A stretch of 64,000 bases of DNA from NCBI GenBank assembly GCA_943841885.1, contig CALSZZ010000002.1:92262-156261 (forward strand), written 5' to 3'. Below the pieces are notes generated by a model. It made no database searches, was not told the DNA's origin, and saw nothing but the letters and a program-made list of their open reading frames with translations. The DNA comes from Candidatus Thalassarchaeaceae archaeon. Lineage in GTDB: Archaea; Thermoplasmatota; Poseidoniia; Poseidoniales; Thalassarchaeaceae. Each line of letters begins with the position of its first letter. The first letter of the stretch is position 1. This document shows, piece after piece, positions 1 to 64,000 of the stretch. Both the position numbers and the translations under genes were made by a program.

Positions 1-975
1 TCACGTGGTTCGTTTGTTGGAATGTTATCTCATCGCCGCGATTCTACAACCGGAACTCAAGAAAATAGCAGAGCAAAGGGAGCTGAAAGAAAGCCAATGT
101 GGATAGTTCTGGAGGTCCAATCCTCCTCTTTCCATTCTTTTACCGAAAATTTACGTGTCCATGGAGTTATTTCAGATGCTAAGATAGATATCGGAAATCA
201 CCATACCCATATTATAATTTCAGGAAGTGAAATTGAGATATCAAGAGAAGGAGGGTTATCCCAAGTAGACATTGCTCTTCTAGAAAAATCATTCTCCTTA
301 GGAAAGACTGTTAAATCGGGTTTAATAGTTGTTGAAAATGATGAAATTTTAATATTTGAAATAACTCAATACGGGATGAGGGATATCTCTCAATTTTCAA
401 TGAGAGGCGGAGGAAAGAGATATTCAGATACTACCAGTCTAAGGGATAATTTTTTCTCTAAAACAGCCCAAGAAGTAATTTTACTATTCAAAGAAAATAT
501 ACCTTTGATAATTTGTGGACCAGGTCTAGCAAGAGATACTTTTGAAAAAACTATTAGGAATTTAGGCGCTAAAAATGAGATTATAAATTCTCCTTCTTCA
601 ATCGGAGGACGTTCTGCAGCCAATGAAATTTTAACAGGTGGATTAGCTGATTCCATAATTGGTAAAAATGCATTGATTATACAAATAAGAACTATTGAAG
701 AGGGGTTAAAAAGAATATCTACAAATGGTAATGTATGTTTCGGTCAAAAACAAATTGTAGAAGCAGCAAAACAAGGAGCAATAGAAAAACTAGTTATCTT
801 GGCTTCCATATTAAGGAGCGAGGATAATGATAATAACTCCGTTTGGTCATCCATAATTAAAGATATAAAAAAATCAAAAGGAGAGGTAATACAATCTTCG
901 TCAGATCATGATTTCGGCGAACAATTATCTAGTTTTGGAGGAGCTATAGCGTTATTAAGATGGAAATTAGAATGA
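1..975 (+). CDS. pelA: Pelota/Dom34 ribosome-rescue factor, 5' end missing
   Basis: The reading frame is open to the first base, so the gene is cut by the window edge. The visible part is about 324 residues, against roughly 350 for archaeal pelota. The start matches the end of the N-terminal Sm-like domain (arginine-rich strands, then a VEVxxxxFHxFTxxLRVxG-like stretch). It is followed by the central eRF1_2-like domain and a C-terminal eRF1_3-like domain with FGQKQIVEAAKQGAIEKL at about residues 240-258. Family knowledge: pelota recognises stalled ribosomes with an empty A site and works with ABCE1, whose gene is also in this window (60525-62294). Pelota lacks the GGQ motif of true release factors and none is seen here. 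A frameshifted gene follows 35 bases downstream. Confidence 0.87.
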   Translation, partial: SRGSFVGMLSHRRDSTTGTQENSRAKGAERKPMWIVLEVQSSSFHSFTENLRVHGVISDAKIDIGNHHTHIIISGSEIEISREGGLSQVDIALLEKSFSLGKTVKSGLIVVENDEILIFEITQYGMRDISQFSMRGGGKRYSDTTSLRDNFFSKTAQEVILLFKENIPLIICGPGLARDTFEKTIRNLGAKNEIINSPSSIGGRSAANEILTGGLADSIIGKNALIIQIRTIEEGLKRISTNGNVCFGQKQIVEAAKQGAIEKLVILASILRSEDNDNNSVWSSIIKDIKKSKGEVIQSSSDHDFGEQLSSFGGAIALLRWKLE

Positions 976-1010
976 GATAAGTCCTTGACTAAAGCACTCT
1001 TCGTATATCC

Positions 1011-1686
1011 ATGTCTGCTCATTTTTCTATTGTCAATTTTAGGCATCCAGAAGAATCGGATGCAGGTTCTTTGGTAACGGATTTCGCTATTGATATGGGT
1101 GCTACAGTAAATATAATATCCTCACAAAAAAATGAACTTTTCAGTAATTTTAATTATGGAAATATAAATTGGCGAAATCTCCTTCAAAATAAGCATTGGT
1201 TAGTAAACTCTTCAACTATGGTACTACAAGGAATTTCTCCTTCTAATGCGTGGGGGGGCGTCAATGATTTTTGGGGAACTAGAAGGTACAAAAACTGTAA
1301 TGGTAGTTGATGTACCTGCGAACATTGATCAATTATCGGAGATGTGGGGTGCTATAATTAATCGTATTCGTCAAATCCATATTTTATTTTTTACATCTGA
1401 AGCACTAGATTCAATTTCAAAATTAGAAAATACTTCAAATCAATTGTTGTTATCTAATATAAGGCTTAAAGGCCTTGTACCTATTGTTTGTACATATGAC
1501 GATAAGAAAAATATTGCTCGAATTGCCCATTCTTCAGGTGAAATATCTGTAAAATTGAAAGTAGATTTGACATATTATTCTTGGCTTGCTAATTTCATCA
1601 ATGGCTTATCACTCATTAATTCAAACAAGGACGATATATTACATGCAGCCTCTCATGTAAATTATCGTAAAAATCAATTTACCTAA
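1011..1686 (+). pseudogene. Frameshifted gene, possible PfkB-like sugar kinase
   Basis: Two partial frames abut at a run of seven G (1252-1258). The first, from ATG at 1011, runs into it. Reading on in the next frame, as if one G were absent, gives a continuous protein of about 225 residues ending at 1686. The joined product has a glycine-rich strand-turn pattern (DAGSLVTDFAIDMGATVNII), a DVPA segment and a GLVPIVCTYD strand, which vaguely recall the ribokinase/PfkB fold. The typical GAGD anion-hole motif is not seen. The shift could be a homopolymer sequencing or assembly error, a real pseudogene, or slippage. Family assignment is weak; the frameshift itself is plain in the sequence. Confidence 0.6.
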
Positions 1687-1702
1687 CTTTATTTACTCAT
1701 TT

Positions 1703-1735
1703 CGGAAGACCCCTTTTGAAGGGGAGGCAGTTCCG
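1703..1735. other. Two-tier hairpin upstream of the endonuclease IV gene
   Basis: CGGAA (1703-1707) pairs with TTCCG (1731-1735), and inside it CCCCTT (1710-1715) pairs with AAGGGG (1719-1724) around a TTG loop. The local base composition is clearly richer in G+C than the neighbouring genes. It lies 17 bases after the frameshifted gene and 20 bases before the ATG at 1756. It could be a transcription-termination or leader structure, or a small RNA. No T tract follows on either strand that would make it a classic terminator. Confidence 0.5.
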
Positions 1736-1755
1736 CTGACCCGGAGTACTACATC

Positions 1756-2859
1756 ATGTCACTAAAATTAGGCCCTGCAGGAGTACCACTATCATGTAAG
1801 GGAAGGACAATCGTAGAGGGCATGGACGACATCACAGTATTGGGTTTAGATGCAATGGAAGTCCAAACAGTAAGGACAGTCCAACCACATCACTTTGACC
1901 AATATTGGCAAGCTGGAATCCTGTCGTGGAAATCTGATTTTGAGATGAATATGCATGGTCCTTATTATGCTGAGTTACTAGGTAGTAAAAGGGAGAGAAA
2001 TAGGACCTTATCTAAGATGGAGGCGAGTATGCAGGCCGGAAAATTAGTCAATGCAAGGCATTTAACCTATCATGTAGGGCCATATGGAGATTTTGAACCG
2101 GGCCCCAAAGCCAATGAGGAACTAATTAATATATTTGCAGGAGTTGTAGATAGGGTACGTAATATTTGGGGAGTAGAAGAAGAGGAAGAAGAATATTCAG
2201 CCTTTCCTTGGGTGCATGAGGCAGAACCATCTCTAGTTGGCGTTGAAACATCAGGAAGGCAGGAACTTTGGGGTACTGTTGAAGAAGTTTTAGAGGTTTG
2301 TAACCATGTTGATGGCACTGTTCCTGTATTGAATATGGCACATATACACGCAAGAGGCCATGGTATGATGAGGACCAGTGAAGATTATGCCGAGTTATTT
2401 GATAGTGTAAGGGAATCATACGGTGGATCAAAATTTTATTGTCATTTTGCAGGTGTAGAACACAGAATGGGTAATGCATTACATTATACTCAAATTAAGA
2501 AATCTGATTTAAAATTTGAACCATTTGCAGAATACTTAGCAGAAGAAGGAGACTGGATGGATATCACAATAATATCAGATTCTCCTTTACTTGAACACGA
2601 CGCAATGTACATGTTACAGCATTATGATAAAGCTAGACAAAGACTTCTTGAGATACGTGCGAGAGATGATAGAGTGATGATGTCAGCACCCACAAGCCCA
2701 ATTCATGAAAATCCAGAATCGAAAGATGAACAGATTACTGATTCTAAAACTTCTAAATCAATTTCAGAAGAGAAAGCATCTGTCAAAGTTTCCAAATCCA
2801 AAGAATCTAAAATGATTGCCTTTGAAGATGAAGATGAAGATGAAGATGACCTTTTTTGA
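1756..2859 (+). CDS. nfo: Endonuclease IV-like AP endonuclease with acidic C-terminal tail
   Basis: A TIM-barrel protein of the xylose isomerase-like/endonuclease IV family that would cleave at abasic sites in DNA repair. Visible motifs are MHGPYY near residue 68, TYHVGPYG near 104, VGVETSG (metal-ligand Glu), NMAHIHARG with His ligands, CHFAGVEH, and a C-terminal ITIISDSPLLEHDA strand. The barrel takes about 300 residues. After it comes a low-complexity Ser/Lys/Glu linker and a strongly acidic tail ending DEDDLF. A run of six glutamates at about residue 140 interrupts the barrel. The tail resembles in form, not ancestry, the acidic hydrophobic-ended tails used by bacterial SSB for partner docking. 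tRNA-Phe follows on the same strand. Confidence 0.8.
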   Translation: MSLKLGPAGVPLSCKGRTIVEGMDDITVLGLDAMEVQTVRTVQPHHFDQYWQAGILSWKSDFEMNMHGPYYAELLGSKRERNRTLSKMEASMQAGKLVNARHLTYHVGPYGDFEPGPKANEELINIFAGVVDRVRNIWGVEEEEEEYSAFPWVHEAEPSLVGVETSGRQELWGTVEEVLEVCNHVDGTVPVLNMAHIHARGHGMMRTSEDYAELFDSVRESYGGSKFYCHFAGVEHRMGNALHYTQIKKSDLKFEPFAEYLAEEGDWMDITIISDSPLLEHDAMYMLQHYDKARQRLLEIRARDDRVMMSAPTSPIHENPESKDEQITDSKTSKSISEEKASVKVSKSKESKMIAFEDEDEDEDDLF

Positions 2860-2907
2860 AACTTCTTTGGAAGACTTGAAGTCATATCTACAATTGCATA
2901 CCATCAA

Positions 2908-2983
2908 GGGACTGTAGCTCAGTAGGGAGAGCGCCGCACTGAAGATGCGGAGGCCGCCGGTTCAAGTCCGGCCAGTCCCACCA
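2908..2983 (+). tRNA. tRNA-Phe (GAA), CCA encoded
   Basis: Acceptor arms GGGACTG (2908-2914) and CAGTCCC (2973-2979) pair fully, followed by discriminator A and an encoded CCA. The anticodon stem CCGCA/TGCGG encloses the loop CTGAAGA, giving anticodon GAA for phenylalanine. The T arm CCGG-TTCAAGT-CCGG is regular. No intron is seen. Confidence 0.96.
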
Positions 2984-2990
2984 TTTCGAT

Positions 2991-3818
2991 TTAATTTATA
3001 GAAGTTATAATTTCCTTTTGTAAATTATGAAGTTCTGATATCCCTTTAGTCGCAGAATTCAATAACATATCTAATTGCTCTCTTGAGTATGTAGATTCTT
3101 CTCCCGTGCCTTGGACTTCTACAAATGTACCATCACTTGTCATAACCACATTCATATCTACATCAGCATTACTATCTAAGATATAATCTAAATCAGTCCA
3201 AACCTCTCCTTCTAGTAGCCCTACGCTGAGTGCAGCTACATCATTAGGCATGACCCTATACTCATGCTTTTTTCTTTCTTCATCACTTAAAGAAGGAGCA
3301 ACCCATCCGTTTTTTATTTCATCTCTGGTACCTCTTAAATGTTCAGGCAAACATTCTCCTTTTGCAATAAGTCTCCTTACTGCAACTCTCATTGCGATAC
3401 ATGCAGCTGTTATGGATGCACATCTTGTCCCTCCATCAGCATTTAATACATCACAATCTATTGTCAAAGCAATAGGTCCCAATTCACTCAAATCAATCGA
3501 ACCTCTCAGAGACCTGGCAATTAACCTCTCAATCTCTTGGGTTCTTCCTTTTGCTCCATTTCTTTCTCTTCTAAATCTTGTATCTGTCGAACCTGGCAAT
3601 AGTGAATACTCCGCATGGACCCATCCTTTACTAGAATCCCTTGGAAACCACCTCGGTAAAGAGGGAGCTTTTGTTACACATGCAAGGATAGTAGTATTGC
3701 CTTGGCTGTAGAGAATTGATGATAATGCATTTGGGGTAAAATCTAATTTCACTGTAATTTCTCTAAGTTCATCATTACATCTTGAGACTTCTATGTGGTC
3801 ATTCTTGATTTTTACCAT
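2991..3818 (-). CDS. rph: RNase PH (bacterial-type phosphorolytic 3' exoribonuclease)
   Basis: 275 residues of the PNPase/RNase PH fold. It carries RNase PH signatures rather than those of the archaeal exosome subunit Rrp41: GWVHAEYSLLPGSTDTR near residue 65, KGRTQEIERLIARSLRGSIDL, TIDCDVLNADGGTRCASIT (phosphate-binding GGTR), LDYILDSNADVDMNVVMT and FVEVQGTGEE. Family role: phosphorolytic trimming of tRNA 3' ends. Two oddities are the missing RxDGR at the N-terminus (SRCN in that place) and a charged insertion of about 25 residues after LIAKGECLPEH. It converges with tRNA-Phe, ending 8 bases from its CCA. DoxX- and MogA-type genes lie upstream on the same strand. Confidence 0.88.
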   Translation of the reverse strand: MVKIKNDHIEVSRCNDELREITVKLDFTPNALSSILYSQGNTTILACVTKAPSLPRWFPRDSSKGWVHAEYSLLPGSTDTRFRRERNGAKGRTQEIERLIARSLRGSIDLSELGPIALTIDCDVLNADGGTRCASITAACIAMRVAVRRLIAKGECLPEHLRGTRDEIKNGWVAPSLSDEERKKHEYRVMPNDVAALSVGLLEGEVWTDLDYILDSNADVDMNVVMTSDGTFVEVQGTGEESTYSREQLDMLLNSATKGISELHNLQKEIITSIN

Positions 3819-3873
3819 GTTGCCCGGATGGCATATATCTCATGAACTATTCCTGTACTATTGTCTTTTTTTA

Positions 3874-4278
3874 TTATTTTTCTCTCGAAATATCTTTACT
3901 GAAAGGTGGCCATTTTCCAATATAAAGAGATATTAAAATCAATAAAATTTGCATAATAAATCTTAATATGTGTTCAAATAAATTAAATCTAGTGCCACCT
4001 ATTGGAATATCATTAATCCACATATTAAGATTAGCCCAATATAATACTATAAGCATAATACTTATTCCTAAAGATCCATATCTCCTTAGTGGCTTTATTA
4101 ACATCATAATGCCGAATATTATCTCAAAAAAACCACTGAAATAGACCCAAAATCTTGAATCACCAAGTATTAAAGGAACTATTGGTTCAAACCATTGCGG
4201 ATCAAGAAAATGTTGAATGCCAATATTAATAAAAAATAGACCAAAAATTATTGCTACTATTTCATTCATTATTTTCAT
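3874..4278 (-). CDS. DoxX-like small membrane protein
   Basis: 134 residues with four predicted membrane helices (about 5-22, 42-60, 68-88 and 105-123) and short charged ends. The pattern, with FxxIGIQHFLDPQWF early and a second helix of the FEIIFGIMMLIKP type, fits the DoxX/DUF4395-like group of small quinol-associated or uncharacterised membrane proteins. No cofactor-binding motif is visible. It lies 16 bases downstream of mogA on the same strand and may share its transcript. Confidence 0.55.
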   Translation of the reverse strand: MKIMNEIVAIIFGLFFINIGIQHFLDPQWFEPIVPLILGDSRFWVYFSGFFEIIFGIMMLIKPLRRYGSLGISIMLIVLYWANLNMWINDIPIGGTRFNLFEHILRFIMQILLILISLYIGKWPPFSKDISREK

Positions 4279-4294
4279 TGCTAACTACTCTTAA

Positions 4295-4834
4295 TTATTT
4301 TTTAGGTCTGAAAGATTTGATTATTTTAGGATTAGTATCTATGTAAGGCCCGTCAATCAAATCTATGCAGTAGGGAATACTAGAAAAAATCTTTTCTAGT
4401 ATTTCCCTTATCGAACGCGGTGAACCTGGCAAATTAATGACCAAACATTTACCTCTTATTCCAGCAATTTGCCTCGAAAGTAATGCAGTGGGGACATATT
4501 CTAATGATATTCTTCTCATTTCCTCTCCAAACCCAGGTAATATTCTCTCGCAAATGGATAAAGTTGCTTCAGGAGTAACATCTCTGGCCGCTGGACCAGT
4601 TCCTCCTGTTGTTATTACCACACTACACATCTTATTATCTATTAAATCAACAATGGAATTTTCTATATCTTCTTTTACATCGGGAACTAACTTACGAAAT
4701 ATTTTCCATGGAGTAATTAGAACTTCTTGTAAGAACTTCTCAATTTCTGGTCCACTCAAATCTTCATATACTCCTTTATTGGCCCTGTCTGAAGCAGTTA
4801 AGATCCCAAAATGGCATACTGCAGGAGAAGTCAT
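4295..4834 (-). CDS. mogA: MogA/MoaB-type molybdopterin adenylyltransferase
   Basis: 179 residues. The family motif TTGGTGPAARDVTPEAT (about residues 75-91) is clear, as are the N-terminal FGILTASDRANKGVYEDLSGP strand and the C-terminal NLPGSPRSIREIL segment. The protein activates molybdopterin by adenylation before metal insertion. With moaC (52232-52678) and moaE (52756-53178) it shows that the cell makes molybdenum or tungsten cofactor. The start ATG at 4834 is followed by DoxX-like and rph genes on the same strand. Confidence 0.88.
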   Translation of the reverse strand: MTSPAVCHFGILTASDRANKGVYEDLSGPEIEKFLQEVLITPWKIFRKLVPDVKEDIENSIVDLIDNKMCSVVITTGGTGPAARDVTPEATLSICERILPGFGEEMRRISLEYVPTALLSRQIAGIRGKCLVINLPGSPRSIREILEKIFSSIPYCIDLIDGPYIDTNPKIIKSFRPKK

Positions 4835-5070
4835 ATTTCATCGAGGATTGACATCATAGAAAATTACATCGGTTTCTTTAATGCTTTTTTTGAGGTATGT
4901 TCAAAGACCGCCACTATCTTAGATAAAATCCAGAGGTGATGAAGTGTCGAGTCTTCCCCAAACTACACAAATTTTCATGGCCATTGTAAAAAGAAGAATT
5001 ATTTCCATATTTTACGATGATTTATTTGATTATCTAGACTCAACACACCATTATTGATGTTGGTGATATT

Positions 5071-6759
5071 ATGACAAATGATGGTAAGTATGGTGTACAA
5101 ATTATTGCAGTAAAGCAAGAATGCCCGGAAGCAGAAGAAAATGAAATCAATGAAGAATTTAGAAGATATGAAGAAGAGTTTTTGATTCCCCCTGAAGATG
5201 CCTTAAGGTCAGTCATTAGAAAATTTCAATTAGTATCAGGGAAAGAAATTTCAACCCCTTCTTCTCCACAAAGAATCGAGAAAAAAGTTACACAATTCTC
5301 AGAACTTTCCTCTGATGATAAAAATATTACAGTTGAAGTCGCAGTAATATCTTATACGCCTAGGATGCAAATGGTGAGGGGGGAAGAAAAGCAAATCGCA
5401 TTCGGTTGGATCGAGGATAATCCATGGGAAGAAAGCAGTAAGAGGGAACGTTGGGATTTCAAAGATTGGGGCCAACATTCTACAAATCTAAGTCCCGGTT
5501 CCACAGTCCGTCTTGAAGGAGTTTCTGTTAACGAATGGAATGATAAAAAATCCATAAATATCAATCGATCGAGTAGAGTAACCATCCTTAGCAAGGGTGA
5601 TCCGAATATTATCAAATCAATTAATGAACCATTAGAAATTTCAGAACTAATAAAAAATGAAGGTTTCGGAAGTACTTTAGGTAGAATTATCTCGATAAAA
5701 CCGGACTTAATCGTAAAAAAAGATGGTACAGGAACTTTAGATATATTCAGAGGTAGAATTGCTGACTCAACTGGAAGCGTCGGTTTTTTATCATGGGTGC
5801 CATTTAATTTTGAAATAGGTAATCTCATTAAAATGGAGAATATATCGATTCGTAAATTCCGTGATACTCCTGAAATAAATATAAGTAATGATGCAAAAAT
5901 AGAAATTTACATTGATAACTCATTTCCTCAAATAGATGATTTAGTTCATACAACTACATCAAATATATCTGAATTACGAAATGGCATGAGGGATATAAAA
6001 ATTACAGTACAAATAGATTCATGGAGTCAACGAACATTTACTTCAGATGACGGCTCTGAAAAAATAGTTCGGAGTGGTGATATCATTGATCCAAGTGGAA
6101 GGTGCCGCTTGACAGCTTGGTGCGATTTCAACCCTAAAAATGGTGATTTTGTCGAATTGTCTGGTTCCAGAGTTCAGTATTGGCAAGGTTCACCAGACCT
6201 AGTTATTGATGAATTAAATCAAGTAAAATCTCTTGATAAGCCACCATGGGATGCTATAAATCCTGAAGATCATTGGGTAGAAGTAGAATTAGATGAACTT
6301 GTAAATGGAGGTTCAAGGAGGGGGATAAAAACATCAGGAACTATAGTCTCGGTAAGACAAGACTCTGGAGTAATACATAGATGCCCTGAGTGTAGACGTG
6401 TTTTAAGAGATGATTCCTGTTCCGAGCATGGCACTGTTAAAGGCAATGAAGACCTAAGGCTCAGATTTGTTCTAGATAATGGAATTTCAAATGCTTCACT
6501 ATTACTTTCAAAAGAACCTTCAGAAGAATTTCTTTCATCGAGTTTCAAAGAAATAAAGGAGAAAATCTCTATTTCAGGTAAAGATGACTTCTTATCATCA
6601 TTAAGAAATAAACTTTTTTCTAAGAAGGTCGAAATAAAAGGCAGGGCTTTAGTAGATACGCAAGGTACAATGATTATTGCAGAAAAAATGTCCTTGTTTA
6701 CTCATGACGTGGCCAATGAGGCCAATGAAATGATGAATAAATGGGGGGTCATCTTATGA
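5071..6759 (+). CDS. rpa1: Replication protein A large subunit (ssDNA-binding, OB folds + zinc finger)
   Basis: 562 residues with at least three OB-fold repeats, seen as recurring SGRCRLTAWCDF/TGSVGFLSWVPF-type strands at about 210-250 and 335-365. A zinc finger CPEC...C...H lies at about residues 438-453, as in euryarchaeal RPA. Role: coats single-stranded DNA in replication and repair. The start ATG at 5071 has GGTGAT just upstream. The stop overlaps the ATG of the next gene (ATGA at 6756-6759), so the two are translationally coupled, as in other euryarchaeal RPA operons. Confidence 0.85.
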   Translation: MTNDGKYGVQIIAVKQECPEAEENEINEEFRRYEEEFLIPPEDALRSVIRKFQLVSGKEISTPSSPQRIEKKVTQFSELSSDDKNITVEVAVISYTPRMQMVRGEEKQIAFGWIEDNPWEESSKRERWDFKDWGQHSTNLSPGSTVRLEGVSVNEWNDKKSININRSSRVTILSKGDPNIIKSINEPLEISELIKNEGFGSTLGRIISIKPDLIVKKDGTGTLDIFRGRIADSTGSVGFLSWVPFNFEIGNLIKMENISIRKFRDTPEINISNDAKIEIYIDNSFPQIDDLVHTTTSNISELRNGMRDIKITVQIDSWSQRTFTSDDGSEKIVRSGDIIDPSGRCRLTAWCDFNPKNGDFVELSGSRVQYWQGSPDLVIDELNQVKSLDKPPWDAINPEDHWVEVELDELVNGGSRRGIKTSGTIVSVRQDSGVIHRCPECRRVLRDDSCSEHGTVKGNEDLRLRFVLDNGISNASLLLSKEPSEEFLSSSFKEIKEKISISGKDDFLSSLRNKLFSKKVEIKGRALVDTQGTMIIAEKMSLFTHDVANEANEMMNKWGVIL

Positions 6760-7685
6760 TTTCTAACACTAGAGTCAAACGTCAAACAGCAATTAGGTTA
6801 TTCGCTCAAGAATTTTCAGAATCAAATCTAACTGAGCAAGGCATGGGCGAATATGATCCTTCTTTTGTGATAACAAAATTAGGCATCAAAGTAAACAGGG
6901 CTTTGTTTTGTGGAGTAATTGATAGACTTGAAAAGAGAGAAGGAGATAATGGCCCTAGTTTTAATGGTCAATTAAGAGATCCGACTGGCGTCAATAGATT
7001 CAATGTCGCCTCTTTCCAACCAGAGTTACAACCTGAAATGGAAGAATTATTGGCAAGATTTGAATCTGGAGATAGATTTTTGATGGCTGTAGTTGGTAAA
7101 TCTAGATGGTTTGAAGGCGATGAAGGCGGTATTTTCACTTCATTTCGCGTAGAAGAGTTTACGGTAATAGATCAAGAATCATATATGAATTGGCTTATTG
7201 ATACTTCAGACGCAACGTTACGTAGACTAAAATTTTACGAATTATCATTGGACATGGAGCTTAACAAAGACTCAATGATTTCATCAGGAATGCCGATTGA
7301 ATTAGTAGATGGGACAATATTGGCAAGACAACATTATTCTAATGTAGATCCTGAAAATTATCGATTAGGAATTCTAAAAGCTCTTTCTAGCGCGTCCGGT
7401 AGGATGATTCATGAAACTTTAGAGAATGATGACATTCCCCTTGATAAAGATGAAATTATAAAACAAGTCAAAAATGATAAAACCGAAACTAACCCAGCAA
7501 ATATTATTTTGGAAACTATAAAGAGATACGATACAGGCCCTGGAGTTGAATATGACAAACTTGTGGAATCTTGTACTCTTTCCGGAGTTTCCCGTGAAAT
7601 CGCTGAAGATTGTATCGAAGATTTGCGAGACGTAAAAGGACAAATAATAGAGCCCAGATTTGGCTTCTTTAAGCTCTTAGAATAA
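6756..7685 (+). CDS. RPA-associated protein
   Basis: 309 residues from the ATG at 6756, which overlaps the rpa1 stop; an ATG at 6741 is possible but lies inside rpa1. The N-terminus VKRQTAIRLFAQEF is the hallmark of the archaeal RPA-associated protein family (COG3390), followed by an OB-like domain with FNGQLRDPTGVNRFNVASFQP. A helical C-terminal region resembles the RPA32 winged-helix end. It probably forms a complex with the upstream large subunit. Confidence 0.82.
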   Translation: MISNTRVKRQTAIRLFAQEFSESNLTEQGMGEYDPSFVITKLGIKVNRALFCGVIDRLEKREGDNGPSFNGQLRDPTGVNRFNVASFQPELQPEMEELLARFESGDRFLMAVVGKSRWFEGDEGGIFTSFRVEEFTVIDQESYMNWLIDTSDATLRRLKFYELSLDMELNKDSMISSGMPIELVDGTILARQHYSNVDPENYRLGILKALSSASGRMIHETLENDDIPLDKDEIIKQVKNDKTETNPANIILETIKRYDTGPGVEYDKLVESCTLSGVSREIAEDCIEDLRDVKGQIIEPRFGFFKLLE

Positions 7686-7695
7686 TCCTAGGGAA

Positions 7696-8628
7696 TTATT
7701 TTTTCTTCTTAAACAAATCTTCTGAATTTTTCATTTTCATTCTTATTCTATTTATCAATGGACCTATTTCATATCGTAGGACTTTTTGATTAGTTTCTAA
7801 CTTATCTATCGATCCGCCCTTATTCTCCGCTATGTCGGTGGCAACTAACAGTAACCTATCTCTTACTTTATTTTCAGTAATTGGCCAACCTCTTCTTTCT
7901 ACCAATCTGATCAGAAGATCTTTTTCTAAAACTCCCCACGTACCGCCATATTCTCTCAATATTGTTCCTACCATACGTTCTAGTTCCGTAACTCTTGCTT
8001 GAATCGATAATAAATTACCTTGAACTATGGAATTTTCTTTATCTATGTCCATAATCATTAATTCTTTTGCGTCTTCTAAATATGCTGTAGAAATATCTTC
8101 ATCAAATTTCTCGATGACCAAACTTTCATTATTCTTTCCTATGGTTTCCTTTATTTCTAAATCTGAACTAATTACTTGAATTCCATTCCTGTGTAAGCTG
8201 CGTTTTATTCTCCCCCATCCTTTAGATTGATTTGTCAAAACTCCAGCAACCCTTCCCATCAATATCGTTCTAGTTCCACTCATTGGCATCTCAAGTCTAC
8301 GGCATAACTCATGTAATGTATCTTTATCCATTTCCACCAGTCTTTCTAGTGTCATTCTTCTTGAGTCATAATTTAAATGTAACCATATTCTTCGTCTTCG
8401 TTCTTTATGGGAGCCAGAAGATTTTATTCCAAATATTTTTAATATTTCTCCTAGTTTCTTATGAGGAATAGCCTGTATCCCTTCCCAACTAAAATCTATT
8501 TCTGATAATATTTTTTCCTTAATCATCCTCGCTCTCAGAACTTCAACAGAGCCACTTTTTTGAATTTCCTCCTTTTCAGCAATTTCTCTCAACTCAACAA
8601 GACTACTTTTGTAAAGTAAATTTAGCAA
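7696..8628 (-). CDS. SAP-domain protein of unknown function
   Basis: 310 residues, strongly basic. The N-terminus SSLVELREIAEKEEIQKSGS matches a SAP helix-extension-helix. Two further SAP-like repeats follow (KKLGEILKIFGIKSSGSHKE and DTLHELCRRLEMPMSGTR), suggesting a DNA- or RNA-binding array in the first 135 residues. The middle is a coiled segment and the C-terminus is helical and Lys-rich. The start is uncertain: the TTG at 8628 has no Shine-Dalgarno. A strong GAGGAG lies 23 bases upstream with only non-standard codons (ATA, CTG, ATT) at proper spacing. It converges with the RPA operon, so a chromatin or repair role is possible but not shown. Confidence 0.6.
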   Translation of the reverse strand: MLNLLYKSSLVELREIAEKEEIQKSGSVEVLRARMIKEKILSEIDFSWEGIQAIPHKKLGEILKIFGIKSSGSHKERRRRIWLHLNYDSRRMTLERLVEMDKDTLHELCRRLEMPMSGTRTILMGRVAGVLTNQSKGWGRIKRSLHRNGIQVISSDLEIKETIGKNNESLVIEKFDEDISTAYLEDAKELMIMDIDKENSIVQGNLLSIQARVTELERMVGTILREYGGTWGVLEKDLLIRLVERRGWPITENKVRDRLLLVATDIAENKGGSIDKLETNQKVLRYEIGPLINRIRMKMKNSEDLFKKKK

Positions 8629-8743
8629 TTTTATATCTACAATCAGTATTACTCCTCAAGTACTCGCCAAATGTCTTGACTGATATTGCTTACGCTATTT
8701 ATTCAATAAATAACCTATTTTACAAACTGTTAATTATTATTCA

Positions 8744-9826
8744 TTATTCTTTCAAATCGATAAATGCTGTAGCCGATTCATCGTAATAAGAGTCTTTAGG
8801 TATTTCTTGAGAAACTTCTTTTAATATTACTTCCCAATCCCTAATTAATGAAATAGTTGCATATTCATATTTCGAATAAGGTATGATTCTATGAATTCCC
8901 ACCGTCCTCTTTCCATTTTTTGAAATTTTTTCAATCTTTATTTCTACGTGGACTTCTGATTCTAGAACTTCTCCTTCGGAATCGTGACAAGCCTGCTCTA
9001 GCGTTAAATCCTTGTATTTTTCAGCCTCTTCCATTAGCGACTTTACCTTTCTATGTCTTACCAAAATAGCTGTATTTGCTATTTCTTCAAAATCTAAATT
9101 ACCTAATATTTGATTTTGAACCCACCATATAGTTTCTCCTTCTTTTTCACTAATATCTTTGATTAATGATTTTGGTGAGCTTTTCCTAGTCAATAGTATT
9201 ATCAAATCTGAGTAAGGTAATGGTAAGAAAATGTTTCCACCTCCCTCTTTAGGATCTGGAAGTAATGTATGCCTTCTTCCATTTAAATTAAGTTTCATAA
9301 AAACTTCTTTAGATGCAATGAAACCATCTATTTTACCTAATTTTCTCTGATTCTCCATCCATTCAAATTTTTCATTTTCACTTGAATGTATATCGTTAAT
9401 ATTTTGTATCGATTTGTACGCTTCAACACTTAGTATCCGTAAATCATTACGGGCCCTCCTCATTTGCCTCCTGATTACTTTTTGTTCACAAAGAATTATT
9501 GCAGATTTAGGTTGATAATCAATTTTATTTTCTGAAATTAATACCATATTTGGCCTCCTAGGAGTAATCGCGCCGGAAACATGACATTCATATTGTAACA
9601 TTTCTATTTCTCTTCCGTGAAGTCTCTCAGCCGTCATAGCAATTACATCATATATTCCTTCACTGAGATCTTTGATGCAAGATGAAAAATCTGTTTTAAT
9701 TTCTATTTTATTATTAATATTATTTTTTTCATCCGATTCTGTAATTTTATCTATGATATTTACTATGTTGGTATGAGGTGAATCCAATGTAACAATTTTT
9801 ATTTTGTTTTTCAAGGCAACCACCAC
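8744..9826 (-). CDS. Divergent hydroxymethylbilane synthase (HemC)-like protein
   Basis: 360 residues. The layout follows porphobilinogen deaminase: an N-terminal Rossmann-like half with EGIYDVIAMTAERL where HemC has DIAVHSxKDL, a VIRRQMRRARNDLRI segment like the SLRRxAQL region, IDGFIASKEVFMKLNL, LPDPKEGGG in place of LPAPGQG, and a C-terminal domain. The substrate-binding arginines are partly kept (RRQ..RRA). I see no cysteine in the position that carries the dipyrromethane cofactor, so catalysis is doubtful. It could be a non-catalytic relative or an unrelated two-domain binding protein. GTG start; no clear Shine-Dalgarno. Confidence 0.45.
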   Translation of the reverse strand: MVVALKNKIKIVTLDSPHTNIVNIIDKITESDEKNNINNKIEIKTDFSSCIKDLSEGIYDVIAMTAERLHGREIEMLQYECHVSGAITPRRPNMVLISENKIDYQPKSAIILCEQKVIRRQMRRARNDLRILSVEAYKSIQNINDIHSSENEKFEWMENQRKLGKIDGFIASKEVFMKLNLNGRRHTLLPDPKEGGGNIFLPLPYSDLIILLTRKSSPKSLIKDISEKEGETIWWVQNQILGNLDFEEIANTAILVRHRKVKSLMEEAEKYKDLTLEQACHDSEGEVLESEVHVEIKIEKISKNGKRTVGIHRIIPYSKYEYATISLIRDWEVILKEVSQEIPKDSYYDESATAFIDLKE

Positions 9827-9880
9827 AGGAGAAGGAGTACATACTGTACCCGTTCAATCCGTATACACACTTGTTGATAT

Positions 9881-10891
9881 ATGCGACCCCTAGTAGTAAT
9901 GGTGAAAGGTATGGAAACTGCTTATTTTACTAATCCTAATTTGTCTGCAATCAAAAATCGTTTTGATGATGCTTTAGAAGAATTAGTGCTTGAAAAATTG
10001 TCCGATGATGAAGCACCTGCTATGTCTCTAGCAAGAGATATACTTCTCTCGGGAGGTAAAAGATTTCGTCCCGTGTTGGCGTTATTGGCACACGAAGCTG
10101 CCGGAGGTAATGATGATTCTATGATTATGGACTTGGCTCTTGCATCAGAAATAATTCATACTGCAACATTAATCCATGATGATATTTATGACCAGTCAAA
10201 AACAAGAAGAGGTATGCCCACTTTACATACTAGTCATGGACTATCTCATGCTATTATTGCCGGAGATTATTTATTTGTGATTGGTTTCTCATTAGGTGGA
10301 CGATACGACAATATAATAGTTGAAAAATTAGGTAAATCTGCTGCTAATTTAGCATCAGGTGAATTGCTACAATTTGAGCATGTAGGAAATTTTAGTACAA
10401 CTCCTGAAGATTACTACGCGATTGTTGATGGAAAAACAGCAGGACCTTTCGCATCAGCTTGTGCTTGTGCCGGAATAATTGCAGGTGCAAATAATCAAAT
10501 TATCAATTCATTAGAGACTTTTGGTATAGAAATAGGTCGAGCATTTCAATTAGTGGATGACTTATTAGATCTTACTGGAGCTCCCTCAATGGGAAAACCA
10601 CGTGGAACAGATGTCCATGATGGTAAAATGACATTACCATTAATACATGCATTAACATTACTTTATGGCCCAGAAAGGGAACAATTAGAAGATATCTTGA
10701 ATAACTTTAGTGATGATAGATGGCAAGAATTAACAGTTCTGTTGAATAAATCTAACTCATTAGAGTACGTTAAACAACTAATCAAAAATCATATCAATAG
10801 AGCAATAGATAGTTTGAATACACTTCCAGATTCAAAGGCAAAGAGTATGATGATGGAAATCGCGAAAGAATCTCAAAATAGAAAATTATGA
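9881..10891 (+). CDS. Geranylgeranyl (polyprenyl) diphosphate synthase
   Basis: 336 residues of the all-helical trans-prenyltransferase family. GGKRFRPVLALLA is followed by the first aspartate motif DDIYD near residue 107, DGKTAGPFASACACAG, and the second motif DDLLD near 228. It condenses IPP with allylic diphosphates to make the C20 precursor for archaeal ether lipids, and perhaps for carotenoids, since phytoene synthase is at 62355-63605. An internal ATG at 9911 is an equally plausible start. The next gene, geranylgeranyl reductase, starts 31 bases downstream and acts in the same pathway. Confidence 0.92.
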   Translation: MRPLVVMVKGMETAYFTNPNLSAIKNRFDDALEELVLEKLSDDEAPAMSLARDILLSGGKRFRPVLALLAHEAAGGNDDSMIMDLALASEIIHTATLIHDDIYDQSKTRRGMPTLHTSHGLSHAIIAGDYLFVIGFSLGGRYDNIIVEKLGKSAANLASGELLQFEHVGNFSTTPEDYYAIVDGKTAGPFASACACAGIIAGANNQIINSLETFGIEIGRAFQLVDDLLDLTGAPSMGKPRGTDVHDGKMTLPLIHALTLLYGPEREQLEDILNNFSDDRWQELTVLLNKSNSLEYVKQLIKNHINRAIDSLNTLPDSKAKSMMMEIAKESQNRKL

Positions 10892-10921
10892 GTTTTTTAA
10901 GAATCTAATGGGGGTGCTAAC

Positions 10922-12022
10922 ATGGTTGAAGATAAATTATGGGACCTAGTAATTATTGGGGGCGGTCCTGCTGGAAGTACTACGGCCAGGTTTGCAGCAA
11001 AAAATGACCTTAGTGTGCTTGTTGTTGATGGCCGTGAATCAATAGGTGAACCATTACAGTGCGGGGAATTAGTACCTTCAAATAATGAGATGAAACGTCT
11101 ATGTCCAAATGTTCCTGATATCGACGATCTGTTTAAAACACCGAATAATGTCATTTCTCAACATACTTCGAAAATGTACTTGGTCCCTCCATCTGGAAAA
11201 CCTCTAAAATATAATTTTGAAGGCTATATGCTAAACAGAGTCAAACACGATCAAGAATTAGTGCGTCTTGCAAAATCACACGGTGCTGAATTTTTGACAG
11301 GAAAAAGAGTACAAGACATTACAGATAACTCTGTTATTTTGAAAGACGGTTCTAAAATAAATGCTAAGATAATAGTCGGTGCAGGGGGGCATAATGACCC
11401 GCTAAGAAAAAAATATTGGGATGTGTCATCTCTTAATATACCTGTTAAATTTGTTCTTATGGATGGCTCCTTCACGGATGCTGTTGAACTACACTTTGGA
11501 TCTGTTGCACCTGGTGGATATGCTTGGGTTTTTCCAAAAGAAGGAGGGGCCAATATAGGCCTAGGAATACAAAGAAAATTTGCAAAAGGACAGAGTTTGA
11601 ATATTTTCGCGGAAAAGTTTATCTCACAATATCAAGGAAAAATTAAATTCAAGGGAGCAGGTTCTTTGCCTATGTCTGGAACAATCGATACATTTGTGAA
11701 GGATAATTATTTACTAGTAGGGGATTCAGCAGGCATGGTTTTACCATCAAACGGGGCAGGAATAACAATTGCTATGATTGGTGGAAGAATCGCCGGTGAA
11801 GTTATCTCCGAACATATAAAACTTGGAACACCTCTATCGGAATATGAGAGAAGATGGAAATTTCAGATGGGAAACGTGATGAAAAACTCTCAAAGATCAT
11901 TTAAACTTGGTAGTATTCTTTTTAGATTACCTGATTGGTTTATTAACATCATTTTTAATAGATTAACCAAACCATTCATATGGAATGCTATTACTTGTAG
12001 GCCCCTACTCAAAATCTTCTGA
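10922..12022 (+). CDS. Digeranylgeranylglycerophospholipid reductase (GGR family)
   Basis: 366 residues. The N-terminal FAD-binding GGGPAGSTTARFAA lies at about residues 13-26, CGELVPSN is near 49, and a second FAD motif LLVGDSAGMVLPSNGAGI is near 263. Family role: saturates the isoprenoid chains of archaeal ether lipids. GGTG precedes the ATG at 10922. The gene overlaps the convergent methyltransferase by 18 bases at the 3' ends. Confidence 0.88.
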   Translation: MVEDKLWDLVIIGGGPAGSTTARFAAKNDLSVLVVDGRESIGEPLQCGELVPSNNEMKRLCPNVPDIDDLFKTPNNVISQHTSKMYLVPPSGKPLKYNFEGYMLNRVKHDQELVRLAKSHGAEFLTGKRVQDITDNSVILKDGSKINAKIIVGAGGHNDPLRKKYWDVSSLNIPVKFVLMDGSFTDAVELHFGSVAPGGYAWVFPKEGGANIGLGIQRKFAKGQSLNIFAEKFISQYQGKIKFKGAGSLPMSGTIDTFVKDNYLLVGDSAGMVLPSNGAGITIAMIGGRIAGEVISEHIKLGTPLSEYERRWKFQMGNVMKNSQRSFKLGSILFRLPDWFINIIFNRLTKPFIWNAITCRPLLKIF

Positions 12023-12733
12023 TACTGGTGCTTTACCTGTCCAAATTGTTGCCATACCAGGAAAAATTACCTTCCCCGATACACTTTCAAATCCTTCTTC
12101 AACCATCATTTTTGTATATTTTTTAGTCGTTCCAAAATTAATATATGTTTTAGTCAACCATTTCCATGGATGTTCTTTTTGTTTACATACTACTCGCGCA
12201 TAAGTTCCTACCCAATACCTCATCCAAAAATGACCCAAATAACCATGTATAAAATTTATTTTAGCCGGATCAACAATTATCAATGTACCGCCTGGTTTCA
12301 AAACTCGCCTAACTTCTGAAAGTCCTTTTCTTTTATCATACCAATCTCGAAAAGAAAAGAGTGTACAAACAATATCAAAAGTATCATTTTCAAATGGTAA
12401 ATCTTCAGCAGTCCCTTGTATAAATTCAGCTTGTGAATCTCCTCTTTCGTCACGTTTTTTATCAACTCTAATTTTAGCAATTCTTAGCATTTCTGGAATG
12501 GGGTCCAAGCATACTAATTTCCTTCCTTCTACATCCTCTGCAAAACTTCCTGGCCCACACCCTACTTCCAATATCAAACCATTATCGGGTAATTTTTTTC
12601 TTACTATTTTTCTCCATCTCGAAACTTGCCCAAGTGTCGCAAAACGATTAATTCTATCATATACTGGTATGGTCGCTTCAAGATTTTTTTGAAGCTCACT
12701 CCAATCTTCTTCGCCAATGATTTCAGAATCCAC
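12005..12733 (-). CDS. Class I SAM-dependent methyltransferase (UbiE/MenG-like)
   Basis: 242 residues. The SAM site LILEVGCGPGSFAEDV is at about 52-67, with LVCLDPIPEML, an acidic AEDLPFENDTFDIV strand and VLKPGGTLIIVDPAK near 145. The C-terminal region is rich in aromatic residues and could lie against a membrane, as in quinone or lipid methyltransferases. Its 3' end overlaps geranylgeranyl reductase, so a lipid or quinone substrate is a reasonable inference. GTG start. Confidence 0.8.
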   Translation of the reverse strand: MDSEIIGEEDWSELQKNLEATIPVYDRINRFATLGQVSRWRKIVRKKLPDNGLILEVGCGPGSFAEDVEGRKLVCLDPIPEMLRIAKIRVDKKRDERGDSQAEFIQGTAEDLPFENDTFDIVCTLFSFRDWYDKRKGLSEVRRVLKPGGTLIIVDPAKINFIHGYLGHFWMRYWVGTYARVVCKQKEHPWKWLTKTYINFGTTKKYTKMMVEEGFESVSGKVIFPGMATIWTGKAPVSEDFE

Positions 12734-12866
12734 AATCTATCGCAAATGTAACAAGTATTTGGTAAGTACTGATTCAAAGGTCACAATTTTAAATGATTTA
12801 TTGAACTCCTCTATCGGTTATTATCATAAACTAATTTTATGTGGCTTGCATATCCGGGTGCAGAGT

Positions 12867-13181
12867 ATGGCAAGAAAAAAAGTTTTACGCGCAATAAAAG
12901 ATGCTGAAAAGGCTGCTTCCGAAACACTATCAAACGCCAAAAAAGAGGCAGCATCAATAATCTCACAGGCTCGTCAAAATGCTTCAGAAATTTTAAATTC
13001 TGAACGTTCCAATTCTGATTCTACCAATCAAAACATGATATCTAAAGCGCGGGAAAGTGCTAATTCTAAAGCAAAATTAGTTTCGGATGATGGAAGTCTA
13101 GCCCAAAAGAATGTCCATGATTCAGGTAAGAAGAATCGTGAAAAAGCAAAAAAATTAGTAATTGATGCTTTCAAAAATTAA
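12867..13181 (+). CDS. atpH: A-type ATP synthase subunit H
   Basis: 104 residues from ATG 12867, chosen because the protein then begins directly with the basic amphipathic coil (MARKKVLRAIKDAEKAASE). It is an Ala/Lys/Glu-rich coiled coil throughout, as expected for the peripheral stalk subunit that pairs with subunit E. The first gene of the nine-gene operon; subunit I follows 25 bases downstream. Confidence 0.8.
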   Translation: MARKKVLRAIKDAEKAASETLSNAKKEAASIISQARQNASEILNSERSNSDSTNQNMISKARESANSKAKLVSDDGSLAQKNVHDSGKKNREKAKKLVIDAFKN

Positions 13182-13206
13182 ATATTAAGTTTGGAGATGA
13201 AGTCAT

Positions 13207-15288
13207 ATGTCACAAATCCATACTCAACAAATGGGTCGTTTAATTGCAGCAGGAAGTAAAGATAAACTAGACGAATTGATAGATTGTTTGGCGAATCTAA
13301 ATGCACTTCACATTATAGAATATGATGGTTTAGAAGAGGGTTTCAAACTCGGTTCTCCAAAAGAAGAAGCAGAAATAATAGGCAAGCGTTTGAATAAACT
13401 TCGTTCTGCAGCTTCTATAGTAGAAGGGAAAAATCCTAAAAATCCTATCTCTGTTGAGAAAATTCGGTCAGAATTGATTAATTCTTTACCTGATGCAGTA
13501 GAATTATTACTGGAAAAAAGTACAAGATTAGATATACTTGAAAATAAAATTTCTTCTCTTTCTGAAAAAAAAATATTCTTGGAGCTAATATCTTCATTAG
13601 ATTTAGATGTTGAATTACTTTCAGGTTACAATAATATTTCTTCTTTCGTTGGAACTGTATCAGATTTAGCTCCCCTCAACGATATCGAACAAGATACTCT
13701 TATCTTCACAGGACAATTTAAGAAATCAAATGTATTGGCACTATTTGTAAAAAATAAAGACTCAAGTTCAATCCAATCAATATTAAATGTATGTGGTTTT
13801 CAAGCAATTAGTATTTCAGAAAATTTAAATGGCAATCCTGGAGATTTACTTTCAGAAGTTATAGAAAGTATGAATACTTTACAATTTGAAAAATCATCAA
13901 TAATAAAAGATTTAGAATTGTGGAATGGTGAATTTGGAGTATCATTAATATGTGGTTTGGAATTACTAGAAAGAGAGCATGATATTTTGACTGCACCCGT
14001 TAAAATTGCAGTTTCGAATCATGCATTTTTGGTTGATGGATGGATTGAAATGTCAAGATCCGAAGAGGTACAAAATGCTCTTTTAGATTGTTGTATATTT
14101 ACAGAAATATCGCCCTTTAAAATTAAAGCGGGAGAGGGAGGCCATGGGCATTCCGATCATTCTCACAATCAAGAAATGCCGCCTATTGCATATCAAAATA
14201 GGACTTTTTCCAAACCAATGGAATTACTCACTGATGCCGTCGGTCGTCCAGCATATGGTAGGATAGATCCTACCTTATTCATGTTTGTAACATATCCTAT
14301 TTTCTTTGGAATGATGCTGGGTGATATGGCATATGGAATTATCACAATGTCTCTTGGGGCATTTATAATGGGCCAAGCAGGGTCTAACAATTTAATGAAT
14401 CTGGGCGGCAAATTTCTCATTTATATCGGATTAGGCACATTTGTGTTTGGTTATTTATACGCTGAATTCGCAGGATGGGAAATATTCCCTCATGGCCATA
14501 GTAATCCAGCAGAAGCACTTTCTATTTTTTACCCTCCTGTAGATTCTCATGGTTCTGTGTGGCATCATTCATATCCATTCGGCATAGAGTTAGCGTACCC
14601 ATTCCACAGAGTTACGTTAGTTGAAGATCATGGAAATCTTGAGCACCTAGTTCTTTTAACTATTTATTTAGGTCTAATTCACATCTTATTTGGCCGTTTA
14701 ATAGGTTTCCGTGATGTAATGTTTTATGGTACTGACCATGGTCACATAGGATTCTTCGCAGCATTCTTTGAACATGGTGTTTGGATAATATTATTGATAG
14801 GGGGTTTCTTCTTTTCATATGGATTTTTAGGGCCCAAAGAAGCAGAATATATGATGATGCCCGGGATGTTTATCGCAATATCAGCAGTAATATTATTGAT
14901 TTGGACTTTATTCAAATATCATGGGATTCCATTGGCAATTAGTTTAATACTTGCCCCAATAGAAGCGATTGGAATGATGCCCTCGGTAATATCCTACGTT
15001 CGTCTTTTTGCTGTAGGAGTAGTTGGAGTTAAAATTGCTGAAACAGGAAATATTAAACTTTTTGAGCCCATGGTTCATGCAATCGAAAATAGTGATTTTT
15101 TAGTAGTTCCATTTTTGCTAATTGGATGGTTAGCAGTACAATTCTTTGCTTGGGGTCTGGGTGTTTTTAGTCCAAACATTCATGCTGCAAGACTTCATTT
15201 TGTAGAATGGATGAGGCAATATTATGATTCTAGCGGAGAGGAATTTTCACCTTTCGGTTTTCGCTCGCACCATGTGGAGGTCGAGTGA
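13207..15288 (+). CDS. atpI: A-type ATP synthase subunit I (a)
   Basis: 693 residues. The soluble N-terminal half (about 1-340) contains coiled-coil arms. A His-rich patch HGHSDHSHNQE near residue 315 precedes the membrane half, which has about seven or eight helices. The segment SVISYVRLFAVGVVGVKIAE near 597-616 carries the arginine needed for ion translocation opposite the c-ring glutamate. Shine-Dalgarno GGAGATGA precedes the ATG. Forms the membrane stator and ion half-channels. Confidence 0.93.
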   Translation: MSQIHTQQMGRLIAAGSKDKLDELIDCLANLNALHIIEYDGLEEGFKLGSPKEEAEIIGKRLNKLRSAASIVEGKNPKNPISVEKIRSELINSLPDAVELLLEKSTRLDILENKISSLSEKKIFLELISSLDLDVELLSGYNNISSFVGTVSDLAPLNDIEQDTLIFTGQFKKSNVLALFVKNKDSSSIQSILNVCGFQAISISENLNGNPGDLLSEVIESMNTLQFEKSSIIKDLELWNGEFGVSLICGLELLEREHDILTAPVKIAVSNHAFLVDGWIEMSRSEEVQNALLDCCIFTEISPFKIKAGEGGHGHSDHSHNQEMPPIAYQNRTFSKPMELLTDAVGRPAYGRIDPTLFMFVTYPIFFGMMLGDMAYGIITMSLGAFIMGQAGSNNLMNLGGKFLIYIGLGTFVFGYLYAEFAGWEIFPHGHSNPAEALSIFYPPVDSHGSVWHHSYPFGIELAYPFHRVTLVEDHGNLEHLVLLTIYLGLIHILFGRLIGFRDVMFYGTDHGHIGFFAAFFEHGVWIILLIGGFFFSYGFLGPKEAEYMMMPGMFIAISAVILLIWTLFKYHGIPLAISLILAPIEAIGMMPSVISYVRLFAVGVVGVKIAETGNIKLFEPMVHAIENSDFLVVPFLLIGWLAVQFFAWGLGVFSPNIHAARLHFVEWMRQYYDSSGEEFSPFGFRSHHVEVE

Positions 15289-15333
15289 TATTACATTCCA
15301 AGCTTAAGGCTTAGATAAAATGGAGGAAAAAAT

Positions 15334-15636
15334 ATGAATAATAAAAATAAAATGAGAGGAATGAGTATGTTATTGACATTATCATCGATTGTGATGATTG
15401 CAACTAGCGTACAAGCTGAAGCAAATGAAAGTACAGTAGAAGCGTATGGTAAGTTAGGAGCAGGAATTGCTCTAGGCTTAGCAGGAATTGGGACTGGGTT
15501 AAGCCAAGGGCCAATAGGAGCTGCAGCTGTAGGAATGATTGCTGAAGATAGTAGTAAGTTCGTTAATGGACTAATCTTCACAGCATTACCTGAAACCATT
15601 GTACTTTTTGGATTTCTTGCATTATTCTTGCTCTAA
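15334..15636 (+). CDS. atpK: A-type ATP synthase subunit K (c, rotor ring) with signal peptide
   Basis: 100 residues. Residues 1-28 form a basic start plus hydrophobic helix ending VQA, resembling a cleaved signal peptide. The mature part is the usual two-helix hairpin. Helix 1 contains GLSQGP with Gln58. Helix 2 contains LPETIVLFG with the ion-carrying Glu87 followed by Thr88. A Gln in helix 1 plus a hydroxyl residue after the Glu is the arrangement known from sodium-binding c subunits, so sodium coupling is possible though not proven. Shine-Dalgarno TGGAGGAA precedes the ATG at 15334. Confidence 0.9.
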   Translation: MNNKNKMRGMSMLLTLSSIVMIATSVQAEANESTVEAYGKLGAGIALGLAGIGTGLSQGPIGAAAVGMIAEDSSKFVNGLIFTALPETIVLFGFLALFLL

Positions 15637-15681
15637 GCAGAATTGTGTGTTTTATCCATAATTTAAAAATGAGGTTTAATA

Positions 15682-16239
15682 ATGACATTAGATGCATTAG
15701 CAAATGAAATTGATAATCAGGCCAAGGCCGAAGCAAAATCTATTATTGATTCTGCAAAAGCTCAGGCCAAGGCAATAGAAGATGAAGCAAGAGATCAAGC
15801 AACTTCCTTATCTTCTGAGATGACGGAACGCGCAGAAAGGGAAAGTGCTCAACTTTCAGTAGAAGTTGTTGCATCTGCCAAACAGGCTAACCAGAAACAT
15901 CTGCTGATTGCTCGTCGAGAAGAACTAGATGAAACATGGAAATCTATTCGAAAATCAGTATCTTCTCCAGATCTTGATGGCCGTTCGAATATCTTGAAAT
16001 CTCTATTATCCGAGGCGAAAAAATCAGGTAAAGGGATGCTATTGAGGCCTGTTGCCATAGATAGGAAAGAACTCGAAAAAGAAAATTTTGATATCGGTGA
16101 AGATATTGAAGGATTAGGAGGATTTGTACTTGAATCAAAGGATGGATCAGTAGTTCTCGATTATAGATTCGATAGCCGATTAGAAAAATCATGGCAAGAA
16201 AATCTTGGATTGGTTAATAGTACTTTATTCAGTAACTAA
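15682..16239 (+). CDS. atpE: A-type ATP synthase subunit E
   Basis: 185 residues. The first 90 are a charged Ala/Glu/Lys coiled coil (repeated AKAEAKSIIDSAKAQAKA-type heptads). The C-terminal 95 form the globular domain ending DYRFDSRLEKSWQE that contacts the A3B3 head. Peripheral stalk partner of subunit H. Shine-Dalgarno GAGGT lies before the ATG, and subunit C follows after 11 bases. Confidence 0.85.
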   Translation: MTLDALANEIDNQAKAEAKSIIDSAKAQAKAIEDEARDQATSLSSEMTERAERESAQLSVEVVASAKQANQKHLLIARREELDETWKSIRKSVSSPDLDGRSNILKSLLSEAKKSGKGMLLRPVAIDRKELEKENFDIGEDIEGLGGFVLESKDGSVVLDYRFDSRLEKSWQENLGLVNSTLFSN

Positions 16240-16250
16240 ATGGTGTTTTT

Positions 16251-17306
16251 ATGTCTAGAGTAGTAAGTGGTCGTTCAAATATTTATAACGCTGCCGCGCG
16301 AGCTAAAGCGCGAAAAGCATCGTTGATAGACCCAACAAGAATGCTACAGTTATTGCAATTAGGTCCAGAGTCTATTGGAGCAAGTATTGGAGAATTAGGT
16401 TATCGAAATGAAATGGATATTTATGCATCTAGAATGAGTGGTGCTGATGCTGTAGAGGCAGCTCTAGTACATAATTTAGACAATGATTTATCGGAGATAT
16501 TAAATTTTTGCCAGGGTCCTCTGAAATCCATAGTATCCATATATATTGAACGTTTTTCTTATGAAAAGGCAAAAACTGTTCTTAGATCGGTTAATGGAGG
16601 GTGCTCAGATGAATTAATAGAATCACAAATATTGCCTTCAGAAAATCCAATGAATACAATTTGGCTAGATATTGTTAGAAATACAGAAACTGTAGAAGAA
16701 GCAGCAAGTGCAATGACTGGGACTCCTTGGGGCAAAGAATTATCAAAACTAGAAGGCTCAGAAACTACTCTCGAAGAAATGGAAGATGCATTGGATCGTC
16801 AATATTATTCTAACGCACTTCAGATATCAACAGGAAAAGATTCCAATATACATTTGATGAAGTATATTAGGACCGAGATAGATCATAGAAATATAATAAA
16901 TCAATTCCGTGAATTACGTCAAAATATTTCTCCAGAAAAACGTTCACAAATGATTATATTAGGAGGCAGAATTCAAAATTCTATTATGCTACAAGCATCG
17001 CAAACTACCAATCAAGAAGCATTATTAGATACTCTCAGAAGAAGTATTTATTTCGATGATGAGGGCTTTGATGAAGCATTAGCAGAGTCTAATAAAACTC
17101 AATCGCTAGATTCAATAGCATCTTTACTTACACATAAAAGGCATGCGATGCTAAAACGTTTTTCATATCTTAATCCTGTTTCACCTTTCCCGGTGATTTA
17201 TTATATAGAAAGAAAAGTACTTGAAATTCAAAATCTTCGTCTTCTTGTGCGTGGGAAGGCAATCGGACTTACATCTGAGGTATTGGAATCGCATATGGAT
17301 TTTTGA
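16251..17306 (+). CDS. atpC: A-type ATP synthase subunit C
   Basis: 351 residues, mostly helical, of the V/A-type subunit C (d) family that caps the c ring and links it to the central stalk. Typical features are IGELGYRNEMDIYA near residue 46 and the C-terminal PVIYYIERKVLEIQNLRLLVRGKAIGL segment. The stop is 10 bases before the GTG start of subunit F. Confidence 0.88.
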   Translation: MSRVVSGRSNIYNAAARAKARKASLIDPTRMLQLLQLGPESIGASIGELGYRNEMDIYASRMSGADAVEAALVHNLDNDLSEILNFCQGPLKSIVSIYIERFSYEKAKTVLRSVNGGCSDELIESQILPSENPMNTIWLDIVRNTETVEEAASAMTGTPWGKELSKLEGSETTLEEMEDALDRQYYSNALQISTGKDSNIHLMKYIRTEIDHRNIINQFRELRQNISPEKRSQMIILGGRIQNSIMLQASQTTNQEALLDTLRRSIYFDDEGFDEALAESNKTQSLDSIASLLTHKRHAMLKRFSYLNPVSPFPVIYYIERKVLEIQNLRLLVRGKAIGLTSEVLESHMDF

Positions 17307-17316
17307 GGTGGATAAT

Positions 17317-17616
17317 GTGGAAATAGCAGTCGTAGGTTCTATGGATTTTACTCTTGGCTTTCAACTAGCCGGAGTATTGAGGCTATATAATCCAAAAAAT
17401 ATAGAAGAAACAGCTTCAACTATGAAAGATTTGTTGAATCAAAAAGAAATTGGTGTCATCGTTATAGATAATTCTGATTTAGTAGAACTCCCTGAAAGAT
17501 TGCGAATACAACTTTCAGAGAGTATAACTCCCACAGTATTGGGAATAGGGACAGAAGAGGATAATACCCTCAGAGAGTCAATCAAATCGGCACTAGGAGT
17601 CGATTTGTGGAAATAA
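17317..17616 (+). CDS. atpF: A-type ATP synthase subunit F
   Basis: 99 residues from GTG 17317, preceded by GAGGTGG at good spacing. A longer upstream frame overlaps atpC by 86 bases and is unlikely. The protein begins VEIAVVGSMDFTLGFQLAGV, the usual subunit F Rossmann-like start with a GDxxTxxGFxLAG-type loop, and ends in a helical tail. Central stalk and regulatory subunit. Confidence 0.88.
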   Translation: MEIAVVGSMDFTLGFQLAGVLRLYNPKNIEETASTMKDLLNQKEIGVIVIDNSDLVELPERLRIQLSESITPTVLGIGTEEDNTLRESIKSALGVDLWK

Positions 17617-17650
17617 ATCCTAGAAAAAATAAATGGAAGTGAATTAAAAA

Positions 17651-19393
17651 ATGAGTGAAGAAAAAGGAGTAATTTATCGCATCTCGGGGCCAGTAGTAAC
17701 AGCAACAGGAATTTCCCCAAGGATGTATGAAGTCGTGCGGGTTGGAGATGAAGGTTTGATGGGGGAAGTAATTGAATTACATGGCGATCAGTCTGTGATT
17801 CAGGTTTACGAAGAAACATCAGGAGTTAGGCCAGGTGAACCTGTAATAAGGACTGGACAAACTTTATCCGTTCAATTAGGACCAGGTCTTTTGACAAAAA
17901 TATATGATGGCATACAAAGGCCTCTACCAGAACTTGAGAAGACAATGGGAGTTTTCATTACTAGGGGCGTAGATGCTGACGGACTCGATTTAGAAAAGAA
18001 TTGGAATTTCAATCCAACTGTTAAAGTTGGAGATAATGTTTCTTCAGGGGATGTAATAGGAACAGTACAAGAAACAACTACTATTGAACATAGAGTAATG
18101 ATCCCTCCTGGTATTTCAGGGGCTGTAAAAGAAATAAAATCTGGTGATTTTAATGTCACTCAAACAATATGCGTATTAGATGGCGGAGATGAAATAAAAA
18201 TGATGCAGAAATGGCCAGTTAGGACTCCAAGGCCTTTCACAAAGAAGCATGCTCCTGAAGTACCTCTACAAACAGGACAAAGAATTCTAGATTTCCTTTT
18301 TCCTTTAGCAAAAGGAGGTACTGCAGGTATCCCAGGTCCATTCGGCTCAGGAAAAACAGTTACTCAACAACAATTAGCCAAGTGGTCTGATGCAGATATC
18401 GTCGTTTACATTGGTTGTGGGGAGAGAGGCAACGAGATGACAGAAGTTCTTGACGAATTCCCTCACCTAATAGACCCAAAAACTGGTGAAGCGTTGATGA
18501 ATAGAACCACTATGATTGCAAACACATCTAACATGCCGGTTGCAGCCAGAGAAGCTTCAGTTTATACTGGAATTACTATTGCTGAATATTTCCGAGATAT
18601 GGGTTATGATGTTGCCCTCATGGCTGACTCAACTAGTCGTTGGGCAGAAGCAATGAGAGAAATTTCATCCAGACTTGAAGAGATGCCCGGTGAAGAAGGA
18701 TATCCGGCATACCTTTCTAGTCGTTTAGCAGAATTCTATGAAAGGGCAGGCCGTGTAGAGACACTTTCTGGGGGAGATGGTTCGGTTTCCGTAATAGGGG
18801 CAGTTTCACCTCCCGGAGGCGATATTTCCGAACCTGTAAGCCAAGGTACCTTACGTATCGTCAAAGTTTTTTGGGGCTTGGATGCTGGATTAGCGCGTCA
18901 AAGGCACTTTCCAGCAATTAATTGGCTTAACTCATATTCATTATATCCGCCTTCATTGGATCAATGGTACAGAGATAATATAAAAAGTGATTTTCCAGAA
19001 ATCAGAACCCAAATAAGTTCACTTTTACAAGTGGAAGCAGAATTGCAAGAGATTGTACAACTAGTCGGTTCAGACGCACTTCCGGTAGATCAACAATTGA
19101 CTCTTGAAGTTGCTCGTATGATTAGGGAATTTTTCTTACAGCAAAATGCTTTCCATGATGTAGATACATATAGTGACCTCAAACTTCAATATATTATGGC
19201 TAAAGCTATTTTGTCTTTCCAAGAAGAATCTAAGAAAGCCCTTGCAGGTGGTTCCGCATTAGAAGATGTAGTGAATGTGCCTGCTAGGACTGATTTAATG
19301 AGAGGTAGATTTGAATCAGGCTATGAAGATAGGATACAAGAAATGTTGGATGAAATGACTAAACAAATTGCTGATACTATGGAGAATGATTAA
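17651..19393 (+). CDS. atpA: A-type ATP synthase catalytic subunit A
   Basis: 580 residues. The Walker A loop GPFGSGKT is at about 229-236, the Walker B region [14 protein letters not shown] near 325, and the A-subunit-specific long insertion after the beta-barrel domain at about 110-200 is present. [18 protein letters not shown] near 380 is also typical. Catalytic site for ATP synthesis in the A3B3 head. No intein is present at the P-loop region, a known intein site in this family. Confidence 0.97.
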
Positions 19394-19405
19394 GGAGTGG
19401 TATAA

Positions 19406-20791
19406 ATGACTGGAAAAGAATATAGAACAATAACTGATGTAAAAGGACCTTTGGTGTTCTTAAATAAGACTGAACCTGTTGCCTTTGGAGAAATCGTTGA
19501 ATTAAGACTTTCAGATGGTACAATGAAGAATGGACAAGTTCTCGATACTTCTGATGATCAAGTAATTGTACAAGTCTTTGAAGGAACTGCTTCAATAGAT
19601 AAACAAACAGGAATTAAATTCCTTGGTGATGTTTTCAAATTACCTGTCAGTAAAGATATGATAGGTCGTATTTTAGATGGTGCTGGAAGGCCTAGGGACG
19701 GAGGCCCTCCCATTGTTGCTGATGAAATGGCAGACATTATAGGGGCTGCTATAAATCCATATTCTCGACAAAGCCCATCTTCTTTTATTCAGACAGGTAT
19801 TTCGGCAATCGATGCCTGTACTTCATTGGTCAGAGGTCAAAAATTACCTATCTTCAGTGCATCTGGACTTCCTCATAATGATATTGCATTACAAATCGCT
19901 AGACAAGCAAAACTAGTAGATAGCGATGATGATTTCGTAGTTGTTTTCTGCGCAATGGGAATAACGGCAGAGGAGTATAACTTCTTTGTCCATGATTTAG
20001 AGAGAACAGGGGCACTTGAAAATGCCTGTTTGTTCGTTAACTTGGCAGATGATCCAGCCGTTGAGAGACTAATTACTCCAAGATTGGCATTAACGGCTGC
20101 AGAATATCTTGCCTTTGAACACGATTATCATGTGTTAGTTATTTATACTGATATGACGAATTATTGTGAATCATTACGTCAAATAGGTGCCGCCCGTGAA
20201 GAAGTTCCTGGTAGAAGAGGATACCCAGGATACATGTATACCGATCTAGCAATGCTTTACGAGCGTGCAGGATTGGTAAAGGGAAAGAAAGGCTCGATTA
20301 CCCAATTCCCAATATTAACTATGCCGGGAGATGACATAACACATCCTATACCTGATCTATCAGGATATATCACTGAAGGGCAAATTGTTATTTCTCGTGA
20401 ATTACACCAAAAAGGAATATATCCTCCAATAAATGTTCTCCCTTCGTTATCTAGATTAATGAATGCGGGTATAGGTGATGGGAAGACACGGGAAGATCAC
20501 AAATCTGTTTCTGATCAATTATATGCTGCCTATGCACAAGGGAGGGAATTGAGAGGATTAGTCGCTATTGTGGGCGAGGATGCTCTTAACGAAAGAGATT
20601 TACAATTACTCAAATTTGCAGATATTTTTGAAAATCAATTCCTTCGTCAAAGTAGAGACGAAGATAGGGACATAGGAGAAGGTACACTAGATTATGCATG
20701 GGAACTACTTTCTAATATAGATACAAAATATCTTGTTCGCCTAGATCAAAAATGGATTGATAAATACCACCCTAATGATAAGAAAAATTAA
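19406..20791 (+). CDS. atpB: A-type ATP synthase subunit B
   Basis: 461 residues. The nucleotide-binding subunit without a true P-loop: [18 protein letters not shown] stands where Walker A would be. [38 protein letters not shown] is the family signature in the middle, present near residues 248-285. Shine-Dalgarno AAGGAGTGG precedes the ATG by a few bases. Confidence 0.96.
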
Positions 20792-20824
20792 TCAATTTTA
20801 AAAAAATTATTGGAGATGAAAGAT

Positions 20825-21442
20825 ATGGCATTGGATATAAAGCCCACAAGATCCGAACTAATTAATCTAAAGCGTAGAATTAAACAAACATCTAGTGGAT
20901 ATAATTTACTAAAAATGAAAAGAGATGGTTTATTTTTTGAATTCAGAACATTATTGGCCGAGATGATTGCCGCAAAGGAAGAACTTGTAGGGACTTATCG
21001 TGATGCCCTAAAATCAATCGCTCTAGCTTCTTCAATTGAAGGAGGGCTTTCAGTTAAAAGTGCTGCAATCGCTGCAAATTCTGGTCCTGAAGTAATGGTC
21101 TCAAGGAGAAATATAATGGGAGTTGTAGTTCCAAAAGTAGAAGGTACAAATCTAACTACTACTGTTGAAACTAGGCCTACGGGAATTATCGGTGGCTCTC
21201 CGTATATAGATGAAGCAGCAGATTCCTATTCTATATTAATTTCTAAAATCGTTAAAGCGGCAGAAATGGAGGCTACTTTGAAAAGATTATTAGAAGAGAT
21301 AGAGGCAACCAAAAGAAGAGTAAATGCTTTGGAATTTGTGGTAATACCTGAGATGAAAGAAGCTCAAACCTTTATTCAATTACGTTTGGAAGAAATGGAA
21401 AGAGAAGAAACTTTCAGATTAAAACGTTTCAAGAATAAATAA
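20825..21442 (+). CDS. atpD: A-type ATP synthase subunit D
   Basis: 205 residues from ATG 20825, chosen over an in-frame TTG at 20810 because GGAGATGA just upstream gives good spacing and the protein then starts MALDIKPTRSELINLKRRI as in the family. Two long helices at the ends form the central rotor coiled coil. Last gene of the operon; a 75-base gap follows. Confidence 0.9.
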   Translation: MALDIKPTRSELINLKRRIKQTSSGYNLLKMKRDGLFFEFRTLLAEMIAAKEELVGTYRDALKSIALASSIEGGLSVKSAAIAANSGPEVMVSRRNIMGVVVPKVEGTNLTTTVETRPTGIIGGSPYIDEAADSYSILISKIVKAAEMEATLKRLLEEIEATKRRVNALEFVVIPEMKEAQTFIQLRLEEMEREETFRLKRFKNK

Positions 21443-21517
21443 TCGAATAATATAGTTGTTCTTGGCGAGGTATCTTATTAGTCAACAACGACGGAGAGTT
21501 AGGGGAGAAGATTTCTA

Positions 21518-23932
21518 ATGGAAGATGTTAATCCAATATCCATTGATACAGAAACTTGGGGCAATCAAGAATTAACACAAGTCATAGCATCAAGATATTT
21601 TATTTTAGGCCAAGAAACTAATCAACAATCTTCTTGGGAAATTAGTTATTTGAGTGAAATTGACGCTGCAAATTCCCTATCTCTTTTAAACAATCACCTA
21701 GAATCACTAGGCCTTATCGGCGTATTAAGTAATGATATCTTACCAGTGCTGAGTATAATTCCATTACCTTCCTCTTCTAGTGTTTCTAGTCGTTGGCAAC
21801 AAATCTTAATCTGGTCTTTAATGTCAATATTCTTAACTATTGTTGGCGCTGAATGGTTTGGTAGGTATGATCAAAATAAGGGAATACTCAATTCTGATAA
21901 TATACAAGAATCACTATTTTATTTCACCATCCCCATAATATTCACACTGTTATTATGTAGCCATTTAAGATACTGGATTGCAAAACATAATTCAGTAGAT
22001 AGTGGACACATAATTCCAATAATATTTCCAATATTGTATCCTATGTGGCCATTCGGTTTAACAGGAATTTTATCTCAAAAAAGGATGGATAACATCCCTT
22101 TCCCGGATCGCAAAAAATTAGCTATTATCGAATCAATACTTCCTTTGTCTATATTCTTTATAGGGTCATTATTGACCATAATTGGACTTAAAATAACTTC
22201 AAACGAACCTCCAGATTTAGAAACCTCGCCGATAGTATTTGAGGTAAATCAAATAACTCAGATAATATATTCATCACTATTTGACGACATAGAATTAAAA
22301 TTACAATGGCTACATCCAATCGGAATAGCCGGATTAGGGCTATCGATGATTGCCTGGATTCTTTTATTACCAATTCCTGGATTTCCAGGCGATAGATTAC
22401 TTTATTCTCTTTTTGGACCTTCTGAAATGTCTAAGGGAGAATTACAAACATCATTATTTATTTCCTCTCTTACAATTATGATTATTATTTTTGCCTTCGT
22501 CAATTATCTTCCTTGGCTATTCCTAGTTGCATTTGCAACTTGGCAACGCTTCAGCCCAGAAAATAATATAATCCCGTTTGTAGTTAATCAGAATATTGAT
22601 TTAAGTAATGATTCAAAATCAAAAATCACCATTATACTAGTATCTATACTGATTCTTGGGTTTCCTGGTTTTAGTCCTATTTCAGATTTGGAAGACTACG
22701 ATTCAGGATTATCAACTAGCGATTGGCCGGAGGATGCTGAAATACCTCAATTTGGTGAGGCTAGTTTAGATTTTTTACTTCAACCTAATGGAATCATGCC
22801 AGTTTCAGGGTTTTTACAGTTTAGTATTGAAGGAAGCCAATCGGAGTATTGGGAAATCAACTCTAGTTGTGGAAAAAATAAGTTTTGTTATTTCAGTAAT
22901 GTGACTCAAAATAGTAATCAATTAATCAATATCGTCGTAAAGGCTCCTAATTTTATTTTTGAAGAAAAAATGTATTTGAGAATAGTTATTGATGTCAATG
23001 AAAACGAAAAGGAACACTTAATATTACTATATAATAATCAATATTCTGGCCCAAAAAATGTATTTTGGATAATTTCTAATAATAGTAATAATCCCATAAT
23101 TTGTACAAAAATAAATATTATCTCAGGAGATAGAGGTAACTTATCTTTAACAAATCCATTTTGGAATTTTGAAAATTCCTCATTTATGAAAGAAGGAATC
23201 AATGATTTATGTTTAATAGGTCATGAGGGAGCGTTATTTTCTTCAAATTCTACAGATGAGCAATTTCGGCAGTATGGGCCATCTATTCAATTCAATAGAG
23301 AAAATAATACTACATTAGAGTGGTGGATGCCTATTGAGAATACTGAACCTAATATTCTTATTTCAGGTACTGAATGGACTATACCTCCATGGATAAATTT
23401 GGAAAATACTCAGTATTCAATTGTTTATGGTTCCGATAATCCTGTGTTCTGTAAGTCAAGTGATATAGTTACGGAAGTGAACGCAAATTGGACTTTACCA
23501 TTGGAAGAATATACTCCAATAAAATTCTCAAAAGGACCAATAATTAATGGTACAATAATTGTACCTTCTACTGGTTGGTTAATGATATGTAATGAAAGCA
23601 CTCCAGTCTCTAAGTATATCATTAAAGAAGGACTAGATGTTATCATTAATCAGGGCTCTATTAATAATAAAATAATTACTAATTCGTTTTCAATAATTAA
23701 TAGAGAGAATTTCTCAATACCTATTTCCGTAGAGTGGTATGGGGATTCAGTAAATTATGGTGCTTGGGGTGTTCAAAATATACCAGGATTTGTAGGACCC
23801 AATGAAGAGGTTGAAATAATCATGGAAGAAAAAGTTGACTCTTCATTATATTATTCATCTTGGATCTCAATTGATCAAGATACTCTAACAATACATATTT
23901 CAGTCAGATGCCCATCATATGGGTGTTCATGA
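21518..23932 (+). CDS. Site-2-protease-like membrane protein lacking the catalytic HExxH
   Basis: 804 residues. The first 390 contain about seven hydrophobic helices laid out like archaeal M50 site-2 proteases. A helix ending LLCSHLRYWIAKH (about 143-156) sits where HExxH is expected. IIFPILYPMWPFGLTG matches the post-HExxH loop, and LHPIGIAGLGLSMIAWILLLPIPGFPGD near 265-292 matches the NxxPxxxLDG helix. The two His and the Glu of HExxH are not in order, so peptidase activity is unlikely. The last 400 residues are an extracytoplasmic beta-rich, Asn/Ser-rich region with possible N-glycosylation sites. Shine-Dalgarno GGGGAGAAG; stop overlaps the next start. Confidence 0.6.
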   Translation: MEDVNPISIDTETWGNQELTQVIASRYFILGQETNQQSSWEISYLSEIDAANSLSLLNNHLESLGLIGVLSNDILPVLSIIPLPSSSSVSSRWQQILIWSLMSIFLTIVGAEWFGRYDQNKGILNSDNIQESLFYFTIPIIFTLLLCSHLRYWIAKHNSVDSGHIIPIIFPILYPMWPFGLTGILSQKRMDNIPFPDRKKLAIIESILPLSIFFIGSLLTIIGLKITSNEPPDLETSPIVFEVNQITQIIYSSLFDDIELKLQWLHPIGIAGLGLSMIAWILLLPIPGFPGDRLLYSLFGPSEMSKGELQTSLFISSLTIMIIIFAFVNYLPWLFLVAFATWQRFSPENNIIPFVVNQNIDLSNDSKSKITIILVSILILGFPGFSPISDLEDYDSGLSTSDWPEDAEIPQFGEASLDFLLQPNGIMPVSGFLQFSIEGSQSEYWEINSSCGKNKFCYFSNVTQNSNQLINIVVKAPNFIFEEKMYLRIVIDVNENEKEHLILLYNNQYSGPKNVFWIISNNSNNPIICTKINIISGDRGNLSLTNPFWNFENSSFMKEGINDLCLIGHEGALFSSNSTDEQFRQYGPSIQFNRENNTTLEWWMPIENTEPNILISGTEWTIPPWINLENTQYSIVYGSDNPVFCKSSDIVTEVNANWTLPLEEYTPIKFSKGPIINGTIIVPSTGWLMICNESTPVSKYIIKEGLDVIINQGSINNKIITNSFSIINRENFSIPISVEWYGDSVNYGAWGVQNIPGFVGPNEEVEIIMEEKVDSSLYYSSWISIDQDTLTIHISVRCPSYGCS

Positions 23933-24882
23933 TGAGAATTGCAATATTAGGAATTGGTTCCATTGGAGGAGTTTTTCTCTCTTCTCTCGCCGATTCAAAT
24001 GCTGATTTAATTGCTGTTTCTAGGGGTTTAAGGGCATCTCAAATCTCTGAAACAGGAATTATCTTACATACTCCAGAAGGTACCATTGAACATTTTCCAT
24101 CTGAATTGTTTACAGTATTTGATAGCGATTCCGGTCCCCTTCCATCTTCATTAACTAAGTCTTGTGATTTTGTCTTAATTTGTGGAAAGAGCTATTCTAC
24201 ACCTTATTTGGCACCATTGGCCTTTCAATTACTTGCATCAGATGGAATGGCTATCAGTATGCAAAATGGCCTTGGCCACGCCGAATATCTTTCAAGTATG
24301 ATTGGGAAAAATAAGGTATTAGGTTGTACTGTAACTCATGGCGCATGGAAAGACGCCGACTCATTTCATTGGGAAGGAAGGGGCGAAATAACTCTCGGTT
24401 CATTAGATGGAGCAAAACCATCTCAAAAGGTGAATGAATTTATTTCTTTGCTGGAAGAATCCAAACTCTTTCCAAGATGGAGTGAACAAATTACAAAAGA
24501 AATTTGGATTAAATTACTCATTAACATAGCAATTAACCCAATTTGTGCCATTACGGGTTTGCGTAATGGAGAAATACTAATGCAAGAAGACATTTGGTAC
24601 CAATCTGAATCTTGTATGAAAGAAGCATCAGTCATTGCCAAAGCCTCAGGAATCAATTTAGATGATATAGATTTGAATAAAAAACTTCGCTCAATAGTTA
24701 TTTCAACCGGAAAAAATCGTTGTTCAATGTTACAAGATATTATGTCCGGAAAAAGAACAGAAATCGACTCTCTATGCGGGGTGATAATATCGAAAGGGGA
24801 ATCTATTGGAATACCGACTCCTCTTAATTCAATGCTATTTTCTATGATAAAAGGAATAGAAAAATCATCTAATATTCATTAA
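23929..24882 (+). CDS. PanE/ApbA-type ketopantoate reductase family protein
   Basis: 317-318 residues. The ATG at 23929 overlaps the previous stop, with a second ATG directly after. The N-terminal NADPH-binding GIGSIGGVFLSSL is at about 7-19. MQNGLGH near 112 and the C-terminal helical domain with KLLINIAINPICAITG near 203 contain the Lys and Asn typical of 2-dehydropantoate 2-reductase. Expected role: pantoate formation on the way to coenzyme A, fitting the CoA gene at 45427-46464. Family members also act on other 2-keto acids. Confidence 0.8.
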   Translation: MMRIAILGIGSIGGVFLSSLADSNADLIAVSRGLRASQISETGIILHTPEGTIEHFPSELFTVFDSDSGPLPSSLTKSCDFVLICGKSYSTPYLAPLAFQLLASDGMAISMQNGLGHAEYLSSMIGKNKVLGCTVTHGAWKDADSFHWEGRGEITLGSLDGAKPSQKVNEFISLLEESKLFPRWSEQITKEIWIKLLINIAINPICAITGLRNGEILMQEDIWYQSESCMKEASVIAKASGINLDDIDLNKKLRSIVISTGKNRCSMLQDIMSGKRTEIDSLCGVIISKGESIGIPTPLNSMLFSMIKGIEKSSNIH

Positions 24883-24892
24883 TTTAATTTAA

Positions 24893-25786
24893 TTATTTCT
24901 GACACTTCGGGCAGAAAAATGTTGATCTATTTGATTGTATTATTCTCTTTATGATACCATTGCAAGATTTCTTTTTACAGTTCTGTCCTTCTCTGCCATA
25001 AACTACAAATGAGTTTGGAAAATACCCTAAAGCATCATCTCCATCTACTCCTCTAAAGTCTTGAAGTGTTGATCCTCCAGCATCTATCGCTTCTATCATA
25101 ACGGAATGAATTTCAAATACTATTTTCTCTATCCTTTTACTTATTCCATTTTTCAATACCAATGTCTCGGCCTTTCTTTTTGGCGATATCCCAGCCCTAT
25201 TAAGTATCTCACAAACATAGATATTGCCTAAGCCAGCGACGATTTTTTGATCAAGTAATGCGTTTTTTATTGGTATTCTTCTTTTTCTTAAATTATTTGA
25301 AAGTATTTCAGGCGTTAACGAGCCAGGCATTGGTTCCGGGCCAATATCCTTTAGTAATTTATGAGTTTCTTGCTTTTCAGTTTCAAATATATCCATTATT
25401 CCAAATCTTCTATGATCTGAATATACTCCTTTACCTCCATCATCAAGATATATCACTACCCAATCATGAGGTCCTGAACCACTGCCAATCTCGGCACCGT
25501 GAATGAATCTACCCGGAACTCCTTTTTTACCATCTCCAAGAAGCGTCCATCTTCCAGTCATCCCTAAATGACATAGCCATGTTTTACCTCCTATTAATCT
25601 GATTAACAAGTACTTAGCTCTCCTCTCAATTTTTATTATTTTTTTCCCACTTAATATTCTCTCAAAATCATCAGGAAATGGAAAACGTAAATTTCCTCTT
25701 CTTAATTCAACATCTACTATGACTCTATTTTTCAAATGACTTTCAAGTCCTCTTCGCACAGTTTCGACTTCTGGTAACTCTGGCAT
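24893..25786 (-). CDS. mutM: Formamidopyrimidine-DNA glycosylase (MutM/Fpg)
   Basis: 297 residues from ATG 25786, so that the protein begins MPELPEVETVRRGL with the catalytic Pro2 and Glu3. RRAKYLLIRL near 55 contains the conserved Lys, HHRRFG-type SDHRRFGIMDIF is near 125, the helix-two-turn-helix KIVAGLGNIYVCEIL near 185, and the C-terminal zinc finger is Cx4C...CxxC at the end. Removes oxidised purines from DNA. This is a mainly bacterial family, so horizontal origin is likely. A further upstream methionine seven residues earlier would block the N-terminal active site. Confidence 0.93.
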   Translation of the reverse strand: MPELPEVETVRRGLESHLKNRVIVDVELRRGNLRFPFPDDFERILSGKKIIKIERRAKYLLIRLIGGKTWLCHLGMTGRWTLLGDGKKGVPGRFIHGAEIGSGSGPHDWVVIYLDDGGKGVYSDHRRFGIMDIFETEKQETHKLLKDIGPEPMPGSLTPEILSNNLRKRRIPIKNALLDQKIVAGLGNIYVCEILNRAGISPKRKAETLVLKNGISKRIEKIVFEIHSVMIEAIDAGGSTLQDFRGVDGDDALGYFPNSFVVYGREGQNCKKKSCNGIIKRIIQSNRSTFFCPKCQK

Positions 25787-25831
25787 ATTTACCCGTAAAG
25801 GTGCCACCCAATGATGATAACTGTTTAATAA

Positions 25832-26533
25832 CTATTTTAATTTACAGTAAAATAGCATATGTTGCTCTTCTAATCCTTTTAAATCAATCATTTCAATAAT
25901 ATTTAGATTAGAATTATTTATTATTTCCATTGCCTTATCGAATTTATTTTCAGTATCACCATCCGACATCCTTTCACTCGCAGCCTTAAGACTAAGCAAG
26001 GCTACTCCATTATTTTTAAGAAATACTTCAACTACCTTCACAAACGTTTTTGCTTGATCGGAAATACTTAGGTCTTGATGCAACCAATCTACTTTTTTAT
26101 TAACAAAGGGAGAAATCTCTGATATGTTTCTTGCATCTGCGAGGACTGGAATTATTCCTGGCCTTATTTCCGATAAAGCAACCAATTCCCTCATCATTCT
26201 AGTTGATACATCGATTGCTATTATCTGTCCTTTATGATGATTTCTAGAGCCGCACACGCAGTCATGGATATGGCTAACAGTCCCACCAATTGAAGCCCCA
26301 AGGTAAAGACAGTTTTGCCCTGGGAGAGGTATTAAATCCACAGGATTCAATTTTGTTCTAATTATTGATGCCGCGATTTTAGATTTCGTTGCGTCCCAAA
26401 GACGCCATTCGTTTCGTCCATCTCTTTTTCTACGTTCTTTCCTCACTGAGACGCCCTTTACTGCATTTCGTGTCCAAATATTCCTACCTTCTTTCCTTAC
26501 TCCCCAGCCCAAGGACTTCACTTTCCTTTTCAT
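25832..26533 (-). CDS. flpA: Fibrillarin-like rRNA/tRNA 2'-O-methyltransferase
   Basis: 233 residues from ATG 26533, which lies four bases after the Nop5 stop. A longer frame to 26644 would overlap Nop5. NEWRLWDATKSKIAASI is the fibrillarin N-terminal signature, followed by the SAM-binding CLYLGASIGGTVSHI, IIAIDVSTRMMREL and a KKVDWLHQDLS motif. With Nop5, L7Ae and box C/D guide RNAs it methylates ribose 2'-OH groups. The basic first 35 residues extend beyond the usual core. Confidence 0.9.
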   Translation of the reverse strand: MKRKVKSLGWGVRKEGRNIWTRNAVKGVSVRKERRKRDGRNEWRLWDATKSKIAASIIRTKLNPVDLIPLPGQNCLYLGASIGGTVSHIHDCVCGSRNHHKGQIIAIDVSTRMMRELVALSEIRPGIIPVLADARNISEISPFVNKKVDWLHQDLSISDQAKTFVKVVEVFLKNNGVALLSLKAASERMSDGDTENKFDKAMEIINNSNLNIIEMIDLKGLEEQHMLFYCKLK

Positions 26534-26537
26534 GTTT

Positions 26538-27542
26538 TCATTTCCTTTTGGGCGGTTTTGGAAATTTATTTTTAATATTTTTAATATCCTCATTGATCTT
26601 AGAGATTTCTGTTTCATTCCATTTTTCTCCGCCAAAGTGATCAATTCTAACTGCTATACTAGCCTTGCCGGCAATAAATCTGGCTATCTTACCTCTTACC
26701 CATTTTGGTGATTTTCCAACTTGAGGTAATGAGAATAGAACAGATCCATGCTTGGGCGGTGATGCGCCCTTTCTATGAGCAGCCATTGCAGCATGTGCCC
26801 CGAGTACCTGTAATGATCCTGATGGCATTCTTGCTAATCGCCCTCTACTACCTGCTAATACTAGTAGTTTAGATGCACCCAAAGGACCAATCAGAGCAGA
26901 AAGGGAAGGCATATACTCTAATGCCATAATTCTAATTGTATCTTCCTGTTCTTTCAGCCTTTTTGTCAATGAAGATACGGACTCACAATGGCTTTTAAGA
27001 GCACTCCACTCAATTTCAGAAGGCTCAAATAACGGCTTACTAGTTCCTAATAGATTCGCTGCGGAAGTTATGGATTCCGATCCAACAATTGCTTCAATAA
27101 TTTCCTTTCTTCTTATGTCTAAGTTTATTTCCGTTAAAAAAAGTCCTACCCATTCAATACATCTTGACTCACTTGTTGTCCAATTAGATCTTATCTCATT
27201 TGCAGATGAGACTAACATATCTAATCTCTTATCCATATCTTCAGAAGATTCAGCAACTTTTAATCTTGCAATTACTATTACTGCTTCATCAAAGAGTGTT
27301 TGTTCATCATTATTATATTTAGGCCAATCATTATTTTCTAAATGACCTTCTGAATTAACCTCAACATCTTCAAATCTATCATACAAAATCCTTGCTTCAG
27401 GGCTCATCCTACCTTTTTGTAATGCAATTAATCTTCTTACTAAACTCTGAACGGTTACATTGGAAGTCCAATATATTTCATCAATAACTAAGTCATCATC
27501 ATCAATAAGTCGTGCCAATCTCCAATCGTAGTTGATTCGCAT
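26538..27542 (-). CDS. nop5: Nop5/Nop56 box C/D RNP scaffold protein
   Basis: 334 residues from ATG 27542, preceded by a strong GGAGGAG; the longer frame to 27632 would run into the crcB start. The C-terminal Nop domain is clear: EYMPSLSALIGPLGASKLLVLAGSRGRLARMPSGSLQVLGA near residues 210-250, with GSVLFSLPQVGKSP and RGKIARFIAGKASIAVRID after it. A coiled coil precedes it and a Lys/Pro tail follows. Binds guide RNA with L7Ae and recruits FlpA, encoded directly downstream. Confidence 0.92.
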   Translation of the reverse strand: MRINYDWRLARLIDDDDLVIDEIYWTSNVTVQSLVRRLIALQKGRMSPEARILYDRFEDVEVNSEGHLENNDWPKYNNDEQTLFDEAVIVIARLKVAESSEDMDKRLDMLVSSANEIRSNWTTSESRCIEWVGLFLTEINLDIRRKEIIEAIVGSESITSAANLLGTSKPLFEPSEIEWSALKSHCESVSSLTKRLKEQEDTIRIMALEYMPSLSALIGPLGASKLLVLAGSRGRLARMPSGSLQVLGAHAAMAAHRKGASPPKHGSVLFSLPQVGKSPKWVRGKIARFIAGKASIAVRIDHFGGEKWNETEISKINEDIKNIKNKFPKPPKRK

Positions 27543-27630
27543 ACTCCTCCGAGGAGTTATACTGCTTGAACGGTACGGAAGCCTGCATATGTATGGAAGT
27601 AATGAATAACGAATCCTTATTAGGTCAACC

Positions 27631-28005
27631 ATGGATATCAGGCTAATTGTTATTGTAGCAATTGGAGGTGCATTAGGGGCAATATTAAGATATATTACGC
27701 CCTCATTTCTTCCAAATCAATATGGAATCTCTGATACAATGCTTATCAATCTATTAGGTTCTTTATTCATAGGGATATTATTTGGTGCAATCTCTAATGG
27801 TCTAGAAATTAGTGAGGAAACAATAATTTTGATTGGAACTGGTTTTTTGGGGGCATTTACAACCATGTCCACATTTGCCATCGAAACAGTAGAGTTAATT
27901 CAAGAAAATATATTCGGTGCCATATTGTATGTTTTTTTTACTATTTTCGGAAGTATTTTTCTTGCCTGGGTTGGATATTTTATGGCAACTAGTTTTATTC
28001 CCTAA
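27631..28005 (+). CDS. crcB: Fluoride channel CrcB/FluC
   Basis: 124 residues with four membrane helices. Family motifs are GGALGAILRY near residue 11, MLINLLGSLFIGILFG with the conserved Asn near 39, and GFLGAFTTMSTFAIET with the Phe box near 72. Dimeric exporter of fluoride. Divergent from nop5 with 88 bases between them. No fluoride riboswitch consensus was recognised upstream. Confidence 0.93.
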   Translation: MDIRLIVIVAIGGALGAILRYITPSFLPNQYGISDTMLINLLGSLFIGILFGAISNGLEISEETIILIGTGFLGAFTTMSTFAIETVELIQENIFGAILYVFFTIFGSIFLAWVGYFMATSFIP

Positions 28006-28095
28006 CTATCAAAATAACACTTTTAATAGAATCATTGAATAATAATCCCATAGACCGCGATATGGTTCTGGTATTCTAAAGGAGTTGAGATTCAG

Positions 28096-28482
28096 ATGTT
28101 TTGTCCAATATGCGGTTCACTTTCATTTCCCGATTCAAAAAATAATATCAAGTGTCCAGATTATAAATGTGGATATGAAGGGCCGTTAGCAGGGCCGGAT
28201 GGAAAAGGAGGAAAATTCATTGATCCTATGTCCGGAGAAGAAATAGATCTTACAAATGCAACTGCAAAGAGTGCAACCAAATCTCTGAAACATTTGACCG
28301 AAGTAGTCGAGGAAGAAGTGGCCCGTGGGACCTTGAGAGTTGGCGATTATATTTGCCCCAATCCAAAATGTCAAAAAAATAGAGTTTATGTATGGATGCA
28401 ACAAACTAGGTCCTCCGATGAACCAGAAACCAAAATGTGTACATGTGAAAGCTGCGGTAAAAGATGGCGCGAATATCAATGA
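28096..28482 (+). CDS. tfs: Transcription factor S (TFIIS-like cleavage factor)
   Basis: 128 residues. The N-terminal zinc ribbon is CPICGS...CxxYKCGYEG and the C-terminal zinc ribbon is CPNPKC...CTCESCGKRW. The latter carries the acidic hairpin RSSDEPET, the residues that enter RNA polymerase and stimulate transcript cleavage. AAAGGAG stands before the ATG. PCNA follows on the same strand after 65 bases. Confidence 0.92.
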   Translation: MFCPICGSLSFPDSKNNIKCPDYKCGYEGPLAGPDGKGGKFIDPMSGEEIDLTNATAKSATKSLKHLTEVVEEEVARGTLRVGDYICPNPKCQKNRVYVWMQQTRSSDEPETKMCTCESCGKRWREYQ

Positions 28483-28547
28483 TTTTTTCTGCAAAATATT
28501 ACGAACCATCAATAACCTCCTACTCTGACATACAAAAGTAAGGTGTG

Positions 28548-29300
28548 ATGATGCTAAGAGTAACTGCTAAACAACAACTAATGCGAGAAATTGTGGAACT
28601 TCTTTCAGTTCTAACTGAAGAGGCAAAATTGGTATGGAGTGAAAAAGGCTTGCATGTTACTGTTGTCGATGGTTCGCATGTTGCGCTGCTTTCTGCTACA
28701 ATTGCTGATGAATGTTTTGAAACATATGAAGTTGAGAAGGTAGAAATAGGTCTAGAATTAGGAAAAATGCGTGATTTATTAACTTTAGCAGGACCAAATG
28801 ATTTAGTAGAATTAGATTATGACGATTCTTTTGGAGCGATTAATGTTAGAGTTGGAGAAGTTCACAGAATACTAAGGGGCGTAGATCCAGCGACCATGAA
28901 TAATCCTAATATACCAAACCTAGAATTCAATCATAAAGCAACTGTTGGCTCAGATAGACTTTCCCGTTCTTTAAGGGCTGCTAAGTTTGTTGGTGAAATA
29001 GTGGATTTAAGTCTAGATCAGACACACATGACTGTTTCAATTACTGTTGAAGCAGGTGAAGGCGTAAATGTCAAATTCGAATCTGGAGAATTATCTGAAT
29101 TAGTCTGTCCAACTCCGACTCAATCCTCATATTCTTTACAGTTTTTAGATCCTCTTACGAGAAAATTAGCAGGCGGTCTGACTGAAAATATCACTCTTGA
29201 ATTTCAAGAAAAGTATCCTCTTCGATTGACTTGGAATAGCAATCAAGGGGGCGCTAGCTGGACATATTTCTTGGCCCCTAGAGTGACTAATGACCCGTGA
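28548..29300 (+). CDS. pcn: DNA polymerase sliding clamp PCNA
   Basis: About 250 residues. A GTG at 28545 and ATGs at 28548 and 28551 are all possible; AAGGTG just upstream favours the ATGs. VDGSHVALLSATI near 41, LDYDDSFGAINVRVGEVHRILRGVD and the C-terminal LEFQEKYPLRLTW strand match the archaeal clamp. It encircles DNA as a trimer and gives processivity to polymerases, FEN1 and ligase. Only one PCNA gene is seen in the window. Confidence 0.94.
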   Translation: MMLRVTAKQQLMREIVELLSVLTEEAKLVWSEKGLHVTVVDGSHVALLSATIADECFETYEVEKVEIGLELGKMRDLLTLAGPNDLVELDYDDSFGAINVRVGEVHRILRGVDPATMNNPNIPNLEFNHKATVGSDRLSRSLRAAKFVGEIVDLSLDQTHMTVSITVEAGEGVNVKFESGELSELVCPTPTQSSYSLQFLDPLTRKLAGGLTENITLEFQEKYPLRLTWNSNQGGASWTYFLAPRVTNDP

Positions 29301-29332
29301 ACTCTTGAATGATTACTCTGTGGCTACTAAAG

Positions 29333-30415
29333 ATGGATTACACCACCTGCGTAATTATTCCGAGTGTAGGGAACTCTATTGAATTAGGATTGGCTTTAGA
29401 TAGTCTCCTTGACCAAGAAGAACCATTGGATGAAATAATTGTTGTTGGCCCAACCAATGATTTAGCCCGCCAGGTGGCCGAAGACAGAAAAATTCGCTAT
29501 ATTGATGATGAAGGATCGAAGAATCGTGCCGATGCATGCAATGTTGCCATAAGAGAATCCGATTCCGACATCATTCTATTTACAGATGACGATGTTATTG
29601 CCCCTCCTGATTGGTCAAAATTGATTTTGAGATGGTTTTCTAGAGATGATGTTGCAGGAGTGGGTGGGCCTAACTACGCTCCGGTAAATGAATCTTCATT
29701 ATGGCAAAAAGTTATTGATGTGACATTTTGTAGTACTATTTTTACATCTGGGACAAATTATGGCAGGTCTGGTGTTGAAGAATTAGAAGAGGTTGAACAA
29801 TTACCAGGGGTAAATAGCGCATATAGACGTTCGAAAATAGAAGAAATAGGGGGTTTTGATAGTGGAGCAATTGGGGCAGAAGATGTCATCTTAGATTATA
29901 GAATAAGGAAAAATGGTAATAAATTATGGTCTGATAAATCAGCAGTAATATGGCACAGAAGAAGGAATATAACAAAAGTAAAGAAACAGATTAGAAATTA
30001 TGGACTTGTAAGGGCATTAGCAAGCCATGAATATCCCGAACTCCGCAAACCTTCTCATACAGCTGTAGCTTTTTTCCCTTTGCTTGTCATTTCATCTTTA
30101 TTTTTTTCTATTTGGGGGCTTTTGAATGGGGGAGTAGCATGGCCAGAATTTTGGGATATCCGGCTCTCAAAGGTTCCAATGGGTCTTCCGAGACTTAGTG
30201 TCCATTTATTTATCACATTAATTATTTTGTATAACCTTATTTCTTGGTTTGGTTCTTGGAAGGGAAAATCTCCTAGTAAATCATCGATAACAATATTTTT
30301 GTCTCCTCTTGTAACTTATATCCTCCATTGGAATTATGGTATGGGAATATTAACGGGATGGTTGAGAATTTTAAAAGGAAATACGGGTTTACAGGTTGAT
30401 GATAAAACACGTTAG
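29333..30415 (+). CDS. Family 2 glycosyltransferase with C-terminal membrane helices
   Basis: 360 residues from ATG 29333; an upstream ATG at 29309 adds eight residues. The GT-A fold begins with TCVIIPSVGNSIELGLALDSLLDQ, with the metal-binding FTDDDVIAPPDW near residue 83 and an ED acceptor-site motif GAEDVILDYRIRKNG near 185. Three hydrophobic segments at about 245-270, 290-312 and 325-350 anchor it to the membrane. Probably transfers sugars to lipid carriers or surface glycans. Convergent with the next gene, 5 bases apart. Confidence 0.85.
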   Translation: MDYTTCVIIPSVGNSIELGLALDSLLDQEEPLDEIIVVGPTNDLARQVAEDRKIRYIDDEGSKNRADACNVAIRESDSDIILFTDDDVIAPPDWSKLILRWFSRDDVAGVGGPNYAPVNESSLWQKVIDVTFCSTIFTSGTNYGRSGVEELEEVEQLPGVNSAYRRSKIEEIGGFDSGAIGAEDVILDYRIRKNGNKLWSDKSAVIWHRRRNITKVKKQIRNYGLVRALASHEYPELRKPSHTAVAFFPLLVISSLFFSIWGLLNGGVAWPEFWDIRLSKVPMGLPRLSVHLFITLIILYNLISWFGSWKGKSPSKSSITIFLSPLVTYILHWNYGMGILTGWLRILKGNTGLQVDDKTR

Positions 30416-30420
30416 TTATC

Positions 30421-31113
30421 CTATTTAGTATCCAGTCCATCCTCAATCATCCATGTTTTGGTACGAGGCCGCCAAAAAATTATAGTAAAAAAGCCAAAAA
30501 ATAAACCACCAAATATAAGATTCAACCACCCTTCATAGATATAATTAGAACTAGCATTAAAATATGCCCAAATAAAAGAAGGAATTATCCCTATCAACAT
30601 ACAAATTAATAACTCTTCAGAAAAAATTCTTATTTTATCCGAGGCCGATGGTAAAACATTAATCTGTTTCTTACTCCCAATTTTTTGTTTATTCCGAACC
30701 AGTCTATAATATTCTACTTCATCATTTTCTTTACTAATTTGAATAATCTCATTCTTTCCCAATTTCCATTCACGACCAACTCTAAAAATCCAGTCATTTG
30801 ACATAAACGGACTTCCATCGCATATCTTTCCCCAATATGAATTATTAATTTTATCTGATAATTCTTCAATTTCGTTGTTTCCAAAGATTTTATTTTGTTT
30901 CAACGCCAAAGACCATTCAGATTCCGAAGCAATATTGCAACCTTCTAAAAGTAATCTTTTACAAATTTCCTTTTTTAAGGGATATTTACATATTTCAAAT
31001 TGGTAATCTATCTTGACTTCATGCCTAGGGCCAATGCCTCCGAAAAGAATTGTTCGATTATTCGTTCCTAGTAATATTCTACCGGGATTTATCGTTTCCC
31101 ATTCAACATCCAA
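30421..31113 (-). CDS. Membrane-anchored protein with a reduced sulfatase-modifying-factor-like domain
   Basis: 230 residues. The first 110 resemble the start of the formylglycine-generating enzyme/SUMF1 fold: a GRILLGT strand, GPRHEVKIDYQFEICKYPL and IASESEWSLAL where the family has LPTEAEWEYA. The catalytic cysteines and most of the second half are absent. Two membrane helices follow at about 165-185 and 192-212, then a basic end. Shine-Dalgarno GGAGGG precedes the ATG, and the gene begins 11 bases after the ABC transporter stop, so they share a transcript. Function unknown; the domain call is tentative. Confidence 0.45.
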   Translation of the reverse strand: MDVEWETINPGRILLGTNNRTILFGGIGPRHEVKIDYQFEICKYPLKKEICKRLLLEGCNIASESEWSLALKQNKIFGNNEIEELSDKINNSYWGKICDGSPFMSNDWIFRVGREWKLGKNEIIQISKENDEVEYYRLVRNKQKIGSKKQINVLPSASDKIRIFSEELLICMLIGIIPSFIWAYFNASSNYIYEGWLNLIFGGLFFGFFTIIFWRPRTKTWMIEDGLDTK

Positions 31114-31124
31114 TAATATCCCTC

Positions 31125-33014
31125 CTAGGAGTCAATTTCTCCAGTTTGGATTAGCCACTGCGATGCATAAACATTGTTATTTTCTATTAATTGATTATGT
31201 TCTCCGCGTTCTACGATGGCCCCATCAACTAATGCAATTATTTCATCTGAATTTCTTATTGTTGCCAGTCTATGAGCAACCGCAATAGTTATTCTTTTTT
31301 TGTCTCTATTGGAGCCTCCGAATAATGACTGTTGAATTCTTTTTTCAGTTTCAGCATCCAAAGCAGCACTCGCTTCATCGAGAATTAGTAGATCTGGATT
31401 GTTGAGTAAGGCACGGGCGAGACTAATTCGCGCCCTTTGCCCTCCTGACAACATCACCCCTCGGTCTCCTACCATTGTATCAATTCCATCTGGGAGTTTG
31501 GATATGAAATCCCATGCTCCTGCGGTTTCTAATGCAGATTTTATTTCATTATCATTTGCATCTCTAGCATATGATATGTTTTCACGTAGAGTGCCAAAGA
31601 AAAGGAATGGTTCTTGTGAGACGAATCCTATCCTTTCTCTAACTGATTTAATTGAAAAATCATTAATATTTATTCCATTGATGAGAATTTCGCCGCTTTG
31701 GGGCTCATAAAATCTTTCTATTAGTTTTAATATAGTACTTTTTCCTGCACCAGTATGCCCCATAACTCCAATAAAGTCTCCAGAAGTTGCTTTAAATGAA
31801 ATTCCATTTAAAACATTTACTTCAGAAGTAGGGTATGAAAAAGATACATTCTCAAAGGAAATTGATGTTATCGGACCATCTAATTTTTTAGCTTCTTCTT
31901 TGTCATAAATTGATGGTTCTAAATCAACGATTGCAAATACTCTTTTTGATGCAGCTTCTCCTTTTTGTAATTGATTTAATAACAACCCAAGTATGAACAT
32001 AGGCATAGTCATTCTAGTTGAGATTAAAAGAAAAGTAACAAATTGCCCTACTGTTATTTCTCCAGATGCCATTACCCATCCTCCGGCTGAAACAAGCAAG
32101 CCAAAGGATAAACCTGCAACAACGTATATTCCAGGAATAAATCTATTTCTTACAAATGCTGCATCTATCGACTGATCACGATAATCGCCACTTTGCCTGC
32201 CTATTCTTGCACTTTCAAAATTAGTCGCATTATAGGCTTGAACAACTGTAATGCCAGACAATACATTTTCCAATATCGCCACAATCCCTCCGGTACTTTC
32301 TCTTGTTTTCCTATATTTCCTCTGAACTCTTGTTGAAAACCAAATTACCATAGGAACTATCAAAGTTAATGGTGCAAACAAAATCAATGCTAATGTTGGA
32401 GACATCCAAAACATTATTCCAAAAGCTGTTACAAAAGTCATTATCAATCTAATAATACTCGTGCTTGCATCTGATATTATATCTTCTAATTGTGCAACAT
32501 CTGCGGAGAGAACTGACATTAAATTACCACTCTGTCTTGTTTCAAAGTAAGAAGCTTCCATATTCATAAGTGAATTTGTTGCATCCATTCGTATGTCATG
32601 TTGCGCCATATATGCAGTTGACTGCCATAATTGATTACTGAGGCCCTGAAAAAGTGCCAAAAATGTAAAGCAAATAACAATTACAAATCCAAATCCAAAC
32701 TCTATCGATGACATCGGACCAAAAGCAGGAAAGCTTCCCGAAGAAACAAATTTTTCAATAAAATCATTGGTAAATGTACCGTCCCTGTAATAGTCAGCAG
32801 CCATTCCTATTGCTATAAATGGTATTAAATCAAAAGCCCTAGCTATTCCATTAGTAAAAATTCCTCCAAAAACCCTTTTCCAATATTTTCCAAGATAAGG
32901 AACAATTCTCCATATTTTACGTCCTACCACTTGTTTTTCATCATCAGAATCAGTTTGATCTTTACTTATTTCGCTACCACTGAATCGAAAGTCGCCACCA
33001 TCGTCGTCTGACAT
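31125..33014 (-). CDS. ABC exporter, fused permease-ATPase (MsbA/multidrug type)
   Basis: 629 residues. The N-terminal membrane domain has six helices (about 45-345). The ATPase domain has Walker A GHTGAGKST near 425, Q-loop VSQEPFLF, signature LSGGQRARI, Walker B LLILDEASAALD and the H-loop AHRLAT. Half-transporter that would work as a homodimer exporting lipids or drugs. The acidic N-terminal 30 residues are an extension. Directly followed by the membrane-anchored SUMF-like gene. Confidence 0.93.
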   Translation of the reverse strand: MSDDDGGDFRFSGSEISKDQTDSDDEKQVVGRKIWRIVPYLGKYWKRVFGGIFTNGIARAFDLIPFIAIGMAADYYRDGTFTNDFIEKFVSSGSFPAFGPMSSIEFGFGFVIVICFTFLALFQGLSNQLWQSTAYMAQHDIRMDATNSLMNMEASYFETRQSGNLMSVLSADVAQLEDIISDASTSIIRLIMTFVTAFGIMFWMSPTLALILFAPLTLIVPMVIWFSTRVQRKYRKTRESTGGIVAILENVLSGITVVQAYNATNFESARIGRQSGDYRDQSIDAAFVRNRFIPGIYVVAGLSFGLLVSAGGWVMASGEITVGQFVTFLLISTRMTMPMFILGLLLNQLQKGEAASKRVFAIVDLEPSIYDKEEAKKLDGPITSISFENVSFSYPTSEVNVLNGISFKATSGDFIGVMGHTGAGKSTILKLIERFYEPQSGEILINGININDFSIKSVRERIGFVSQEPFLFFGTLRENISYARDANDNEIKSALETAGAWDFISKLPDGIDTMVGDRGVMLSGGQRARISLARALLNNPDLLILDEASAALDAETEKRIQQSLFGGSNRDKKRITIAVAHRLATIRNSDEIIALVDGAIVERGEHNQLIENNNVYASQWLIQTGEIDS

Positions 33015-33068
33015 ACTCTATCGGAGGGACGAGGGTGTTTCAATATGGTAGTAACCAGAAACTCAAAT

Positions 33069-33143
33069 TGGTGCGCCCGCTGGGATTTGAACCCAGGACA
33101 TGAGGTTGGAAACCTCAGGTGATAACCCCTTCACCACAGGCGC
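33069..33143 (-). tRNA. tRNA-Gly (TCC), CCA encoded
   Basis: On the minus strand the acceptor arms GCGCCTG and CGGGCGC pair (one G-U), followed by discriminator A and encoded CCA. The anticodon stem TGAGG/CCTCA encloses the loop TTTCCAA, so the anticodon is TCC. The D stem is GTGA/TCAC and the T arm is CTGGG-TTCAAAT-CCCAG. No intron. Confidence 0.94.
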
Positions 33144-33222
33144 ATATTTACCGCGGGGACATGACCTTTCAAAACTAATTCGGTCACATTTATTCAAATG
33201 CTAGACACATCTCGCACTACTT

Positions 33223-33435
33223 ATGTTGATTAGACAAAGGTTTGGGATTTTATTAATGATTTTATTCCTACCCATTAATGGCCCCTTGCTTAGAATGACC
33301 CTAAATACCTTCAACGTTTCATTTCCTTTTGGAGATTTTTTGTTTTTCACGCTCTGTATAATTATGTTCATGGTAGGTGGAGTGATGACATTTACTCCAA
33401 AATTAAAGTTTGAATCTATGAGTAAATCTCCTTAG
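33223..33435 (+). CDS. Small two-helix membrane protein, unknown
   Basis: 70 residues with two hydrophobic segments (about 8-25 and 37-57) separated by a short polar loop and a basic, polar end. It begins at ATG 33223 about 80 bases past the tRNA-Gly gene and overlaps the convergent hydrolase gene by 20 bases at the 3' end. No family recognised. The hydrophobic pattern and lack of a competing frame make it plausible, but it could be spurious. Confidence 0.4.
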   Translation: MLIRQRFGILLMILFLPINGPLLRMTLNTFNVSFPFGDFLFFTLCIIMFMVGGVMTFTPKLKFESMSKSP

Positions 33436-34294
33436 GCCATCTCGAATGAATATTCTCCATCAATTCTATTATTTGATTATCTGAGTATTCTAATTCCCAC
33501 ATCTTTTTACATAACTGTTGTGTTCTTTTAGGGACGGTTTTTGGGCCAAGAACCGCGCCTGGTCTTTTCATATCATCTAAGAAATCTGTTTCCATTCCCC
33601 AAATTGATTTCGATTGTTCCATTGTATCAATTATTTTCTCTATACTCCCTTTTCCAACACTTATTGTTGAACTAACTCCACTGGTAAATTCTGAATTCAA
33701 ATTTGGAGGTGCGAAATGCCTAATTGTCTTCTCTTTTGGCATTTCTGCCATTTCACATAATTTTGATATATCTCTATATGTCTCTTTACCATTATCTTCA
33801 ACATGTAATTGAATACTGACTTTTTCCTTTGCTGTAATTTTCATTATTTCCAATAATAATTTATTTGCATTTTTCCAAGTGTTCTGATTTACTTGATAAT
33901 GAGGTCTACCAACTTCTCCAAGACAAACTGCATGTCCATCGGAAATAAATTCTAATGCTAACTCAACTGCCTCTAAATGTAATTTAGTAGATTCTTCAAT
34001 CCCTAATGTTTTTATTTGTTTTTCCCAAGTTACAGGATGAGGTCCTAAGATTACTGAAACATCAATATCAAAGTTATTTCTTACCTCATTCGCCATTTCT
34101 ACAGTATCATGGTACAAAATTTGATATTCACTAATTTTTCTTGGAAGATTATTAAAATCAGGTTTATGGACTAAATTTATCGAAGTTCCTCCTACTTTAA
34201 CAAACTCCTCTACAGCTTTCAGGTATAAGTTTCTCCTGTCTAAATGGATATGTTGATCCATTATAGGGCCATGCCAAAATCCATCTTCTAACAT
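33416..34294 (-). CDS. TatD-like metal-dependent hydrolase
   Basis: 292 residues. Amidohydrolase TIM-barrel motifs: MDQHIHLD at about 12-19 (HxH metal site), LGEVGRPHY near 131, QLHVED near 163, HFAPPN near 190 and METDFLDD near 235 (Asp ligand). This matches the archaeal TatD-related family. The substrate is unknown; relatives are nucleases or deacylases. Gene order on the minus strand is hypothetical (35620), TBP-like (34827), then this one, with gaps of 4 and 5 bases, so the three form an operon. Confidence 0.75.
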   Translation of the reverse strand: MLEDGFWHGPIMDQHIHLDRRNLYLKAVEEFVKVGGTSINLVHKPDFNNLPRKISEYQILYHDTVEMANEVRNNFDIDVSVILGPHPVTWEKQIKTLGIEESTKLHLEAVELALEFISDGHAVCLGEVGRPHYQVNQNTWKNANKLLLEIMKITAKEKVSIQLHVEDNGKETYRDISKLCEMAEMPKEKTIRHFAPPNLNSEFTSGVSSTISVGKGSIEKIIDTMEQSKSIWGMETDFLDDMKRPGAVLGPKTVPKRTQQLCKKMWELEYSDNQIIELMENIHSRWPKEIYS

Positions 34295-34299
34295 TTTTC

Positions 34300-34827
34300 T
34301 CAGGCCAAGGTTCCTTCTTCTTCAAGCAAATTTTTCCAATAACTGATTGCCATATCAATCACTCTCTTTGATTTTTGCCCTAAAACTATTCCTTTACCAT
34401 TATTGAATAAAATTATTCTACACTCATGTCTTTTAGCATCTATTCTTATTGCACTAATCCTTTCATCTAAAATTATGTCGTTAAATCTCTCATTGGCTAA
34501 CTCAAGTAAAACTGCTTTACCTAATGAAAACTCTCCCAATATCTCTCCAGTCTCTGATTTTAGTCCTTCATCAGACATTCCAATACTTAGGAGAAATTTC
34601 TGAGTAACTAATTTAGCAACTGCCTGTCTTGAGATATTATGTACAATAATGGACCCAAACTTGTCTATAATTATAGTTGATTTTGGGTCTTTATTGCTAA
34701 TTAATGAATATTCTCCTTGTTTTATCCCTCCTGGTAAATTCAGGACATCTTGGTGCCTAACTGGTTTAGAAGGAGTGAACTTAAATGTCTGAGTTTTTAT
34801 TTTTACAAAATTTTGTTCGGAGTTCAT
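34300..34827 (-). CDS. TBP-fold-like protein
   Basis: 175 residues. Two half-repeats can be seen. STIIIDKFGSIIVHNIS followed by a helix (about 51-82) and CRIILFNNGKGIVLGQKSKRVIDMA (about 130-155) both follow the strand-turn-strand-helix form of TATA-binding protein repeats, where the canonical text is FxSGKxVxTGAKS. The DNA-intercalating Phe pairs are not clearly kept. It may be a diverged TBP paralogue or another protein with the same fold. Sits between a hypothetical gene and a TatD-like gene in one operon. Confidence 0.4.
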   Translation of the reverse strand: MNSEQNFVKIKTQTFKFTPSKPVRHQDVLNLPGGIKQGEYSLISNKDPKSTIIIDKFGSIIVHNISRQAVAKLVTQKFLLSIGMSDEGLKSETGEILGEFSLGKAVLLELANERFNDIILDERISAIRIDAKRHECRIILFNNGKGIVLGQKSKRVIDMAISYWKNLLEEEGTLA

Positions 34828-34831
34828 TTTC

Positions 34832-35620
34832 TCACACTCTTTCCATTTTTTCTATAATAGTACACTTAGTTATTGCATCATAAAGTTGTTCAAGGTACGC
34901 TTGGTGGACTGGTACTAATAATATAACGTCAGAACTGCCGCTTTCATCAAGTCTTCTATTTCTTAAATCTTTTAGTGCACCCTTTATCCGTGCCGCATAT
35001 CGCTCATCACGTTCTATGATTAAATCTTCGTTTAGCGTTCTTTGTTCCTCAATCCACCAAGATGCACATGAGGCAGCTGCAGCTCCTATCTCAGCGTTTA
35101 TTTTCTCAGATTTTTCAACCATCTTCGAAGCATTTAATCGATTTTTGGAATATCTTCTACTCTTATTAATAATTTTGAGGAGATTGATTATTTTGACCTG
35201 ATTATCTGCACATTTAGAATACCATTCTTCCCATTCCTTATCTGTAATTTCAGGTATTATTGTATAAACAGGTTTCTGTCCTGAGTTTTCAGCGTGTCTT
35301 AGTAATCTGATTGGTTCCGGGTCAGGTATATTTGGACCATTAACTTCTAAGGCTTGTATATCTGTTAATAAAAGCCCCATTGTCCCTCCAGATGCTAATA
35401 CTGCTTGAACATTTATTCCCGGACTTTTAATTTCATCTTTTTCCTCTTCTTTGAGTATTGCAATATCATCTCTGGAATACAAAAGTGCTAAGCCATCCCA
35501 TTTTCTGACTCTAAGGGAATTCGGCATAAGAATACATGGAAGATGAGGCCAAATAACTATTTTTCCTCCATTAGGATCTTCATAAGTGAGATATTCCCAT
35601 CTTAATCTTGGAACCTCCAT
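34832..35620 (-). CDS. Hypothetical protein, possible TraB-like C-terminus
   Basis: 262 residues, soluble. The sequence ERDERYAARI near residue 210 followed by DVILLVPVHQAYLEQL near 235 recalls the end of the TraB/PrgY family (a DERDxYMAxxL helix then a VAVVGAxHxxGI strand), and an MGLLLTDIQAL strand occurs near 80. The match is weak and the family's GxxH motifs are not obvious. First gene of a three-gene minus-strand run with the TBP-like and TatD-like genes. Confidence 0.35.
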   Translation of the reverse strand: MEVPRLRWEYLTYEDPNGGKIVIWPHLPCILMPNSLRVRKWDGLALLYSRDDIAILKEEEKDEIKSPGINVQAVLASGGTMGLLLTDIQALEVNGPNIPDPEPIRLLRHAENSGQKPVYTIIPEITDKEWEEWYSKCADNQVKIINLLKIINKSRRYSKNRLNASKMVEKSEKINAEIGAAAASCASWWIEEQRTLNEDLIIERDERYAARIKGALKDLRNRRLDESGSSDVILLVPVHQAYLEQLYDAITKCTIIEKMERV

Positions 35621-35731
35621 GGGGCTGCGAGGTGTTATCCCGAATCAACCATACCCCTGAAAACAGTTGAATTTAATAAAATTTGATGTAGCATTCAAGG
35701 ATGATGACCCACCATGGTACTTCGATAGAAC

Positions 35732-36181
35732 ATGAACCGCCCTCACTCTTTCGAGCCAGTCGTACTTTTGAATGAAGTTTTTCCTGGACACACTAATGCA
35801 TTAAATACACTATTCGGAGGACATCTGATGAGTATAATGGATACTAGCGCAGGAATGGTTGCTTCAAAATTTGCGCATCGTGAATTTGTAACTATTTCAG
35901 TTGATGCACTAAAATTTCGCAAACCCGCTTTTCAAGGAGATATTATCAGGACAACTGCAAAAGTTGTTTGGACTTCGCCTAGGACAGCAGGAATTCATGT
36001 CACTTCTTGTAGAATGTCTAGATCAGAATGGCAAGGGGAAGAAATCTGTTCAGGTTTTTTCTTCATGGTTGCTATTGATGAATCCATGAATGCAATAGAG
36101 ATACCTCAATTTGAGCCCAAAACGGATGAGGAAAAAGAATTATGGAATCAAGCTAAATCTGCTAGAGAAGCAATGAAATAG
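35732..36181 (+). CDS. Acyl-CoA thioesterase, hotdog fold (YciA-like)
   Basis: 149 residues. The hotdog core is clear: FPGHTNALNTLFGGHLMSIMDTSAGMVASKFA (about residues 15-46), in which NxxxxxFGG and the MD catalytic Asp are family features. VTISVDALKFRKPAFQGD and a final EICSGFFFMVAID strand follow. Hydrolyses acyl-CoA to free acid and CoA. Divergent from the minus-strand operon, with a TTTAATAAAATT promoter-like box between them. Confidence 0.85.
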   Translation: MNRPHSFEPVVLLNEVFPGHTNALNTLFGGHLMSIMDTSAGMVASKFAHREFVTISVDALKFRKPAFQGDIIRTTAKVVWTSPRTAGIHVTSCRMSRSEWQGEEICSGFFFMVAIDESMNAIEIPQFEPKTDEEKELWNQAKSAREAMK

Positions 36182-36228
36182 GCTCTTTTGACCATTCACT
36201 TGAACAAGTTAAACACTATCCCATTCTT

Positions 36229-37212
36229 ATGGCCGTTCTGAATATTGCTTTAATTGGTTCTGAAAATTTTGCTAGAAGTTTGGCGAAAAAAAGTGATTCA
36301 AGAGATATAGAATCTTATGTCTTCAAAGAAGGATACGGTACTGATGCAAGAATATTGTCTTTTTTGAGGCCACTCAAATATCCAGATAGCATAAGGCCTC
36401 TACTGTCTGTATTGAACGTCGCTAAGGCTGGAATTATTGAAATATCAAAATTAGATTCTTCATTAGGGGAAATTCTTGTTTCCTTTGCTTGTTCCGGAAT
36501 AAAAAATGGAATAGCAATAATTAATCCCGATGAGGGTAATTGGATAGATATAGACGAAATAAAAATGTTTTTCTCCCAATTGAGTCTTGATTGGAAAATA
36601 TACCAATCAATGCCAGAAATACATGAAATTAGAGATATTTTGTTTGGGATGATGGATAATATCAAACCAAATGAAGAATTATTAATATTGCCAATTGATC
36701 AACATTTCGTAGTTCAAGGAATAGGATTAGTTGGAATTGGCTATGTCCAATCTGGCCAAATAAAGAAACATGATACCATAGAAGTAATTTCCTTAGGGGA
36801 AAAAGGAATTATTAGAAGTTTACAAGTAATGGATGATGATGTAGACGTAGCAAACTCTGGTGATAGAGTGGGGCTCGCCATTAGAAATTTACGTGAAGAA
36901 TCTTTACACAAAGGTTGTATAATAACTCACCCTGAATCTAAAGTTATGGTGAAGCATAATATCTCTTCTTTTACATTAAATAAGGCACCCTTTCAGGAAA
37001 AACAAATTAAAAAAGATGACATCATTCATGCTTCAACAGACTTACAGTTCATCGTAGGAAGGGTTAGTAACATTAAACAAGATCAATATCAAATTCACTG
37101 GGAAAGTCCACTTTGGATTCGTTCACAACAAAATACTGAAATCATTCTAACACAACTAGATGCAAAACCAATGAGAATACTAGGAACTGCAAAAATACTA
37201 AAATCCGAGTAA
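36229..37212 (+). CDS. EF-Tu/SelB-like protein with degenerate GTPase domain
   Basis: 327 residues. The middle and end (about 150-325) match EF-Tu domain II and III: VVQGIGLVGIGYVQSGQIKKHDTIEVI, IIRSLQVMDDDVDVANSGDRVGLAIRNLREESLHKGCIIT. The first 140 residues have the GTPase topology but no P-loop: IALIGSENFARSL stands where GHVDHGKTTL would be, and the NKxD motif is missing. Archaea are known to carry such SelB-like pseudo-GTPases of unknown role. No selenocysteine genes are seen nearby. Confidence 0.65.
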   Translation: MAVLNIALIGSENFARSLAKKSDSRDIESYVFKEGYGTDARILSFLRPLKYPDSIRPLLSVLNVAKAGIIEISKLDSSLGEILVSFACSGIKNGIAIINPDEGNWIDIDEIKMFFSQLSLDWKIYQSMPEIHEIRDILFGMMDNIKPNEELLILPIDQHFVVQGIGLVGIGYVQSGQIKKHDTIEVISLGEKGIIRSLQVMDDDVDVANSGDRVGLAIRNLREESLHKGCIITHPESKVMVKHNISSFTLNKAPFQEKQIKKDDIIHASTDLQFIVGRVSNIKQDQYQIHWESPLWIRSQQNTEIILTQLDAKPMRILGTAKILKSE

Positions 37213-37294
37213 ATATTTTTTATACAAAAATATGTCTAATATCTAGATATTTTACATTCATTTTATACCATATGTACTATCCTGCAAGATTCGG

Positions 37295-38905
37295 ATGTAT
37301 TCAGCTGGGCTTAATCGCCCAACTGGAGGAGGGGAGGCCGAACTACTCGGTAATCTTTCTCTTGTTGGGGTAAAAGGGGTATTTTGTGCAATCCTCTCGG
37401 ATCGTGAATTAACCCTTGAAAGGAGTGATGGGAAGGGTTTGAGGCTTTCCTTAGCCGCTGTTAATAGGACTAGGCATTTAACAATACCACTACTCCCTAA
37501 TGGATTGGTTCCACTAGGGGCAATTTCAATATTACTTGGAATAACAACAATTTCATTTCCTTATGCTCTTATGCCAATTTTACTGGGCTTTCTAGCTATT
37601 TCTCTAAATATATTTTCACGCCACTCAATAATATCTATTGACACAAATTCTGGTGATCGACACTTAATTGCAGGTAGTGAAGGTTCATTGTTAAGACTAG
37701 CAACAATGATTTCCAGATTAATACATGGTAGTACTATGAAAGAAGCCAGAATAGGCCTTGAAAATCTTGAAAAGGAAATGCCGTTATTCCCTTCTTTTAT
37801 ACACGCTGGAGGACATTTTATCAATCATGATAAGAATCTATTAACATATAATGATAAGTTGTCAGGATTTGAGTCAGATTCAGGTATTGATACTATTCAG
37901 AAATCAACATCCCCTAATTTACAAGGTCTGAAATTAGACACACATCAAATTAATGATGAAAGTATTTTCAGTCAAAATATTCAAAAAACAGATATAAACC
38001 AAAAAAAATCTGCATATGAAAGTGCTTGGAATACTCCTCCTCCTCCTTGGTACAAAGAGAAGGAAAAAATAAGTGAAGATAATTCAAACTTATACATAGA
38101 TAGTACAAAAACTGAAACCAGAATGGACTCTGTTTTATCCGAGGCTGCAGGACAATTAGATATGTTTGGTGGTGGACTAGATATGTTTGAAGAAGGAGGT
38201 TTATTTGACCGAGAAGTAAATGAATATGATGAAAATCCGATTTCTTGTGAAAATATTTATGATTCCGGCCAAAACAAAATTTCTTTGAATCAAATATCCA
38301 GCTCACAAATGATGAAGCAAGCATACGAAACCTATGGCCATCCCATTTCAAATTATCAAAAATCTTCCAATCTACCTCAACCAACTGAGATTGCAGTTAG
38401 GGAAGAATGCAAGACTAGTATTGTAAAAGAAGCGAGAGCGAAACAAGAAATCAGGAACAACGACAATGAATTAAATTATTCATATGAATCAACTAATCTT
38501 GATAGTTACCCATCACTTAAGAAAGCATTCAAAGGAAATAATAAAAATATCTCTCTGAAAAATAAATCTACTAGTATTTCATCAGTATTAATGAATAAAT
38601 TACTACGTCCCTCAAATGTTCCAATAAAAAATAAAAACATAAATAAATCTAAAGATAATAGGTTTCAAACCTCTCAATTTTTAAGATTAAGAAGTGATCA
38701 AGATCACCAATCAAATATTAATTCTAGGGTATTTAGAAGTAAGAAAAATAATGAAAATAGTGATGCAATGCAAGTCATAAACTCAATAGTTACCAGAGTT
38801 TCTGATGATATGCCTTCTAGAAGAAATTTTTCTTTTAAACAAATGAAAAAAACCTCTTCTGGAGTCGAAGTGAATAAGTTACCAGGAATTAGAAAATTAG
38901 GATAA
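37295..38905 (+). CDS. Membrane-anchored protein with long disordered tail, unknown
   Basis: 536 residues. Residues 1-140 look like a membrane-inserted PH-like unit: strands GVKGVFCAILSDRELTLER, two closely spaced hydrophobic helices (about 66-105), then HSIISIDTNSGDRHLIAGSE. Residues 150-200 are helical. The remaining 330 are low-complexity, rich in Asn, Ser and Lys, with short repeated LDMFGGGLDMFEEGGLFD-like acidic patches near 285-305. No family recognised. Overlaps the convergent PfkB gene by 9 bases. The tail could be a cytoplasmic docking arm. Confidence 0.5.
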   Translation: MYSAGLNRPTGGGEAELLGNLSLVGVKGVFCAILSDRELTLERSDGKGLRLSLAAVNRTRHLTIPLLPNGLVPLGAISILLGITTISFPYALMPILLGFLAISLNIFSRHSIISIDTNSGDRHLIAGSEGSLLRLATMISRLIHGSTMKEARIGLENLEKEMPLFPSFIHAGGHFINHDKNLLTYNDKLSGFESDSGIDTIQKSTSPNLQGLKLDTHQINDESIFSQNIQKTDINQKKSAYESAWNTPPPPWYKEKEKISEDNSNLYIDSTKTETRMDSVLSEAAGQLDMFGGGLDMFEEGGLFDREVNEYDENPISCENIYDSGQNKISLNQISSSQMMKQAYETYGHPISNYQKSSNLPQPTEIAVREECKTSIVKEARAKQEIRNNDNELNYSYESTNLDSYPSLKKAFKGNNKNISLKNKSTSISSVLMNKLLRPSNVPIKNKNINKSKDNRFQTSQFLRLRSDQDHQSNINSRVFRSKKNNENSDAMQVINSIVTRVSDDMPSRRNFSFKQMKKTSSGVEVNKLPGIRKLG

Positions 38906-39835
38906 CCCAACAATCCTTCTATATTTATCTACTCTAGCATGATATTTTCCTTTTTGTAAATTTAATAAATTAATGGAACCCAATCCGCCTATTATGAATG
39001 AAGAAGTAACTGTAGCATGTACTAATGCATTTCTCATTATTTCAATATCTTCCATTGCACCGACACATCCTACTATATTTGCCAAAAATGCTCCTGCAAA
39101 TGAATCTCCACATCCAGTTGGATCTATTACTTCCTTAGTAGGATATGAAGGAAGAGATATTGTACCACAAGGGAAATATGCCAATACTCCGCCACTTCCT
39201 CTTTTTATAATCAAACTTCTAGGGCCATTTCCTGCAGATTTTCCTCCATTCAAAGCTTCTCCAGAAATTATCTTTTCAGCAGCCTTTGTCACAATATCCT
39301 CATCAGATATAGCGCAAACTTCTTCTTCGTTAAGTATGGCTATATCTACTCTCCTCAGGGCCTCGGACAAAGCCTCAAATTCAGTATTAATCCACAACAT
39401 AAACGTATCTAAAACTGATATTTTGGGACTACATTCTCCTAGTATTTTTACTTGTGATAAGGGATGCATATTTGCACAAAATAAAATATCTATATCATTC
39501 CAAAAATCGGGTATTTGTGGATCAAAATCTCCTAAAACATTAATTTCTGTAGAAATTGTTTGAGCGTCATCCATGGAACCTTCATATTTACCCGACCATC
39601 TGAACGTTTTTCCAGAAAGTTTTGATATTCCTTCTATATTTATGCCTTTATCATTTAGTAATTGTAAATCACTTTCTCTAAAATCTTCTCCAATTGGCCC
39701 AATTACTCCTACTCTGGAGGACATTCCTGGCATCAATGGAAGGTGAAAAGAGGCAGAAATAGAAGAATGGATGGCCGAACCTCCTAATATATCAGCACCA
39801 AAGGCTGTTGGAGTTTGAATATGGTCATACCCCAT
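38897..39835 (-). CDS. PfkB-family carbohydrate/nucleoside kinase
   Basis: 312 residues from the first ATG. GADILGGSAIHSSISA (substrate end), VGVIGPIGEDF and the C-terminal VIDPTGCGDSFAGAFLA with the catalytic GCGD are clear. The open frame continues upstream of the ATG with IDLAIVGS, the expected first beta strand. The natural start is therefore probably the ATA at 39857-39859, which has GGAGGG at normal spacing and overlaps the biotin carboxylase stop. The substrate cannot be told; adenosine, inosine or ribose kinases are candidates. Confidence 0.85.
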   Translation of the reverse strand: MGYDHIQTPTAFGADILGGSAIHSSISASFHLPLMPGMSSRVGVIGPIGEDFRESDLQLLNDKGINIEGISKLSGKTFRWSGKYEGSMDDAQTISTEINVLGDFDPQIPDFWNDIDILFCANMHPLSQVKILGECSPKISVLDTFMLWINTEFEALSEALRRVDIAILNEEEVCAISDEDIVTKAAEKIISGEALNGGKSAGNGPRSLIIKRGSGGVLAYFPCGTISLPSYPTKEVIDPTGCGDSFAGAFLANIVGCVGAMEDIEIMRNALVHATVTSSFIIGGLGSINLLNLQKGKYHARVDKYRRIVGLS

Positions 39836-39855
39836 GCTACCTACTATTGCTAAAT

Positions 39856-41205
39856 CTATTCGGAACCCTCCTTCATTAATTTAGGATGTTCTTCAAGATA
39901 TTTAATAGTTATTTGTCTATTATTAAAATCCTCTTCATTCAATATTTTTTTATGAAGTGGAATTAGAGTATCTACGCCTGTTAAAATAATTTCATCTATC
40001 GTAGAAGACATTTTCTTTATTGCTTGTTTTCTTGTTGGTGCCCAAGTGATGACTTTAGCTAAGAGAGAATCAAATGAAGCAGGTACATCATAGCCAGTGT
40101 GTACATGCGAATCTATTCTAACTCCGTTGCCTCCTGGCCAAATACATTCCCATATTTTACCGGGTGACGGTTCTAAAGTCGATGGATTTTCGGCATTTAT
40201 GCGAATCTCAATTGCATGACCATTTATTTCAATCTCTTCCTGAGAGATTTTAATTTCTTCACCATAAGCCACTTTGATTCCTAATGATACCAAATCCTCT
40301 CCAACTATCATCTCAGTAACTGTATGTTCTACTTGTACTCTTGGATTGACCTCTAAGAAGTAAAAATTATCTTTCTCATCTCTCAAGAACTCGAAGGTAG
40401 CAAGTCCTTCATATCCGACTAATTTAGCCCCTTTAACTACTATTTCTCCCATTTTATCTCTAGTCTCTTTGTCAAGCCAAGGCCCTTCTTCTAGTATTTT
40501 TTGATGCCTCCTTTGTATTGAACAAAATCGTTCTCCAAAATGAATCGCATTTTTACCATCACTTAATACCTGAAACTCAATATGTTGTGCACCTTCGATA
40601 AATTTCTCTATGAATACTCTATCATCGCCAAATGCCGACATAGCCCTTCCTTGACATAAATTTAGTGCACTTTCAAAATTATCTTTACTATTTACAATCT
40701 GCATTCCTATTCCGCCTCCTCCTGCTGCAGCTTTGATTATTATGGGGAATCCTATTTCTCTGGCTATTTCCTCAGCTTCTTTAACGTTAGAAATTGGACT
40801 ATCTGACCCTTTCGCCACGGGTAGTCCTGCCTCGGCCATAATTTTTCTAGCAGAAATCTTATCTCCTAAGATTTTCAATACTTTCGAACTGGGGCCGATG
40901 AACTTAATGCCTTCTTCAGACAACCTTCTGGCAAATGTAGGATTCTCTGCTAGAAAACCATATCCTGGGTGAACAGCATCCGCTCCAACTTCTTTGGCTG
41001 ATTTTACAATTGCTTCTATATCCAAATATGTCGCCAATGGATCATCTCGAGGAATGTATATTCCCTCATCGGCCAATCTAACTGGTAATGATAAACGATC
41101 CTCTTTCCCATAGATAATAGCAACTTCAATGCCTAGTGAACGAAGTGATCTCATTATTCTTAATGCTATTTCGCCTCTATTAGCAATTAGTACACGGCGA
41201 AACAT
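39856..41205 (-). CDS. accC: Biotin carboxylase (acetyl/propionyl-CoA carboxylase)
   Basis: 449 residues. The biotin carboxylase N-domain starts RVLIANRGEIALRIMRS. The ATP-grasp lid has AAGGGGIGM, the metal site LEVNPRVQVEHTVTEM, and the C-terminal RINAEN segment follows. Full length for a stand-alone subunit; no biotin carrier or carboxyltransferase is encoded nearby. Carboxylates biotin for acyl-CoA carboxylation. Overlaps the likely start of the kinase gene downstream. Confidence 0.93.
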   Translation of the reverse strand: MFRRVLIANRGEIALRIMRSLRSLGIEVAIIYGKEDRLSLPVRLADEGIYIPRDDPLATYLDIEAIVKSAKEVGADAVHPGYGFLAENPTFARRLSEEGIKFIGPSSKVLKILGDKISARKIMAEAGLPVAKGSDSPISNVKEAEEIAREIGFPIIIKAAAGGGGIGMQIVNSKDNFESALNLCQGRAMSAFGDDRVFIEKFIEGAQHIEFQVLSDGKNAIHFGERFCSIQRRHQKILEEGPWLDKETRDKMGEIVVKGAKLVGYEGLATFEFLRDEKDNFYFLEVNPRVQVEHTVTEMIVGEDLVSLGIKVAYGEEIKISQEEIEINGHAIEIRINAENPSTLEPSPGKIWECIWPGGNGVRIDSHVHTGYDVPASFDSLLAKVITWAPTRKQAIKKMSSTIDEIILTGVDTLIPLHKKILNEEDFNNRQITIKYLEEHPKLMKEGSE

Positions 41206-41249
41206 TACATGACCTTTATCGCTTCCAATGACGGACGGTCCTTAAAAAT

Positions 41250-42527
41250 TCAGTATACATCTCTGAGATATCTTTTTTCAGTTTTCATCATCTTAGTCTC
41301 TACAAATTCAGTAGCCGTTTCAATGGTCATATTACCATGTTCAGAACATATTTTAATCAACGTTTTATGGACATCTTTTGCCATCCTTGATTTATCTCCA
41401 CAAACATAGAAGTAAGCTCCATTATCTATCCATTCCCATATTTCCTCTCCATTTTTTTCCATTAAATGTTGGACATATACTTTTTCAGAACTAGTTCGTG
41501 ACCATGCCAAATCATGTTTATTCAAAATCCCCTTCTTTTTCCAGTCTTCCATTTCTTCCTTATAATAATATTCTTCTTCAGTCCAATCTCCAAAAAACAA
41601 CCAATTTTTACCAGTTGCATTATCAATCTCTCTTTGCTCTAAGAATGCCCTAAAGGGGGCAATTCCTGTACCTGGGCCAACCATTATGATGTCTCTTGTT
41701 TTATCTTCTGGTAGTACAAAAGATCTAGTTGGTGACATAAATATGCCAATATCTGTTTCTTTTACATCACACATATCAGATAAAAATCCTGTGCATAAAC
41801 CAGCTTTATCTCTGCCATGGTGAGAGTATCTTACTATTCCTACGGTAAGGTGAACAGTCCCTGGTTCAAATTCTGGACTACTGGCAATTGAGTAAAGTCT
41901 TGGCTTTAATCTATCCATACCTTCTAGTAATTGCTGCGGACTTAAGTTTATATTTCCAAAATCTCCATATGCGTCAATATAATCTCTAGACCAAATATAA
42001 TCTTCCATTGATTCTGAATCAGATGTTAATTCTTTCCATAATGCTAAACTAGGGTCTGAGGCCGAACCAATTTCCACGTATCCTTTTGGTACATCATTAT
42101 CTATCCCAGTACCTTTCCAATCTAGTATCAAGTCTCCAGTATCTTCCGATATTCTTTGCCTTTTAATTATCTTAATTTCAACTTCTCCTGCATTACTATC
42201 TAGATGCTCGCCTAGTTTCATAATCCATTTTTTTGTTATTCTATGAACTTCGTAACGACTTGTCAAAGCCTCTTTTAAGGTACATTCACCGAGATGTGTC
42301 TCTACCTTTTCTTCACCGGAAAAATTATACAAAGTCAAAATATCTTCAACTAAATTAGGATGACATAGAGGGATTACTCCTAATGCATCACCTGACTTGT
42401 ATTCTAGGCCTGAATCTCCTAAATCAAATACAATATGCCTAGTTTCTTTTCCTGAACCTTCTCCATTTAAGATAAAATTCTGTGTTAAATTTGATGAATA
42501 AGGTTTTTTTGCACTCCAATCAGACAT
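41250..42527 (-). CDS. CysJ/BoxA-like FAD-NAD(P)H reductase
   Basis: 425 residues with the diflavin-reductase FAD and NADP domains but no flavodoxin domain. KSGDALGVIP near 45, the FAD site LKPRLYSIASSPEF near 210, the GLCTGFLSD loop, the pyridine nucleotide site GPGTGIAPFRAFLEQR near 290, and the final FYVCGDKSRMAKDVHKTL. It passes electrons from NAD(P)H to an acceptor protein. The reductase component of benzoyl-CoA epoxidase (BoxA) has this architecture plus a ferredoxin part, so it is a candidate partner for the BoxB-like protein at 55462-56607, which has no reductase beside it. Confidence 0.8.
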   Translation of the reverse strand: MSDWSAKKPYSSNLTQNFILNGEGSGKETRHIVFDLGDSGLEYKSGDALGVIPLCHPNLVEDILTLYNFSGEEKVETHLGECTLKEALTSRYEVHRITKKWIMKLGEHLDSNAGEVEIKIIKRQRISEDTGDLILDWKGTGIDNDVPKGYVEIGSASDPSLALWKELTSDSESMEDYIWSRDYIDAYGDFGNINLSPQQLLEGMDRLKPRLYSIASSPEFEPGTVHLTVGIVRYSHHGRDKAGLCTGFLSDMCDVKETDIGIFMSPTRSFVLPEDKTRDIIMVGPGTGIAPFRAFLEQREIDNATGKNWLFFGDWTEEEYYYKEEMEDWKKKGILNKHDLAWSRTSSEKVYVQHLMEKNGEEIWEWIDNGAYFYVCGDKSRMAKDVHKTLIKICSEHGNMTIETATEFVETKMMKTEKRYLRDVY

Positions 42528-42637
42528 GTTACCAACTCTATATGTTTCGACGGAAAGAACCTTGCTTATGAATAAATGCTGACTCTAATCTGTCTAAGCA
42601 GTATATCTATCAACGCAGCCCTTCTCGAAGTATTGTA

Positions 42638-43438
42638 ATGGCTGAAGTATTATTCCTAGGTACAGGTAATGCCTTTTCGCCTCCGGGCAGACTTCACGCG
42701 TTAGCTTTACTTGATAGAAAAGTTATGATTGATTCTCCTCCAACTTTGCTTACACAACTAAGAAAATATTCTATACAACCATCAGAAATAGATCATTTGT
42801 TGTTCACACATTGGCATGCTGATCATATGTTTGGATTTCCGTTCTTAATGCTAGAAAGAGAATGGATGCCTTATGATTCTGGAGAAAAAAAATCTCTAAA
42901 TGTTTATTCTAGATATGGAGGTAAAGAAATATTATCAAATCTTTGTAAAATAGGATTTCCAGGTAGTCTTGAGAATTCATTAAATAATAAAATTATTTGG
43001 AATAATGAAAAAGAAAGTATACTAAAAGGAACGAATTGGAAATTTCGCAGGTTCCCCGTATCTCATACTCCTGAAACAGATCCGCATGGATATGAATTGA
43101 TACATTCAACAGGATTCACGATACTCCATTGCGGCGATTCTGGGCCATATCATACAATAGAAGAGAGGGCAGTTTATGCGGATGTAGTGATATTAGAAAT
43201 GGGCGTCCCAGATTTTGTCTCTAGTCCATATCACCATAATCCATCCGATATTATTGAATTTTCAAAACGTCATCCCAAAGTAAAAGTTCTTGTTACTCAT
43301 AATTTTTCTCATTCTTCGGGCAACTCTGGAGGATTTGAGATGCCAAATCTGCCGGATGATATTCACCAATTAGAAGACGGAGATATATTGAAAATTTTTG
43401 ATGAGAAAAAATTTAAAATAAATAGATTAATCAAATAA
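42638..43438 (+). CDS. Metallo-beta-lactamase-fold hydrolase
   Basis: 266 residues. LFLGTGNAFSPPGR at the start, the metal motif THWHADHMFGFP near 57 (HxHxDH), HTPE near 144, HCGDSG near 167 and VTHNF near 223. It resembles RNase Z/phosphodiesterase-like MBL proteins but lacks the long exosite arm of tRNase Z. The substrate is unknown. Divergent from the CysJ-like gene; followed by about 170 bases of AT-rich sequence and cdc6. Confidence 0.75.
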   Translation: MAEVLFLGTGNAFSPPGRLHALALLDRKVMIDSPPTLLTQLRKYSIQPSEIDHLLFTHWHADHMFGFPFLMLEREWMPYDSGEKKSLNVYSRYGGKEILSNLCKIGFPGSLENSLNNKIIWNNEKESILKGTNWKFRRFPVSHTPETDPHGYELIHSTGFTILHCGDSGPYHTIEERAVYADVVILEMGVPDFVSSPYHHNPSDIIEFSKRHPKVKVLVTHNFSHSSGNSGGFEMPNLPDDIHQLEDGDILKIFDEKKFKINRLIK

Positions 43439-43608
43439 TTTATAGAAATTTTATCTTAATTACACTAACAAAAATAAAATCTATTCTTGAACTTTTAAGA
43501 CACACTTATTATCTTTGACTTACTCGCCGAAAGATATGTGCTAGTGCGCTTTTAACTCGTAAGTTAGATTAGTGCTTTAGTATGTATTATTTAGGGAGTT
43601 GTTTGATA

Positions 43609-44847
43609 ATGGACGGGAATATTTTTGAGAAAATTCTTGGCCAAGAAAGTTTATTCATGAATAGAAAAATTTTCGATCATGGTTTTGAACCATCCCGTCT
43701 CCCTCATAGGGAAAATGAAATCAATTCTTTAGTTAAAAATCTTGTAGATGCATTACATGGTCACATACCTTCAAACATGCTACTCTATGGAGTTCCTGGA
43801 GCAGGTAAAACTGTTGTCACTAGGTATGTTCTGCGACAATTGAGAGAAAAAGGTAACGAACTAAATAAAAAGGTCCATGCTTATGAGATAAACTGTAGAA
43901 GTGTCGACACCAAATATCGCGTCTTACAGTATTTGGCTTCAGAACTTCATGAAAGAGGTGATGCTGTTGTCCCCTTCACTGGTTGGCCTACAGACCGTGT
44001 TTTAGAAACTTTAGTCAGTAGGATGGATAGAATTGGAGGGGTTCACATTATAGTACTTGATGAAATAGATAATTTAGTTTCAAGAGCAGGAGATGGACTA
44101 CTTTATAATTTGACAAATCTAAATACTAGATTATTAAATTCTAGATGTTGTATAATAGGAATCAGTAATGATTTGAATTTCACACAACAATTAGATCCCA
44201 GAGTTATGTCTAGACTCAGCCAGGAAGATATCGTATTCCATCCCTATGGCGCTTCAGAAATAGAGAATATTTTATTAAAAAGGGTGGAAGAGGGGCTAAA
44301 AAATGGAATTTTGCAAGAAGGAGTAGTTAGCCTTTGTGCGGCTTTAGCAGCCCAAGAACATGGGGATGCCAGAAGGGCACTTGATTTACTGCGTATTTCG
44401 GTTCAAAAAGCAGAACAGAATTCACAAGATAAAGTAGAAACCAGACATGTAAAGATAGCCCAAAGTCAGTTAGAATATGATCAAGTTACTCCTGTACTGA
44501 AAACTCTACCATTACATCAGAAACTAGTATTATTATCTATTTGCCTGAATGAAGAAAATGGATTGAAAAATATCTCAACAGGAGATATTTATCGAACATA
44601 CGCGGATGCTTGTTTCCTGATTCATGTTGAACCTTTGACTACACGAAGGGTCTCTTCTTTACTAAATGAATTAGATACTTTGGGACTTATTATTGCTAGA
44701 AATGTCAGTAAAGGAAGAGGAGGGAGGAGTAAACAAGTAAATTTAACGACTCCTAAAGCAGTAGATTGCATTTCCTTAATGAGTGAAAATGAGCCACTGG
44801 TAGAAGAAGCTGCTCTTGGTAAATATAAACTACAATCGAAACTTTAG
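43609..44847 (+). CDS. cdc6: Orc1/Cdc6 replication initiator
   Basis: 412 residues from ATG 43609, with GGGAG upstream; a longer start at 43582 lacks a site. AAA+ motifs: Walker A GVPGAGKT near 61, Walker B IIVLDEIDNLV near 149, sensor 1 CCIIGISNDLNF and sensor 2 GDARRALDLLR. The C-terminal winged helix has SSLLNELDTLGLIIARNVSKGRGGRSK. Binds ORB elements at replication origins and loads MCM. The upstream spacer of 170 bases holds no ORB-like dyad that I could see; a better origin candidate lies at 49390-49645. Confidence 0.95.
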   Translation: MDGNIFEKILGQESLFMNRKIFDHGFEPSRLPHRENEINSLVKNLVDALHGHIPSNMLLYGVPGAGKTVVTRYVLRQLREKGNELNKKVHAYEINCRSVDTKYRVLQYLASELHERGDAVVPFTGWPTDRVLETLVSRMDRIGGVHIIVLDEIDNLVSRAGDGLLYNLTNLNTRLLNSRCCIIGISNDLNFTQQLDPRVMSRLSQEDIVFHPYGASEIENILLKRVEEGLKNGILQEGVVSLCAALAAQEHGDARRALDLLRISVQKAEQNSQDKVETRHVKIAQSQLEYDQVTPVLKTLPLHQKLVLLSICLNEENGLKNISTGDIYRTYADACFLIHVEPLTTRRVSSLLNELDTLGLIIARNVSKGRGGRSKQVNLTTPKAVDCISLMSENEPLVEEAALGKYKLQSKL

Positions 44848-44901
44848 TAGTTTGTTTCTCCTCGATAATCATTATACCAAAAGGGCAATTCGCATTAAAT
44901 A

Positions 44902-45423
44902 ATGAGTGACGATGCGCTTGAATGGAAGGCCTCCTTATCTAGGCCAAGTATGACTCTTTCTAGAATCTCTGTTTTACTAGGAATGTGGGCTTTAATTCTG
45001 AGTGCAGTGAACTTAACAATTGGTGCTTATTCAGGGAAAAAGGCTCTTTGGTCTGGATTTTTTTTATCTGGAGAATCAAATACTAATTCCTCAAATATAG
45101 TCATTGACGATGCAATATTCTTGTTAATTGGGCTTTCTCTTTGCTACTTAGGAATAATGGGAATTCGTAAATCAATGGGTGAAAATGATAGATTATTAGA
45201 TTCAATATTATCTGATTTGTCTTCTTTTGCCAGTAACTTATTTTCAACAGATAATACTCTTATGAGATTATTAGGTTCATGGTTAATTGTAATCGGCCTT
45301 CTATTCTATCTTCTATGGAGTGTTTTAAATGAAACATGGGTAGATCCCGGCGTTTATTCAGTAATGATAACAATGGTTTCTTTCGGTTATGGAATTTTAA
45401 TCTATATAGATTCAGAATCTTAA
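44902..45423 (+). CDS. Four-helix membrane protein, unknown
   Basis: 173 residues with hydrophobic segments at about 22-45, 68-88, 125-145 and 150-168, and a polar stretch around 95-115. Starts 54 bases after cdc6 on the same strand and ends 3 bases from the convergent CoA gene. No motif or family recognised. Confidence 0.55.
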   Translation: MSDDALEWKASLSRPSMTLSRISVLLGMWALILSAVNLTIGAYSGKKALWSGFFLSGESNTNSSNIVIDDAIFLLIGLSLCYLGIMGIRKSMGENDRLLDSILSDLSSFASNLFSTDNTLMRLLGSWLIVIGLLFYLLWSVLNETWVDPGVYSVMITMVSFGYGILIYIDSES

Positions 45424-45426
45424 TAT

Positions 45427-46464
45427 TCAACAAAATTCAAAACTAGATAATATATCCCTACATCTCTTTTTTGTATCTTCTTTCGTTATTCTCACTACCA
45501 CTCCTTTGCCCGGTTGACCATATACTACTATGCTACCGAGCGGCGCAATCAAATGAATTATTAATGGGGCTAAATCTTCCTCTCCATCGACGATAATCAA
45601 ACTAGTCGATCTATTAATAATCCATTCTTTTAATGATTTTTTACAAGTTTCAAATAATGATTCAGTCAACTCTCCTGCTGGATTTTGACATGATAAATTA
45701 TTATTATATTTTTTTGAATCAATATTTTTAGATTGCGCCCATGTCTCTCTTTTGGTTTTACCATCTATCAAGGCAATATCTGCATTGCATCCTAAATTTT
45801 CCAACGTCAATGTTGTTACATCTCCTACTGAAATTAATGGAACATCCTCTTTTAGATATTTTTTAATCATAATTTTCATTGCAAATTCATGATCTTCATC
45901 TTTGCCTTCTATCAATTCTCCAAATGGTTGTTTGAGCATTTTTTCAGCATCTTTTGTCATAATAAGTTTTGTAGACATTACATCACTATCTCTTTTTTCA
46001 AAAAATGAAGATGTCCATATCCGTCCTTCTCTGTCAATCTCGCCATTTCTTATTCTGGTGCTTGAAATGGGATAACCATCCCATGCATTTTGATGATTAA
46101 TTTTAATAATTTCTAAAATTTCTAAATTATTATTTTTCCTCATCTCATTAATCTCTATACATATGTCTAATGTTTCTAAAGTACATATTATGGCTTTCGC
46201 TTTAGGGTGATTCGGTGCAGGCCCATAACTATCCTCTAATAGTCCAAATTCAATCCTATTCAGCAACTCTTTATCTAAATTATTTATAATCTCATTTTTA
46301 CGATTTTCCCAACTCAATACCATGGTATTATTTTTCCTAGCAATTTCATCGGCAATAATCCATATCTCTATTTTTTTACATTTTTCTAATGCACCATTTA
46401 TTAATTTCCTATGCCCAGCATGAAATCTATCAAAAGTACCCCCTATAAGGCCTAAATTATGCAT
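45427..46464 (-). CDS. Fused phosphopantetheine adenylyltransferase and GTP-dependent dephospho-CoA kinase
   Basis: 345 residues in two domains. Residues 1-150 are archaeal-type PPAT: GLIGGTFDRFHAGHRKLI with the HxGH motif at 15-18, and ISSTRIRNGEI near 140. Residues 170-345 are the DUF359 dephospho-CoA kinase: ISVGDVTTLTLEN near 225, IALIDGKTKRE near 242, NPAGELTE near 270, LIIVDGEEDLAPLIIHL near 300 and VVYGQPGKGVVV near 325. These are the last two steps of coenzyme A synthesis in one chain. A TATA-like AAAAATATAAT 26 bases before the ATG suggests a leaderless transcript with its own promoter. Confidence 0.88.
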   Translation of the reverse strand: MHNLGLIGGTFDRFHAGHRKLINGALEKCKKIEIWIIADEIARKNNTMVLSWENRKNEIINNLDKELLNRIEFGLLEDSYGPAPNHPKAKAIICTLETLDICIEINEMRKNNNLEILEIIKINHQNAWDGYPISSTRIRNGEIDREGRIWTSSFFEKRDSDVMSTKLIMTKDAEKMLKQPFGELIEGKDEDHEFAMKIMIKKYLKEDVPLISVGDVTTLTLENLGCNADIALIDGKTKRETWAQSKNIDSKKYNNNLSCQNPAGELTESLFETCKKSLKEWIINRSTSLIIVDGEEDLAPLIIHLIAPLGSIVVYGQPGKGVVVRITKEDTKKRCRDILSSFEFC

Positions 46465-46485
46465 TTAAATCACTACAGATGCTTC

Positions 46486-46496
46486 ATTATATTTTT
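46486..46496 (-). promoter_or_regulatory. TATA-like box for the PPAT/dephospho-CoA kinase gene
   Basis: On the minus strand AAAAATATAAT is centred about 26 bases before the ATG at 46464. Archaeal TATA boxes lie about 25 bases upstream of the transcription start, so the message would begin at or beside the start codon. No Shine-Dalgarno is seen, which agrees with a leaderless transcript. The box abuts the 3' end of the structured RNA candidate. Confidence 0.45.
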
Positions 46497-46765
46497 GTGC
46501 CCCGAGGTGTAACGGCTACCTTCACAGTATTACTCTGGCGCCTGACCCACCTCGGGACGTCTGTCGGACTGTGTGGTAGTCCCTTGATTCATTCCTTTCA
46601 GTCCTCAGGGGACCTATCACAATCCGGCCACTCGTTTTGCTCCATAATTCATTCCTATACGGTCTTCATGGTCTTCGACAAGTGGTTTCCCAAACGTGGT
46701 ACCATAATTCATTCTCTTCCTCCGGCGTGGTGGTTTCGTCATCATGGTGTTGCCGTTTGGGCGTT
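46496..46765 (-). ncRNA. Structured non-coding RNA candidate: four hairpins, three with a shared internal-loop motif
   Basis: Counting 46501-46740 gives 124 G+C of 240 (52%), far above the neighbouring genes. Helices: CCCAAACG/CGTTTGGG (46754-46761 with 46689-46696); CCACT/AGTGG (46681-46685 with 46628-46632); a 10-pair stem (46609-46620 with 46573-46583); CCCGAGGTG/CACCTCGGG (46548-46556 with 46501-46509). Hairpins 1-3, read on the minus strand, each contain CCNTGANGAC on the 5' side (46738-46747, 46662-46671, 46601-46610). On the 3' side each has GAATGAAT, at exactly 60-base spacing (46707, 46647, 46587), followed by YANGG. ANA-like triplets follow hairpins 1, 3 and 4, and hairpin 1 has H/ACA-like pocket geometry. 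The purine-rich conserved loops favour the minus strand. It may be a multi-hairpin guide RNA or an unknown RNA; I could not match SRP or RNase P RNA. Confidence 0.6.
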
Positions 46766-46821
46766 TAATCCTCAACTACTTACTTCAAGAATGTCTCGGT
46801 CAATAGTAAACAAATTTATTA

Positions 46822-49389
46822 TTAATCCAATAAGCTTTCATTGTTATAACCAGATAGTTTTTTAATTATTCTTTCTCCAACTCCTTTATCACCATTTAGC
46901 ATTTCACTAATAGAAAAATAAGGCCATTTTTCTATAGGCTGTGCTAACCAACCAATCAAATCATGAGTTCTTCCGGGCATGGGAGGATTGTTGTTAATTG
47001 CATTATTTATAGAATCATACAAATCCAAAATAGAATCACTTATTATTAAATTTTTTAACTTTGATAATTCATTAATTATTCCAAAATTACACCCTGGATG
47101 TGGTTTTGATGACAAACCCGGAATAAGGCTTTTTTCTCCTTTAGGCCTTAGTATGGTGGAGCACCAGGGCAAATCAATACTCAATAGCCATTTCAAATCA
47201 TCATCTTTAATCGCTCTCAATAATATTTCTTGGGACTTAATAGCCCACCAATTTGAAGGCATAGTGTTTACTATATATCTTATTTCTTGTTCATTTAATT
47301 TCTTTCCTTTCAATATCATATCTAACATATTTGACCATATTTTAACATCATTATTATCATTTAAATATTTATTTTTATTTTTTAATTTATGCATCAATTC
47401 ATCTATTTTTATCAAATCATCATTATTTTTAGAATACAACCAATATACTCCCTTAATAGTTTCCAAAGATTTAATCGGTGGATTTCTTAACCAAGCATCT
47501 ATGGCCCAATCTAACATATCTATATGTATATTATCTGGCATCCATGGTGCATTAGAAAGAAATTGTGCTGCAATCCAAGATACACCTCTTGAAGCATTTT
47601 TTGATTCTATTACCGGTCTTGAGCGTAGGAATATATCAGGATCATTTCTTAACTTAATCTTCAACTTCTTTGAATATAAATTTAGGACTGAATCTGGAGC
47701 CTCATTAGATACTTCAACAATTTTTTCTATTGGTAAAAAATCTAGGTTCAATAGTGCTAGCCATTCTGGATCAATTCGCTTTCGTAACCTTTGCCATCTT
47801 GGCCATCTTCCTTTATCCGGAGATGCTATCCAAGCTGCTATAGGATATCTTGCTTCCATTTGGTTTGCCCAACTTTCATCTCCAAACGGATATTGCGAAA
47901 TTGACGACATAATAACCGACTTATATTCTTCATCTAATTTTTCATTTACAAAGTTATTTTCTATCTCAAATCCTAAAACAAACCAAGGAGTAATATTTTC
48001 ATTAATTATTTCCTTTTCTATCCTATTTTGATGTTCTACTTCTATTAGTTTGAAAGGTAAATTATCTCCTCTTTTTGTCACAAACTCTAACCAGGGAAGA
48101 GCTCTTTTCGTATCGACTTTTAGCGTATCAAAGTCATTGAAATATTTATTTTTATCTCCTATTATCAATAATCTTAATTTATTACACAGAGATAATTTTA
48201 ACATAGTATTATTTGAAATACTCTCAGTCAAATCTATTACTAAATCTAGATTTTTATCAACTGATATACTCCATTGTACGATCGAATCTATCGCATTTTT
48301 ACCTAGACCACGTGTTTCTAATTCATTTGAGTATTTTTTATCATCAAATCTTACATTATTCCAGTCTTTTCTAAATTTTCTCCATGTTGAGTCTGATGTC
48401 TTGATTCTTTTTTTTGTAGAAATTTTTTCTTTTAGTGAAATTAATCTCCTTTTCTTTTCTTGACTAGAAATTCTAGGATGAGCTATTTCAATCCAATAAT
48501 TTAGAACTTCTATTGGATAAATGCTTTGAATAGAATCTATTCCCCTTAAATCGCCTATTAATAGTGTATTTCTTTTAGCAGTTCTCAGTAACATTGATTT
48601 GTATAAATTATCATTCATTATCGCTACTATTGGATTTTTTGGCCTTATGTCGGGTGACAAATGATGACATACTCCCAACGTCCAATTTCCGCGATGATAA
48701 CTATTTTCAGACAAGGGTGGTTTGGGTCTAAAATTCGGGGATTCAAACCATTCTCCTATGGGTATTGATGTAACTTCTTCTTCATGAATCAATCTACCTC
48801 TAATAACTCCTACAATTTGTACACTATTAGAATATGATTCTATATTTCGTGGATCAATTAAGTTAGGGCCGTCAACACTAATACTTCTTTTCTCTAAATT
48901 AAACCATGTCAAACCATCTTCATTCAATTTGGCCCAATTCCATGACACCCCTTTATTTCCTTTGGAATTTGGTAATTTATCCGGGACTAATATTAGTGGC
49001 TCTTCTGGTTGTTGTAAAAATGCAAATAGGATATCTACTCCTTCTCGATACAATACACAATATTTTCCTTTATCATGAGGTAGCGGAAAAGCGTTTTCTA
49101 TCTTAAACCATTCATCCATTTGGAGTACCTTTCTACCTTTTTCTGTTAGTCTTATTTTCGCTCCTCTGCTCCCCATTTCTAGATCACTAGATACTAATTT
49201 TTCGCCCCTCATTCTCTTAATTTCAGCTGAAGCATGAGGCATCCTCAATCCCACTAATTTAGCTAATTCACCCACAGTCTCTTGTCTTTCAACTAGTCTA
49301 TTCATCAGCCTAAGTCTATACTTACTTCGTATCTTTTTTGGTGTATTTTCTACACCCTCCGTTTCGAAATTTTTGAAATCTAATGACAC
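46822..49389 (-). CDS. Large protein with N-terminal HTH domain, function unknown
   Basis: 855 residues from GTG 49389, which has GGAG at normal spacing; a TTG at 49410 is possible. Residues 20-90 form a winged helix of ArsR/MarR type: LMNRLVERQETVGELAKLVGLRMPHASAEIKRM, then a basic wing ending in LTEKGRKVLQ. The remaining 760 residues are soluble, Trp-, Ile- and Asn-rich, with no motif I recognise. The tail is especially AT-rich in the DNA. The divergent side holds the palindrome-bearing intergenic region and two small HTH-like genes, so self-regulation from there is possible. Confidence 0.6.
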   Translation of the reverse strand: MSLDFKNFETEGVENTPKKIRSKYRLRLMNRLVERQETVGELAKLVGLRMPHASAEIKRMRGEKLVSSDLEMGSRGAKIRLTEKGRKVLQMDEWFKIENAFPLPHDKGKYCVLYREGVDILFAFLQQPEEPLILVPDKLPNSKGNKGVSWNWAKLNEDGLTWFNLEKRSISVDGPNLIDPRNIESYSNSVQIVGVIRGRLIHEEEVTSIPIGEWFESPNFRPKPPLSENSYHRGNWTLGVCHHLSPDIRPKNPIVAIMNDNLYKSMLLRTAKRNTLLIGDLRGIDSIQSIYPIEVLNYWIEIAHPRISSQEKKRRLISLKEKISTKKRIKTSDSTWRKFRKDWNNVRFDDKKYSNELETRGLGKNAIDSIVQWSISVDKNLDLVIDLTESISNNTMLKLSLCNKLRLLIIGDKNKYFNDFDTLKVDTKRALPWLEFVTKRGDNLPFKLIEVEHQNRIEKEIINENITPWFVLGFEIENNFVNEKLDEEYKSVIMSSISQYPFGDESWANQMEARYPIAAWIASPDKGRWPRWQRLRKRIDPEWLALLNLDFLPIEKIVEVSNEAPDSVLNLYSKKLKIKLRNDPDIFLRSRPVIESKNASRGVSWIAAQFLSNAPWMPDNIHIDMLDWAIDAWLRNPPIKSLETIKGVYWLYSKNNDDLIKIDELMHKLKNKNKYLNDNNDVKIWSNMLDMILKGKKLNEQEIRYIVNTMPSNWWAIKSQEILLRAIKDDDLKWLLSIDLPWCSTILRPKGEKSLIPGLSSKPHPGCNFGIINELSKLKNLIISDSILDLYDSINNAINNNPPMPGRTHDLIGWLAQPIEKWPYFSISEMLNGDKGVGERIIKKLSGYNNESLLD

Positions 49390-49443
49390 TATTGTACGTC
49401 TCCGAATCAATCTAAATAGAATATATGTATAAATTTATCTTTT

Positions 49444-49490
49444 ATAATTACATTTAGTTACATATTTCCAATGGAAAATATAATTACATT
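49444..49490 (+). repeat. Direct repeats ATAATTACATT flanking the palindrome
   Basis: ATAATTACATT occurs at 49444-49454 and 49480-49490, each followed within four bases by TTACAT. The 36-base period is not an exact whole number of helical turns. The arrangement repeat-palindrome-repeat suggests protein binding. Confidence 0.5.
49465..49477. promoter_or_regulatory. ORB-like palindrome TTTCCAATGGAAA
   Basis: Perfect 6-bp arms around a single A, within near-symmetric TAT/ATA flanks. Known ORB cores contain TTCCAGTGGAAA followed by a G string; here one base of the core differs and the G string is not adjacent. It is either a Cdc6 site or an operator for the flanking HTH genes. Confidence 0.4.
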
Positions 49491-49579
49491 CTTACATTAT
49501 TATTTTATTTACGACATTTCGTTAAATTAAAGAAACAATGTGTAACCAAATATTGTAATATCATACATAACCATTATAT

Positions 49580-49623
49580 TACCCCCCGCTCTCCTCTTAA
49601 ACATCCTTCGTTTATGGGGGGTA
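49580..49623. repeat. Inverted repeat TACCCCCC / GGGGGGTA
   Basis: Eight-base arms at 49580-49587 and 49616-49623 separated by 28 bases. The C6 and G6 tracts are unusual in this AT-rich DNA. They lie just downstream of a TATA-like TTATATTA and upstream of the ATG at 49646. Confidence 0.55.
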
Positions 49624-49645
49624 TGAGAGTTGGTAGTTGATAATT

Positions 49646-49900
49646 ATGGACGTTAATAATATTCGTGCCTCTATCAAAAAATACTTGATAAAAAAACCTA
49701 GAAACACCGCTGAAATATCTTCATGGTTATCTAGTAAAAATATCATTTCTAATCATGGAATAGTGGAGATTTTAGAATCAGATGCATCTATCATTAGAAT
49801 TGGCGTTGTTAGAAAAAGTGGGATGATTGACAAAAAACTACCACTTTCAGAATGGGCAACAGAAGATTGGGTACAATACCATGAAAGATCAGTAAAATAA
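49646..49900 (+). CDS. Small winged-helix-like protein A
   Basis: 84 residues from ATG 49646; a TTG at 49637 is less likely. NIRASIKKYLIKKPRNTAEISSWLSSK looks like the first two helices of a winged helix, followed by a helix with ILESDASIIRIGVVRK as wing strands and a Trp-rich end. The protein after it has the same length and layout, so the two appear to be paralogues. Basic and probably DNA- or RNA-binding. 13 bases separate the genes. Confidence 0.55.
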   Translation: MDVNNIRASIKKYLIKKPRNTAEISSWLSSKNIISNHGIVEILESDASIIRIGVVRKSGMIDKKLPLSEWATEDWVQYHERSVK

Positions 49901-49913
49901 AGAGGAAATTAAT

Positions 49914-50180
49914 ATGAGAACTACAAGACTAAGGCAGAAAATAAAGAAATTTTTAGACTTCAAAGGCGAAGCAAACACTACTGAAATATTAGAACATGTA
50001 AATTCAACTATGAGGCATGGCACTACTCCTCAACAACTAGGAAATGTTCTTTCAAAAGATAAAGATATACTAAAAATTTCTACTACCAAGAGAGGCGGTG
50101 CTCTATCTGGAAGGTACGAAATATGCGTCTGGCAGCTCAGGCCTGGAACATTTGATAATCAAAACTTAGGTCAGAAATAA
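49914..50180 (+). CDS. Small winged-helix-like protein B
   Basis: 88 residues. RLRQKIKKFLDFKGEANTTEILEHVN is the counterpart of the first helices of protein A, followed by LGNVLSKDKDILKISTTKRGG as third helix and wing. Strongly basic. AGAGGAAAT stands before the ATG. Convergent with the aldolase gene, 7 bases apart. Confidence 0.55.
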   Translation: MRTTRLRQKIKKFLDFKGEANTTEILEHVNSTMRHGTTPQQLGNVLSKDKDILKISTTKRGGALSGRYEICVWQLRPGTFDNQNLGQK

Positions 50181-50187
50181 ATATTTT

Positions 50188-51195
50188 TTATTCCAATTCT
50201 ACTTCCCAATTGCCATATCTCGCCTCATGATTCATCTCCGCTCTTTTTATGAATGCATTTTGACTGGATTCAGGAGTTCCATCTGCCCATTCCTTTAATG
50301 CCGATGCTTGCAAAGCTCTACCATATGAGTATGATAATTCCCATGGTAATTCTTTATTCATTTTATTCATTATATCCAAATGTGCCGTAGCATCTTGATC
50401 ACTTTGTCCCCCAGATAAGAATACTATGCCGGGTATCTCTTTAGGGACATTTTCAATTAAGCATTGAACAGTCATTTCAGCAACTCTATTTCTATCTATT
50501 TGATTATCGTTCATTTTTCCTGATATTATCATATTCGGCTTTAACAAAGTACCTGGGAGGTATACGCCATTTTTTTTACACTCTGCAAATGTTACTTCTA
50601 ATACCTTGGACGTAACTTCCATACATTTTTCTGCACTATGCTTTCCATCCATTAAAACTTCAGGTTCTATGATTGGAACTAATCCCTCCTCTTGGCAAAT
50701 TCTAGCATATTTAGCCAGTGAGTCGGCATTAGCCCTTATGCAGTGTTCACTAGGATTATCTTCATCAATTGAGATTACAGCCCTCCACTTAGCGAATCTC
50801 GCGCCCATTTCAAAATATTCTTTACATCTTTTGCTCAAACCATCCAAGCCTTCTGTTATTTTTTCTCCAATACTACCTTCTAATTCCTTTGTTCCTGTGT
50901 CTACTTTAATACCAGGATAAACTCCTCTTTCTTTCAATGCAGTAGGTATGTCTACTCCATTATCCATCTTCTGTCTAATGGTTTCATCATAGAGTATGAT
51001 GCCACTAACCGCCTTCTCATAATTTTTAGATGAAAATAAATTAACTCTATATTTTCTTCTATTTTCTTCCGAAGGTTCAATTCCGACGGACTCTAAGCGC
51101 TTTGACATTGTTCCATTACTTTCATCTGCAGCCAATATTCCTTTACCGGGTGAGACCAAATTTTTTGCTATTTTTTCTAGATTTTTAATATCCAT
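50188..51195 (-). CDS. Class I fructose-bisphosphate aldolase (bacterial/eukaryotic type)
   Basis: 335 residues from ATG 51195. GKGILAADESNGTMSKR near 16, FAKWRAVISID near 145, IIEPEVLMDG near 180 and the Schiff-base lysine in LLKPNMI near 220; GIVFLSGGQSDQDAT follows. This is the classic muscle-type class I aldolase family and not the DhnA-type archaeal enzyme. Cleaves fructose-1,6-bisphosphate or makes it in gluconeogenesis. The upstream gene on the strand encodes the matching bisphosphatase. An in-frame start at 51240 adds 15 residues. Confidence 0.93.
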   Translation of the reverse strand: MDIKNLEKIAKNLVSPGKGILAADESNGTMSKRLESVGIEPSEENRRKYRVNLFSSKNYEKAVSGIILYDETIRQKMDNGVDIPTALKERGVYPGIKVDTGTKELEGSIGEKITEGLDGLSKRCKEYFEMGARFAKWRAVISIDEDNPSEHCIRANADSLAKYARICQEEGLVPIIEPEVLMDGKHSAEKCMEVTSKVLEVTFAECKKNGVYLPGTLLKPNMIISGKMNDNQIDRNRVAEMTVQCLIENVPKEIPGIVFLSGGQSDQDATAHLDIMNKMNKELPWELSYSYGRALQASALKEWADGTPESSQNAFIKRAEMNHEARYGNWEVELE

Positions 51196-51252
51196 GGTAA
51201 TCTCTAATGTGTGCGAGTGTGATTTAGAAAATGAATCCATCGATATGTTCTC

Positions 51253-52206
51253 TCATATTGTTCTTTCAGATGTGATAAACTTATGTTCTTTATTCATTAC
51301 ATCAATAATTTCTGAATGGACAATTATTTTTTCTTTTCCTGACATGTTAACTCCCTTAGTCCTCCCATCACATACTCCAGTCCCAATAAAAATTGAATCA
51401 TCTGAAGAGCATAATTCATCTCTTTTCCATAACCTTTCAATGTCTCCATCTATCATTTTCTCGGCTCTTTCTCTGTGTCCTTCATTTTTAAAAATTAATC
51501 TTCCCTCAAATGGGGCATCCAGGCCCCTTAATGCGGTTGCAGTTATCACTCCCTCAGGAGCAGCACCAATCCCCATTAACATGTCTATATTTGATTTAGG
51601 GTCGGCAGCATCCAGCGCTGCAGATATATCGCCATCACCAATTTTAACAATATTTACATTATATTCTTTTAACTCTTTAATTAATTGGTTATGCCTAGGT
51701 CTATCCATTACTACTACATTTAATTCACTTGATTTTTTATCCAATTTTGCACAAGCAGCCTCAATATTATATGATATTCCTGCATCTAGGCTTATTTCCC
51801 CTAGAAGTTCATTAGGTCCTGAGATTTTATCCATGTAACAATCTGGGGCATGGAGCAAAGTACCTCTGGGGGCGGCTGCTAATACAGCCATTGCATTAGG
51901 TAAATCTGATGCAACATGATTTGTACATTCCAACGGGTCGACGGCTATGTCTATTGACAGTGCATCTAATTCGCCTTGCATAGATCCCAAAGGTTCGCCT
52001 ATCCATAGCATTGGTGCATCATCACGTTCTCCTTCTCCTATTGCTACTCTACCATCAAATGGTACATGGTCAAATATATTCCTCATAGCCTCTACTGCAG
52101 CTCCGTCTGCGGCTTTCCCATCTCCAAGGCCTATCCATGATGCCGCCGCAATTGCCGCTGATTCTGTCGCATCAAGAAAATATTTTTCTAAACTGTTTGT
52201 ACTCAT
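51253..52206 (-). CDS. glpX: Class II fructose-1,6-bisphosphatase (GlpX)
   Basis: 317 residues from ATG 52206. Family motifs are KAADGAAVEAMR near 32, GRVAIGEGERDDAPML near 52, DIAVDPLECTN near 84 (metal-binding DPxExT) and GIGAAPEGVITATAL near 195. Removes the 1-phosphate of fructose-1,6-bisphosphate in gluconeogenesis. Archaea usually rely on the bifunctional FBPA/P enzyme, so this bacterial-type pair with the aldolase 57 bases downstream is notable. Confidence 0.93.
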   Translation of the reverse strand: MSTNSLEKYFLDATESAAIAAASWIGLGDGKAADGAAVEAMRNIFDHVPFDGRVAIGEGERDDAPMLWIGEPLGSMQGELDALSIDIAVDPLECTNHVASDLPNAMAVLAAAPRGTLLHAPDCYMDKISGPNELLGEISLDAGISYNIEAACAKLDKKSSELNVVVMDRPRHNQLIKELKEYNVNIVKIGDGDISAALDAADPKSNIDMLMGIGAAPEGVITATALRGLDAPFEGRLIFKNEGHRERAEKMIDGDIERLWKRDELCSSDDSIFIGTGVCDGRTKGVNMSGKEKIIVHSEIIDVMNKEHKFITSERTI

Positions 52207-52231
52207 ATGCCACCGCAGAGTATGTAGGCAT

Positions 52232-52678
52232 TCAATCATATGGTTGCTCTTTTATTTTTTTAACTATCCTTATATCGGTTATTAGGGTATTTGGATATTG
52301 TCCATCAGAATCTTTCTCTATCGATTTTAACATATCCAAGGCACACAGTAAACCATTACTTACGCCACACAATGCTTCCATCTCTACTCCTGTATTCCAA
52401 TTAGAAATAACTGAAACTGTACACCTCAATCCATTTTCTTCTATCTTCCAATTGACATTAGAGGCTTCTATAGGGATATTATGGCAATGAGGAATTATTC
52501 TTGAGGTTTCTTTTATTGCTTGTATGGCTGCTATTGTGGAAGCCTCTTGTACATTACCCTTTTTTATTTCTCCTTTCCTAATCATATCTATTGATTTTTT
52601 GTTCAATATCAATAATCCAGTAGCTATTGATTCCCTTCTAACTTTTGGTTTATTGCTGATGTCTACTATTGCATCCAT
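52232..52678 (-). CDS. moaC: Cyclic pyranopterin monophosphate synthase MoaC
   Basis: 148 residues. VDISNKPKVRRESIATGLL at the start, IKKGNVQEASTIAAIQAIKET, and the active-site segment IPHCHNIPIEASNVNW near 62; TGVEMEALCGVSNGLL near 94. Second step of molybdopterin synthesis. Full length. Followed by glpX after 25 bases and preceded by moaE on the same strand. Confidence 0.92.
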   Translation of the reverse strand: MDAIVDISNKPKVRRESIATGLLILNKKSIDMIRKGEIKKGNVQEASTIAAIQAIKETSRIIPHCHNIPIEASNVNWKIEENGLRCTVSVISNWNTGVEMEALCGVSNGLLCALDMLKSIEKDSDGQYPNTLITDIRIVKKIKEQPYD

Positions 52679-52755
52679 TACGTCACTCCAATATCCCGAC
52701 TATTAACTTAGTATTTTACTAATTATGTATTAAATTATAATTTCGTGGTTTGAAA

Positions 52756-53178
52756 TTAACCTAAGCCTTGTTTCCAAACAACCCCATCTTCTCTTACTTC
52801 TTTTTTCCAGAGAGGGGCCTGTCTCTTCAATTCGTCTATTAACCAACTACAAGCAGCAAATCCTTCTTTCCTATGTGCAGAAGCAACGTGAATACTCACA
52901 ATTGGTTCCATGGGGTTAACTACTCCAATTCGGTGTGCCAAAGAAACAGATTTTACGCCAAATTTATCGATAGATTCTTCTGCAATCTCTCTAAGGACCA
53001 GTGATAGTTTTTTATCCCATGAATCGAATACTAATTTTTCAACTTTAGAGTATTCTTCTATGCCTCTAACAATTCCGGTAAATGATACTATGCTACCGCA
53101 GTCTTCTTGATTTATCAATTCAAGCAATTTTTCTGGTTCTAATTTCTCACTCTCAACTAACACTACAACTTTAGACAT
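52756..53178 (-). CDS. moaE: Molybdopterin synthase large subunit MoaE
   Basis: 140 residues from ATG 53178, which has GGAGG at good spacing; a longer frame to 53535 runs antisense into the oxidoreductase gene. CGSIVSFTGIVRG near 26, the SLAHRIGVVNPMEP strand near 80, the signature VASAHRKEGFAACSWLIDELKRQAPLWKKE and a final W-K motif. Inserts sulfur into precursor Z together with MoaD, which is not in the window. Confidence 0.92.
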   Translation of the reverse strand: MSKVVVLVESEKLEPEKLLELINQEDCGSIVSFTGIVRGIEEYSKVEKLVFDSWDKKLSLVLREIAEESIDKFGVKSVSLAHRIGVVNPMEPIVSIHVASAHRKEGFAACSWLIDELKRQAPLWKKEVREDGVVWKQGLG

Positions 53179-53257
53179 ATAACCTCCATTCAGCCCTTGG
53201 TCTTGAATACAACGGAAATAACCCAATATTGAAATTAAGTATGATACTCGCAAATGT

Positions 53258-54484
53258 ATGACCGACCAAGCAATAAACATCTTAGGTGCTGGGTTATCTG
53301 GTCTCTCTGCTGCGATAGTCTTGGCAAATGCAGGCAAAGAAGTACATGTGTTTGAGGTTAGGAAAGATAGTGGGGCGCGTTTCGATGGAGATTTCCAAGG
53401 AATTGAGAATTGGACTTCTTCTCCAGATTTCTTTGATGAGATGAAAAGTTGGGGGATAGATCCACACTCTTTCAAATCAAATGAATTTAATACAGTCGAT
53501 CTAGCACATCCTGATGATGTCATCACCCAACCCAAAACAGAAAATATTGCGTTTAGAGTTGTAGAAAGGGGAACAGATGACCACTGTATAGATCAAGGCC
53601 TAAAAAAACTTGCACTAGAGGCAGGTGCTACTATTCATTATGGTTCAAAAAAACCTCCTGAAGAATGTCATATAATTGCTGCAGGCCCAAAGGAGTCAAG
53701 TGCAGTAGCATTTGGAGAAATATTCCACACTGATCATCCTAACCATGTCACATTACAACTGAATGATAAACTCGCACCCGGAGCTTACTCTTACCTAATA
53801 ATTATAGATGGAATAGGGCTAATTTGTACATGTCTTTGGCGCCAGCAAAAAAGAAGTAGTCGTTACCTAAATGAGACTATTGCGTGGTATGAAGAACATT
53901 ACGAATTAAATAGAAAACCAATAAAAAGAGTCGGAGGAAAAGGTGATTTTTCATTACCAAATAAGTATTTCCACAAAGGTCGCTATTATGTCGGCGAAGC
54001 CGGCGGTTTACAAGATTTCATGTGGGGTTTTGGGATGAGATATGCGATAACAAGTGGAGCTCTGGCGGCCCATAGTATACTTGGAAAATGTGATTATGAA
54101 GTTGAAATACGCAAGCGTCTGATTCCACTAGTAAAATCAAGTGCAATAAATCGTTTTTTACTTAATAGAGTTGGAAACAGAGGATTTAAATTAGCCGCTA
54201 GATATTGGATGTGGGATCAGAAACGAAAAGGAGATGGCCTATTATTCATGCGCCGACTCTATGCTCCTAGTATATTTCGTAATATATTATGGCCGATTAC
54301 TAAGTTAAGTATGCTAAAGCAGAAAAAATTAGATGATGGACGTGTAGTGAGTAGGATGCCATTTAGAAAGGCATTGAAAAGAGATATTTGGGAACCGAGT
54401 GATAAGGCTGTAAGAATCGGTAAACAATGGGATGCCATAAGAAAATCCGGTGCGAACACGTCTTTCAAAGAATCAGATACCTAG
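53258..54484 (+). CDS. FAD-dependent oxidoreductase of the geranylgeranyl reductase superfamily
   Basis: 408 residues. The N-terminal dinucleotide fold GAGLSGLSAAIVLANAGKEVHVFE is at about 10-33, and a second FAD contact YVGEAGGLQDFMWGFGMRYAI near 245. The C-terminal 130 residues are basic with hydrophobic patches. It differs from the lipid reductase at 10922-12022 in lacking the CGE motif after the FAD site, so a different substrate is likely. First gene of the run leading into the enoyl-CoA hydratase and BoxB-like genes. Confidence 0.7.
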   Translation: MTDQAINILGAGLSGLSAAIVLANAGKEVHVFEVRKDSGARFDGDFQGIENWTSSPDFFDEMKSWGIDPHSFKSNEFNTVDLAHPDDVITQPKTENIAFRVVERGTDDHCIDQGLKKLALEAGATIHYGSKKPPEECHIIAAGPKESSAVAFGEIFHTDHPNHVTLQLNDKLAPGAYSYLIIIDGIGLICTCLWRQQKRSSRYLNETIAWYEEHYELNRKPIKRVGGKGDFSLPNKYFHKGRYYVGEAGGLQDFMWGFGMRYAITSGALAAHSILGKCDYEVEIRKRLIPLVKSSAINRFLLNRVGNRGFKLAARYWMWDQKRKGDGLLFMRRLYAPSIFRNILWPITKLSMLKQKKLDDGRVVSRMPFRKALKRDIWEPSDKAVRIGKQWDAIRKSGANTSFKESDT

Positions 54485-54538
54485 AAGTATGCCAGTGATA
54501 TCCGTTTGGTTGAAATAATCAATCATTATGCCATCACC

Positions 54539-55399
54539 ATGTCTTCTTGGCCCGAACTTAAATCAATGCCCAATAATTTGGTAAACTACGGAGTAACTGC
54601 TAATGGTATAGCCATAATTGAACTTATTTCAGATACTGATGGAAAACCTCTCTCTGAAGGTCGAACATCTGTCAATACCTATACTAGGGAAATGTGGGAA
54701 GATATCGATCAAGCAATTCTAAATGCTCGCTTTGATGGCGATGTTTCAGTCATACTTTTAATTGGCCATGGCGAAAAATTCTTTTCAGCAGGAGCAAGCA
54801 TAAATTATCTAAACACATTATCACCAAGGTACAAATATTTTTTCTGTCTTCATGCCAATGAAACACTTTCAAGATTAGAACAAACTCCCAAATTAGTCAT
54901 AGCTGCTCTAAATGGTCATACTGTGGGGGGAGGCTTAGAAATAGCGATGGCTGCAGATATTAGAATCGCTCATAAAGGAAATTTTCAAATTGGATTACCA
55001 GAAGTTTCTCTAGGCGTTTTAGCAGGTACTGGGGGGACTGCTAGGCTAGCTCGTTTAGTAGGTAAGGCTAGAGCAATGGAAATAATGGTTACAGGACGCA
55101 AATTCTCCTTTGAAGAAGCAAGAGACATGGATTTAATTCATGATATTTATGATAGTGTAGGTTTAGAGGATTTTAAAACAGATGTATTAGATTATGCTGG
55201 GCAATTCACTTTACCCTTGGCGGCTGCGAAGGCAATAGGCAATATTAAGCGAAGTGTCCAAAGTGGTATTGAAATACCTTTGGAATACCATTTGGCTTTA
55301 GAAAGAGAATTACAATCAGACCTGTTCCAATCCGAAGATGCAAAAGAAGGAATCGCATCTTACGTTGAAAGAAGAACTCCTAGATTCAAAGGTAAGTAA
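54539..55399 (+). CDS. Enoyl-CoA hydratase/isomerase (crotonase family)
   Basis: 286 residues from ATG 54539; a TTG at 54506 is less likely. Crotonase features: FFSAGASINYL (first oxyanion strand), ALNGHTVGGGLEIAMAADIRIA with the GGG oxyanion hole and the first catalytic Glu, and LPEVSLGVLAGTGGTARLARLVG with the second Glu. Both acids are present, so hydratase chemistry is possible. In the known benzoyl-CoA box pathway BoxC is a longer two-part crotonase, so this may be a shorter functional counterpart or a beta-oxidation enzyme. BoxB-like follows after 62 bases. Confidence 0.85.
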   Translation: MSSWPELKSMPNNLVNYGVTANGIAIIELISDTDGKPLSEGRTSVNTYTREMWEDIDQAILNARFDGDVSVILLIGHGEKFFSAGASINYLNTLSPRYKYFFCLHANETLSRLEQTPKLVIAALNGHTVGGGLEIAMAADIRIAHKGNFQIGLPEVSLGVLAGTGGTARLARLVGKARAMEIMVTGRKFSFEEARDMDLIHDIYDSVGLEDFKTDVLDYAGQFTLPLAAAKAIGNIKRSVQSGIEIPLEYHLALERELQSDLFQSEDAKEGIASYVERRTPRFKGK

Positions 55400-55461
55400 T
55401 TTTTTTAATATTGTTATTGTTATATACATTTATTCATATACTAATTGTGTATCGGCTTTTT

Positions 55462-56607
55462 ATGGCAGATACAGAAATAGTAGAGAAATATGCTCCCAAC
55501 TTTGAGGCTTGGGTTCAAGACTTCACAGAATGGCAAACAAGAATAGGATTTGACCCTTCATGGTTAGGAGATTACAGGTTCGATATTAAGTTTGATTGGG
55601 ACACCGCTGGAGATGCAATAGAATTTGGCGATTTCGAAGGAATGCCAAAATGGGAAAGACGTATGCAAATACCTCAACAAAATATTAGAGATGCTATAAT
55701 TAGTATGATTAGTGTTCAAGGAGATACAGAGTTCGCGAGCGTCGAACAACAAAATCACTTACTTGCAACAGCTCCTACTGAATATGATATGAAATCTGCG
55801 TTGAGAATAATGTGTGAAGAACAAAGACATGGTTGGCAAATGGCATATGTTTTATGCACATATTTTGGCGAACAAGGCGTCAGAGAAGCAGCAAAACTAC
55901 TAGAAAGAAACGCTCAGGATGGAACTAGAATTTTAGGCTCTTTTAATGCCCCCATTGATCATTGGCTAGATTTTTTTTGCTTCACTCATTTTATAGATAG
56001 AGATGGAAAATACCAATTAAAAATGTTGAGTACTTCTTCATTCAAACCACTTGCAGCGTCTATGGGTCCCATGCTAAAGGAAGAATCATTCCACCTCGGG
56101 ACTGGAGCAAATGGACTAAGGAGAATAGTTAAACAAGGCGTGATACCTTGCGAATTACTACAAAAATATCTGAATAAATGGATTAGCACAGGTCTAGATT
56201 TGTTTGGGACTGATGATTCGACAAGTGCTCAATGGGCTTATGTTTACGGCGTCAAAGGAAGATATGATGAGAGGGAGAGTGATATCCCAGCAGACAGGGC
56301 TCATTTGAATGAAGCAAGTAGGGAATTATATTTTCAAGAATTAAGGGCAGAGATGACTAGGATAAGTGCTGCTAGAAAAGAAGGAGAGCCTGATTTATTC
56401 ATACCATCAGATAAGTTCAACCGTGGCATAGGAATGCATGCAGGAGAAAATTATACAATCATGGGGGATAAATTCGAAGGAACAAATGAAGAATACCAAG
56501 ATTATCTTGCAAGTGTACTCCCAACTGATGATGATGAAGACAGATTAATTAATGATTATATGAAAAAAGACTGGATCCAATATAGAGAATGGAAAGGAAA
56601 AAGATGA
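55462..56607 (+). CDS. BoxB-like diiron oxygenase (benzoyl-CoA 2,3-epoxidase family)
   Basis: 381 residues from ATG 55462. The central part follows benzoyl-CoA epoxidase subunit BoxB closely: QGDTEFASVEQQNHL (Glu90), CEEQRHGWQMAYVL (Glu120, His123), RILGSFN, FTHFIDRDGKYQL, KEESFHLGTG (Glu207/Glu208, His211), LDLFGTDDSTSAQ and KGRYDER. Both carboxylate-bridged diiron ExxH units are present. BoxB is usually about 470 residues, so this form is shortened, mainly at the ends and in the region after KGRY. Expected to epoxidise a CoA-bound ring or unsaturated acyl chain with O2. Genes for hydratase, dehydrogenase and FAD oxidoreductase surround it. Confidence 0.82.
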   Translation: MADTEIVEKYAPNFEAWVQDFTEWQTRIGFDPSWLGDYRFDIKFDWDTAGDAIEFGDFEGMPKWERRMQIPQQNIRDAIISMISVQGDTEFASVEQQNHLLATAPTEYDMKSALRIMCEEQRHGWQMAYVLCTYFGEQGVREAAKLLERNAQDGTRILGSFNAPIDHWLDFFCFTHFIDRDGKYQLKMLSTSSFKPLAASMGPMLKEESFHLGTGANGLRRIVKQGVIPCELLQKYLNKWISTGLDLFGTDDSTSAQWAYVYGVKGRYDERESDIPADRAHLNEASRELYFQELRAEMTRISAARKEGEPDLFIPSDKFNRGIGMHAGENYTIMGDKFEGTNEEYQDYLASVLPTDDDEDRLINDYMKKDWIQYREWKGKR

Positions 56608-56620
56608 GGAAGGTATCAAT

Positions 56621-57184
56621 ATGCAACATGTATCTCTTTTAGCCTTTGATAAAAAGAAATGTGAACCATTCTTTGATAGATTGACTGAACTATTTTATTC
56701 ACATCATCATTCCGATTTACAAAATCCAGATGAATATGAACGTTTGTTATACATGGTGAAAAGGCCATATGATGAGAATATGTTGGATATGGTTGATGAT
56801 TGGATGGGGCTCAGTCCGAGAGGTTGGAATGAAGAAACAACCCGTGAAATTAAATTAGCCCTATATGCAATTAAATATCCAGATACACTTTTATTAGATA
56901 GTTTTACAGAAAAAGCTAGGTCTGATTTAACAAGACTATCATCCTATCTTCATTTCACTCATCATACCTATGCAATTTGGGATGAAGATACTAGAAAAGG
57001 ACTATCTAAGTTAGGAATCAACATACCATCTACTGACGTTGCTGATCCATTTATTTACGGTGCATACGTAAGTGCAATAGAACTTCTGAAAGATGTTGCA
57101 CCATTTACTTGTTTCTTAGAGCATGATGTCCCTCGTCAAAGATTATTTCAAGCCGCACTAGCATCATTCGGCCGTGAAGATTGA
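56621..57184 (+). CDS. Unknown protein linked to the BoxB-like oxygenase
   Basis: 187 residues, soluble and mostly helical. It begins 13 bases after the oxygenase stop with AGGAAGG upstream, so it is co-translated. Several histidines occur in pairs (FYSHHHSD near 27, LHFTHHTYAIW near 113) and could bind metal, but no ExxH appears. No family recognised. It may be a small partner or chaperone for the oxygenase. Confidence 0.6.
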   Translation: MQHVSLLAFDKKKCEPFFDRLTELFYSHHHSDLQNPDEYERLLYMVKRPYDENMLDMVDDWMGLSPRGWNEETTREIKLALYAIKYPDTLLLDSFTEKARSDLTRLSSYLHFTHHTYAIWDEDTRKGLSKLGINIPSTDVADPFIYGAYVSAIELLKDVAPFTCFLEHDVPRQRLFQAALASFGRED

Positions 57185-57219
57185 GAAACTCCTATTGACT
57201 AGTATACAAACCACCCATC

Positions 57220-58104
57220 ATGAAGATCAATACTGTTGCAGTGATAGGGGCAGGTACAATGGGCGCGGGAATAGCCCAAATATGCGCCCAAAGAGGTTGG
57301 AAAACTAGACTATTTGATACATACGAATTAAGTCTAGAAAATGCTATTATCAATATTAATTTATTCTGGAATAAGGGTATTTCAATAGGTAAAAATAACG
57401 AAGAACAGATTGAACAATGGTCAAGAAATTTAAAAATCTATACAGATATTTCTAAAGCAATTTTTGAGGCAGATTTAGTAATTGAAGCGGTGCCAGAGAA
57501 AATGAGTTTAAAAAAAGAAATATTTTTAAAATTAGATAAATTAACTTCAGAAGAAACAATATTAGCCTCTAATACTTCTAGTTTATCTATTTCGGAAATT
57601 GCAAATGTAACAAATAATCCTGAGAGGGTAATCGGCATGCATTTCTTTAATCCTGTTCCTATAATGAAATTATTAGAGATAATTAGGCATGATAAGTGTT
57701 CCGAAAAAACAATACGCACTGCAGAATTAATAGGCTCTGAACTAGGTAAAACCACCATCCTTGTAAATGATTTTCCAGGTTTTGCTACTAGTAGATTAGG
57801 AGTCGTTCTAGGTAATGAAGCAATAAGAATGCTCTCCGAAGGAGTTGCTTCGGCCAGTGATATCGATACTGCTATGATGCTTGGTTATAAGCATCCAATT
57901 GGTCCCTTAGAATTGACAGATTTGGTAGGTTTGGATGTTAGAAGGGATATTCTGAATAACCTTGCAAAATCTTTTTCCGATGATTCTTATTTGCCCCATC
58001 CTCTCCTCGATAAGTTAGTTAAAGAGGGAGAACTTGGTAGCAAGACAAGTAAAGGGATATATGATTGGTCTAATGGGGTAAAATCTGATCGTAACGATTT
58101 ATGA
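57220..58104 (+). CDS. 3-hydroxyacyl-CoA dehydrogenase (3-hydroxybutyryl-CoA type)
   Basis: 294 residues. The NAD site IGAGTMGAGIAQICAQRGW is at about 8-26, EAVPEKMSLKKEIF near 91, the catalytic His in GMHFFNPVPIMKLLEI near 143, and NDFPGFATSRL plus GYKHPIGPLELTDLVGLD in the C-terminal domain. Stand-alone dehydrogenase without the hydratase half of FadB. It would oxidise the product of the enoyl-CoA hydratase encoded upstream. Confidence 0.92.
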   Translation: MKINTVAVIGAGTMGAGIAQICAQRGWKTRLFDTYELSLENAIININLFWNKGISIGKNNEEQIEQWSRNLKIYTDISKAIFEADLVIEAVPEKMSLKKEIFLKLDKLTSEETILASNTSSLSISEIANVTNNPERVIGMHFFNPVPIMKLLEIIRHDKCSEKTIRTAELIGSELGKTTILVNDFPGFATSRLGVVLGNEAIRMLSEGVASASDIDTAMMLGYKHPIGPLELTDLVGLDVRRDILNNLAKSFSDDSYLPHPLLDKLVKEGELGSKTSKGIYDWSNGVKSDRNDL

Positions 58105-58116
58105 GGTGTTTTTTTA

Positions 58117-58386
58117 TTGTCTTTAGCTGTAGAACTAATAGGCTTATTTGCGGGTTTTTTAGGAGTGATTGCATGGATTCCACAAATTCGGGAAGTATGG
58201 ATTGAAAAATCTCATGAAGGTATTTCGCTTCCTACTTTTTTTCTTATATCTTTTGCACTAATATTGTGGTTAATATATGGATTATTAATCATGTCATATT
58301 CTATAATAATAGCCAATATAGCTGCTTTAATTTGTATATTGATGGTGATATTAGGAGTTTTGAAGATAAGAAACTTTGAAATTTAA
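58117..58386 (+). CDS. SemiSWEET sugar transporter (PQ-loop)
   Basis: 89 residues with three membrane helices, TTG start with GAGGTG upstream. The first helix ends in WIPQIREVW with the PQ motif, and the loop EGISLPTFFLISFALILWLIYG is typical. SemiSWEETs pair to make a passive sugar pore. Starts 12 bases after the dehydrogenase. Its place beside a CoA-thioester cluster suggests transport of a small organic substrate rather than sugar, but that is inference. Confidence 0.85.
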   Translation: MSLAVELIGLFAGFLGVIAWIPQIREVWIEKSHEGISLPTFFLISFALILWLIYGLLIMSYSIIIANIAALICILMVILGVLKIRNFEI

Positions 58387-58388
58387 TC

Positions 58389-59447
58389 CTAAATTTTTGT
58401 TAACATTCTGTGGAAATGATGAACTCCTTTTTCCATACTAGGGGAATATCTTCCTCGAATATATGAAGAACTATTCATTCCCATCTGTACCGCCTCAACG
58501 ATATTTTGATCCTCTTTCTCGACTTTGTCTAAATCCCCTCCTGCGCCATCCTCAATTAATAATGGATTATCAATATACCTTTGATAAATTATTTCAGTCC
58601 TATCTACTGACAAAGGAACTACCAAATTTACAGATAAACCCCAAGGATAGAAGTTAAGCATTAATCCAGGAAATATCCAAAAATAATAAGCTGCTATTTT
58701 TTTACCAAAATCTTTTGAATTTTCTGGTATTTGGAAAGCATTTTCTCCCTTTTTAGCGATACCTATTTGTAACACCCCGCCTTCAAATATTTCAGTTTCA
58801 TAATCTTCATAACTCAATATTTCATTCAAATCTGAGTGAACATATGGAATGTGAAATCCCTCGAGATAATTATCAACATATAATGCCCAATTGGCTTTAA
58901 CATTATATTTTTTATAATATCCCGTATCATGGGCAAAATCTTCTATTCTCATCCATCCTATTCTATCTTCTAAAACCTTAATCCAACTGGGTAAAATAGT
59001 TTTTTGTGTAGAAGTGAATATTAGCCCTTTCCATATTATAGTTGCAAAATCTGTTAGATTATCTGAACTTCTAGGAAAATTTTTCACTTCCTCAAACTTG
59101 GGCATACTTTTAAAATTACCATTTAAATCAAATGTTCTACCATGATATTTACATCTTAGGGTTTTACAATTACTAGGTTGATTATTTATTATCATCCCTC
59201 TATGAGTACAAACATTTGAAAGAGATTTAATGACTTTTCCTTTAGTTAGTTGAATTGCTTCCCCCATCAATTCCTTCGAATGTCTTATTGGAATAATATT
59301 ATTTTCAGATAATTGGTCCTCATGTGCGGAAAAATGCCACATATTTACTATTTTATTTTTAATATTTTCAAAGATATTTCTATCTATATAATATTCTGAA
59401 GGCATAGTTTCGGCAATTTGAATATCTTCGTCTATTAATTCCTCCAT
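58389..59447 (-). CDS. Rieske non-heme iron oxygenase, large subunit
   Basis: 352 residues. The Rieske cluster motif CTHRGM...CKYHGRTFD lies at about 80-102. The mononuclear iron site DNYLEGFHIPYVHSDL is near 193-208, with a likely third ligand Asp/Glu near 325. NFYPWGLSVNLVVPL is typical of the catalytic barrel of the choline/carnitine/stachydrine monooxygenase-like group. No small subunit or ferredoxin is nearby. Convergent with the SemiSWEET gene, 3 bases apart. Confidence 0.87.
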   Translation of the reverse strand: MEELIDEDIQIAETMPSEYYIDRNIFENIKNKIVNMWHFSAHEDQLSENNIIPIRHSKELMGEAIQLTKGKVIKSLSNVCTHRGMIINNQPSNCKTLRCKYHGRTFDLNGNFKSMPKFEEVKNFPRSSDNLTDFATIIWKGLIFTSTQKTILPSWIKVLEDRIGWMRIEDFAHDTGYYKKYNVKANWALYVDNYLEGFHIPYVHSDLNEILSYEDYETEIFEGGVLQIGIAKKGENAFQIPENSKDFGKKIAAYYFWIFPGLMLNFYPWGLSVNLVVPLSVDRTEIIYQRYIDNPLLIEDGAGGDLDKVEKEDQNIVEAVQMGMNSSSYIRGRYSPSMEKGVHHFHRMLTKI

Positions 59448-59453
59448 GTCCCT

Positions 59454-59975
59454 CTATCCTCCGTAGATGCACTCCGTTGTAGTCATTTCTGCTTTCAGCA
59501 TATGCCGGGTAAATGATTCAATCCTATCGTTATTAACACCTAAATCACTAACTCCGAGTCTAGATTTAGAATAAACATACATGACTACTTGGTCTTCATT
59601 ACAATGTAAATTAACTACAAAATCATCTGGAAACTTCCAAATAAATGTCCTAAAGACAACATGTGTATGATTCGGCCATTCTTGTAAAACTTCTCCAGAA
59701 TTGGAATCAACCCATTTTAATACTTCAAACATTACATTACTCATATTAGATTCAAATCTAATTTCAGAAACTCCCTCGCCCCTGTGTGGATTTGGTCCAA
59801 TAAACGTACAATTTTTCGATTTCTCCGGGCATGCCTCTGGAAATTCCTCAGGCCCTATTATACTATTAGGTGCGATAATATGAATAGTTGCAATAATTAT
59901 GGTATAAATCACTATCACTGTTAATAAAATCTGTAATAAATTCTTCTTATATTCTTTTTTTAGCAATAAATTCAC
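59454..59975 (-). CDS. DUF1499 family membrane-anchored protein
   Basis: 173 residues with one N-terminal membrane helix (about 14-34) and an outside-facing domain. The family signature is YSKSRLGVSDLGVNNDRIESF near 135-155, preceded by RFESNMSNVMFEVLKWV. Two cysteine pairs may form disulfides. Overlaps the GrpE stop by 4 bases (ATGA), so coupled to grpE. Function of DUF1499 is unknown. The Rieske oxygenase gene follows 6 bases downstream. Confidence 0.65.
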   Translation of the reverse strand: MNLLLKKEYKKNLLQILLTVIVIYTIIIATIHIIAPNSIIGPEEFPEACPEKSKNCTFIGPNPHRGEGVSEIRFESNMSNVMFEVLKWVDSNSGEVLQEWPNHTHVVFRTFIWKFPDDFVVNLHCNEDQVVMYVYSKSRLGVSDLGVNNDRIESFTRHMLKAEMTTTECIYGG

Positions 59976-60484
59976 CCTTCGTAAACAATTACTTTTGTAG
60001 CACGCAAAATTCTATCATGAATTTTATATCCGTCCTGGATAATTTGAAATATCTTTCCTGGTTCTTCTCCTTCTGGACAGGGTACTGATGCAATTGCTTC
60101 CATGCAAGTCGGATCAAATTTTTCTTGTTTAATTTCTATTTTCTGTACTCCTTCAATACTTAATGCAGAATACATACTTTCCAATGTCAATTTTACTCCT
60201 TCGACAATAGATTCTGATATTTCACTTTCTCTACTACTTTCTACGGCCTTACTAAGATTATCAATTATTGGTATCAGCCTAGATGCTAAATTAGCACTAC
60301 CATACTTGAGAGCATCATTCTTATCTCTTATTGATCTCTGTCTAATATTAACAACTTCTGCAGCAGAGTATTTTATTTCTTTTTCTAGTTCATTAATTCT
60401 TAATTCCATTTCTTGAATGGGATCTTTAACTTCTACTTTCTCTTCCTCTTCCTCGGAGATTATTTCTTCAGGCTCTTCGGACAT
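59972..60484 (-). CDS. grpE: GrpE nucleotide-exchange factor
   Basis: 170 residues. An acidic disordered start, a long coiled coil with RINELEKEIKYSAAEVVNIRQRSIRDKNDALKYG, then the beta domain GVQKIEIKQEKFDPTCMEAIASVP and DGYKIHDRILRATKVIV, all as in GrpE. Drives ADP release from DnaK. dnaK and dnaJ are not in the window. Bacterial-type chaperone system known in many mesophilic archaea. Confidence 0.92.
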   Translation of the reverse strand: MSEEPEEIISEEEEEKVEVKDPIQEMELRINELEKEIKYSAAEVVNIRQRSIRDKNDALKYGSANLASRLIPIIDNLSKAVESSRESEISESIVEGVKLTLESMYSALSIEGVQKIEIKQEKFDPTCMEAIASVPCPEGEEPGKIFQIIQDGYKIHDRILRATKVIVYEG

Positions 60485-60524
60485 GTTGCGCCGTCTCCTG
60501 CATCATTCAAGAATCCAATGGCTA

Positions 60525-62294
60525 TTATTCGACATAGAAGTGTTCGCCATCTATCTTTTGCTCCCTATCTTTTCTACTGCCTGGTTTATTTATTCTTGGC
60601 CTATGAGAATCATGATCTCTTCTGAATGTTACATCTACATCGGAAAGGAATTTATTCATCCCTTTTCTTAGATTTAAAGGTCCAACGGCATTTCCTTTTT
60701 TCCCTCCCTCTCCCTCAAATACTAGTAAAGAATCACTTACAATATCGATGAAATATATATCATGATCGATAACTAATGCCGCCTTTTCATTACTTTCCAT
60801 AGTTCTCCTTATGGCTTTGGCAGTTTCCATTCTCGCGTTAGCATCGAGGTGCGCACTAGGCTCATCTAATAGGTAAAGATCTGCTTCTTTGCCCAAGCAT
60901 ATGGCTATACTTACTGCCTGTAATTCTCCTCCTGACAACCTTCTCGCCTGCAAATCTAATAATTGATCAACCTGTAAAGGCCTTATTACTTGTGTATGAA
61001 ATTCGCCACTCCTCCATTTCATACCTAACTCCGAATCAAGCCAATTTTGGACACTTCCTTCAAAATTTGTACTAACATGTTGTTGTTTGTAAGAGACTTT
61101 AGCATCCATGGTACACCATCCCGAATCAGGCTCAAATTCTCCTGCAATCATTTTTACCATTGTAGTTTTACCGGTAGCGTTCGGTCCAACAACTCCTACA
61201 ACTTCTGCACTTCTGACTTTTCCCTTCTCGGTTTTCAGATGAAAATCTCCAATCTTTTTTTCCATATCGCCCCATGATAAAATTGGTTGCCCAACTTCTT
61301 CTCCTCGAACTCTTCCTCTAAGAAATTGAATTGGCTTATCTCGTATTCTGACATTTTCTTCTGGCAAATACCCATCAAGATATGCATTAATTGCCGTTCT
61401 CGTATTTCTGGGCTGTGTGAAAATACCATATGCAGCGCGCTCACCGTAAACAATTTGCAATAAATCACACATAACGTCAAGAATCGCTAAATCGTGTTCA
61501 ATAACTAGTATTCTTTTTCCTCTTTCAACTAATCCTTGAATAATTTTTACAATTCTCATTCTTTCATAGATATCAAGATAAGATGAAGGCTCGTCAAAGA
61601 AATATACATCAGCTTCTTTTAGAAGTGTTGCAGCAATCGCCACTCGTTGTAATTCACCTCCTGATAATTTATCTAGTGTACGTTCCATTATTCCTTCAAT
61701 GGCAAGGAGTTTTGTATACTTTTCAATTTCTCCTCTATCATCTACACGTTCCAACAATTCACTTACTTTACCTTCGAATATTTTTGGTAATTTATCTATA
61801 TATTGAGGCTTAACTGCAATTTTAACGCCTTCTTCTGCTACTGTAGTTAAGTAATCTCTTAATTCTCCTCGAGGGAATGATTCAATTATCTCATCCCAGT
61901 CTTTAATTTCAATAGCCCATTCTCCAAGATTAGGTCTTAGTGAGCCTGATAGAATATTGATTGCTGTGGATTTACCCATCCCATTAGGCCCTAAAATTCC
62001 AATTACTTGTTCTTCCCTAGGTACGGGTAATCGAAAAAGCCCAAATCCATTTTCACCATAGCGATGCGTCAAATCTGTATCTAGCTCTTTTGGGAGATTA
62101 ATTATTTTAACTGCATCGCCAGGACATAATTTAGCGCGCGTGAAGCAAACCGGACAAGCCGTTTCTAAAATTCTAAATTTATTCTCTTCAAACTGAATAC
62201 ATTCTGCTCCACAAGAACCAGCGTATTTTAATAAATAATTATACGCTGGACTGTTGGGTTTACAACGCTCATCTAGTAGTACGGCTACTCTCAT
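60525..62294 (-). CDS. rli1: ABCE1/Rli1 ribosome-recycling ATPase with reduced iron-sulfur domain
   Basis: 589 residues. Two ABC domains: Walker A GPNGMGKST near 100 and GPNATGKTT near 370, signatures LSGGELQRVAIA and LSGGELQAVSIA, and Walker B VYFFDEPSSYLD and LYLLDEPSAHLD; the hinge is kept. The family normally has eight N-terminal cysteines binding two 4Fe-4S clusters. Here only six are seen (11, 28, 32, 47, 50, 57), with Arg53 where the third cysteine of the second group belongs and the first group spread apart. It splits ribosomes with pelota, encoded at the left edge. Confidence 0.92.
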   Translation of the reverse strand: MRVAVLLDERCKPNSPAYNYLLKYAGSCGAECIQFEENKFRILETACPVCFTRAKLCPGDAVKIINLPKELDTDLTHRYGENGFGLFRLPVPREEQVIGILGPNGMGKSTAINILSGSLRPNLGEWAIEIKDWDEIIESFPRGELRDYLTTVAEEGVKIAVKPQYIDKLPKIFEGKVSELLERVDDRGEIEKYTKLLAIEGIMERTLDKLSGGELQRVAIAATLLKEADVYFFDEPSSYLDIYERMRIVKIIQGLVERGKRILVIEHDLAILDVMCDLLQIVYGERAAYGIFTQPRNTRTAINAYLDGYLPEENVRIRDKPIQFLRGRVRGEEVGQPILSWGDMEKKIGDFHLKTEKGKVRSAEVVGVVGPNATGKTTMVKMIAGEFEPDSGWCTMDAKVSYKQQHVSTNFEGSVQNWLDSELGMKWRSGEFHTQVIRPLQVDQLLDLQARRLSGGELQAVSIAICLGKEADLYLLDEPSAHLDANARMETAKAIRRTMESNEKAALVIDHDIYFIDIVSDSLLVFEGEGGKKGNAVGPLNLRKGMNKFLSDVDVTFRRDHDSHRPRINKPGSRKDREQKIDGEHFYVE

Positions 62295-62354
62295 TTTATC
62301 TCTCCGTACAATTTACTCTGCCTCTTGTATTTAGATAGACTCTATTGTCCTATG

Positions 62355-63605
62355 TCAAACTGCCAAGAATCTGTATCTTATGTAAACATATCCTGCTAGT
62401 AGAATTTTTTCAGTTTTAGATAGTTGAATTCTTTTAGAAAATACGTCTCCATTATTTTTCTTAATCTTTTTTAGAATTGAACTGTAGAATGCTGCCATTG
62501 CTGCGGGGGAGTATCTTGATGATTTATCAAGTAAAGGAAGTAGTTTGAATGCTTTATCTCTATATTCATTTGCTCTCCTAATATAATTCTCTACGAAAGG
62601 TTTCCAACCTGGATGATTATTTATTTCAGTATTATATAATATATCATCCTCAGTAATTCCATATTTTGCCAAATCATCTAAAGGTAAATATATTCTATTT
62701 CTCTCAGCATCTTCCTTAACATCTCTAAGGATATTGACAAGTTGCATAAAAACTCCCCATGATTCAGCATATTCCTTCGCCTTTATATTATCATATCCAT
62801 AAATTTCAATACAAACTAGGCCGACAGTAGATGCGACTCTGTAACAATAAGCATAGAGATCTTCAAATGTAACGTATCTGTTAGTATGAAAATCATCTTC
62901 CATACCACTGACCATATCATCAAGTAACTGTTTTGGTATTCCAAAATTATTAACAGTATCTTTTATTGCCATAAAAATCGGATCCGTTGAAGTAACATCT
63001 TGATATGCTGTTGATAATTTCTTCCTGTAGTAAAATAACTGTGACATTTTTTCATTATAAGAAACTCTATCTAAAACAGTATTTTTATTACTCAGATTAA
63101 ATATATTATCTCGATATTCTATTGATTCCGGATCATCAGATGACCCTCCCGGAAAAATATCTATGAAATCACCATCTGCTATATCATCCGCTCTTCGGCA
63201 AAATGCATAATATGCACAAATAGCTTTTCTTTCATAGTCTGGAAGAAACTTAAACGAGTGATAAAAATTACCCGCTTCTCTACGCGTCAGTTCTTCACAA
63301 TAATCGTAAGCAGTAGAAATCATATTATGAGGTACCTGAGATTCTTCCCATATGGGGGCATCAATATATCTAAATGGATTTGTCAATTCACCTCTTGATC
63401 CTATGACTCCCATGAAGATGGCCCCTTCTCGTATAGTTTCGAGTGCAGTTATGCTGATTGCACGTGTTGCATCTTTTGTCATTTTTACTGCAGAGCGAAC
63501 GAGCTCAATCCTTTTAACTGAGTTTTCTGAATCAATTAAAGAAACACTGCCGTCATCTGAAAGGATTTCACCGCCGATAATTTCTGGCAACTGCTCTTCC
63601 CTCAT
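62355..63605 (-). CDS. crtB: Phytoene/squalene synthase family protein (CrtB-like)
   Basis: 416 residues. The catalytic core begins near residue 95: CEELTRREAGNFYHSFKFLP, the first aspartate motif FCRRADDIADGD near 135, and the second NILRDVKEDAERNRIYLP near 290, matching trans-isoprenyl diphosphate head-to-head synthases. The first 90 residues are an extension without recognised fold. Probably makes phytoene for carotenoid or retinal. The next upstream gene is a second member of the family. Confidence 0.88.
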   Translation of the reverse strand: MREEQLPEIIGGEILSDDGSVSLIDSENSVKRIELVRSAVKMTKDATRAISITALETIREGAIFMGVIGSRGELTNPFRYIDAPIWEESQVPHNMISTAYDYCEELTRREAGNFYHSFKFLPDYERKAICAYYAFCRRADDIADGDFIDIFPGGSSDDPESIEYRDNIFNLSNKNTVLDRVSYNEKMSQLFYYRKKLSTAYQDVTSTDPIFMAIKDTVNNFGIPKQLLDDMVSGMEDDFHTNRYVTFEDLYAYCYRVASTVGLVCIEIYGYDNIKAKEYAESWGVFMQLVNILRDVKEDAERNRIYLPLDDLAKYGITEDDILYNTEINNHPGWKPFVENYIRRANEYRDKAFKLLPLLDKSSRYSPAAMAAFYSSILKKIKKNNGDVFSKRIQLSKTEKILLAGYVYIRYRFLAV

Positions 63606-63684
63606 AGTTTACACATTAAGCGAGAACAATTCTTTCTTGAAGTTCACTATGGCTTGTTCTATTGAATATCATCACTTTCTAGAA

Positions 63685-64000
63685 TTATATCATATTCTTT
63701 CTGAGTAATTTTAAACTCTTATTTCTCGATAAAGATGCAAATAAAGCTCTTCTAAATATCTTCTTAATATCCTTTCTAGAAACTTTAATTCTGTTTCCGG
63801 CATCCAAAACGTTATTTTCAGTTAACATTATTAATGTTCTTTGCCCTATTAATATGGGTAAAAGACAAGATAATCTTAGCCTATATTCATTATTAGGTAA
63901 CAAGCCAACATACACTATTGCTTCTTTAAGGTAGTCATAGGTCTTAGAGATGTATGAATCATAAAGTGACCTAAATTCATTCATATTTTTTGAATCTAGT
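63685..64000 (-). CDS. Second phytoene/squalene synthase-like protein, cut by window edge
   Basis: At least 104 C-terminal residues; the frame remains open to base 64000. TYDYLKEAIVYVGLLPNNEYRLRLSCLLPILIGQRTLIML followed by IKVSRKDIKKIFRRAL matches the C-terminal end of squalene/phytoene synthases (HpnC/HpnD-like). It ends 79 bases before the crtB-like gene on the same strand. Two tandem members could form a two-enzyme squalene or phytoene pathway. The catalytic aspartates lie outside the window. Confidence 0.6.
   Translation of the reverse strand, partial: LDSKNMNEFRSLYDSYISKTYDYLKEAIVYVGLLPNNEYRLRLSCLLPILIGQRTLIMLTENNVLDAGNRIKVSRKDIKKIFRRALFASLSRNKSLKLLRKNMI

Follow-up and report, generated by a model that had tools for sequence, protein, structure and literature searches.

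The gene under study lies on the forward strand of a 64,000-nucleotide stretch of DNA from a Marine Group II archaeon, here called the window, and encodes a protein of 804 amino acids that we named PS2P. The open reading frame is complete, and its coordinates agree exactly with those listed in an earlier note on this DNA. The closest named relative of the protein is encoded in the Marine Group II MAG MED-G38 and shares 92% identity with it. The gene sits right behind the ATP synthase operon, as the earlier note had already stated, since atpD ends at position 21442 and a gap of only 75 bp separates it from PS2P. All features of the locus are compiled in Table 1.

Table 1. Features of the PS2P locus and its direct neighbors (positions refer to the window)
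Feature	Position	Strand	Basis
A-type ATP synthase genes I, K, E, C, F, A, B, D, directly upstream	13207..21442	+	Subunit names by reading the open reading frames
Pseudo site-2 protease gene (PS2P), 804 aa	21518..23932	+	Open reading frame; family profile against intact M50 proteases
N-terminal domain, residues 1-92, also present in intact relatives	21518..21793	+	hhalign restricted to this part
M50-like membrane domain, residues 93-388	21794..22681	+	hhalign of residues 93-395 alone; hydropathy
Position of HExxH, here C147-S-H-L-R151	21956..21970	+	Joint alignment; survey of 90 loci
Putative cytosolic re-entrant loop region, residues 159-200, containing WPFG and PDR; strong conservation	21992..22117	+	Conservation
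Position of LDGGH, here F289-P-G-D-R293; zinc-ligand Asp is Pro290	22382..22396	+	Joint alignment
C-terminal outer domain, residues 389-804 (416 residues), six family-wide cysteines	22682..23929	+	Alignments; survey
Ketopantoate reductase-like gene (panE/apbA by reading), overlaps the 3' end of PS2P	23908..24882	+	Open reading frame

The hydropathy profile of the membrane domain has peaks near residues 105, 141, 175, 215, 277, 320 and 379. Together with the acidic, cysteine-bearing tail, these peaks suggest a topology with approximately seven membrane passes and a re-entrant loop, an N-terminal domain that is probably cytoplasmic and a C-terminal domain that would be located on the outer side. 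The region from residue 159 to 200, in which W177 is kept in 90 of 90 loci, presumably represents the re-entrant loop of site-2 proteases, an assignment made by analogy with RseP. An AlphaFold model computed from two sequences only (the window protein and its 92% identical counterpart L031) reached a pLDDT of 29.6 and a pTM of 0.20, values too low for the model to be used.

The relationship of PS2P to the M50 site-2 proteases is, as far as sequence comparison can tell, real, but it becomes visible through family profiles and not through a single-sequence Pfam scan. The window protein alone has no match in Pfam, also not to PF02163 at its curated cut-off, its comparison to Pfam and NCBIfam combined yielded only chance matches below the cut-off, and phmmer against the PDB returned nothing but noise. 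We therefore describe the family by an alignment of 39 PS2P homologs (A1) and compare it to an alignment of 34 intact M50 proteases from the same phylum (A2), from which the degenerate sequence L133 was left out. All 34 members of A2 match PF02163; in A1 weak matches to this family occur in seven of the 39 members, with a best E-value of 0.025. When the two profiles are aligned with hhalign, they match over 447 columns with a probability of 99.9% and an E-value of 1.9e-31. The relationship extends to the single parts of the protein: the N-terminal part alone matches the intact relatives (probability 96.9%, E-value 1.6e-10; reversed control 0.4%), and the membrane core is homologous in its own right, with a probability of 99.5% and an E-value of 2.8e-22 for residues 93-395 alone (reversed control 0.3%). 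The probability stayed below 1% in the reversed-profile controls.

Searches in both directions gave the same picture. The A1 profile finds 35 relatives by hmmsearch with E-values from 3.1e-29 to 1.8e-14, and in the reverse search the A2 profile matches 49 of 51 open reading frames of the PS2P family, the one of the window protein with an E-value of 6.5e-20. None of 385 reversed or window-shuffled decoys was matched at an E-value of 10 or less. The A2 profile also matches the solved structure of MjS2P (3b4r) with an E-value of 1e-5 over its HELGH and MDGG segments, and a joint profile (A4) likewise covers both catalytic segments of this structure; the A1 profile alone does not reach 3b4r and found only noise in the PDB. 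No PS2P relatives were detected in a scan of viral contigs. These profile comparisons show PS2P to be a homolog of the M50 site-2 proteases and to belong to a subtype with an N-terminal soluble domain. We take the intact proteases of A2 that possess this N-terminal domain to be of the EGY-like subtype. PS2P shares with the intact A2 proteases the N-terminal domain, the membrane core and the positions of the HExxH-helix, the PNR loop, the HP motif and the LDGG loop. In contrast to PS2P, all of the intact proteases possess HExxH and LDGG, and their outer tails are not detectably related to that of PS2P.

In the joint alignment, the intact consensus ILGxHELGHY stands over LLLCSHLRYW of the window protein and NLLPxGQLDGGH stands over LLLPIPGFPGDR. 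The HExxH motif is thus replaced by C147-S148-H149-L150-R151, and all three zinc ligands as well as the catalytic glutamate are gone, whereas MjS2P has HELGH and MDGG at the same segments. The replacement of HExxH had been noticed before, but it had been read as SHLRYW, which starts one residue too late, since it is CSHLR that aligns with HExxH. Similarly, the segment LLPIPGFPGD had been described as retained. This holds for the loop as such, but not for its zinc-ligand aspartate, the place of which is taken by Pro290.

A survey of HExxH retention among homologs, as proposed in the earlier note, was carried out with 91 loci from 91 genomes, 90 of which have residues at the sites in question (L187, the G094 duplicate of L147, was left out). 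The first histidine is present in none of the 90 loci (alanine in 68, cysteine in seven, glycine in seven, others in the remainder), and neither is the catalytic glutamate, which is replaced by serine (80 loci), asparagine (four), threonine (three) or histidine (three). At the position of the second histidine we found glutamine (42), arginine (40), lysine (five) and threonine (one), so that this ligand is lost in 88 loci and histidine occurs in just two. The aspartate of LDGGH is missing in every locus, with proline in 86 and alanine in four of them. G291 and P287, both located beside the lost aspartate, are kept in 90 of 90 loci, so the loops around the lost sites remain. With this pattern, PS2P is almost certainly a pseudoprotease.

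It is conceivable that the old cleft was repurposed for a different chemistry or for transport, for example around S148, R198 and R293. S148, which occupies the place of the catalytic glutamate, ranks within the 40 best conserved positions, and R198 and R293 are kept in 85 and 83 of the 90 loci, respectively. However, a conserved set of three metal ligands is not seen in the membrane domain, where H266 is kept in 81 and H164 in 67 of the 90 loci. We therefore rejected an alternative metal site in this domain and consider a repurposed active protein very unlikely.

The A1 profile matches 182 of the 194 genomes of the class, namely 172 of 173 genomes of the lineages f1 and f2 and ten of 21 genomes of f3, the sister lineage. 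We infer that f1 and f2 correspond to the Poseidoniales (MGII) and f3 to the neighboring MGIII, based on the kinship codes and on the relative that bears a name. The only f1/f2 genome without a match, G015, also lacks atpD and panE (the latter search was run without a positive control). Since these two genes are absent as well, the locus is simply missing from the assembly, and a true loss of the gene in G015 was rejected. The f3 proteins matched by the A1 profile are intact proteases, and the intact-type profile matches all 21 f3 genomes, each of them with HExxH and LDGGH. Among 59 Poseidoniales genomes, no intact copy of the PS2P subtype was detected; the intact-type profile matched nothing there apart from the pseudo locus and proteins with the tail domain. 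Split or stop-broken copies of PS2P occur in G014, G022, G051, G088, G101, G111, G113, G118, G133 and G169, and are probably assembly errors or the result of contig ends.

In the phylogenetic tree all pseudo sequences form one clade with an SH-aLRT support of 100 on a long branch, which agrees with the active site having been lost once. A joint clade of PS2P and the f3 homologs does not appear in the free trees. However, a tree constrained to contain it is not rejected and even scores higher (p-AU 0.656), so vertical descent of PS2P together with the f3 homologs is compatible with the data, but not shown by them. The second tree was calculated without L133 and with nine pseudo rows thinned out. 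L133 itself, a 644 aa open reading frame on the minus strand in G262, outside the Poseidoniales, has WELGR in place of HExxH, keeps the FDGG loop and sits on a long branch. It is possibly a second, independent pseudo-S2P.

PS2P is under purifying selection. The dN/dS ratio amounts to 0.095 (G000 versus G009) and 0.110 (G007 versus G001), and to approximately 0.08 for the membrane part in both pairs; in more distant genome pairs the synonymous sites are near saturation. A ratio of about 0.1 rules out a dead gene. The lack of a Pfam match of the single sequence and the split or stop-broken copies in some assemblies would agree with a decaying remnant or a chance resemblance to M50 proteases, but given this ratio, the retention throughout the order, the strength of the profile match and the failure of every decoy, such an explanation is extremely improbable. 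The designation as a pseudo site-2 protease, which the earlier note had introduced, is strongly supported by the profile comparisons, by the absence of the catalytic residues throughout the order and by the purifying selection.

Among the parts of the protein, conservation is lowest in the C-terminal outer domain, with a mean of 0.36. Nevertheless its cysteines are kept to a large extent: C529 and C565 in 88 of 88 sequences, C645 in 87 of 87, and C451, C457 and C691 in 80-82 of 87-88. No Pfam family was found for this domain, neither with the window protein nor with the members of A1, and its comparison to the tails of the intact relatives gave no significant match (probability 2.7% for the whole domain and 10.1% for its first part). 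An internal repeat within the domain is not supported, with a best probability of 11%. C-terminal tails of 107-363 aa are also present in 20 of the 34 intact relatives, and an outer tail is therefore not specific to the dead form. The fusion to a long outer domain, described before, is real, but it does not go hand in hand with the loss of catalysis. The same domain had been called Asn-rich. This is true for the window genome, which is AT-rich (GC content of the window 0.354) and in which the asparagine content is 11.0%, but it is not a property of the family, where the content ranges from 2.4 to 11.3%. In a side observation, the C-terminal tail region of the intact M50 proteases was matched by proteins of approximately 900 aa, found at G000:C6:19500-20060 and at equivalent places in further Poseidoniales genomes, which suggests that these proteins and the intact proteases may share an outer domain.

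Within the membrane domain, residues 159-200 and 263-300, which by analogy we take to be the cleft-lining regions of site-2 proteases, have a mean conservation of 0.64 compared to 0.48 for the remaining membrane domain. Only two of 294 circular shifts gave a value as high, although this test is descriptive, since both segments were picked after the invariant columns had been viewed. Judged by these alignments, conservation within the membrane domain is highest at the former cleft, which may partly reflect a folding constraint. This distribution of conservation bears on the idea that PS2P is an envelope or signaling receptor, whose outer domain detects or tethers an envelope component, whose membrane and N-terminal parts relay the signal inward and in which the S2P fold is a mere scaffold. 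The size of the outer domain, its six family-wide cysteines and the retention of all three parts (N-terminal, membrane and outer) in full-length copies would suit such a receptor. It is hard to reconcile, however, with an outer domain that is conserved least and a former cleft that is conserved most within the membrane, and a function as receptor is therefore unlikely.

The conserved cleft would also be expected if PS2P acted as a decoy regulator in the proper mode of iRhoms, binding either the two intact M50 proteases that remain in the genome or the substrates of these enzymes and thereby restraining regulated intramembrane proteolysis. Poseidoniales do keep intact M50 proteases. A match to PF02163 was found in 59 of 59 genomes, all 30 long proteins of other subtypes that were examined possess HExxH and FDGGH in one open reading frame, and HExxH is present in all four short ones examined. 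However, these intact proteases are of other subtypes and are encoded elsewhere in the genome, with no link to PS2P, which makes a decoy function doubtful.

We favor the explanation that PS2P is a dead M50 homolog acting as a membrane escort or stabilizer, to which we assign a probability of roughly 55%. According to this model, PS2P would be unable to cut peptide bonds, its retained intramembrane cleft would hold transmembrane segments uncut, and partners on the two faces of the membrane would be recognized by the N-terminal domain and by the outer domain with its cysteines. It would thereby serve as an escort or stabilizer akin to chloroplast EGY3 or the animal iRhoms. Holding transmembrane clients uncut would be the most economical role for an S2P cleft that is kept but dead, and a binding or quality-control role similar to that of iRhoms would fit the conservation of the former substrate cleft. 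That PS2P is a non-cutting binder or escort has about even odds. With less weight, the clients might include the membrane sector of the ATP synthase.

The latter suggestion originates from the gene order. The order atpB-atpD-PS2P-panE is found in every Poseidoniales locus with the flanks covered. Of the 91 loci, 90 have a PS2P match, atpD is encoded next to PS2P on the same strand in all 89 that include atpD, and panE on the same strand in 86. The gap between atpD and PS2P was estimated at 79 bp (median; a single locus deviates, with 540), and a gap of about 79 bp could accommodate a promoter of its own for PS2P. Past panE the order decays: in L045, which belongs to the other family, 4.9 kb beyond panE are without a match to the next genes of the window; L031, from the same genus, keeps the window genes beyond panE. 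In f3 an atpD locus was identified in 16 of 21 genomes, and PS2P or panE stands beside atpD in none of them within the flanks covered, although contig ends truncate a part of these flanks. Nor are there ATP synthase genes near the 35 other relatives within the flanks covered. Since this linkage was seen neither in f3 nor in the other relatives, the move into the operon and the loss of catalysis fall on the same lineage.

The fixed position behind the A-type ATP synthase genes makes the ATP synthase an obvious candidate client. However, panE, a metabolic gene, is equally fixed beside PS2P, so that gene order alone is no proof of a role in ATP synthase biology, and we regard the ATP synthase as an unlikely client for the time being. 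One could imagine that at the origin of the Poseidoniales the gene of an intact intramembrane protease was relocated to the operon of the A-type ATP synthase, that a single event destroyed its zinc site and that the protein henceforth served specifically in the assembly or quality control of the membrane sector of this reportedly Na+-type enzyme, but this scenario is rather improbable. If it were true, a protease would have turned into a chaperone of A-type ATP synthases, and a functional link of this kind would point to a hitherto unknown assembly or quality-control step of these enzymes.

Pseudoproteases of the rhomboid family have reshaped the thinking on intramembrane proteases. The iRhoms resemble PS2P in being dead descendants of an intramembrane protease that are kept for another role, as described in PMC3149277. 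They differ in that they belong to the rhomboids and in that their role was established experimentally, whereas that of PS2P is deduced. Among site-2 proteases, PMC9355673 names a single pseudoenzyme, plant EGY3. According to PMC10978774 and PMC9355673, EGY3 is an S2P homolog without HExxH that is conserved across a whole major lineage, as is PS2P, and it was reported to stabilize chloroplast proteins. In contrast to PS2P it is a plant thylakoid protein, and the likeness lies in the published description. The distribution of the two suggests that EGY3 and PS2P result from separate loss events. Among the titles and opening abstract lines of the open-licence PubMed Central papers searched, there is no report of an S2P pseudoprotease from archaea or from Marine Group II. 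PS2P, as an order-wide, old and strictly conserved archaeal pseudo-S2P, seems to be an independent case, for which intact sister versions are available for comparison.

Some minor observations concern the surrounding genes. In the f3 loci L194-L206, two genes in convergent orientation lie behind atpD, whose products by eye resemble ribosomal protein S24e and a DUF359 protein (GTP-dependent dephospho-CoA kinase); panE, which stands beside atpD in Poseidoniales, would likewise be a gene of the CoA pathway. The c-subunit motif in the window reads LPETIVL. In PMC6336850, the motif LPETIxL is tied to MGIIb and the A1AO ATP synthase of Marine Group II is considered to be putatively of the Na+-type. 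The open reading frame of the ATP synthase K subunit (15334-15636 of the window) begins with a stretch that resembles a signal peptide and ends in VQA, and this stretch might need processing.
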